In this document: positions 1 through 32,878 of the stretch, piece after piece | How positions within the stretch are numbered: position 1 is the first letter of the stretch | Layout: each line of letters starts with the position of its first letter | Assembly (NCBI RefSeq): GCF_900188065.1 | Contig: NZ_FZNQ01000026.1 | Coordinates: forward strand, 1-32,878 | Length of the DNA stretch: 32,878 nt | Reading direction: 5' to 3' | From: Halorubrum vacuolatum | Lineage (GTDB): Archaea; Halobacteriota; Halobacteria; Halobacteriales; Haloferacaceae | The notes under the pieces: model-generated | Told to the model about the DNA's origin: nothing | Seen by the model: the letters and a program-made list of their open reading frames with translations, nothing else | Databases searched by the model: none | Program-made: the position numbers and the translations under genes

Positions 1-189
1 CGTGCTCTGTGGCACGGAATACAGGTCGGTCTCTTGCGCCCCATGTCTTGTGTCACGCTCTCATGGAGTAGCAGCGTTTCCATCGAGTCAGCACGGGATG
101 TCCATCAACGACAACGCATATTATCAGCGCTAACGCTGTGTGATCACCGGCGTCCGAGCATATATAAGCCGCCGACGCAGCGAAACGCC
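1..189. other. window-edge region without a confident gene
   Basis: This stretch lies beyond the stop codon of the PP-loop gene. An AT-rich TATATAAG element sits at about 160-167. On the minus strand an open frame starts with ATG at 83 and runs off the left edge (27 codons, with a CxxC pair near its end). It could be the start of a gene transcribed leftwards from that TATA element, but it is too short to judge. Plus-strand frames here are shadows of the neighbouring gene. Confidence 0.3.
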
Positions 190-783
190 TCACTCAGCCC
201 GACCGTGAACGTACGTTTGATCGTGGTCGGGGAATACCTCGCGGACGACGTGCTCATCATGTGTCTCCGCGATAAGCGCCCGGATCTCCCCTTCGTAGTC
301 GGCTTTCGTGATCTCCTCGCTCGGGCCCTGTTCGACCTCGAAGGTCGCCTCGACGAGGCGGTCGACGGCGTGGCGACCGAACCCCGAAAGCGGAGAGATG
401 TAATCGACGCCGTGTCGGTCCTCAAGGCTCTGTGCCTGTGCACGTGAGACCGTCGGAACACGGTCGTCACGCCTGGTGCCGTCGGCGACGGCGTCGACAT
501 CGAGTCCGGCGATGGTCTCCAACGCGTGCTCGTGGACCCGCTGGATCCCGTTTCGAGGATAGCCGTCGGCAAGCATCGTTTCGGCGGCCTCCTCGGCGAC
601 CGCGTGATCGAGGTCGATCCGCTCGAACGGGAACTCGAGTTTTCGGGCGGCGCGCTCGGCGTGTTTCCAGTCGTCGGTGAGCCCGAACGTCCCGGTCACA
701 CACCGAACCTCATAGAAGCGGTCGAGCAGCAGGGCGGCCAGCGAGGAATCCTTCCCGCCGCTGTATAAGAGGGCGAGTTCCAT
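190..783 (-). CDS. PP-loop ATP pyrophosphatase-like protein
   Basis: The 197-residue protein opens with a beta strand followed by YSGGKDSS at residues 8-15. This is the PP-loop that binds the alpha/beta phosphates of ATP in the N-type ATP pyrophosphatase superfamily (asparagine synthetase, GMP synthetase, ThiI, TilS, diphthine ammonia-ligase). Such enzymes adenylate a carbonyl or similar group before nucleophilic attack. The rest is a compact Rossmann-like alpha/beta domain, including a DGTRRDDRVP stretch that probably lies near the nucleotide. There is no RNA-binding extension, so the substrate is unknown. Haloarchaeal relatives are often annotated only as asparagine synthase-like or alpha hydrolase. 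The ATG at 783 directly follows the stop of the PDCD5 gene with no gap, so the two are very likely co-transcribed and translationally coupled. Confidence 0.88.
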   Translation of the reverse strand: MELALLYSGGKDSSLAALLLDRFYEVRCVTGTFGLTDDWKHAERAARKLEFPFERIDLDHAVAEEAAETMLADGYPRNGIQRVHEHALETIAGLDVDAVADGTRRDDRVPTVSRAQAQSLEDRHGVDYISPLSGFGRHAVDRLVEATFEVEQGPSEEITKADYEGEIRALIAETHDEHVVREVFPDHDQTYVHGRAE

Positions 784-1134
784 CTACCGTCGCCGGATGT
801 CGAAGCTCTTTCGATCCGGCTGCAGCTCTTTCAACAGGTCACGCATCTGGTCCTCGTCGATACGACCCTGAACCCGACCGCTCTGTGCGAGCGCGGCGAC
901 CTGCTGTTTCACCTGCTTTGCGAACTCGGGTTTCGACATCTCGACGGCGTTGAGCCGCTGTCGTGCGCCATCGGTGAGGTGCTGTTTGAGCACGGCCTCC
1001 TGTTGGGCCTGTGCGCGCTCTTGGGCCTCCTGTTGTGCCTCCTCGTTCTCGCCGCTTTGTGCCCGCTCTTGGAGCTCCTGCATCTTCTTTTCGCGCAGTT
1101 CCGCGAGCCGTTCGTCGTCTGGGTTCCCGCTCAT
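784..1134 (-). CDS. PDCD5 family DNA-binding protein
   Basis: The 116-residue, highly charged helical protein matches archaeal PDCD5/TFAR19 in length and layout. It has an N-terminal acidic/basic helix ([14 protein letters not shown]), a Gln/Glu/Ala-rich coiled region at about 20-50, then the three-helix core with [18 protein letters not shown] and a C-terminal [10 protein letters not shown] tail. Archaeal members bind DNA in vitro, and some evidence links the family to translation and protein folding; the exact role is open. The stop codon (784-786) abuts the start codon of the PP-loop gene. The gene diverges from NMD3 across 131 bp. An inverted repeat, CCGAAA-5 nt-TTTCGG, at 1156-1172 overlaps the expected TATA position, about 27 nt before the ATG. 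Confidence 0.92.
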
Positions 1135-1230
1135 GGGGGGTCGTTCACGGTCCGGCCGAAAAACGATTTCGGAGGGACCCTGGTCGACGATATTGTCTCG
1201 ACGTCAAGCGGGTCACCGAGGTCAGTTCGG

Positions 1231-1244
1231 GCCGTTTAAACGGC
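1231..1244 (+). promoter_or_regulatory. palindromic TATA box of the NMD3 gene
   Basis: GCCGTTTAAACGGC is a perfect 14-bp palindrome. Its central TTTAAA is centred about 28 nt before the ATG at 1266, the spacing expected for a leaderless haloarchaeal promoter. The symmetry also offers a possible operator overlapping the TATA box; that role is inferred. Confidence 0.6.
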
Positions 1245-1265
1245 TCACCGGCGTAGCCGTCGGTC

Positions 1266-2375
1266 ATGAGCGAGTCACGCGACTTCTGCCCGCGCTGTGG
1301 GGGGGCGGTACCCGACCGATCGGAGCCGCTTCCAGGGGAGCCACGCGGCCGTGAGGCGTTGTTGTGTGACGACTGCTACTTCGCGGATTTCGATCTCGTC
1401 GACGCCCCGGATCGGATCGAGGTGCTCGTCTGTTCGGGCTGTGGCGCGGTCCGCCGCGGCGAGTCGTGGCGGGATGTCGGCGCGCGCGACTACACCGACG
1501 TGGCCGTCGACGAGGTCGCGGAGGCGCTCGGTGTCCACGTCGACGCCACCGACGTGGAGTGGGGCGTCGATCCCGAACAGGTCGACGCGAACACGGTTCG
1601 GATGCACTGTCGGTTCTCCGGGATCGTCCGCGGAACACGCCGGACGGCCGACGTCACGGTTCCGGTGATGATCTCGCGTGGGAGCTGCGATCGATGCGGG
1701 CGGATCGCTGGCGGCTACTACGCCGGGATCGTACAGGTCCGTGCCAACGGCCGCGATCTCACGGTGGAGGAACGAGCGGAAGCGATCGGGGTAGCCGAAT
1801 CGTACGTCGCGAAACAGGAGGCGAAAGGCGACCGGGAGGCGTTCATCACGGAGATCGACGAGACCGACGACGGTCCCGACATCAAACTCTCCTCGAACGG
1901 GCTCGCCGAGAACGTCGCGAACCGGATCACCGACGCGCTTGGCGGACGCTTCGAGTCGTATCCGACCCTCGTCACCGAGGACGGCGACGGCAACGAGGTG
2001 TATCGCGTCACCTTCGCGATTCGGCTCCCACGCTTTGCGCCCGGCGAGATCATCGATCCGGAAGACGGTGAGGGGCCGGTTCTCGTGACCGGATCGAACG
2101 ACCGGGTGCAGGGGATCCGCCTCGACACCGGCGAGCCGTACACCTCGGCCTACGAGGAGGGTGATGCGCCGGAGGCGACCCGGATCGGCGATCGCGACGA
2201 CGCCGTGGAGACGACCGTCGTCACCGTGGAGGACGAACACGCGGTGCAGATACTCGATCCCGAAACGTACGCCGCGACGACCGTCCCGAGGCCGGAGTTC
2301 TTCGATCCGGACGTCGGAACCGTCCTCGCGATCAAACACGACGGTCGCGTCCACCTCGTTCCCGACATCGAGTGA
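1266..2375 (+). CDS. nmd3: archaeal NMD3-type 60S export/ribosome assembly protein
   Basis: The 369-residue protein has the NMD3 N-terminal zinc-ribbon arrangement: CPRC at 8-11, CDDC at 34-37, CSGC at 56-59, and a further CDRC at 141-144. The last is followed by GGYYAGIVQVR, typical of NMD3. A central alpha/beta region and C-terminal beta-rich domains follow, ending in IKHDGRVHLVPDIE. In eukaryotes NMD3 is the adaptor for nuclear export of the large ribosomal subunit. Archaea have no nucleus, and their homologue is thought to act in late large-subunit maturation. The length fits archaeal members, which lack the eukaryal export-signal tail. The start at 1266 is supported by the TATA box 28 nt upstream. 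A long open frame on the opposite strand is a GC-bias shadow. Confidence 0.93.
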   Translation: MSESRDFCPRCGGAVPDRSEPLPGEPRGREALLCDDCYFADFDLVDAPDRIEVLVCSGCGAVRRGESWRDVGARDYTDVAVDEVAEALGVHVDATDVEWGVDPEQVDANTVRMHCRFSGIVRGTRRTADVTVPVMISRGSCDRCGRIAGGYYAGIVQVRANGRDLTVEERAEAIGVAESYVAKQEAKGDREAFITEIDETDDGPDIKLSSNGLAENVANRITDALGGRFESYPTLVTEDGDGNEVYRVTFAIRLPRFAPGEIIDPEDGEGPVLVTGSNDRVQGIRLDTGEPYTSAYEEGDAPEATRIGDRDDAVETTVVTVEDEHAVQILDPETYAATTVPRPEFFDPDVGTVLAIKHDGRVHLVPDIE

Positions 2376-2509
2376 ACGGTCCGGTAGCGAGTGACACGCA
2401 CCTTCGGGTGGACGCACACGTCTGGATGGGAAAATACGTAGTAACCGATCACCGGTGCCCGGTCGCCGGCGATCGGCGGTCGATGCGTGATGTCCCCGGT
2501 ATCCGTGTC

Positions 2510-2701
2510 CTAGTCCGCCCGGACGGTCTGGTCGCTTTCGAGGGCGGCCGTCCGCTCGGACTCGGTTACTTCGATCCCCCGGCGCTGGAGTTGCTCGATG
2601 AACTCGGCCTCGCTGAGGCCGGCCTGCTTGGCCGCTTGGGACAGTGTCAGTGTTCGCGCACCGTACAGCGTCAGCGCACTCGACAGCCCGTTCGTTGCCA
2701 T
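2510..2701 (-). CDS. small helical DUF7317/UPF0175-like protein
   Basis: I chose the ATG at 2701, which gives 63 residues. A purine-rich GAGAGGGGG directly precedes it, and coding-type codon use begins there; a longer reading from 2761 would run into AT-rich promoter-like DNA. The protein reads as two or three short helices, with LTLSQAAKQAGLSEAEFIEQL followed by RRGIEV. This is the helix-turn-helix-like module seen in UPF0175 proteins and in small haloarchaeal DUF7317 proteins, some of which accompany toxins. No toxin gene lies next to it. A DNA-binding or adaptor role is inferred from the fold only. It converges with NMD3. Confidence 0.7.
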   Translation of the reverse strand: MATNGLSSALTLYGARTLTLSQAAKQAGLSEAEFIEQLQRRGIEVTESERTAALESDQTVRAD

Positions 2702-2860
2702 ACCCCCTCTCTGAAGCGAAAGAATATGAAGGTTACTAATTGTTAGAGGATCATTATACACCTTATACGATATTATGTATCACGACACGGCCGGCAGGGA
2801 ATATAATGTCTCTCGGGACGGCTCGGTGGAATTATCAACCTTGGCGGCGCATTGTCGGGT

Positions 2861-2944
2861 ATGAACAGGCAACAGTTCATCGCGCTGTTCTTCGCGTTCA
2901 TCATGGTATCCTCCATGATCGCGTGGGGAGTGACCCTTCTCTAG
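2861..2944 (+). CDS. 27-residue single-helix membrane peptide
   Basis: ATG at 2861 to TAG at 2942-2944 encodes 27 residues: MNRQQ, then a continuous hydrophobic helix (FIALFFAFIMVSS...MIAWGVTLL). A short charged N-terminus followed by one transmembrane span is typical of haloarchaeal micro-membrane proteins. The codons are GC3-rich (ATC, GCG, CTG, TTC), unlike the AT-rich DNA just upstream, which supports real coding. It is too short for most gene finders. No function can be assigned. It stands alone and converges with the helicase gene. Confidence 0.6.
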   Translation: MNRQQFIALFFAFIMVSSMIAWGVTLL

Positions 2945-3025
2945 GGCACACCACCACGGCCGCTCCGAATGGATACCCTCAGTGAGCAACGCAACCGATT
3001 CCTGTGTCCCCCGTCGTCTCCGCAC

Positions 3026-4936
3026 TCAGCCGTCACCCCACACGTCCGAGAGCGGATGGTTTCGTCGGCGCTCCGCGTCCGTCTCGGTTCGTGTTCGGGT
3101 TCTGTCGGCAGCGTCCTCGGGTGCGTCCGCGGCATCGCGTCGAGCCGATCCACGTCCGGTTCGGCCCGTCGTGCCGCTCGGTCGGGGACGTCCCTCAGAA
3201 CGGGTCGTCCCATCCCCGCGAGCACGGCGACCGGCTCGAGTGGGACCGGAAGGCGTGGCATCGATGCCCGCGAGTGCGGCATGCGGGTCGAACGCCGGCA
3301 GGTCGGGGACGGTCATCGCGTCGACCTGGTCGCGAAACCACGGCGGGGTGTCCGCCTCGGCGCGTTCGAAGAGGTCGAGTAGCGAGTCATCCGCGAGATA
3401 AGTGGCGCCGTGGTCGTCGGGCGCACGCACGACCCGCCCACAGGCCTGAATGACGGTACGGAGCGCGGCGCGATGATACCACGACCATTGCCCGTCCGCA
3501 AGCCGTCGGGCGACCCGTGAGTCGTTCGTGTTCAAATATGGGGCCTTACAGATCACCTGCCAGCGACACAGATCGCCGTTCAGATCGAGCGCCTCCTCCA
3601 TCTTCACCGAGACGAAGACCTCGGGATCGTCGCTCGCCTTCCACGCCTCCAGCTCGGCATCGCGGTTCTCCCGCGTGTGTCGCCGAACCCGTGCGGCGAC
3701 GCCGAACTCGCCGAGCTTCTCGACGAGTCGTCCCGCGATCGCATAGGAGTGTGCATGAATGAGCCCCTTCTCGTCCGGATGTTCGGCCATCAGTCGGACG
3801 ATGAGTCGGGCGATCTTCGGTATCGTCTCGTCGCGGTGCTCGTAGGTCATCGATCCCTGCGTCACGTCGTAGAGCCGACGGTGTTCGAGCGGGAAGGTGT
3901 GTTCGACGTCGACGAGCGCGACGCTTGCGGGGTCCAACCCGACGCCGCGACAGAACGCCTCCTTCGAGAGGATGGTCGCGGACAGCAACGCGAACCGATT
4001 CCCCCGGCTCCAGACGGTGTGTTTGAGGTAGCGGGCTGGATCGAGCGGCTTGATCGTGATCGCGGTCCCCTCGCCGTCCGGCTGGTCGACCACCCACGTC
4101 GTCGGCGACTCGTGATCGCGATAGTCCTCGAGGAACCAGCCGAGTTCGCCGATCAGCTCCTGGAGCCGGTCCCGCCGGGCGACCTCCTCGCGGCTCAATT
4201 CCGGTTGCCCGACGAGGTCGTCCTTCGCGCGCTTCGCGACGTCCCGGAGCGTCTCGACGAACCGCGCGGTTCGGTCGAGCGAGTCCTCTTCGGCGGCCGC
4301 GTCGCGCTCGATGTCGGGCACGCCTACGTCGTCCCAGACTGGCACCCGGTCGGGACGGAGTTCGATCGTCGCGTACATCTCCGCCCATTCCGCGAGCCCG
4401 TGTGCCTCGTCGATCACGACCACGTCACGTTTGCGAAAGACCTCCGAGCCGGCGGTCTGCATGAAGTACGCGAGCGTCATCGCCGCGAACCGCCGCGAGG
4501 AGGCGATCGCGCGGTCCGAAAAGTACGGACAGCGGTGGCGAACCGAGCAGTCGAAGCCGCGCTGGCGGACGCAGGGTGCGCGGTTGACGGGCGTGTCGTG
4601 TTCGCCGGGGAGGATACAGTCGTAGTTCGATTTCCCGCGGATCACGTTGAAGTCGTCGAGGAGGTCGTCGGTCGCGACGTCATCGAGCTGGGAGACCTGC
4701 GGCGTGGTGTAGTACGCGCCGGTCGCCTCGTTCGGGGCCGCGTCGGCCATCTCGCGGGCCGCGCCCATCACCGCCCGCGCGAGCAACGACTTGCCGCTGC
4801 CGGTCGGGGCACGCACGAGCACGACCCGGTTGCCGGCGGCGAAGGCGTCCCGGATGTCCGCGAGCGCCCGCTCCTGTGCGCCGCGGAAGCTCGGGGCCGG
4901 AAACTCCGTGGGGATCCGATCGGGGTCCACACCCAT
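3026..4936 (-). CDS. XPD/DinG-family Fe-S ATP-dependent DNA helicase
   Basis: This is a superfamily 2 helicase of the Rad3/XPD/DinG type, 636 residues. Walker A is APTGSGKS at 43-50 and the DEAH box is at 176-179. Motif VI is QACGRVVRAPDDHG near residue 540. Between motifs I and II lie four cysteines (107, 122, 130, 136) spaced like the 4Fe-4S cluster ligands of XPD; the cluster couples ATP hydrolysis to 5'-3' unwinding of DNA in repair. After about residue 560 the protein ends in a roughly 75-residue low-complexity tail rich in Arg, Asp, Thr and Gly, probably disordered. A TATA-like CCTTTTAGG lies at 4954-4962. The gene is monocistronic. A 421-codon frame on the opposite strand is a shadow. 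Confidence 0.93.
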   Translation of the reverse strand: MGVDPDRIPTEFPAPSFRGAQERALADIRDAFAAGNRVVLVRAPTGSGKSLLARAVMGAAREMADAAPNEATGAYYTTPQVSQLDDVATDDLLDDFNVIRGKSNYDCILPGEHDTPVNRAPCVRQRGFDCSVRHRCPYFSDRAIASSRRFAAMTLAYFMQTAGSEVFRKRDVVVIDEAHGLAEWAEMYATIELRPDRVPVWDDVGVPDIERDAAAEEDSLDRTARFVETLRDVAKRAKDDLVGQPELSREEVARRDRLQELIGELGWFLEDYRDHESPTTWVVDQPDGEGTAITIKPLDPARYLKHTVWSRGNRFALLSATILSKEAFCRGVGLDPASVALVDVEHTFPLEHRRLYDVTQGSMTYEHRDETIPKIARLIVRLMAEHPDEKGLIHAHSYAIAGRLVEKLGEFGVAARVRRHTRENRDAELEAWKASDDPEVFVSVKMEEALDLNGDLCRWQVICKAPYLNTNDSRVARRLADGQWSWYHRAALRTVIQACGRVVRAPDDHGATYLADDSLLDLFERAEADTPPWFRDQVDAMTVPDLPAFDPHAALAGIDATPSGPTRAGRRARGDGTTRSEGRPRPSGTTGRTGRGSARRDAADAPEDAADRTRTRTETDAERRRNHPLSDVWGDG

Positions 4937-5006
4937 CCCTGATGCGGGATCGTCCTAAAAGGCTCGGAGTGGATCGCCGACGGCGTGCTGTTCGCGGAGG
5001 GGACGG

Positions 5007-5159
5007 CTATCCGACGAGCCCCGCCGCGAGGTGGCCGTACGTTAAAAGCAGGTAGGTCCAGATGAAGAACAGCGCGATCCAGATCGGGCCGATCACTTTC
5101 AGTTCGCGGCCGAACTGTTCGTCGGAGACCCCATCCGTCGTGTGCGAGGTGAAGCTCAT
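5007..5159 (-). CDS. small one-helix membrane protein
   Basis: With the ATG at 5159 the protein has 50 residues: a soluble N-terminus (MSFTSHTTDGVSDEQFGREL) and one C-terminal transmembrane helix (VIGPIWIALFFIWTYLLLTYG) ending at AAGLVG. Upstream in-frame ATGs at 5186 and 5198 exist, but codons between 5186 and 5159 are less GC3-rich, so the internal start is preferred. A TATA-like element at 5214-5220 would place transcription start near 5190, giving a leader of about 30 nt. I recognise it only as a haloarchaeal hypothetical membrane protein; no function is assigned. Confidence 0.6.
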   Translation of the reverse strand: MSFTSHTTDGVSDEQFGRELKVIGPIWIALFFIWTYLLLTYGHLAAGLVG

Positions 5160-5327
5160 GACAGACGCAGATACCCACGGGGGCATCCAGAGGCTCATCC
5201 TTCATTATGTGGCTTTTTAATTTCATCCGAAGGCGACGAAACCGTGATCGAACCCCGAATCGTCGGATGACACCCGACTGCTCATCCCGGCGTCCTCGGC
5301 CGTGGTGTCGACAGGGCCGGCCAGCGA

Positions 5328-6470
5328 TCAGAGAACCCGACCGACGGAATGAATCGAGAGGTCGTGGTCGGTCTTCCCGTCGATCGCGAGGTCGGCGAGC
5401 ACCTCGCCGAGCATGCTTGCGAACTTGAATCCGTGTCCCGAGAACCCGGTGGCGACGGTGACGGTATCGTGACCCGGTACACGACCGACCACGAACTCCT
5501 CATCCGACGAAAACGACTGGACACAGGTTCGAAGCGAGAGTGTCGGCCCGGCACCGGCCGGAAAATACCGCTCGGCGAACCGTCGGTGAAGCTCTTCGTC
5601 CTTGGCAGTCGGTGCTCGATCCATCGTCTCCGGATCGACGACCTCCAACGGATCGGCCGACCGACCGAATTTGAATCCCGGAACGTCGTACGCGGGGAAC
5701 CCGTAGCCGCCTTCCTCGTGGCTCCGGAGCACGAACACCGGGAACCGCTCGGGCGAGAACAGTTCCGGCTCGGTGGGTTGCAGCCACGTCATTACCGCTC
5801 GAACGGGAACCGCCTCAGCCGCGAGTTCGGGGAGGAGTTCCCCGGCCCACGAGCCCGCAGTGATCACGAGTTCGTCCGCCTCGTAGCGTCGCTTGTTCGT
5901 CCGTACCCGCACGCCGTCGCCGGTTTCCGACCAGTCGAGGACTCGTTCACGGCCACGGATCGTCGCTCCCGCCGCGTGCGCATCGGTAACGTACGCGCTC
6001 ACGCAGCGCTCGACGTCGAGAAAGCCACCCTCGGACTGAAACACGACCTCGAAGTCGGCCGGTAAGTCGTATCCGGGAAATCGATCGTTTACCGTCGGGG
6101 CATCGAGCCGCTCGTACGGGACGTCAGCGGCATCACACGCGGAGACAACGTCTCCGATGAGGTCGGTTCCGGGTGCGCCGGCGTGGATGGAGCCAGTCAC
6201 GGTCAGCAGGTCGCGTCCGCTCCGTTCCTCGAGGGCACGCCAGCACTCGTAGGCACGGTCGGCCAGCGGCACGTATTCCGCTCCTTCATGCTGGGCTCGC
6301 CGAATAATACGGGTACTCCCGTGTGAGGATCCCATTGCGTGGGGGACGTCACGGCGTTCGAGACCGAGCACGTCCAGACCTCGGCGGGCGAGGTGGCTTA
6401 CGGTCGCGCTTCCTACCCCGCCGACGCCGACGACGATCACGTCGTGCCGATCGGTGCCTCGGTGTGACAT
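5328..6470 (-). CDS. monomeric sarcosine oxidase/N-methyltryptophan oxidase-like FAD enzyme
   Basis: The 380-residue protein belongs to the DAO/MSOX family, which oxidises N-methyl amino acids to imine or aldehyde products and passes electrons to oxygen. The N-terminal Rossmann site reads VIVVGVGGVGSATVSHLA, followed by LGLERRDVPHAMGSSHG, the usual FAD contacts. Near the C-terminus, SLRTCVQSF places Cys316 at the position of the covalent flavin cysteine of monomeric sarcosine oxidase (Cys315), and GFSGHGFKFA is the conserved flavin-binding loop. The start at 6470 is chosen because AGAGGGAGGT, a clear ribosome-binding site, immediately precedes it; the upstream ATG at 6509 lacks support. The exact substrate is unknown. 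The gene diverges from the M14 deacylase gene. Confidence 0.88.
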   Translation of the reverse strand: MSHRGTDRHDVIVVGVGGVGSATVSHLARRGLDVLGLERRDVPHAMGSSHGSTRIIRRAQHEGAEYVPLADRAYECWRALEERSGRDLLTVTGSIHAGAPGTDLIGDVVSACDAADVPYERLDAPTVNDRFPGYDLPADFEVVFQSEGGFLDVERCVSAYVTDAHAAGATIRGRERVLDWSETGDGVRVRTNKRRYEADELVITAGSWAGELLPELAAEAVPVRAVMTWLQPTEPELFSPERFPVFVLRSHEEGGYGFPAYDVPGFKFGRSADPLEVVDPETMDRAPTAKDEELHRRFAERYFPAGAGPTLSLRTCVQSFSSDEEFVVGRVPGHDTVTVATGFSGHGFKFASMLGEVLADLAIDGKTDHDLSIHSVGRVL

Positions 6471-6638
6471 ACCTCCCTCTCTTCGGCCGACCTGAAACGT
6501 CTTTCTCAATCTTTCATACGTGCTGATGGGGGTGATCGTTACCGATCGGATGACGGATGCCGACGCGGAGCTCGTGAATGTGAGCGGGCTGCGGGGTCAA
6601 CGCTCAATATGCCACGGGTTTCATCGATCCACTGAGTG

Positions 6639-7439
6639 ATGAAGGTCATCGAACGCGGTCATGGGACCGAGAGGGTTGCGATCGTCGGCGGTATACATGG
6701 AGATGAACCGGCCGGAGAGCGGATAGTGAATCGTCTGGCGGACCGGATAGACGATGATGCGGAAAAAACGATACAGCTGATCATCGCCAACGAACCCGCC
6801 CTTAAACGGGGTGAACGATACACGAGCGTCGACCTCAACCGATCGTTTCCCGGTGATCTCGAGGGTGAAACGTACGAAACCGTACTGGCGGCACGCCTGA
6901 AACGACTGCTGGAGGGGTGTGATGCGGTCCTTGCGTTGCATACGTCACGGAGCGCCCCGCCGCCCTTTGCGGTCTATAGCAGCCTGACGGAGTCGGTTAG
7001 GCGAACGGTCACGGCGCTTCCGGTCGAGTACGCGCTGGATTCAGGAACGCTTCGCGACACGACGCTCGATTCCGTCGTTCCGCACGCCGTGTCGTTCGAG
7101 ACCGGAAGACAAGGGAGCGAAGAAGCCGTTGAGGTCGGTTTTGAGGGTGCGCTCTCGTTTCTGCGTGCCCACGGGGCCGTGACGGACATGGACCCCTCGT
7201 TCACCGAAACGACGGTCGTGGAGGGTCAGCGGGAGGTTCCGAAGGGTGATGGAACCCCGCACGTCTACTATAACAACTTTGAACCGCTGCCGAAGGGAGC
7301 AATCTTCGCGGAGGATGACACGTACACCCATCGGGTTGAACACGACGACCTCGTCCCCGTTCTCGCCAGCGAACACGGATACGAGAACCTGTTCGGCGTG
7401 TATGCGACTGTCAAGCAAACGCTTGATCCGCCGAGTTGA
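6639..7439 (+). CDS. M14-type succinylglutamate desuccinylase/aspartoacylase family protein
   Basis: The 266-residue zinc hydrolase has GGIHGDEPAG, with zinc ligands His20 and Glu23 (HxxE), then VDLNRSFPG (the Asn-Arg substrate carboxylate contacts) and ALHTSRS with the third ligand His101. This is the aspartoacylase/AstE branch of the carboxypeptidase M14 fold, which removes acyl groups from N-acyl amino acids or short conjugates. A small beta-rich C-terminal domain with KGAIFAEDDTYTH follows. ATG at 6639 is chosen; the GTG directly before it is an alternative. The neighbouring amino-acid oxidase and the downstream peptidase genes fit use of amino-acid derivatives. An insertion sequence lies 12 bp after its stop codon but does not cut the gene. 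Confidence 0.88.
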   Translation: MKVIERGHGTERVAIVGGIHGDEPAGERIVNRLADRIDDDAEKTIQLIIANEPALKRGERYTSVDLNRSFPGDLEGETYETVLAARLKRLLEGCDAVLALHTSRSAPPPFAVYSSLTESVRRTVTALPVEYALDSGTLRDTTLDSVVPHAVSFETGRQGSEEAVEVGFEGALSFLRAHGAVTDMDPSFTETTVVEGQREVPKGDGTPHVYYNNFEPLPKGAIFAEDDTYTHRVEHDDLVPVLASEHGYENLFGVYATVKQTLDPPS

Positions 7440-7443
7440 TTCC

Positions 7444-7451
7444 CTCTGGAC
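7444..7451. repeat. left copy of 8-bp target site duplication
   Basis: CTCTGGAC borders the left end of the insertion sequence and is repeated exactly at 8388-8395 beyond its right end. An 8-bp duplication is typical of the ISH1 group of IS5. Confidence 0.9.
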
Positions 7452-7466
7452 GGCTCTGGTGAATCG
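7452..7466. repeat. left terminal inverted repeat of the IS5 element
   Basis: GGCTCTGGTGAATCG matches the complement of the right end with one mismatch. Confidence 0.9.
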
Positions 7467-7528
7467 CTGTAAGACGGTGGGATAGGTCGTCAAATCAAAG
7501 GAAGTGAAGCGGGAAATCAGCGATGCCT

Positions 7529-8356
7529 ATGTCGAAGATCTCCCGCTTCACGAGCAAGGCGGTCACGTTAGCTAAAAATGCTGTTGGTGGCCGAGGCGAA
7601 GCCGCCGCCCCCGAAAGGGGTGGGGGCTTCGCCGACTACGCCGTCGTTTCGCTCCACTGTCTCCGGATTTACCTAGAGAAATCCTACCGCGAGGCGCTTG
7701 ATCTCCTGAGCGAGATGCCACAAATAGTGGCCGAGATCGGTCTCGAAGCGTCCGATCTCCCGTATCACTCGACGCTAGTCAAGGCGTTTGACAGATTACA
7801 GATGAAGATCTGGCGAGTGCTGCTGCGCCTCTCGGCGCAGCTGCACGACACCTCCGGCCACGCCGCCATGGACGCGACGTTTTTCGACCGCGAAACCGCC
7901 AGCAAGCACTACTGCCGCCGGACGAATTATCGTGTTCAGACGCTGAAAACGACCGCGCTCGTCGATGCAGCCTCACAAGCTGTTCTCGACGTTCACTGTA
8001 CGACCGAGAAACGCCACGACACGCAAATCGGCTGGCAACTCGCCCGCCGCAACGCGGGCGAGATTGCCAGCCTCGCCGCTGACAAAGGCTACGACTGGCA
8101 GCAATTACGCGAAAAACTCCGAGAAGAGGACGTGAGACCGCTGATCAAACACCGCGAGTTCCGACCCGTCGATTGCGCGCACAACGCGCGAATCGACGAG
8201 TCTCTGTACGGCCAAAGAGCGCTGTCTGAGACCGTCTTCTCGACGATCAAGCGTACGCTCGGCCACGCGGTGCGTGCCCGAGCGTGGTACCGCGAATTTC
8301 GTGAGATCGTCTTGATGTGTGCGGTCTACAACATCAAACGAGCGGTGACACAGTGA
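7529..8356 (+). CDS. IS5 family (ISH1 group) DDE transposase
   Basis: The 275-residue protein starts at the second of two close ATGs (MSKISRF), the usual start of haloarchaeal relatives; the ATG at 7523 is the alternative. It has the RNase H-like transposase layout: first Asp in HAAMDATFFDRE, second Asp in SLAADKGYDW, and catalytic Glu in SETVFSTIKRTLG, followed by the conserved YREFREIVLMCAVYNIKR end. It catalyses cut-and-paste movement of its own element. No frameshift or stop interrupts it. Near the 5' end the DNA at 7595-7633 forms a long hairpin that encodes the EAAAPERGGG linker. Its second base before the stop lies only about 30 bp from the right terminus. Confidence 0.95.
   Translation: MSKISRFTSKAVTLAKNAVGGRGEAAAPERGGGFADYAVVSLHCLRIYLEKSYREALDLLSEMPQIVAEIGLEASDLPYHSTLVKAFDRLQMKIWRVLLRLSAQLHDTSGHAAMDATFFDRETASKHYCRRTNYRVQTLKTTALVDAASQAVLDVHCTTEKRHDTQIGWQLARRNAGEIASLAADKGYDWQQLREKLREEDVRPLIKHREFRPVDCAHNARIDESLYGQRALSETVFSTIKRTLGHAVRARAWYREFREIVLMCAVYNIKRAVTQ
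7595..7633 (+). repeat. long hairpin inside the transposase mRNA
   Basis: The arms 7595-7611 and 7617-7633 pair at 15 Watson-Crick positions plus one G-U, with one mismatch and a 5-nt loop (CGAAA). The structure begins 66 nt after the transposase start codon. It may slow translation or limit transposase made from outside transcripts; this is inference. Confidence 0.7.
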
Positions 8357-8372
8357 TTCGAACGCCGTCTGA

Positions 8373-8387
8373 CGATTCACCAAAGCC
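8373..8387. repeat. right terminal inverted repeat of the IS5 element
   Basis: CGATTCACCAAAGCC is the complement of the left terminus with one mismatch. Confidence 0.9.
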
Positions 8388-8395
8388 CTCTGGAC
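8388..8395. repeat. right copy of 8-bp target site duplication
   Basis: CTCTGGAC is identical to 7444-7451 on the other side of the insertion sequence. Confidence 0.9.
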
Positions 8396-8522
8396 CGCTT
8401 GAGCCGGGGATGTGGATCCATCACGAAACCGTCGTTGCCGACGAATCGTCCGTCTCGTGGGTTTTACCTGACTCGCCCGCCGGCTTCCAAATCACCAAGG
8501 TCTCTCGCTCCTGTGGTGAATT

Positions 8523-9908
8523 ATGACAACACTTTCGCCGACGGCGATCGGCAAGGCGTACCTCGACACGCATGCGTGGGAGTTGCTCACCGCGCTGTCC
8601 GACCTCGACGATCGAATGCCCGGTCATGAAGGCGAGGCAGTGGGGAGCAAACTGGTGGCGGAGGGGTTAGCTGAGGCCGGATTACGCAACGTAACACGGA
8701 CGTCCTTTCCGATCCCCGGCTGGTGGCGCGACGGCACGTCAGTAACCGTCCGTCGCAAACGTCGTGATGCCGTCTTCGAGGACACACATGAACTGGTCGA
8801 ACTACCGGGAACGCCGTCCGGGACGATCACCGGCGAGATCGTCGATATGGGGTACGGGCTCCCGGAGGATTTCGAGGGGGTCAACCTCACGGGAACGATC
8901 GCGATGGCGTCAAGCCTTACCCCGGACGACTACGGCCGGTGGGTCCATCGAAGCGAAAAGTACAGCTATGCGGCGGAGTCCGGTGCTGAGGCGTTTTTGT
9001 TCTACAACCACATCCCGGGCGCGCTCCCTCCCACCGGCAGCATCGGACGTCGCACCGGGCCAGGACCGATCCCGGCGGTCGGTCTCAGCAAGGAGGTCGG
9101 CTCGCGTCTCGTCAGACGCTGTGAGGACGCCCCGCCGGACGGGGGGACCGAAGCGACGGTCACGGTTGACGCACGGAACGAACCCGCCACGTCCGCGAAC
9201 GTTGAGGCCGTCGTCGGTCCCGATACCGACGAGGAGGTGCTTTTCACGGCACACGTCGACGCACACGATGTCGGAAACGGAGCCAACGATAACGGGTTCG
9301 GTTCCGCACTCGCCGTGGGAGTGGCACGGATCCTCGCAGCGATCGAGGATGACCTCGAAACGCGCGTACGGATCGCCGTCTTCGGAGCGGAGGAGACGGG
9401 GTTGTACGGCTCATACTACTGGACCCACACGCACGACCTCGACCGTGTCAAATGTGTACTCAACGCGGACGGCGTGGGGTACTCACGCGATCTCGAGATA
9501 CACACGCACGGATTCGAGGCGATCGGGGAGGCCTTCGCGGAAGTCAGCGATGAACACGGCGTCCCGATAGCGACCGACGATGGCTTGCGCCCACACAGCG
9601 ACCACTGGCCGTTCGTACAGCGCGGGGTCGCTGCAGCACAGGCCCGATCGACCTCGGACGACAGCGGTCGTGGATGGGGCCACACGCATGGTGACACGCT
9701 GGATAAACTGGATCCTCGTGACCTGCGGGACCTATCAGTACTGTGTGCCGCCGGAATCGCGAAACTCGCCGAGTCGGATCGTCCGATCGACGAGCGATCG
9801 AGCGACGAAATACGAGACGAAGCGGTCGAAACGAAACACGACGTCGGCATGAAAGCGACGGACACGTGGCCGTGGGGTGAGCCCCGTGATTGGCCATGGG
9901 ATCGATGA
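8523..9908 (+). CDS. M28 family zinc aminopeptidase
   Basis: The 461-residue protein belongs to the M28 aminopeptidase family, with a PA-like inserted domain at about 100-220. The metal site reads FTAHVDAHDVGNGANDNGFG (His244 is the first ligand, and Asp lies in NDNG), then GAEETGLYGS with the catalytic Glu pair, NADGVGYS with the third ligand and GHTHGDTLDKLDP with the last His. Such enzymes remove N-terminal residues from peptides with two zinc ions. There is no signal peptide or membrane helix, so it is probably cytoplasmic. It lies upstream of the peptide transporter, which suggests breakdown of imported peptides. The C-terminal 40 residues are charged and end in repeated Trp-Pro motifs. 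Confidence 0.9.
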   Translation: MTTLSPTAIGKAYLDTHAWELLTALSDLDDRMPGHEGEAVGSKLVAEGLAEAGLRNVTRTSFPIPGWWRDGTSVTVRRKRRDAVFEDTHELVELPGTPSGTITGEIVDMGYGLPEDFEGVNLTGTIAMASSLTPDDYGRWVHRSEKYSYAAESGAEAFLFYNHIPGALPPTGSIGRRTGPGPIPAVGLSKEVGSRLVRRCEDAPPDGGTEATVTVDARNEPATSANVEAVVGPDTDEEVLFTAHVDAHDVGNGANDNGFGSALAVGVARILAAIEDDLETRVRIAVFGAEETGLYGSYYWTHTHDLDRVKCVLNADGVGYSRDLEIHTHGFEAIGEAFAEVSDEHGVPIATDDGLRPHSDHWPFVQRGVAAAQARSTSDDSGRGWGHTHGDTLDKLDPRDLRDLSVLCAAGIAKLAESDRPIDERSSDEIRDEAVETKHDVGMKATDTWPWGEPRDWPWDR

Positions 9909-9977
9909 CCCTCCCGAACCCGCTCGCGTGACGCCGGACCGCAAGGGTTTTGACGTTGCGAGAGGCCGCTCCAGTCG

Positions 9978-10100
9978 ATGAGCGTACCGCACCGTGAGTC
10001 GGTGGGTCGTCACGGCGGAAGATCGAAGCGAGCGACCGAGGATCGGGCCGTCGAGCCGGACGCGGTGATGCGGATAGGTGTCGTCCCACGAAAATGGTGA
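9978..10100 (+). CDS. possible 40-residue basic leader ORF
   Basis: An ATG at 9978 opens a 40-codon frame that overlaps the start of the next gene (ATG 10094, stop codon TGA at 10098-10100). A TATA-like GGGTTTTGAC centred near 9950 sits 28 nt before the ATG, as expected for a leaderless message. The peptide is Arg-rich with no recognisable motif or hydrophobic segment. It could be a translated leader coupling expression of the membrane protein, or simply its 5' untranslated region. Confidence 0.25.
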   Translation: MSVPHRESVGRHGGRSKRATEDRAVEPDAVMRIGVVPRKW

Positions 10101-10324
10101 ACGTCGCACGGAGCAGAGGTCGCGCGAAGATCGCGTTCGGTCTCTCGATGTTCGCTGCTGCGGTCGCGATCGCCTGGTTCTGGTATCAAGGGGAGCCTGG
10201 CGTGGGGATCGGTCTCGCCGCATTACTGGCGATCGCCGGATATTGGGAGTTCCGACGTCGCATCGCGGATGCAAGGCGGGCCGCCAGAGCTGAAAGCGAA
10301 CGGAATAATATTAATAAAAGATAA
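10094..10324 (+). CDS. small two-helix membrane protein
   Basis: The 76-residue protein has a basic N-terminus (MVNVARSRGRAK), two hydrophobic segments (IAFGLSMFAAAVAIAWFWY at 13-31 and VGIGLAALLAIAGYW at 37-51) separated by a short loop, then an Arg/Glu-rich cytoplasmic tail (EFRRRIADARRAARAESERN). The positive charges predict both ends on the inside. I do not recognise a named family. Codon use is haloarchaeal except in the last few codons, which merge into an AT-rich intergenic tract. It lies between the M28 peptidase and the peptide transporter, but a functional link is not shown. Confidence 0.65.
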   Translation: MVNVARSRGRAKIAFGLSMFAAAVAIAWFWYQGEPGVGIGLAALLAIAGYWEFRRRIADARRAARAESERNNINKR

Positions 10325-10477
10325 CGATCTACTATAGGTTTTTACAAAGAAGAAATTACCCTCGTCAAAATTTATATCCTTTTGATATTCGGACACAGTT
10401 TGCCCCAATTTGTTACAATACATGCCGTTATCCGTACAGCCACTAAATTTATAACTAATACACCACAGTAAATAGGC
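10325..10477. promoter_or_regulatory. AT-rich control region before the transporter operon
   Basis: These 153 bases are far richer in A and T than the surrounding genes and contain several TATA-like tracts (for example around 10370-10380). They probably hold the terminator of the preceding membrane-protein gene and the promoter/regulatory region of the transporter operon. I see no strong inverted repeat or coding frame here. Confidence 0.55.
10445..10454 (+). promoter_or_regulatory. TATA box of the peptide transporter operon
   Basis: AATTTATAAC is centred about 28 nt before the ATG at 10478, the spacing for leaderless transcription of the binding-protein gene. Confidence 0.65.
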
Positions 10478-12157
10478 ATGCGTCAAGAGGCCGAAACGAA
10501 CCGAAGAGAATTTTTAACGAAGGCAAGCGCGACGGCTGGGGTCCTCGGACTCACCGCAGCTGCCGGATGTACTGATGACGAAGCCGACGATACGGACGAT
10601 ACGGGCGCTGATGTGGCCGACGAATTGGGTGAGCAGCTACCGACGTACGAGTTCCTCAACAACGCCGAGAGCTACAATCCACCTCGACACGACGCGATCA
10701 ACCTCATGGCCAATCAGTTCAACGAACTCGGCCTCGATACGGACGTCGAGGTGCTGGAATGGGGAACGCTGTTCAATCGCGTCGACGTGGAGTACGACTA
10801 CGACTTCTCGCTGTGGCACACGTTCTTTACCATCGACCCGGTGCTGGAGTTGAGTTCGACCATGCACTCCGAGAACACCGATCCGGGCGAGGGGAACTTC
10901 GCGGGCTACGAGAACCCGGACGCCGATGAGCTGATGGACCAGTATCTCGTCGAACCCGACGAGGAACGGCGGATCGAGCTGGTTCACGACCTACAGCGGA
11001 CCCTGATGGATGACCTGCCGCAGATGCCGGTCATCGACATGCCGTTCCTCGCCGTATTCAACAACGAAGTGGTCGACAACTGGGAGCCGGACCTGCCCCT
11101 CGGGTACAACTCCTACTGGACGATGATCAACCTGGAGATGCAGAACGGCGAGGACACACTGGTCGGGTACTGGCCGGAGGCTCTCGACACGATGAACCCG
11201 CTCGGCCACAACGACGAGAACAAGCACACGTACAACTTCGACATCATGTACGACAGCGTCGTCCGGCTGGATAACGAGGGCGAGATCAATACGGATGTCA
11301 GCCTCGCCACCGACTTCGAGCGGGTCGACGAGGCGACGATGGAGTACACCATCCGCGACCACACCTTCCACGACGGCGAGGACCTCACCGTGGAGGACGT
11401 CGCCTTCTCTTATAACTACATCACCGAAAACGAGGTGCCGCTGTACTCGGTGCAGGCGAATTTCATCGAGGAGGCGGAAGTCGTCGACGACGAAACGGTC
11501 CGGATCCACATGCCCGAGGACAACCCGCTCGGACCGTTCAACCTGCTCGTTGGAACCCAGATCCCGATCCTTCCGGAACACCGCTGGGCGGATCGCGATG
11601 AGCCGAGCGAGGCGAGCGTCGACGAGCCAGTCGGCTCCGGACCGCTCCAGTTCGACTACTGGGATCGCGGTGCGGAACTCGGTCTCTCGCGATTCGACGA
11701 CCATTTCGCGCCGGTCGACTTCGAGCAGCGGATCTGGCGGATCATCCCCGAGGCGTCGACCGTGTGGGAGAACCTACGCGAGGGCGACCTCAGCTACGAA
11801 ACGTTCGGCCGGATCGACCGACAGCTGGACGAAAACCAGGACTTGGACCAGATCACGGTGCTGGCTGACCCCGCCACGTCGTTCTGGCACTGCACGCCCA
11901 ACCAGCGGACCGAGGGGCTCGACGATCCCGAGGTTCGGAAGGCGGCGTTCAACGCGATCCCGCGCACGGCGATCGTCGACCAAATCCTCTTCGGCGTTCC
12001 GGACACCGGATTCAACGTCGTCAGCTCCGCGTTCGGCCCGCTCCACACCGAAGACGTCACCGAATACGAGGAGGACATCGAGGTTGGCATTCAGCGGTTG
12101 CAGGACGCCGGCTACGTGTTCGACGAGGAGGGGATGGCTCACCACCCACCGGAATAA
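10478..12157 (+). CDS. peptide ABC transporter substrate-binding lipoprotein, circularly permuted family 5
   Basis: The 559-residue protein has a twin-arginine signal (NRREFLTKA, Arg9-Arg10) and a lipobox AAGC with Cys31, so it is exported folded and anchored as a lipoprotein. An acidic linker (32-52) precedes the binding domain. The domain order is unusual. Residues 56-224 (NLMANQFNELGLDTDVEV, then YDFSLWHTF, FAGYENPDADELMDQY, QRTLMDDLPQMPVIDMP) match what is normally the C-terminal part of OppA/DppA. Residues 225-559 (DTLVGYWPEALDTMNP, YDSVVRLDNEGEI, FHDGEDLTVEDVAFSYN) match the normal N-terminal and middle parts and stop at LQDAGYVFDEEG, just where the other part would begin. This reads as a circular permutation. 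It should deliver peptides or similar solutes to the permease encoded downstream. Confidence 0.9.
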   Translation: MRQEAETNRREFLTKASATAGVLGLTAAAGCTDDEADDTDDTGADVADELGEQLPTYEFLNNAESYNPPRHDAINLMANQFNELGLDTDVEVLEWGTLFNRVDVEYDYDFSLWHTFFTIDPVLELSSTMHSENTDPGEGNFAGYENPDADELMDQYLVEPDEERRIELVHDLQRTLMDDLPQMPVIDMPFLAVFNNEVVDNWEPDLPLGYNSYWTMINLEMQNGEDTLVGYWPEALDTMNPLGHNDENKHTYNFDIMYDSVVRLDNEGEINTDVSLATDFERVDEATMEYTIRDHTFHDGEDLTVEDVAFSYNYITENEVPLYSVQANFIEEAEVVDDETVRIHMPEDNPLGPFNLLVGTQIPILPEHRWADRDEPSEASVDEPVGSGPLQFDYWDRGAELGLSRFDDHFAPVDFEQRIWRIIPEASTVWENLREGDLSYETFGRIDRQLDENQDLDQITVLADPATSFWHCTPNQRTEGLDDPEVRKAAFNAIPRTAIVDQILFGVPDTGFNVVSSAFGPLHTEDVTEYEEDIEVGIQRLQDAGYVFDEEGMAHHPPE

Positions 12158-12226
12158 CGTGCCACGCTCGACATCACCACCCATAGCCGCCCGCGGTTCC
12201 CATCCGAACAACAGTCAGATCAACCG

Positions 12227-13204
12227 ATGAGTAAAGCGAGTTTCATAACGAGACGGATCCTGCAACTCGGCGTGACCTTCTGGGCAGTCGGAACCGTCCT
12301 GTTCCTGCTGTTTCGACTGATGCCCGGCGACCCGACGGCGTTCGTCGTCTCCGCACAGATGACCCCGGAGGCGAGACAGCGAGTGATCGAAAGCTTCGGC
12401 CTCAATGAGCCGTTACACATCCAGTATATCCAGTTCCTTCAGAACGCGCTCACGCTGAACTTCGGGCAGTCGTTCCACACGAACGAGCCGGTGCGGGATG
12501 TCATCTGGACGTTCCTCCCGAACACGCTGGTGTTGATGCTGACCGCGTTCGTGATCGCGTACATACTGGGGGTTACACTCGGCGTGTTTACCGGCTGGTA
12601 TCGAGGCTCCCGGTTCGAGAAGACGACGGTCGTGACCGCGCTGACCGCACGGAGCGTGCCGACGTTTTACGTCGGCCTCATCGTGTTGTGGATCTTCGGC
12701 GCGGGCCTCGGTGTGATCCCCATGAGCGGGATGGGCAGCGCCGGCGTGGAACATGAGTCGTTCGCTGCACGCGTCTTCACGCTGGACTTCCTCCACCACC
12801 TGATCGCGCCCGCCGCCGTGCTCGCGTTCTACTACATGGGATATCCGCTTCTCATCATGCGGTCGAGCATGATGGAGGTTCTCTCACAGGACTTCATCGA
12901 CGTCTGTCGCGCGAAGGGCCTCTCGGAGCGGACGATCATGTTCAAACACGCCGCGCGCAACGCCTTGTTGCCGATCATTACGGCGGCGGCGATCGCCCTC
13001 GGATACGCGGTCGGCGGGAGCGTACTCATCGAGACCGTGTTCGGGTGGCCCGGGATCGGCCGGGAGATGGTCAACGCGGTGCTCCGACGCGACTTCCCGG
13101 TTGCACAGGGCACCTTCATGGTGCTTGCCGCGACGATCATCATCCTGAACTTCGTCGCCGACCTGCTGTACGGCTATCTCGACCCACGGGTGACGTACGA
13201 CTGA
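12227..13204 (+). CDS. dppB: peptide ABC transporter permease, DppB/OppB type
   Basis: The 325-residue inner permease begins with a transmembrane helix (LQLGVTFWAVGTVLFLLF) and FRLMPGDPTAF, the hallmark of DppB/OppB N-termini. About six transmembrane helices follow. The EAA-type coupling loop, which docks on the ATPase, is DFIDVCRAKGLSERTIMFKHAARNALLP (split across residues about 222-250). It ends with GSVLIETVFGWPGIGREMV and DLLYGYLDPRV, both family signatures. It lies 69 bp after the binding-protein gene and 6 bp before dppC, forming one operon. Confidence 0.93.
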   Translation: MSKASFITRRILQLGVTFWAVGTVLFLLFRLMPGDPTAFVVSAQMTPEARQRVIESFGLNEPLHIQYIQFLQNALTLNFGQSFHTNEPVRDVIWTFLPNTLVLMLTAFVIAYILGVTLGVFTGWYRGSRFEKTTVVTALTARSVPTFYVGLIVLWIFGAGLGVIPMSGMGSAGVEHESFAARVFTLDFLHHLIAPAAVLAFYYMGYPLLIMRSSMMEVLSQDFIDVCRAKGLSERTIMFKHAARNALLPIITAAAIALGYAVGGSVLIETVFGWPGIGREMVNAVLRRDFPVAQGTFMVLAATIIILNFVADLLYGYLDPRVTYD

Positions 13205-13210
13205 TACACA

Positions 13211-14194
13211 ATGGCAACACAAGACGAACCCTCGATATTCGCGGACCTCGACGACGGCGCCACCGAGGAGGACGTAGAGAGCGTGAACCGGTGGGAGCGT
13301 ACCCTCCGGCTCTGGCGGGAAACGATCGGTGAACAGTGGCGCATGCTCACGGACGACCTGCTGGTGAAACTCGCCATGGTCACGCTTACGTTCTTCATGG
13401 CCGTCGCGATCTTCGCGCCGTTGCTCGCGCCGCATGGGCCGCTGACCCGGCAGTACGAGACGGACGCGGAGATCATCATCGCCGACTGGGTCGACCCGGT
13501 ATTTATCGACTCGGAGTCAGCGTACATCCTCGGGACGACCTCCCAAGGGTACGACATCCTCAGCCAGCTGATCTATGGGTCGCGTGCCGCGCTGCTGGTC
13601 GGACTGCTCGCCGCGGTGTTCACCGCCGGGATCGGAACGTTAGTCGGGCTGACCGCCGGCTACTATGGCGGCAAGATCGACGACACGCTGATGCGGATCG
13701 TCGACTTCCTCTACGGGATGCCGCTGTTGCCGACGGTGATCATCCTCGTCGCCCTGTTGGGCCCGAGCCTGTGGAACATCATCTTCGCGATCATCGTCCT
13801 CCAGTGGCGATCGACGGCACGCGTGATCCGCTCGCAGGCGCTCTCGTTGCGTGAGCGACCGTTCGTCAAGGCAGCACAGGTCGCGGGCGCGAGCGATTGG
13901 CATATCATCTCCAGACATCTCGCGCCGAACGTGCTTCCGCTGTCGTTCCTCTATGGGGCGTTCGCCATCGCGTGGGCCATCCTCGCGGAGGCGGGCGTCT
14001 CGTTCATCGGCCTCGGTGACCCCAACCGTGTGTCCTGGGGGACGATGTTGCAGTCGTCGCGTGCGTACGCGGCGCTCGACTTCGGTGTCTGGTGGTGGTT
14101 CGTGCCGCCGGGCATCTGTATCGGCCTCGTGGTCATCAGCGGGTTCCTGATCGGCCGTGGCTACGAGGAGATCACGAACCCCGAACTCAGATAA
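13211..14194 (+). CDS. dppC: peptide ABC transporter permease, DppC/OppC type
   Basis: The 327-residue permease has an acidic N-terminal cytoplasmic extension (about 55 residues), then a first helix (LAMVTLTFFMAVAIFAPLLA) followed by the DppC motif HILGTTSQGYDIL-like sequence YILGTTSQGYDILS and RAALLVGLLAAVF. The ATPase-docking loop is FVKAAQVAGASDWHIISRH with LAPNVLPLS. It ends in the GISFIGLGDP-type motif (AGVSFIGLGDPNRVSWG) and a last helix. It pairs with DppB to form the channel. The stop codon is one base before the dppD start, indicating tight coupling. Confidence 0.93.
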   Translation: MATQDEPSIFADLDDGATEEDVESVNRWERTLRLWRETIGEQWRMLTDDLLVKLAMVTLTFFMAVAIFAPLLAPHGPLTRQYETDAEIIIADWVDPVFIDSESAYILGTTSQGYDILSQLIYGSRAALLVGLLAAVFTAGIGTLVGLTAGYYGGKIDDTLMRIVDFLYGMPLLPTVIILVALLGPSLWNIIFAIIVLQWRSTARVIRSQALSLRERPFVKAAQVAGASDWHIISRHLAPNVLPLSFLYGAFAIAWAILAEAGVSFIGLGDPNRVSWGTMLQSSRAYAALDFGVWWWFVPPGICIGLVVISGFLIGRGYEEITNPELR

Positions 14195-14195
14195 T

Positions 14196-15248
14196 ATGAC
14201 AGTACTCGACGTCTCTGACCTCGAAGTCTACTACGAAACGGAGGCCGGCCCGGCGAAAGCCGTCGACGGGATTTCCTTCTCGATCGAGGAGGGGGAGAAC
14301 CTCGGAATCGTCGGCGAGTCGGGCTGTGGCAAGACCACCCTCGCGAAGGCGATCATCGGGATCCTCCCCGACGAGGGGTACGTGAACAACGGTTCGATCG
14401 AGTTCAACGACACGGATCTCACCGAACTCCCCGATGCCCAGCGTCGCCGATATAAATGGGAGGAGATATCCATGATCGCCCAGTCCGCGATGAACGCGCT
14501 CGATCCGGTTTACACGATCCGCGAACAGATCGTCGAGGCGGTCGAGACCCACCGACCCGGGACGGGCCGAACCGAGGCGAACGAGATCGTCGCGGAGATG
14601 TTCGATCTCGTCGGACTCGACGCGGCTCGCGCCGACGACTATCCACACCAGTTCTCCGGCGGGATGCGTCAGCGGGCGATGATCGCGATGGCGCTCGCGC
14701 TGAAGCCGTCGCTGGTGCTCGCCGACGAGCCGACGACCGCGCTCGACGTGATCATGCAGGACCAGATCCTGAAACGGATCGGTCGGATCCAGACGGAGAT
14801 CAACTCCTCGATGATGGTGATCACCCACGACGTTAGCGTCGTGGCCGAGACCTGCGATCGCGTCATCGTGATGTATGCAGGGAAGATCGCCGAGGAAGGA
14901 CCGGTCGAGGAGATCTTCGGTCGGCCGTATCACCCGTACACGATCGGTCTGAAGCGGGCGTTCCCGAACATCCGGAAATCCGACCAGGACCTGCTGTCTA
15001 TCGCCGGCTATCCCCCCGAGTTGGTGGATCCGCCTTCGGGCTGTCGGTTCGCCGAACGCTGTCCGCTCGCGACAGACGAGTGTCGGGAGTTCGAACCGCC
15101 GGCACACCACAACAACGGTCTGCGATCATACTGCCACCGCGCAGACGAGATAGATGACGGCTTCCGAGACCGTGCCGATACCGCCGAGACATGGGCCGAT
15201 ACGGATGCCGCTCGTGCCATCGATGCGCTCGCCGAGGGGGGCGATTGA
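14196..15248 (+). CDS. dppD: peptide ABC transporter ATP-binding protein, DppD/OppD type
   Basis: With the ATG at 14196, immediately after the dppC stop, the protein has 350 residues. It has Walker A (GESGCGKTT), the ABC signature (FSGGMRQRAMIAMAL), Walker B (LVLADEPTTALD), and the H-loop (VITHDVSVV). After the ATPase domain comes the oligopeptide transporter C-terminal domain, with RPYHPYTIGLKRAFP and Cys-containing GCRFAERCPLATDECRE. In relatives with an Fe-S cluster similar cysteines act as ligands; here the role is uncertain. It should form a heterodimer with DppF. The C-terminal 35 residues are acidic and variable. The dppF start follows the stop by one base. Confidence 0.93.
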   Translation: MTVLDVSDLEVYYETEAGPAKAVDGISFSIEEGENLGIVGESGCGKTTLAKAIIGILPDEGYVNNGSIEFNDTDLTELPDAQRRRYKWEEISMIAQSAMNALDPVYTIREQIVEAVETHRPGTGRTEANEIVAEMFDLVGLDAARADDYPHQFSGGMRQRAMIAMALALKPSLVLADEPTTALDVIMQDQILKRIGRIQTEINSSMMVITHDVSVVAETCDRVIVMYAGKIAEEGPVEEIFGRPYHPYTIGLKRAFPNIRKSDQDLLSIAGYPPELVDPPSGCRFAERCPLATDECREFEPPAHHNNGLRSYCHRADEIDDGFRDRADTAETWADTDAARAIDALAEGGD

Positions 15249-15249
15249 G

Positions 15250-16350
15250 ATGAGCCTAAACACTCCCATGGACGACGAGACGCTGTTGGAGGTCCGTAAC
15301 CTCGAGAAGCACTTCCAAGTGGACGAAGGGATCATCTCGAGCCTGCTACGGAGCGTGACCGGGGCGGAAGCCGACTACGTCCACGCCGTGGACGGCGTCT
15401 CCTTCGATCTCAAGCGCGGCGAGACGCTCGGGCTCGCGGGCGAGTCCGGCTGCGGAAAGACGACGACGGGAATGTCGCTCGTCAAACTCCACGAGCCGAC
15501 CGATGGGTCCATTCGCTTCCGTGGTCGGGACCTCACGGAGGCCGACGACGACGAGCTGGCGCAGTTCAGACAGAACGCCCAGATGATCTTTCAGGATCCC
15601 TTCGAGTCGTTGAACCCTCGAATGACGGTCTACGACACCATCGCCGAGCCGCTGCGGATCCACGACGTCCGCAACGAAACGGCACGAGTCCGGCGCGCTC
15701 TGGAGTTCGCGGAGCTACAACCCCCGGACCAGTATTTCAACCAGTATCCCCACGAGCTCTCGGGCGGCCAGCGACAGCGAGTCGCCATCGCCCGGGCGCT
15801 CGTGTTGGACCCGGACTTCATCGTCGCCGACGAGCCGGTGAGCATGCTCGACGTCTCGCTGCGGGCGGGCGTGCTCTCGCTGATGGAACGGATGACCGAG
15901 GAGTTCGACCTCTCGGTCGTGTACATCAGCCATGACCTTTCGCTTCTCAGGCACATGTGTGACCGGCTCGCGATCATGTACATGGGAAAGATCGTCGAGA
16001 AGGGGCCGACCGAAGACGTGATCGAGAACCCCCAGCACCCGTACACGCGGTCGCTGATCAACGCGGTTCCCGTCCCGGATCCCGGCATCGGGCGCGAGCG
16101 GGTTGAACTCGGCGGCGAAGTGGGTGACGCCATCGATGTTCCCTCGGGCTGTCGGTTCCACGGCCGCTGTTCGGAGTACATCGGCGACATCTGCGAGACC
16201 GAGGAGCCGCCGCTGGAAGGGAAAGCCGACTTCGAAGGGAGACAAGAGGTCGCCTGTCACCTCTACGAGCCCGCGGACGATGTCGTGGAGGCGAGGGTTG
16301 GGGAGACCACGGACACGGGCGACGACTCCGCGGCATCCGCGGACGACTGA
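15250..16350 (+). CDS. dppF: peptide ABC transporter ATP-binding protein, DppF/OppF type
   Basis: The 366-residue protein starts at ATG 15250, one base past the dppD stop. Walker A is GESGCGKTTTG, the Q-loop is MIFQDPFESLNPRM (typical of DppF/OppF), the signature is LSGGQRQRVAIARAL and Walker B is FIVADEPVSMLD, followed by the H-loop VYISHDLSLLRHMC. The C-terminal transporter domain carries GCRFHGRCSEYIGDICE. An insert at about 25-45 (GIISSLLRSVTGAEADY) precedes the Walker A, as in many archaeal DppF proteins. It completes the five-gene transporter. The last 30 residues are acidic and probably disordered. The gene converges with the TldD/PmbA-family gene, 31 bp apart. Confidence 0.93.
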   Translation: MSLNTPMDDETLLEVRNLEKHFQVDEGIISSLLRSVTGAEADYVHAVDGVSFDLKRGETLGLAGESGCGKTTTGMSLVKLHEPTDGSIRFRGRDLTEADDDELAQFRQNAQMIFQDPFESLNPRMTVYDTIAEPLRIHDVRNETARVRRALEFAELQPPDQYFNQYPHELSGGQRQRVAIARALVLDPDFIVADEPVSMLDVSLRAGVLSLMERMTEEFDLSVVYISHDLSLLRHMCDRLAIMYMGKIVEKGPTEDVIENPQHPYTRSLINAVPVPDPGIGRERVELGGEVGDAIDVPSGCRFHGRCSEYIGDICETEEPPLEGKADFEGRQEVACHLYEPADDVVEARVGETTDTGDDSAASADD

Positions 16351-16381
16351 GTCGGCGGCTCCCCCGTGCGGAACCGTCGAA

Positions 16382-17836
16382 TTACTTCGATCGCTCGATC
16401 GGCAGCGACAGACGCATTGCCGGCGCCGTAACCGCGTACGGGAGCCGTGATTTGTGTTTCGAGGCGACACCGGTGAGCGTCCGGCGCTCGCGGCTGAGCG
16501 CGTCGAGCGTCTCCAGCCTCGCGGGCGTCCAGACGGCGGTTCCGGAGATCGCGCCGCCGAACGCGCCGTCCTCGATCCGAAATCCCTCGGCGATCGGGAA
16601 CTCGACGGTGCCGCCATCGGCGCTTCCCTCCAGCCGCTCCGCCACGTCGTGTGCATACGGCGCGCTTGGCGGCATCGCGCCGGCGCGCTGCGTCCGCTCG
16701 AACGGGTCCCGGTAGTGGCCGGGCGTAAACCGACGGATATAGACGTCGGCAGCAGCGAGCAGTTCCTCCCGCGTCGTGTCGCCGGCGGCGACGTCGAGGT
16801 GACGGTGATGGATCCTGGGCGCCTGCTCGTATCCGAGCGCTGGGACGACGTTGCCCGCGGGGACGCGATTCGCCTCCGTGGCCGTATGGGTGTCGTGGAG
16901 GAACGACTCCACGCGACCGTCGTCGACGAGCCTGATGGGGGTAGTGGGACGGCACTCGGCGTCGTACGCGCGTGCCGCCCAGGAGCCCGCGGCAACGCCG
17001 TCGTCGACGGTGAGAGGCGCGTCGGTCAGCCGGTCACCGCGGTCGAATGGAGTGAAGCCGAACGCCTTCACGTCAGCGGCGAGGTAGCCCGCAAGCTCGT
17101 GACAGATCTGGGCGGCCGCCTGTGGGCCGAGTACCACCGTCAGTTCGCCGGTCGGGATATCAGACGAGGTGGCCGCAGCAAGCGTCGCAGCGTCGCGGTC
17201 GGCGGTATCCAAGACGTCCGGCACGCGCTCAAGGAAGGCGCCGCCGCGAGTGCTGCCCGCGTGGCGGCGGACCTTCGAGTCGGCCGCCTTCGGGACGAGC
17301 GTGGCGTCGAGACTTGCACGGTCGATGGTGTGTCGGACGACGCTGCCGGCAGTCGTCGCAACCGTGGCGATGACGCGACGGTCCTCGTACACAACCCGTG
17401 CACGATCGAGCGGCGTGGCGATGTCGGCGACCGCGTCGGCGACGGTTTCTCGTTTCACGTCGAGGTCGACTGTCGTCGACGGGGAGGTTTCCCAGCCGTC
17501 GTGGACACCTCGGTGGAGCGAGGACACGTCGACGCGGGCTGGGGTCGACTGACCAAGCCGTTCGCCGCCCATCCTCGCGCGGTTCGCAAGTTCCGTCAGC
17601 GTGTCGGTGGAGAGATCCGTCGAAAACCGATAGGCGGCTGCACCCTCGGCGAAGACGCGACACCAGACGCCCGTCGCCGTGCGGTCGGCGTCGCTTCGGA
17701 CCCCGCTTTCGGTGACGACGATCTCGGTACCCTTCCGGTCGATACCGCCGACCTCCGCGAACGCGACGCGATCGTCCGCTTTTAAAATGGAGAGGAGTTC
17801 ATCGACCGCGTCGGCGACCGTCTCGTGATCCGGCAT
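16382..17836 (-). CDS. TldD/PmbA family metallopeptidase-like protein (TldE-like)
   Basis: The 484-residue protein has the two-domain TldD/PmbA architecture (peptidase family U62), with the central region GELTVVLGPQAAAQICHELAGYL and the late VKAFGFTPFDRGD and C-terminal GAFGGAISGTAVW motifs. In bacteria TldD and TldE form a heterodimeric zinc protease that degrades unfolded peptides. TldD carries HExxxH, TldE does not. Here His246-Glu is present, but the second His is missing (HELAGYL), so it resembles the non-metal subunit, or its zinc site differs. No partner gene lies in the window. The ATG at 17836 is chosen because it begins family-like sequence (ADAVDELL) and coding-type codons. It is divergent from the amidohydrolase gene. 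Confidence 0.8.
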   Translation of the reverse strand: MPDHETVADAVDELLSILKADDRVAFAEVGGIDRKGTEIVVTESGVRSDADRTATGVWCRVFAEGAAAYRFSTDLSTDTLTELANRARMGGERLGQSTPARVDVSSLHRGVHDGWETSPSTTVDLDVKRETVADAVADIATPLDRARVVYEDRRVIATVATTAGSVVRHTIDRASLDATLVPKAADSKVRRHAGSTRGGAFLERVPDVLDTADRDAATLAAATSSDIPTGELTVVLGPQAAAQICHELAGYLAADVKAFGFTPFDRGDRLTDAPLTVDDGVAAGSWAARAYDAECRPTTPIRLVDDGRVESFLHDTHTATEANRVPAGNVVPALGYEQAPRIHHRHLDVAAGDTTREELLAAADVYIRRFTPGHYRDPFERTQRAGAMPPSAPYAHDVAERLEGSADGGTVEFPIAEGFRIEDGAFGGAISGTAVWTPARLETLDALSRERRTLTGVASKHKSRLPYAVTAPAMRLSLPIERSK

Positions 17837-17901
17837 CAACGTGGATTGCCGCTCGCGGGACTTGAAACCACGCGGGTCCGTCCACTCTCGCCGACGTGTC
17901 A

Positions 17902-17909
17902 ATATTTTT
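17902..17909 (+). promoter_or_regulatory. TATA box of the AbgA-like amidohydrolase
   Basis: ATATTTTT is centred about 29 nt before the ATG at 17934, in the 97-bp divergent gap shared with the TldD/PmbA-family gene. Confidence 0.5.
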
Positions 17910-17933
17910 CGGGACCGAACGCGTCCCTCCGGC

Positions 17934-19220
17934 ATGGAGGCACTCACCAGCTTCTCTGACGCATCGCTCCACGAGATCCGTCGCGACCTCCACGCACATG
18001 CGGAGGCCGGCTGGAAGGAGTTCCGGACGACCGCACTACTCGCCGCGGAGCTCGAAGAACTGGGCTATGAGGTCCACCTCGGCGCGAACGCCGTCGATCC
18101 CTCCGAGCGGATGGGTGTCCCCTCCGACGACGAGGTCGCGGCCGCTCGCGAGCGCGCCCTCAACGAGGGCACTCCCGCGGCGTACGTCGAACGGATGGAC
18201 GACATTACCGGCGCGGTCGCGATCAAGCGGTTCGGTGATGGGCCGACGATCGGGGTCCGGACGGACATCGACGCGCTCGAACGGCAGGAGGCGATGGACG
18301 ACGATCATCGACCCGCCCGTGAGGGCTTCGCGAGCGTCCACCCCGGGGAGATGCACGCCTGCGGACACGACGCACATGCGACGATCGGCCTCGGCGTCGC
18401 CCGCACGTTCGCGCAAGAGGGATTCGACGGGACGTTGAAGCTGTTCTTCCAACCCGCCGAGGAGGGCGGTCGGGGTGGAAAGCCGATGTCCGAATCGGGT
18501 CATCTCGATGACCTCGACCATCTACTTGCGGTTCACGTCGGTCTCGATGAACCGATCGGAACCGTCGTGTCGAGCTATGACGCCCCGCTTGCCAACGCGA
18601 AGGTCGACGTCACGTTCTCCGGCGAACCGGCTCATGCGGGCGGCGAGCCGAACGCGGGACGAAACGCGCTGCAGGCGGCGGCGGCGGCGATCGGCAATCT
18701 ATACGGGATCGCACGACACGGTGACGGACGGACGCGGATCAACGTCGGACGAGTGAGCGCGGATAACGCACAAAACGTGATCTGTGAGGAGGCGACGATG
18801 CGCGTCGAGGTTCGCGGTAGCACACACGATCTCAACGAGTATATGCTCGGTCGCGCACGGGAGGTGATAGACGGTGCCGCGACGATGCATGACGTCGATT
18901 ACGGGACGGAGCTCTACGGCAAGACGACGACGTTTGAGAACGACGAGTCGGTGATCGAACGGGTAGAGGCAGCGGCGGAAGCCACGGACGCCGTTGACGA
19001 GGTGATCAGAACGGAGTTCGGCGGCAGCGAGGACGCATCCTACCTCATCCGACGCGTTCAGGAGTCGGGCGGCACCGCGACGTATCTCGGTATCGGGGCA
19101 AGTAACCCGTCGGGGCACCACACGGCGTACTTCGATATCGACGAAACGGCGATCGACATCGGCGTAGACGTTATCACCGAGGCGATCCGTCGGTTGAATC
19201 CCTCCAGCTCCGTCGATTGA
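17934..19220 (+). CDS. M20 family amidohydrolase, AbgA-like
   Basis: The 428-residue protein matches the AbgA branch of the M20 dinuclear zinc amidohydrolases. The N-terminus (IRRDLHAHAEAGWKEFRT) resembles that of p-aminobenzoyl-glutamate hydrolase subunit A, and an insert after it (VDPSERMGVPSDDE) is also AbgA-like. Metal-site motifs are MHACGHDAHATIG (Cys143, His145), FQPAEEGGRGG (Glu176-Glu177), LAVHVGLDE and GHHTAYFDI. A lid domain lies at about 215-340. AbgA works with AbgB to split folate catabolites; no AbgB-like gene is here, so the substrate may be another N-acyl amino acid or peptide. Start at 17934 follows a TATA box. Placement next to the peptide transporter suggests processing of imported amides. 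Confidence 0.88.
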   Translation: MEALTSFSDASLHEIRRDLHAHAEAGWKEFRTTALLAAELEELGYEVHLGANAVDPSERMGVPSDDEVAAARERALNEGTPAAYVERMDDITGAVAIKRFGDGPTIGVRTDIDALERQEAMDDDHRPAREGFASVHPGEMHACGHDAHATIGLGVARTFAQEGFDGTLKLFFQPAEEGGRGGKPMSESGHLDDLDHLLAVHVGLDEPIGTVVSSYDAPLANAKVDVTFSGEPAHAGGEPNAGRNALQAAAAAIGNLYGIARHGDGRTRINVGRVSADNAQNVICEEATMRVEVRGSTHDLNEYMLGRAREVIDGAATMHDVDYGTELYGKTTTFENDESVIERVEAAAEATDAVDEVIRTEFGGSEDASYLIRRVQESGGTATYLGIGASNPSGHHTAYFDIDETAIDIGVDVITEAIRRLNPSSSVD

Positions 19221-19459
19221 GGCTCTCCAGCGACGGCTGATGAGTGGACAGAGTTCGGCGTTCGCGTGTTCACTGGGAGCTGACGGCCCTACCGCGCTCG
19301 GACTATCGGTCCGTCGCGACGGGACCGAGACACCGTGCTCCGCCGGATAGGTGAGTGGACGCCACGGGACGATTCCAGCGGCGGGATGAATAAACGCGAC
19401 ACAACGCACAAACGAACAACTACCCGATCGTTTATGAGGGTACACGGAATGCGGGTCGT
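19221..19459. other. intergenic region before the acyl-CoA synthetase
   Basis: The 239 bp between the amidohydrolase and acyl-CoA synthetase genes has no convincing coding frame. It ends in the TATA box at 19431-19436. No strong repeat or RNA structure was noticed. Confidence 0.4.
19431..19436 (+). promoter_or_regulatory. TATA box of the acyl-CoA synthetase gene
   Basis: TTTATG is centred 27 nt before the ATG at 19460, which fits leaderless transcription. Confidence 0.55.
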
Positions 19460-21502
19460 ATGGACTGGGAATCGGCCGAGCGTGCGTTCACCGACGACGT
19501 CGTCGCACGCGAGACGCTCGCGCGGACCTTCGAGCACACTGCGGAGCGAAACGCCGACCGGGTGGCACAACGATATAAAGGGGGGATCTACGACCGGTCG
19601 CTCGCCGGCGACGGCGTCGTCGATCCGGCCCCCGAGGGCGAGTTCGCGGACCTGAGCTACCCCGAGATGCGCGATATCGTCCGGAACCTCGCCGCCGGCT
19701 TCCGCGAACTCGACGTCGAGTCCGGCACGCGCGTCGCCATCTACGCACACACCCGCATGGAGTGGGCTCACGCGGACTTCGCCGCGCTCGCCGCCGGTGC
19801 CGTCGTCACCACGGTCTACCCCTCCTCCTCGCCGAGACAGCTCCGGTATCTCCTCGCCGACCCGGAGGCGACCGTCGTCGTCGCGGAGAACGAGGCCCTC
19901 TGTGAGGAGGTGCTCGCCGTCGCCCCTGACCTCGATCACGACCTCCAAGCGATCGTGACCATGGACATCGTCTCCGATGATCTCGGTCACGGCGAGCGCG
20001 ACGAGGATCACCCCACGGTCTACTCCCTCGGAGAGCTTCACGAATTGGGCGCGGACGCCTTCGATCGCGAGGCCTACGAGTCGTGGATCGACGCGACCGA
20101 CCTCGATGACCTCGCGAGCCTCATCTACACCTCGGGGACGACCGGCCGGCCGAAGGGCGTCCAGCTCACGCACGCGAACTTCCGGGAGAACCTCAATCAG
20201 TGTTATAAACGGTTCGCCGACCGACCCGATCGCGAACCCGGCGTTCCCGGCGTCTCAGCGGAGACGACGACGCTCTCGTTCCTCCCGCTCGCACACGTCT
20301 TCGAGCGCCTCGCCGGTCACTACATGATGTTCGCCGCCGGCGCGACCGTCGGCTACGCCGAAAGCCCGGACACCTTGCGCGAGGACTTCGGGCTCGTCTG
20401 CCCAACGACGACCACGAGCGTCCCGCGCGTCTACGAGAAACTCTACGACGCGATCCGCGAACAGGCGAGCGAATCGCCGGTGAAACAGCGGATCTTCGAG
20501 TGGGCCGTCGACGTCGGCCGGAAACACCATGAGACCGACGATCCGGGATTCTTCCTCGATCGCAAACGATCCGTCGCCGATCGACTCGTCTTCTCGTCGG
20601 TTCGCGAGGCGATCGGCGGGGAGATCGAGTTTTTCATCTCCGGTGGCGGGTCGCTCTCGGCCGAGCTCTGTGCGCTCTACCACGCGATGGATCTCCCGAT
20701 ACTTGAGGGATACGGGCTCACCGAAACGTCGCCGGTGATCGCGGTCAACCCGCCCGAGGAACCGAAGGTCGGGACGATCGGCCCCCCGGTGATCGATACG
20801 GAGGTCGCGATCGACACGTCGACCTCGGGCCCCGACGATGCGGCGGTCCCGGGATCGGTCGGCGAGCTGCTCGTCCGTGGTCCACAGGTCAGCGAGGGCT
20901 ACTGGAACCGGCCGGACGCCACCGCCGAGGCGTTCACCGAGGCGAACGCGCTCGACGAGGGGGTCGTACTCGCGGGGACGCCGCCCGCGGACCGCGACGG
21001 CGATCCGGACGCGCCGTGGTTCCGCACCGGCGACATCGTCCAACTTCGTCCCGACGGCTACATCAGCTTCCGTGAGCGGGCGAAACAGCTTCTGGTGCTC
21101 TCGACGGGCAAGAACGTCGCACCCGGCCCGATCGAGGATCGCTTCGCGGCCAACGAGTTCGTCGAACAGTGTGTCGTGCTCGGGGACGGCAAAAAGTTCG
21201 TCTCCGCGCTGTTCGTTCCGAATTTCGACCACCTTCGGGCGTGGGCGGATGTGGAGGGCATCGACCTCCCGGAAGCTCGGAAGGATATTTGCCGCGACGA
21301 CCGGGTTCACGACCGGATCCGGACGGAGGTCGACGAGGTGAACGAGGCGTTCGAGTCACACGAGCAGATCAAGCGGTTCCGGTTGATCCCCGAGGAGTTC
21401 TCCGAGGAGAACGATCTGCTGACGCCGACGATGAAAAAGAAGCGCAGAAACATCCTCGAACGCTTCGGCGACGAGATCGATCTCATCTACCGGGAGGAAT
21501 GA
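19460..21502 (+). CDS. long-chain fatty acyl-CoA synthetase (AMP-forming)
   Basis: The 680-residue protein is an AMP-forming ligase of the long-chain acyl-CoA synthetase type (FAA1/FadD15-like). It activates a carboxylic acid with ATP and CoA. The P-loop is LIYTSGTTGRPKGVQLTH, the A5 motif is LEGYGLTETSPVIAVN, the A7 motif is FRTGDIVQLRPDGYISFRER (split around residues 523-543) and the A8/hinge region is KQLLVLSTGKNVAPGPIED, typical of the long-chain group. The C-terminal KRFRLIPEEFSEENDLLTPTMKKKR carries the family Lys-rich end. Haloarchaeal membrane lipids are isoprenoid, so the likely role is fatty-acid catabolism or uptake rather than lipid synthesis. It converges with the fumarase gene across a repeat. 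Confidence 0.93.
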   Translation: MDWESAERAFTDDVVARETLARTFEHTAERNADRVAQRYKGGIYDRSLAGDGVVDPAPEGEFADLSYPEMRDIVRNLAAGFRELDVESGTRVAIYAHTRMEWAHADFAALAAGAVVTTVYPSSSPRQLRYLLADPEATVVVAENEALCEEVLAVAPDLDHDLQAIVTMDIVSDDLGHGERDEDHPTVYSLGELHELGADAFDREAYESWIDATDLDDLASLIYTSGTTGRPKGVQLTHANFRENLNQCYKRFADRPDREPGVPGVSAETTTLSFLPLAHVFERLAGHYMMFAAGATVGYAESPDTLREDFGLVCPTTTTSVPRVYEKLYDAIREQASESPVKQRIFEWAVDVGRKHHETDDPGFFLDRKRSVADRLVFSSVREAIGGEIEFFISGGGSLSAELCALYHAMDLPILEGYGLTETSPVIAVNPPEEPKVGTIGPPVIDTEVAIDTSTSGPDDAAVPGSVGELLVRGPQVSEGYWNRPDATAEAFTEANALDEGVVLAGTPPADRDGDPDAPWFRTGDIVQLRPDGYISFRERAKQLLVLSTGKNVAPGPIEDRFAANEFVEQCVVLGDGKKFVSALFVPNFDHLRAWADVEGIDLPEARKDICRDDRVHDRIRTEVDEVNEAFESHEQIKRFRLIPEEFSEENDLLTPTMKKKRRNILERFGDEIDLIYREE

Positions 21503-21533
21503 GGCGGCGAACGGGTCGACGGGATCGCGGCCC

Positions 21534-21592
21534 ACGTATCCTGCTCAGTCGTCGCCGACGTACCCTGCTCAGTCGTCGCCGACATACCCTAC

Positions 21593-21605
<13 letters not shown>
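21534..21605. repeat. three tandem 24-bp repeats over the fumarase stop codon
   Basis: Units at 21534-21557, 21558-21581 and 21582-21605 share the core CTCAGTCGTCGCCG and differ at one to three positions. The third unit includes the fumarase stop codon and last codons (GDD-stop). The first two repeat that stop context beyond the gene end. There are no spacers, so this is not CRISPR. Confidence 0.9.
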
Positions 21606-22999
<1,394 letters not shown>

Positions 23000-23024
23000 G
23001 ATCGTGGGTTTCCCTGAGAGGGGG

Positions 23025-23031
23025 TAAAAGG
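23025..23031 (-). promoter_or_regulatory. TATA box of fumC
   Basis: On the minus strand CCTTTTA is centred about 28 nt before the ATG at 22999, consistent with a leaderless fumC message. Confidence 0.6.
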
Positions 23032-23100
23032 TATTGAAAACCGCCTCGGATCACACCTGTTCCGTGTTTCCACTCGGGTGGCTTGCCGCGTATGGTCGTT

Positions 23101-23934
23101 TCAGGATGACCGACCGCCGTCCGTCGCGGGTCGCACACGACACCGCCGCTCCGTGATCTCCGATTTCGAGCGGAACCGGCAGCCACACGTGGTACAGCGA
23201 ACGTACGGCTCGCCGGCGACCGTCGAGAGACGGTGGTCGCCGATCTCGAACGGACGTGTCACCTGCCGAGGTCGGATTCGGTCGGGGATCGGCGTCGAAG
23301 AGGACTCGCTCAGCGCGCTTCGGACGGCGATGGTATCCACATCTACCGCGTCGAATCGCGAGGAGGCCAGCGCCCGTTCCGCGTCGGCGATCTCCGACCA
23401 TGCGGTGACGACCACCGGCGAATCCGTCTCGGTGTCGCTCACGACGACGACGAACCGAACGCCGTCCCGTACAAGCGCGAACCGCCAGCCGTCCGTGCGG
23501 TTCCAGCGGAGCTGCCCACGGCGGATCGCGTCGCTCACGCTTCGGGTGGTGACGTATCGACCGGGTTGTGTCAGTCGTTCACAAAAGTGGTCCGTGAGCG
23601 CATAACACGTCGGATCACGAAGCGGTGGATCCTCGCGCGTGCGTCCCGACTTGGGGCTGGGAGCATAGCCCAGCCGGCTTGCCTCACGGGTTCGATCCGG
23701 GATCGTCGGCCGATCGGGCCGTATCGATCGCCCCGTTTGGGTTGGAAGTGCCGCGGACCGGTCACGGACCCTCGGTCCCGACGATGCGCGTCCGATCGAT
23801 TCCGAATCGGTGGGTTCGGAGCCACGCCAACCCGGAGTCGGCGACTCAGCGGCCGGTGCGTTCGGACGATCCGTCGTGCTGGCGTCGGAGGGCTCGCCGC
23901 CCCCCGGGCCACCCTGTCGGGATGCCACTGTCAT
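23101..23934 (-). CDS. zinc-ribbon protein with disordered N-terminal half, function unknown
   Basis: The ATG at 23934 gives 277 residues. Residues 1 to about 105 are rich in Pro, Ser, Gly, Arg and Asp and look disordered. From about 110 the sequence becomes folded-type: TCYALTDHFCERLTQPGRYVTT, a short beta-rich segment (WRFALVRDGVRFVVVVSDTET), WSEIADAERALASSRFDAVDVD, and at the end a CTTCGCRFRSK...RRC cluster of four cysteines resembling a zinc ribbon. The YVTT-to-GVRFVVVVSD part resembles hypothetical haloarchaeal domains, but I cannot name it. A TATA-like CTTAAG lies about 20 nt upstream. The N-terminal low-complexity part could mean a longer or wrong start, but the codon bias continues through it. 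Confidence 0.65.
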   Translation of the reverse strand: MTVASRQGGPGGGEPSDASTTDRPNAPAAESPTPGWRGSEPTDSESIGRASSGPRVRDRSAALPTQTGRSIRPDRPTIPDRTREASRLGYAPSPKSGRTREDPPLRDPTCYALTDHFCERLTQPGRYVTTRSVSDAIRRGQLRWNRTDGWRFALVRDGVRFVVVVSDTETDSPVVVTAWSEIADAERALASSRFDAVDVDTIAVRSALSESSSTPIPDRIRPRQVTRPFEIGDHRLSTVAGEPYVRCTTCGCRFRSKSEITERRCRVRPATDGGRSS

Positions 23935-24013
23935 CCGATACGCGACCACCTCTTAAGGGTGTTACGCCCTCACACGATTTTGCGGGTGGCGGTGGGACGT
24001 GGCGGCAAACCGC

Positions 24014-24982
24014 TCACTCGTGACCGGACACCCGAACCGGCTCGTAGGGCTCCTCAAGCCAGTCGACGTCCGAGGTCGAGAGATCGATATCGAGCGCTTC
24101 GACGGCGTCCTCCAGGTGTTCGATGCTCGAGGTGCCGATGATGGGGGCGGTGACGACGTCCTTGCTCAGCACCCATGCGAGCGCGATCTGGGCCATCTTT
24201 ACGCCCTTCTCGGCTGCGAGTTCCTCGACGCGCCGGTTGATCTCCTCGCCGCCGCCCTCCCGATAGGGTCGGCCAAGCGCAGTTTCGTGCTCACCGCGAG
24301 TCGTTGCGTCGTCCTGCTCGTACGGACGTGTGAGATAACCCGCTCCAAGCGGGCTCCACGGAAGCATGCCGATCCCCTCACGCTCACACAGTGGCACCAT
24401 CTCACGCTCCTCCTCGCGGTACGCGAGGTTGTAGAGGTTCTGCATCGTCACGAACCGGTCGTAGCCCGCACGGTCGCTGACGTGAAGCGCCTCCGCGAAC
24501 TGGTGAGCCCACATCGAGGATGCACCCAGATAGCGCACCTTTCCACGGCGGACCGCGTCGTCGAGCGCCGCCATCGTCTCTTCGATCGGCGTCGCATCGT
24601 CCCAGCGGTGGATCTGATAGAGGTCGACCGTCTCCATGCCGAGCCGGTCGAGGCTGTTTTCGAGCTCCTGTTCTATCGTCTTCCGGGAGAGGCCGCTCGC
24701 GTTGGGGTGGGCGTCGTCGGGAGCGAACCGGACCTTGGTGGCGACGACCTGCTCGTCTCGATCGTACTCCGCGAGGACGTCGCCGAGGATCGACTCGCTT
24801 TCGCCCGCCGAGTAGACGTTCGCGGTGTCGAAGAAGGTGATCCCGAGTTCGATCGCCCGCTCAACGAGGGCTTTCCCCTCCGTTTCATCGAGCATCCAGT
24901 CGTGTCCGCTCCCGAAGCTCATACAGCCGAGACAGAGCCGGCTGACCGTGGTTCCGGTCCCGCCGAGCGTCGTGTACTCCAT
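24014..24982 (-). CDS. aldo/keto reductase family oxidoreductase
   Basis: The 322-residue protein is a TIM-barrel, NAD(P)H-dependent aldo/keto reductase related to YajO/AKR11-12. Catalytic residues appear in order: Asp52 and Tyr57 (FFDTANVYSAGESE), Lys in QVVATKVRF, and His in VDLYQIHRWDDATP. The cofactor-phosphate-binding end is APIIGTSSIEHLEDAVEAL. Such enzymes reduce aldehydes or sugars; the substrate is unknown. The start at 24982 rather than 25090 is favoured because a strong TATA box (ATTTATATC on the minus strand) lies 26 nt before it and the N-terminus MEYTTLGGTG is family-typical. It is divergent from the biotin ligase gene. Confidence 0.92.
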   Translation of the reverse strand: MEYTTLGGTGTTVSRLCLGCMSFGSGHDWMLDETEGKALVERAIELGITFFDTANVYSAGESESILGDVLAEYDRDEQVVATKVRFAPDDAHPNASGLSRKTIEQELENSLDRLGMETVDLYQIHRWDDATPIEETMAALDDAVRRGKVRYLGASSMWAHQFAEALHVSDRAGYDRFVTMQNLYNLAYREEEREMVPLCEREGIGMLPWSPLGAGYLTRPYEQDDATTRGEHETALGRPYREGGGEEINRRVEELAAEKGVKMAQIALAWVLSKDVVTAPIIGTSSIEHLEDAVEALDIDLSTSDVDWLEEPYEPVRVSGHE

Positions 24983-25003
24983 ACAGGACCCGCACCCGGC
25001 GGC

Positions 25004-25012
25004 GATATAAAT
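25004..25012 (-). promoter_or_regulatory. TATA box of the aldo/keto reductase gene
   Basis: ATTTATATC (minus strand) is centred 26 nt before the ATG at 24982. This is a near-consensus haloarchaeal promoter for a leaderless message and fixes the start. Confidence 0.7.
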
Positions 25013-25095
25013 GGAGCCTTCCGGAAACCCGCTTGCCAGAGTTTCCGACGATCGCTTTCGGAACGGCTTTCGGGCGGTGTCAGGATACATAACTC

Positions 25096-26043
25096 ATGAG
25101 TACGCGTCGCGCGCTCCTTGACGCGCTGGCGGATGGTCCGGTCTCCGGCCCCGATCTCGCGGCCGACCTCGACGTCTCCCGGGCGGCCGTCTGGAAGGCG
25201 GTCGAATCGCTCCGCGAGGAGGGGTTTGCGATCGAATCGACGACTGAGGGGTACGTGGCTCCGGCCGAGCCCCCGTACTCCGCGGCGGGCATCGCGTTCG
25301 GGCTCGACGCCCCGTACCGGATCGACTATCACGACGTGGTCGACTCGACGAACGCTCGCGCGCGGGCACTTGCGGCGGCCGGTGAAGCCGACGTCGCGGT
25401 GGTCGCCGGGGAACAGCGTGCGGGTCGCGGTCGGGTTCACCGTGACTGGGTCTCGCCGACCGGCGGCGTGTGGACCTCCGTGTTGACCCGGCCGGTCTTT
25501 CCGACGGCGCACGCGCCGGCGGTCACGCTCGCGGCGGCGGTCGCAACGACGGACGCCTGCCGGGAGGCGGGCGTCGACGCACACATCAAGTGGCCGAACG
25601 ACGTGCTCGTCGGCGACACGGGCGAGCGAGGGGGTCGAAAGCTCTCCGGGATCCTCACCGAGATGGAAGGCGAAGCGGATCGGATCACGTGGCTCATCGT
25701 CGGGATCGGGGTCAACGCCAACGTCGATCCCGACCGGCTTCCTGCCGGGGCGACCTCGCTATGGGCGGAACGCGGCGAGAAGATCGATAGACGGCGATTC
25801 CTCCAGCGAGTTCTTGAACGGTACCATCGATTGACTGCCGAACCGGACCGGATCCTCGAGGCGTGGCGGGACCGAACGAGCACGCTCGGGTCGCGTGTCA
25901 GGGTCGAAACGGGTGATGCGGCGGTCGAGGGGACGGCGATAGGCGTCGAGTTTCCCGGGACACTCGTCGTGCTGACCGATGACGGGGAGCACCGACGTAT
26001 TCACACGGGCGACTGTGAACACCTCCGGCCGGCCGGAGAGTGA
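25096..26043 (+). CDS. birA: biotin-[acetyl-CoA-carboxylase] ligase with HTH domain (BirA-like)
   Basis: The 315-residue protein combines an N-terminal winged-helix segment (about 1-60: LADGPVSGPDLAADLDVSRAAV then WKAVESLREEGF) with a biotin ligase domain. Ligase motifs are DSTNARARALA, GEQRAGRGR at 105-113 (biotinyl-AMP loop), IKWPNDVLV, KLSGILTEM and IVGIGVNAN. The small C-terminal SH3-like domain (GSRVRVETGDAAVEGTAIGV) is present. It attaches biotin to carboxylase subunits, and the DNA-binding domain suggests it may also repress biotin-related genes, as in E. coli BirA. No biotin synthesis genes are in the window. The gene converges with the universal stress protein gene over 36 bp. Confidence 0.95.
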   Translation: MSTRRALLDALADGPVSGPDLAADLDVSRAAVWKAVESLREEGFAIESTTEGYVAPAEPPYSAAGIAFGLDAPYRIDYHDVVDSTNARARALAAAGEADVAVVAGEQRAGRGRVHRDWVSPTGGVWTSVLTRPVFPTAHAPAVTLAAAVATTDACREAGVDAHIKWPNDVLVGDTGERGGRKLSGILTEMEGEADRITWLIVGIGVNANVDPDRLPAGATSLWAERGEKIDRRRFLQRVLERYHRLTAEPDRILEAWRDRTSTLGSRVRVETGDAAVEGTAIGVEFPGTLVVLTDDGEHRRIHTGDCEHLRPAGE

Positions 26044-26079
26044 GCGAAGCGACCCTGTTCGGCGCTGGATCCCGACTGA

Positions 26080-26583
26080 TCAAGAGGATCGTGGACCGTC
26101 GACGTCGGTGCCATCCCCGGTTTCAGCTTCGTCCGATTCCATCCCGTCCTGCACTCGAACCGTCAATACCGGTATCCGCGACCCGCGAACGACCTTTTCG
26201 GCGACGCTTCCGAGCAGCAGGCGGTCGATGCCACCCCGTCCGTGAGTTCCCATCACGATGAGATCACAGTCGTTCCGCTCGGCGGACCGGATGATCTCCC
26301 GGCTCGGCGAGCCGTCGACGACGGTGGTGGTGATCGCTACCCCCATACGATCGGCGAGCGCCCGTACCTCCGTGACCGCGGCCTCGGCATCGGCCCGCAG
26401 CAGCTCATCGATCCCTTCCCAGGAGGTCTCCATCGGCATCCCGGCGTAGCTGGCGGTGTTGATGACGTAGATCGCCGTGACGGCCGCCTCGTGGATCCTC
26501 GCGAGCTCCAGCGCGTGTCGAACCGCCCGTTCCCCCTCCAGGGAACCATCGGTCGGAACGAGGATCCGATCATACGGTAGCAT
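26080..26583 (-). CDS. universal stress protein, UspA family
   Basis: The 167-residue single-domain protein starts with YDRILVPTDGSLEGERAVRHAL and contains the ATP-binding motif GTHGRGGIDRLLLGS, which is G-2x-G-9x-G-S as in ATP-binding USPs such as MJ0577. It ends in SRIPVLTVRV plus a 20-residue acidic tail. USPs bind nucleotides and modulate stress survival; the specific partner is unknown. It is divergently arranged with the histidine kinase gene across 151 bp, which may place both under shared control. A TATA-like TTATCATTC lies about 28 nt upstream. Confidence 0.93.
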   Translation of the reverse strand: MLPYDRILVPTDGSLEGERAVRHALELARIHEAAVTAIYVINTASYAGMPMETSWEGIDELLRADAEAAVTEVRALADRMGVAITTTVVDGSPSREIIRSAERNDCDLIVMGTHGRGGIDRLLLGSVAEKVVRGSRIPVLTVRVQDGMESDEAETGDGTDVDGPRSS

Positions 26584-26734
26584 ATGCCCTCACCCGAAAT
26601 ATTCCGTGTCGAATGATAACTCTTTTCACACCGTACTGGATCGGGTGCTCACGCTGGAAGCATGTGGTGCGCTATACGGCGGACCGTCCGGGCGCACGAT
26701 TCATAGTAACCGGCCGTAAACGGATCGATCCCAC

Positions 26735-28411
26735 ATGGAGAATGGCTCCGGCGGCGCCGACGACTCGGACGGCGCCGATCGAACCGAGCGGGACACAGGA
26801 GGCGCACACAGCGGCGACTCCACGGCGCATATCGATCGGCTACGGGCGTTACACCATGCTGCGACGGACCTCATGGCCGCCGACGGTATCGACGCGGTCT
26901 ACGCGACGGTGGTGGAGACGGCGAGATCGGTGCTCGGCTTCGACTTCTGTACCGTCTTCACACGGGTCGACGATGGGTATCGGGTCGCAGCGTCCTCACA
27001 CTACCGGGAGGGTACGGTCCTCGAGATGGACGGGAGCATCCTCGATCGAACGTTCGAGCGGGACGAGTCGATGGTCGTCGACGACGTGAAAAAAAGCGAT
27101 ACCGCGCGGCCGACCCGAGACAGCTATCGGTCGGCGTTGAGCGTACCCATCGGCGGGGAGGCCGTGTTACAGACGGTGGCGACGACGCCGGAAACTTACG
27201 ATCGGACCGATCTCGAGCTGGCGGAGCTACTCGCGCTTCACGCCGACGCGGCGATCGTGACACACCGCTCACGGGGGATGATCCTCGAACAGAAACGGCA
27301 GATAACGCAGCTGCACGACGTCGCCGCCGAGATCGGTGGCTGTGAGGATCACGGCGAACTGTTCGAGCTCCTACGTGAGGCCTCAGAGCGGATCCTCGGG
27401 TTCGACTGGTGTTCGCTGTACGTTATCGAGGACGGCCGGTTCGTCGTGGCGATGGCGTCCGAGGCGTCGCCGGTCGAGCCCGGCGACCATCCGTTTCCGG
27501 ACGGCACCAGCAAGGCGCGTGAGGTCCTCGAAACGGGCGAGTCGCTGCTCGTCGAGGACGTCACCGAGATCGAGGGGGCTCGTCCCACATCCGACCGGAT
27601 GCGGGCGGCAATGACGGTTCCAGTGGGAACGGTCGGCGTGTTCAACGCCGCTCACGAGACCCCTGGCGCGTTCGATGCGGGCGACCTCGAACTCGCAGAA
27701 CTCCTCACCGAGGGCGTCGCGGATGCGTATGCCCGTATCGACGCACAGGAACGGCTCCGTCGTCGGACGCAGGAGCTTGCGACGCAGAACGAGCGGCTCG
27801 ATCGGTTCGCCTCGACGGTCAGCCACGACATTCGGAACCCGCTCAACGTCGCGATCGGCTACACCGAACTGGCGGCCGAGACCGGCGACCCGGACGCGTT
27901 CGACCGGATCCGTGCCGCCCACGATCGAATTGAAACGATGATCAAGGAACTGTTGGTGCTCACCCGGAAGGACTTCCCGCTGGAGGATCGGGACGCCGTC
28001 CCGGTTGCCGCACATGTGCGTGAGGCGTGGGACAGTCTGCATACAGCCGAGGCGACGCTGCAGGTGACGATCCCCGAGTCGTACACCGTACAGGCACACC
28101 CGACGCTCCTCTCCCACGTCCTCGAAAACCTCTTGAACAACGCCATCACGCACAACGACTCGCCGATCACCGTCACCGTCGAACCGATCGAGACCGACGG
28201 GAGGATCCGTGGGTTCGCGGTGGAGGATACCGGTCACGGGATCGCGCCAGACATTCGTGGAAAGGTTTTCGATCACGGCTACACGACCGAACGCGGCGGT
28301 ACCGGCTTCGGTCTCGCGATCGTCGAGGAGTTCATTGAGGCACACGGATGGGAGATCTCGGCGAGTGAATCCGACGGGGACGGCGCACGTTTCGAGATCG
28401 ACACCGGCTGA
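26735..28411 (+). CDS. sensor histidine kinase with two GAF domains
   Basis: The 558-residue cytoplasmic kinase has an acidic N-terminus (1-30), a GAF domain at about 37-185 (LRALHHAATDLMAADG, FDFCTVFTRVDDG), a second GAF at about 195-335 (LHDVAAEIGGCEDHGELF, FDWCSLYVIEDGR), then a coiled link and the kinase core. The H-box is STVSHDIRNPLN with phospho-acceptor His364. The N-box is LENLLNNAITHN, the G1 box is VEDTGHGIAP, and the G2 box is GTGFGLAIVEEF. It lacks a membrane helix, so it senses internal ligands or redox signals through the GAF domains. Cys in each GAF (FCTV, WCSL) could bind ligands, but this is inferred. No response regulator gene is adjacent, common in haloarchaea. Confidence 0.93.
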   Translation: MENGSGGADDSDGADRTERDTGGAHSGDSTAHIDRLRALHHAATDLMAADGIDAVYATVVETARSVLGFDFCTVFTRVDDGYRVAASSHYREGTVLEMDGSILDRTFERDESMVVDDVKKSDTARPTRDSYRSALSVPIGGEAVLQTVATTPETYDRTDLELAELLALHADAAIVTHRSRGMILEQKRQITQLHDVAAEIGGCEDHGELFELLREASERILGFDWCSLYVIEDGRFVVAMASEASPVEPGDHPFPDGTSKAREVLETGESLLVEDVTEIEGARPTSDRMRAAMTVPVGTVGVFNAAHETPGAFDAGDLELAELLTEGVADAYARIDAQERLRRRTQELATQNERLDRFASTVSHDIRNPLNVAIGYTELAAETGDPDAFDRIRAAHDRIETMIKELLVLTRKDFPLEDRDAVPVAAHVREAWDSLHTAEATLQVTIPESYTVQAHPTLLSHVLENLLNNAITHNDSPITVTVEPIETDGRIRGFAVEDTGHGIAPDIRGKVFDHGYTTERGGTGFGLAIVEEFIEAHGWEISASESDGDGARFEIDTG

Positions 28412-28499
28412 GCGACGGTCGCCTCAGTAACCGGGTCAGCGTGGCCTTGCGGACCAAGTCGGCGACACACCTAAGGGTGTCTGTGACGCTACCACGTCT

Positions 28500-28652
28500 A
28501 TGTCCCAACTGGTCGCGACGATCGCCACGGTCTTCATCGTGGTGTTCGCCGTCGGGTCGCTGCTCCTTTTTTTTGCAGGTAATCACTTCGCTGCCGGCCT
28601 GCTGCTCACGTTCCTCGCGTTCTCCATCTACTTTCGGGAGATCAACACATAA
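28500..28652 (+). CDS. 50-residue two-helix membrane protein
   Basis: ATG at 28500 to TAA at 28650-28652 encodes 50 residues: MSQLVATIATVFIVVFAVGSLLLFF, AGNHF, then AAGLLLTFLAFSIYF and REINT. Two transmembrane helices are joined by a very short loop, with a short charged C-terminus. Codons are GC3-rich apart from a CTTTTTTTT tract in the first helix. A CTAAGG box near 28470-28476 lies about 27 nt before the ATG. It was recognised by direct reading and may be missed by gene finders. The adjacent kinase and USP genes give no clear functional clue. Confidence 0.65.
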   Translation: MSQLVATIATVFIVVFAVGSLLLFFAGNHFAAGLLLTFLAFSIYFREINT

Positions 28653-28730
28653 TGTCTGAGAAGGATCATGATTGGGCCCGTCCCAAACACCTATTTTCCC
28701 GTCCTGAGATGTCCGTCACGGACGATACAT

Positions 28731-29150
28731 ATGATCGATAAGATACTGATAGCGACCGATGGAAGTGACGCGTCATCCGGGGCGTTCGAGTATGGCCTCG
28801 AACTCGCCAAGTCATTCGACGCGGAAGTTCACCTGATCTACGTCGTCGAGACCGAGGCGTCCTACATCCTCACGGTGATCGGCGACGACGAGATGGAGGA
28901 GTACCGTGCCTACGGCGAGGAGGTCGTAAGCGACGGGATCGCACACGTCGAGGAGGCGGGGCTCGAAGGGGTTGGTGTCGTCAAGACCGGCAAAGTCGCG
29001 TCCGAGATCGTCTCCTACGCCGAGGACAACGACGTGGACACCGTCGTCCTCGGTGAGCGTGGCCGGGGAGCAATCGAACGGTATCTCGGTTCCACCGCCG
29101 AAAAAGTCGTCCGGATGTGTTCGAAGCCGGTGACCGTCGTCCGACCGTAA
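28731..29150 (+). CDS. universal stress protein, UspA family
   Basis: The 139-residue USP domain starts at ATG 28731 (MIDKILIATDGSDASSGAFE). An upstream in-frame ATG at 28668 would add 21 non-family residues and is rejected. The nucleotide motif is GERGRGAIERYLGSTAEKV, with eight rather than nine residues between the second glycine and the GS pair, a small departure from the ATP-binding consensus. The usual C-terminal strand SKPVTVVRP is present. It is separated by 78 bp from the 50-residue membrane protein gene. The BCCT transporter gene lies convergently downstream; USPs and transporters often co-occur in haloarchaea, but a link here is inferred. Confidence 0.93.
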   Translation: MIDKILIATDGSDASSGAFEYGLELAKSFDAEVHLIYVVETEASYILTVIGDDEMEEYRAYGEEVVSDGIAHVEEAGLEGVGVVKTGKVASEIVSYAEDNDVDTVVLGERGRGAIERYLGSTAEKVVRMCSKPVTVVRP

Positions 29151-29426
29151 GAGCGCCCAAAATTCGCTCACGACATTTTTTCTGTGCGTACTTTCCGAGC
29201 CGACGCTGACCCGTTCCGGACGGTATTTTTCGGTTCGCCAGCGGCTAAGCCCAACCCAGCCCGATGGTCAAATGTAAAACGTACGTCGGACGTGCTGGGG
29301 CCGTGTGAGTGGGTCGTCAGTCGTCGTCGGACGCCCCCTTCGACGTTCGTTAAACCGCACCGGCGAGATCGACACCCTGATCGAGGCGATCGACGATGTC
29401 CGCCAGCTGTTCGCCTCGTCGCGGGT
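29151..29426. other. intergenic region with a coding-like remnant
   Basis: These 276 bp hold the T tract near 29176 and, at 29362-29424, a stretch with coding-type third positions (reading GEIDTLIEAIDDVRQLFA in one plus frame). It has no credible start and runs into the end of the convergent transporter gene. It may be a decayed gene end, or a chance effect of GC bias. Confidence 0.3.
29176..29183 (+). terminator. T-rich terminator after the universal stress protein
   Basis: A run of six T followed by CT lies 26 nt after the stop codon. Archaeal termination often occurs at such T tracts without a hairpin. Confidence 0.35.
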
Positions 29427-31313
29427 CTATTTGTCGTCTTCGTCCTCGGAGTCGGAGTTCCTTTGTGCATCGGTGTCGATCGGTTTCTCGAGCGTCGCCG
29501 CATCAATAGCACTCCACAGTGACGCGAATGGCCACGGTTGATCGCGTTCGTGTCGATGGAACCAGCGTACCAATCCAGCAGTGGCAACGAGGGCGACGAT
29601 AGCGAACGGTCCGCCGGCGAGGACTGCCATCGCCTGGAGGGTTTCGGCGCTGCCGGTCGCCAGGACGGCGATGGCGACGATCCCCTGAAATACCCCCCAG
29701 AACACGATCGCCCCGGTCGTCGGGGCCAGGTCGCGCTCGGTCGCGAGGACGGACACGACGAGCGTCGAGGTGTCCGCGGAGGTCGTCATGAACGCGAGGA
29801 TGAGTGCCAGAAACAGGAACATGAACAGTTCGCCGAGCGGAAGCGCCTCGAAAACCGGAAACCCGGCGACGGCTTCGGACCCACCGTGAGCGTCGATCGC
29901 CGCGAGGACGTCGACCTCGGCCCCATGTTGAAAGTACAGTGCCGTCGAACTCAGGAGGAGAAACCAGACGACCGTAGCCAGTGAGGTGGCGACGAACCCG
30001 GTGATGACGACGGTCCGAATGCGTCGACCCCGGGAGAGGGCCGCGAGAAACAGCCCGGCGAAGGGGGCCCACGAGAACCACCACGCCCAGTTCCAGAGGG
30101 TCCACTCGGCGACCCATTGGCCGCTGATCTGTAGACTCATCGGAACGAAGTTGACGATGTAGCTACCGATCGCTGCCGAACTGCTGGCGACGAGGAAATC
30201 ACGGGGCGCGACGGTCAACAGGAGGACGCCGAAAGCGACGAACAGCACGACATTCACGGCGGCGATCCGTCGGATGCCACGGTCGACGCCGCTCTGGGCG
30301 GAGGCGACGAAGACGATGATCAGTCCGATAACGAACAACAACAGACTCACGCTGTTGTACCCGACGTCCCATTGGTAGTTGATGCCGGTGAGAAACTGTT
30401 CGCTAACGAGAGCGACCGAGGTGCCGACACCGCCTATCGTGGCGAAGATCGCCAGGGCATCAACCGATCGAGACCACAATGAATCGAGGTTCTCGACGCC
30501 GAGAAACGGGACGAGCAACGAGGAGACGCGCAGTGGAGCCCCGTGTCGATAGACGAAATAGGCGATCGGAACGCCGATGATGACGTATGCACTCCAAGCC
30601 GTAAACCCCCAGTGAAAAATGGCATACGCGAGCGCAGCCGTAATTGCCGCCTCAGACCGCGGCTCGGCGGCAAAAAACGGCGGTGGGGAATCGTAATGAA
30701 ACAGCGCCTCGGCGGGCCCCCAGAAGACGATGCCGGCAGCGATGCCGGCGGTGAAAAACATCGTAAAATACACCGGATACGTGTAGGTCGGTTCAGTCTC
30801 GGGACCGCCGAGTTTGATAGATCCCCAGGGCCCGATCAACAGGTACAGACAGAACGCGACCGTGAGGATCGTCGTGCCGACGAACACCCAGCCGAAATAG
30901 GTGGTAATCAGCCCTTCCATCGTGGCGATGGTGGCGACGGTCCCGTCGGGGGCGATCAGGTAACTACAGAAAAACGCGAAAAAGATGCCGACCGGGATAC
31001 CGAAAGCGATCCGATCTTGCTGGGCGAGGAATTCCGTGACGGTGTCAAGCAACCTGAGCGATCGAACACGAAGCGTCACGGCGGGGTCGTACTCGTCCGC
31101 GACCGTCCGGTCCGTCGGGAGCAAGGCGAAATAGATCAGCCCGGAGCCGAAAAACAACAAGGAGACGACGAGCCACCACTCGCCGGAGATGACATCGCCG
31201 ACGAGCGCCGGAAAAAAGAACCCGGTGGCAACGATGATTCCGGAAACGACACAGACCGGGATCACCGCGCGCAAGAGAATTCGTTCAAAGACGCTTACGC
31301 TGTACAGCCCCAT
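29427..31313 (-). CDS. BCCT family (betaine/carnitine/choline) transporter
   Basis: The 628-residue protein has the BCCT core: a first family helix DRIAFGIPVGIFF near 100, a substrate/ion region MFFTAGIAAGIVFWGPAEALFHY at 185-207, the aromatic box WTLWNWAWWFSWAPFAGLF followed by LAALSRGRRIR, and MTTSADTSTLVVSVLA in a late helix. It should import a trimethylammonium osmolyte, such as glycine betaine, with a cation. The first 95 residues are extra: two hydrophobic helices (about 12-36 and 45-64) and a charged linker precede the usual first helix. The C-terminal tail is acidic (DSEDEDDK). BetP-like members have 12 helices, so this one may have 14. It is convergent with the USP gene and downstream of the potassium channel gene. 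Confidence 0.92.
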   Translation of the reverse strand: MGLYSVSVFERILLRAVIPVCVVSGIIVATGFFFPALVGDVISGEWWLVVSLLFFGSGLIYFALLPTDRTVADEYDPAVTLRVRSLRLLDTVTEFLAQQDRIAFGIPVGIFFAFFCSYLIAPDGTVATIATMEGLITTYFGWVFVGTTILTVAFCLYLLIGPWGSIKLGGPETEPTYTYPVYFTMFFTAGIAAGIVFWGPAEALFHYDSPPPFFAAEPRSEAAITAALAYAIFHWGFTAWSAYVIIGVPIAYFVYRHGAPLRVSSLLVPFLGVENLDSLWSRSVDALAIFATIGGVGTSVALVSEQFLTGINYQWDVGYNSVSLLLFVIGLIIVFVASAQSGVDRGIRRIAAVNVVLFVAFGVLLLTVAPRDFLVASSSAAIGSYIVNFVPMSLQISGQWVAEWTLWNWAWWFSWAPFAGLFLAALSRGRRIRTVVITGFVATSLATVVWFLLLSSTALYFQHGAEVDVLAAIDAHGGSEAVAGFPVFEALPLGELFMFLFLALILAFMTTSADTSTLVVSVLATERDLAPTTGAIVFWGVFQGIVAIAVLATGSAETLQAMAVLAGGPFAIVALVATAGLVRWFHRHERDQPWPFASLWSAIDAATLEKPIDTDAQRNSDSEDEDDK

Positions 31314-31488
31314 ACGCCACGATTGATCCTCATAATTGTAGTTGTACCGATTATTTGTTTTATATACTCTTCAGGACACGTTGTGTTTCGTTCGTCTGTG
31401 CTTTCGACCCTGCTATACGGAATTGCTATCGGGCCGTACTGTCCAAATCATCCGAGTCCACGAGCGATCGGGGGGTATCACAGACGTG

Positions 31489-32733
31489 TCAGCCGTCTTC
31501 GTCGGTTTTCGTGTTCGATTCTTCATCGTCCACCCCGAGGAGCGTGTCGGTATCCGTCTCTTCGAGGATCGATCGACCGAGGAGGCGACCGCCGATTTCG
31601 ACCGGACTGACGACGGTATCTGCTCCGACGGCTTCGAGTTTGTCCGCATGACGCCGGTCGGCTGCAGCCGCTACGATACGAACGTCCGGGTGGGCCTTCC
31701 GGGTGGCAAGTACCGTGAGTACGGTATTGGCGTCGTCATGTGTTGCGACGACGACACCGCTTGCGGCCTCGATTTTCGCGTCTTGGAGCGTCGATTCAGT
31801 CGCCGGATCGGCGGTCAAGACGTTTATGTCCCGGTCGGCGAGGGACGAGGCTGCGTCCTCGTTTTCGGTCACGACGACGACGTCCGTTTCGTCACCTATC
31901 GCTTCGAGGAGTGATTCCGTGACGTCCGTGTACCCGAGTACGAGGACGTGATCGTCGAGCAGGCTGAGTTCTGATGCTGTCATGTTTCCGAGTGCGTTCG
32001 CCATTCGTTTCTCGATGGCCGGGACGACGAGTGCACCGATCGCGGCGGTAAACGCGCCGGTCCCGAACACGATGATCGAAAGGGAGAACCATTTCGCCCC
32101 GGTCGTTGTGGGCGTGATGTCCCCATACCCGACCGTTGCGATGGTAACGAGAACGTAGTACACGGCATCGGCCCACGTTTCGAGTTCGACGAACTGATCG
32201 CGAATCGCATATGAACCGATGGTCCCGTAAAGCAAGACGCCGACGACCGACGAGAGCGCGGCGATCTGAAGCGGCGAGAGGTCGATCCGCTGGTCGAACG
32301 CGTCGCGGTGGAGTATCAACAGCGGAACCGTGACCAAGACCAGTATCAGCAACGGAATTTCCGCGGGCCGCAACGTCGTCAATGGGGAAATCGTCGTCAA
32401 CGGTACCACCAAGACTGCCAAATACCACGCCAGACGTTTACTCCGGACGAGTCCTAGAACAATACTTGCGAGGACGAACGATAGCAAAACACCGCCGAAC
32501 TGAACCGCTTCGACGTCCGGAATGAACGGGGCGAGTGGCCCATCGAGGGTGATCTCGGGTTGGCTCAGATTCGATAATCCGGTGAGAAACGTCACTACGG
32601 CTACGATACCGACGAGTGCGACCGCCGTTTTAGCCCCGGAAAACTCATCCCAGTAAACGAGCGGTACCTTTTCGTGCCGATAAAAGAGTCGCTTGAGCGC
32701 CGAATCCGATCGTTCGGTCGAATCTGTCGCCAC
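31489..32733 (-). CDS. potassium channel with cytoplasmic RCK (TrkA-N) domain
   Basis: The 414-residue protein starts with GTG at 32733. After a charged N-terminus come about four hydrophobic segments (36-52, 78-96, 100-115, 126-141) before the pore module. The pore module itself is a helix at about 155-173, pore loop with the filter TVGYGD at 200-205, and helix WFSLSIIVFGTGAFTAAIGALVV. From 262 a RCK_N/TrkA-N Rossmann domain follows (HVLVLGYTDVTESLL ... VVVVTENEDAA). Its glycine motif is altered: only the first of the usual GxGxxG glycines remains. No TrkA-C domain is evident; the acidic tail begins near 395. It probably conducts K+ under ligand control. A TATA box lies 28 nt before the start. 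Confidence 0.92.
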   Translation of the reverse strand: MATDSTERSDSALKRLFYRHEKVPLVYWDEFSGAKTAVALVGIVAVVTFLTGLSNLSQPEITLDGPLAPFIPDVEAVQFGGVLLSFVLASIVLGLVRSKRLAWYLAVLVVPLTTISPLTTLRPAEIPLLILVLVTVPLLILHRDAFDQRIDLSPLQIAALSSVVGVLLYGTIGSYAIRDQFVELETWADAVYYVLVTIATVGYGDITPTTTGAKWFSLSIIVFGTGAFTAAIGALVVPAIEKRMANALGNMTASELSLLDDHVLVLGYTDVTESLLEAIGDETDVVVVTENEDAASSLADRDINVLTADPATESTLQDAKIEAASGVVVATHDDANTVLTVLATRKAHPDVRIVAAAADRRHADKLEAVGADTVVSPVEIGGRLLGRSILEETDTDTLLGVDDEESNTKTDEDG

Positions 32734-32757
32734 CGTGTTGTTAAAAGGAGGAAGTAG

Positions 32758-32764
32758 TATAAAA
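32758..32764 (-). promoter_or_regulatory. TATA box of the potassium channel gene
   Basis: TTTTATA on the minus strand is centred 28 nt before the GTG at 32733, supporting a leaderless start. An IS6 end lies within about 30 bp upstream. Confidence 0.6.
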
Positions 32765-32791
32765 TTGTAGCCTCGTGTGTGGGGGTAGTGT

Positions 32792-32878
32792 TCAGATAAG
32801 CTGATTCCATGCGAAGGCGAAGGATCGAAGCCAATCGTCGGCGGTATCTGCTTCGGCGTTGCTGAAACAGTTTGAGAA
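32792..32878 (-). CDS. IS6 family transposase, C-terminal fragment cut by the window
   Basis: A minus-strand frame enters from the right edge and ends with TGA at 32792-32794. The 28 visible residues (FSNCFSNAEADTADDWL then RSFAFAWNQLI) match, from memory, the C-terminal end of haloarchaeal IS6 family transposases, which follow the last DDE Glu segment (ERVFREVKRRT) with this sequence. The rest of the gene and the far end of the element lie outside the window. The inside terminus must lie between the stop and the channel promoter, roughly 32770-32791, but its inverted repeat cannot be confirmed without the other end. Confidence 0.8.
   Translation of the reverse strand, partial: FSNCFSNAEADTADDWLRSFAFAWNQLI

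Follow-up and report, generated by a model that had tools for sequence, protein, structure and literature searches.

The window analyzed here is a 32,878-nucleotide stretch of Halorubrum vacuolatum DNA. Comparisons of sequence confirm that the open reading frame at its positions 10478-12157 (plus strand) encodes a putative Tat lipoprotein of 559 residues, which belongs to solute-binding protein family 5 (OppA/DppA type) and is circularly permuted. We put at roughly 90% the probability that the protein is a genuine circularly permuted form of a family 5 (cluster C) lipoprotein, operates with DppBCDF and represents an old, widespread family, further permutations having occurred independently in other lineages. 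The features of the locus, with the evidence used to assign them, are:

8523-9908, plus strand: M28 peptidase with no evident signal peptide (profile search)
10478-12157, plus strand: circularly permuted family 5 solute-binding lipoprotein, 559 residues (phmmer, Pfam, canonical profile)
10478-10570, plus strand: Tat-type signal (RREFLTK) and lipobox (AAGC, Cys31), now ahead of the old C-terminal third (read from the translation)
10571-10663, plus strand: acidic linker and first strand of the relocated segment, residues 32-62 (translation, AlphaFold)
10664-11083, plus strand: relocated old C-terminal third, residues 63-202, equivalent to model positions 339-476 (profile, phmmer, Pfam)
11084-11140, plus strand: joint between the old C-terminus and the old N-terminus, residues 203-221 (profile)
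11141-12115, plus strand: old N-terminal two thirds, residues 222-546, equivalent to model positions 10-329 and ending at the LQDAGY helix (profile, phmmer, Pfam)
12116-12157, plus strand: new C-terminus VFDEEGMAHHPPE and stop, the cut lying in the loop past the LLxEAGY helix (translation)
12227-13204, plus strand: DppB-type permease, in the permease clade adjoining the main permuted family (profile search, DppB tree)
13211-14194, plus strand: DppC-type permease (profile search)
14157-15248, plus strand: DppD-type ATPase, start codon uncertain, overlapping the preceding gene (profile search)
15154-16350, plus strand: DppF-type ATPase, start codon uncertain (profile search)
16382-17947, minus strand: TldD-like protease (profile search)
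17841-19220, plus strand: M20-type amidohydrolase/peptidase, start uncertain (profile search)

The C-terminal third of the family (residues ~56-217) is placed ahead of the N-terminal two thirds (~222-546) in this protein. Searches of the PDB sequences with phmmer matched family 5 binding proteins twice, with the blocks in swapped order; for AppA (1xoc), residues 222-546 aligned with positions 19-344 and residues 40-172 with positions 346-473. Membership of the family is met, as the Pfam model SBP_bac_5 (PF00496) was matched with 158.6 bits against a curated cut-off of 32.4, with residues 276-546 falling on profile positions 6-278 and the front part alone on 290-352. Against a canonical profile (model length 493) made from 38 normal-order proteins only, residues 63-202 aligned with model positions 339-476 (70.9 bits) and residues 222-546 with 10-329 (160.6 bits). 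Once re-permuted in silico the sequence aligned as one block (model 13-476, 242 bits), the top score among 200 shuffled controls being 1.3 bits. The full set of family 5 structural segments is present, each once (model 10-329 and 339-476 of 493), and the canonical N-to-C order of PF00496 is not met; given the swapped blocks, the protein is homologous to family 5 but a permuted variant rather than a canonical member. This bears out the original prediction of an OppA/DppA-type protein in which nothing was missing or duplicated and the old internal junction had become the new termini, and the limits it gave (residues 56-224 and 225-559) hold, with an error of only a few positions. Neither of the outcomes that it named as fatal, namely the lack of similarity of residues 56-224 to the C-terminal part of OppA or a second copy past residue 559, occurred: a second C-terminal copy is absent, the stop lying at 12155-12157 and the permease gene beginning at 12227. 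The region contains no repeat that exceeds a weak 22-mer in length, and no tandem or leftover copy lies near the gene in the window. No OpuAC/ProX-type (glycine-betaine) binding protein family appears among the Pfam and NCBIfam matches. An assembly or single-genome artefact was ruled out by full-length homologues of 61-83% identity in more than 12 other genomes; a pseudogene, chance similarity and a mere haloarchaeal oddity were each considered and rejected.

At its N-terminus, MRQEAETNRREFLTKASATAGVLGLTAAAGC, the protein displays a twin-arginine signal with a lipobox, and the features of an archaeal Tat lipoprotein (NRREFLTK...AAGC, residues 8-31) are met by reading only. The cut is in the loop leading from the LLxEAGY helix (here LQDAGY followed by VFDEEGMAHHPPE and the stop) to the strand LPTYEFLNN, which now stands behind the signal peptide, and the old C-terminus (about SYWTMINLEMQ) is joined directly to the old N-terminus (NGEDTLVGYWPEALDTMNP). 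The close spacing of the natural termini is known from structures of OppA and DppA. AlphaFold predicted with good confidence a compact solute-binding protein (SBP) fold for both the window protein (pLDDT 84.2, pTM 0.80) and a member from Brevibacillus centrosporus (pLDDT 93.2, pTM 0.87). The 50 best Foldseek matches were all family 5 (cluster C) binding proteins, with TM-scores of at most 0.57 (query TM-scores ≤0.49 and ≤0.54) over ~350 aligned columns; such values are to be expected when a sequential aligner is given a permutant. None of these 50 structures is a permuted homologue, and in a search of the PDB sequences with the Brevibacillus protein no listed chain had a best match spanning the junction; we found no solved structure that is permuted.

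The genome of H. vacuolatum itself encodes three permuted and three normal-order family 5 proteins, and full-length permuted relatives, with identities down to ~25%, are found in many haloarchaeal genera. Single-piece matches spanning the junction were also recovered on alphaproteobacterial plasmids of Nitratireductor, Maritalea, Ketogulonicigenium, Microvirga, Neorhizobium and Roseomonas. Public genomes were scanned with a junction query made from close members, the alignment of 13 diverse members being too variable; this yielded 121 loci, the best 80 of which are all permuted with a single copy of the C-terminal part. These 80 are mostly alphaproteobacterial, with others from Trueperaceae (Deinococcota), Thermomicrobiota/Chloroflexota, Armatimonadota, ANGP1 and Bacillota. 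Within the samples drawn the main family is rare in bacteria: at an E-value of 1e-30 it was detected in a single genome out of 299 from Pseudomonadota and one out of 151 of Chloroflexota type, the one being the seed genome itself, and in a handful of the 249 Bacillota genomes. As the sampling was seeded by a permuted query, the proportions of permuted and normal-order proteins outside complete genomes are biased. Judged from these sequence matches, haloarchaea commonly carry the main permuted family, but the earlier suggestion of a haloarchaeal subfamily is too narrow, since the family is present in at least five bacterial phyla and independent permuted groups exist. As read from sequence, the lipid anchor of the archaeal proteins and of that from Brevibacillus has been transferred to the relocated segment; several of the proteobacterial members that were read have a signal peptide only, with no lipobox. 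Broken permuted genes were also observed in L317 (G616), G044:C10:26361-27741 and L208, with an in-frame TAG, a TGA or frame break, and a frameshift.

The gene lies in a typical Dpp/Opp importer context, being followed by genes for DppBCDF-type permeases and ATPases, and among the best 80 of the 121 junction-query loci a DppB gene is found 3' of the SBP gene at 77. This conservation bears on whether such genes might be recombined or decayed pairs, in which the C-terminal piece of one SBP gene is fused to the N-terminal piece of a second and no functional product results. Fusion of neighboring SBP genes is plausible as a step, and a few relatives are indeed broken (L208, and L317 with its in-frame TAG). 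However, intact open reading frames with a signal peptide and both parts complete occur at ~200 loci in two domains of life, the DppBCDF operon is conserved and single folds are confidently predicted, and hence we give this explanation almost no credence.

An M28 peptidase gene occurs close to 40 of the same 80 bacterial genes, and M28 genes also accompany the operons of Ketogulonicigenium and Roseomonas; the homologous operon of Halorussus salilacus has M20, M81 and TldD genes alongside, and that of Natrialba magadii several M28 genes plus TldD. In view of these peptidase genes at the window and related loci, we infer that the cargo is probably a peptide or an amide-containing compound. In E. 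coli DppA the termini of the dipeptide are gripped by R383 and D436 (PMC12136057). In our alignment, which is gappy and uncertain, D436 aligns with F117 and R383 falls, by eye, near E63. As far as this alignment can be trusted, the pair does not appear to be conserved in the permuted protein, which makes free dipeptides, or a DppA-like ligand in general, doubtful for the window protein. An IS5-family transposase gene (7523-8356) is located directly upstream of the M28 peptidase gene of the window, and ahead of it lies an AstE/AspA-like fragment (6636-7439).

Permuted family 5 proteins fall into five groups, of which group 1 is the main family that includes the window protein. Group 2 is a clade of Bacillota (L261, L309-L324) present in 16 of the 249 genomes sampled, with the cut ~3 residues past LLxEAGY. 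It shares ~55% identity across the whole protein with its normal-order sisters (G494; L326, L328, L337, L341, L342) and, as it is nested among normal-order proteins, the direction of change inferred from the tree, normal to permuted, is clear. Group 3 is found in three species of a single Archaeoglobaceae-like genus (family code f21), represented by L290 (G199), L291 (G190) and L292 (G244); Archaeoglobus fulgidus (DSM 4304) is presumably among these carriers (G199). Four congeners (L298, L300, L301, L302) have this protein in normal order, and the permuted version shares 83-88% identity with theirs. The similarity extends to the DNA, in which the two halves match the normal gene in swapped order, one stretch of 941 bp with 79% identity and another of 490 bp with 81%, while 59 bp of the start and signal region match it in place. 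The joint is a short SEEQKDT. The permuted and normal loci differ in their neighbors, the former being divergent to a dppBCDF set and the latter adjoining IF-2 and DUF1646 genes, and no tandem repeats or leftover copies were found around the permuted genes. A reversion from permuted to normal order in this genus is not formally excluded. Group 4 is a single protein, L102, from a different genus of the same family. This permuted SBP (L102:733-2391) ends in PGF, a transmembrane segment and RRRR; given this PGF-CTERM-like tail, it is probably anchored at its new C-terminus and not at the N-terminus. Group 5 consists of the haloarchaeal L060, L088 and L096, in which the cut precedes that of the main family by one helix, so that an AEELIQEGF helix stands at the N-terminus.

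On a tree of re-permuted and normal-order proteins the permuted label needs six changes, at least four of them forced by well supported branches, and the main family forms one side of a branch with moderate support (86, unstarred). Approximately unbiased (AU) tests (38 rows, LG+G4), for which the groups were named after the first tree had been inspected, rejected a single clade of all permuted SBPs (p=1.4e-5) as well as a clade uniting groups 3 and 4 (p=1.1e-10); the union of the main family with group 5, the second haloarchaeal group, was not rejected (p=0.075). The tree of DppB, an independent gene, places the permeases of the main permuted SBPs in one clade (support 99.5) and those of groups 2 and 5 outside it, with the group 2 permeases nested among those of the normal-order sisters. 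The main-family DppB clade spans Archaea and Bacteria, and its sister group is made up of permeases that accompany a few SBPs of normal order (L035, L285, L098, L101). Could all this stem from one ancient permutation, the normal-order relatives inside the groups being reversions? The cuts of four of the five groups share one loop, and the AU result for the main family and group 5 leaves room for it. Against it stand the rejection of a single permuted clade, the position of the Bacillota and second haloarchaeal permeases off the main DppB clade and the earlier cut of the latter group; accordingly, we consider this scenario very improbable and largely refuted. As far as phylogenies can show, then, permuted family 5 SBPs have had more than one origin, and it is likely that the family has a permutation hot spot, with at least four and probably five independent events, four of them at the same loop and one recent enough to lie within a genus (83-88% identity).

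The recurrence at one loop, together with the pairing of the main permuted SBPs with a single permease clade, might alternatively suggest that permutation is adaptive, the transfer of the anchor to the C-terminal segment altering how the protein docks to a dedicated permease lineage. However, the permuted SBPs of Bacillota use permeases nested among those of their normal-order sisters; the absence of a lipobox from several proteobacterial members means that the anchor is not the common factor, and co-inheritance within an operon requires no adaptation. We therefore regard an adaptive role as unlikely, though it retains more support than the scenarios of gene decay or of a single event.

Under the preferred reading, that of a true permutant recurring in an old transporter family, the old termini would have been fused, with new ones created in the loop that separates the LLxEAGY helix from the β-strand after it. 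The protein would be exported via Tat and lipid-anchored at Cys31, so that the anchor would be attached via the relocated C-terminal segment and not via the original N-terminus. It probably functions like an ordinary peptide-type binding protein, although both function and ligands are inferred: capture of a peptide or peptide-like ligand would be followed by closure of the lobes, docking and hand-over to the DppBCDF importer, and the cargo would probably be processed by cytoplasmic M28, M20 and TldD peptidases. The family is envisaged as old and as having spread, accompanied by a permease lineage of its own, across haloarchaea and several phyla of bacteria, with separate permutations arising in other lineages, mostly at the same loop. 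As to the origin, the gene may have been duplicated in tandem, fused and then trimmed at its outer parts, with retention of the start and signal peptide that it had at first. We favor this route, which follows the general model for natural permutants (PMC3320104), and the kept signal region and short SEEQKDT joint of group 3 fit it; it remains an inference, as none of 208 permuted open reading frames shows the duplicated layout of an intermediate (C-N-C or N-C-N).

Relative to family 5/cluster C SBPs such as OppA, DppA, AppA and NikA (PF00496), the window protein is alike in its whole-length homology, its dppBCDF context and, by prediction only, its two-lobe fold, and unlike them in that its segments are permuted and its termini and signal/anchor lie elsewhere on the fold. 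Most natural circular permutations are old, and many can be recognized only from structure. Among substrate-binding proteins, the glycine-betaine SBPs (OpuAC, ProX) were identified with CPSARST as circular permutants relative to molybdate-binding proteins and CysB (PMC2395249). That case is likewise a natural permutation of binding proteins; in contrast to ours it concerns a smaller, different SBP class, was detected from structure only at <24% identity, and no recurrent or recent event was reported. Saposin/swaposin and DNA methyltransferases are natural permutants of unrelated folds that have been attributed to duplication, fusion and truncation (PMC3320104), whereas in family 5 permuted and unpermuted orthologues up to 88% identical occur within one genus. 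Hence, circular permutation among binding proteins is already known, and the striking part is its recurrence in family 5 together with a recent within-genus case. In the full-text literature, searched incompletely and with few subscription journals, no account of permutation in family 5 SBPs was found. The coexistence of permuted and unpermuted orthologues at up to 88% identity, recurring in a well studied transporter family, offers an unusually good natural test of protein rewiring, since such near-identical pairs allow direct tests of how the change arose genetically, what it costs in fitness and how it affects folding and docking. It also implies that a widespread class of peptide transporters is mishandled without notice when they are annotated and aligned, with PF00496 split in two; the annotated examples that we examined are named only "ABC transporter substrate-binding protein".
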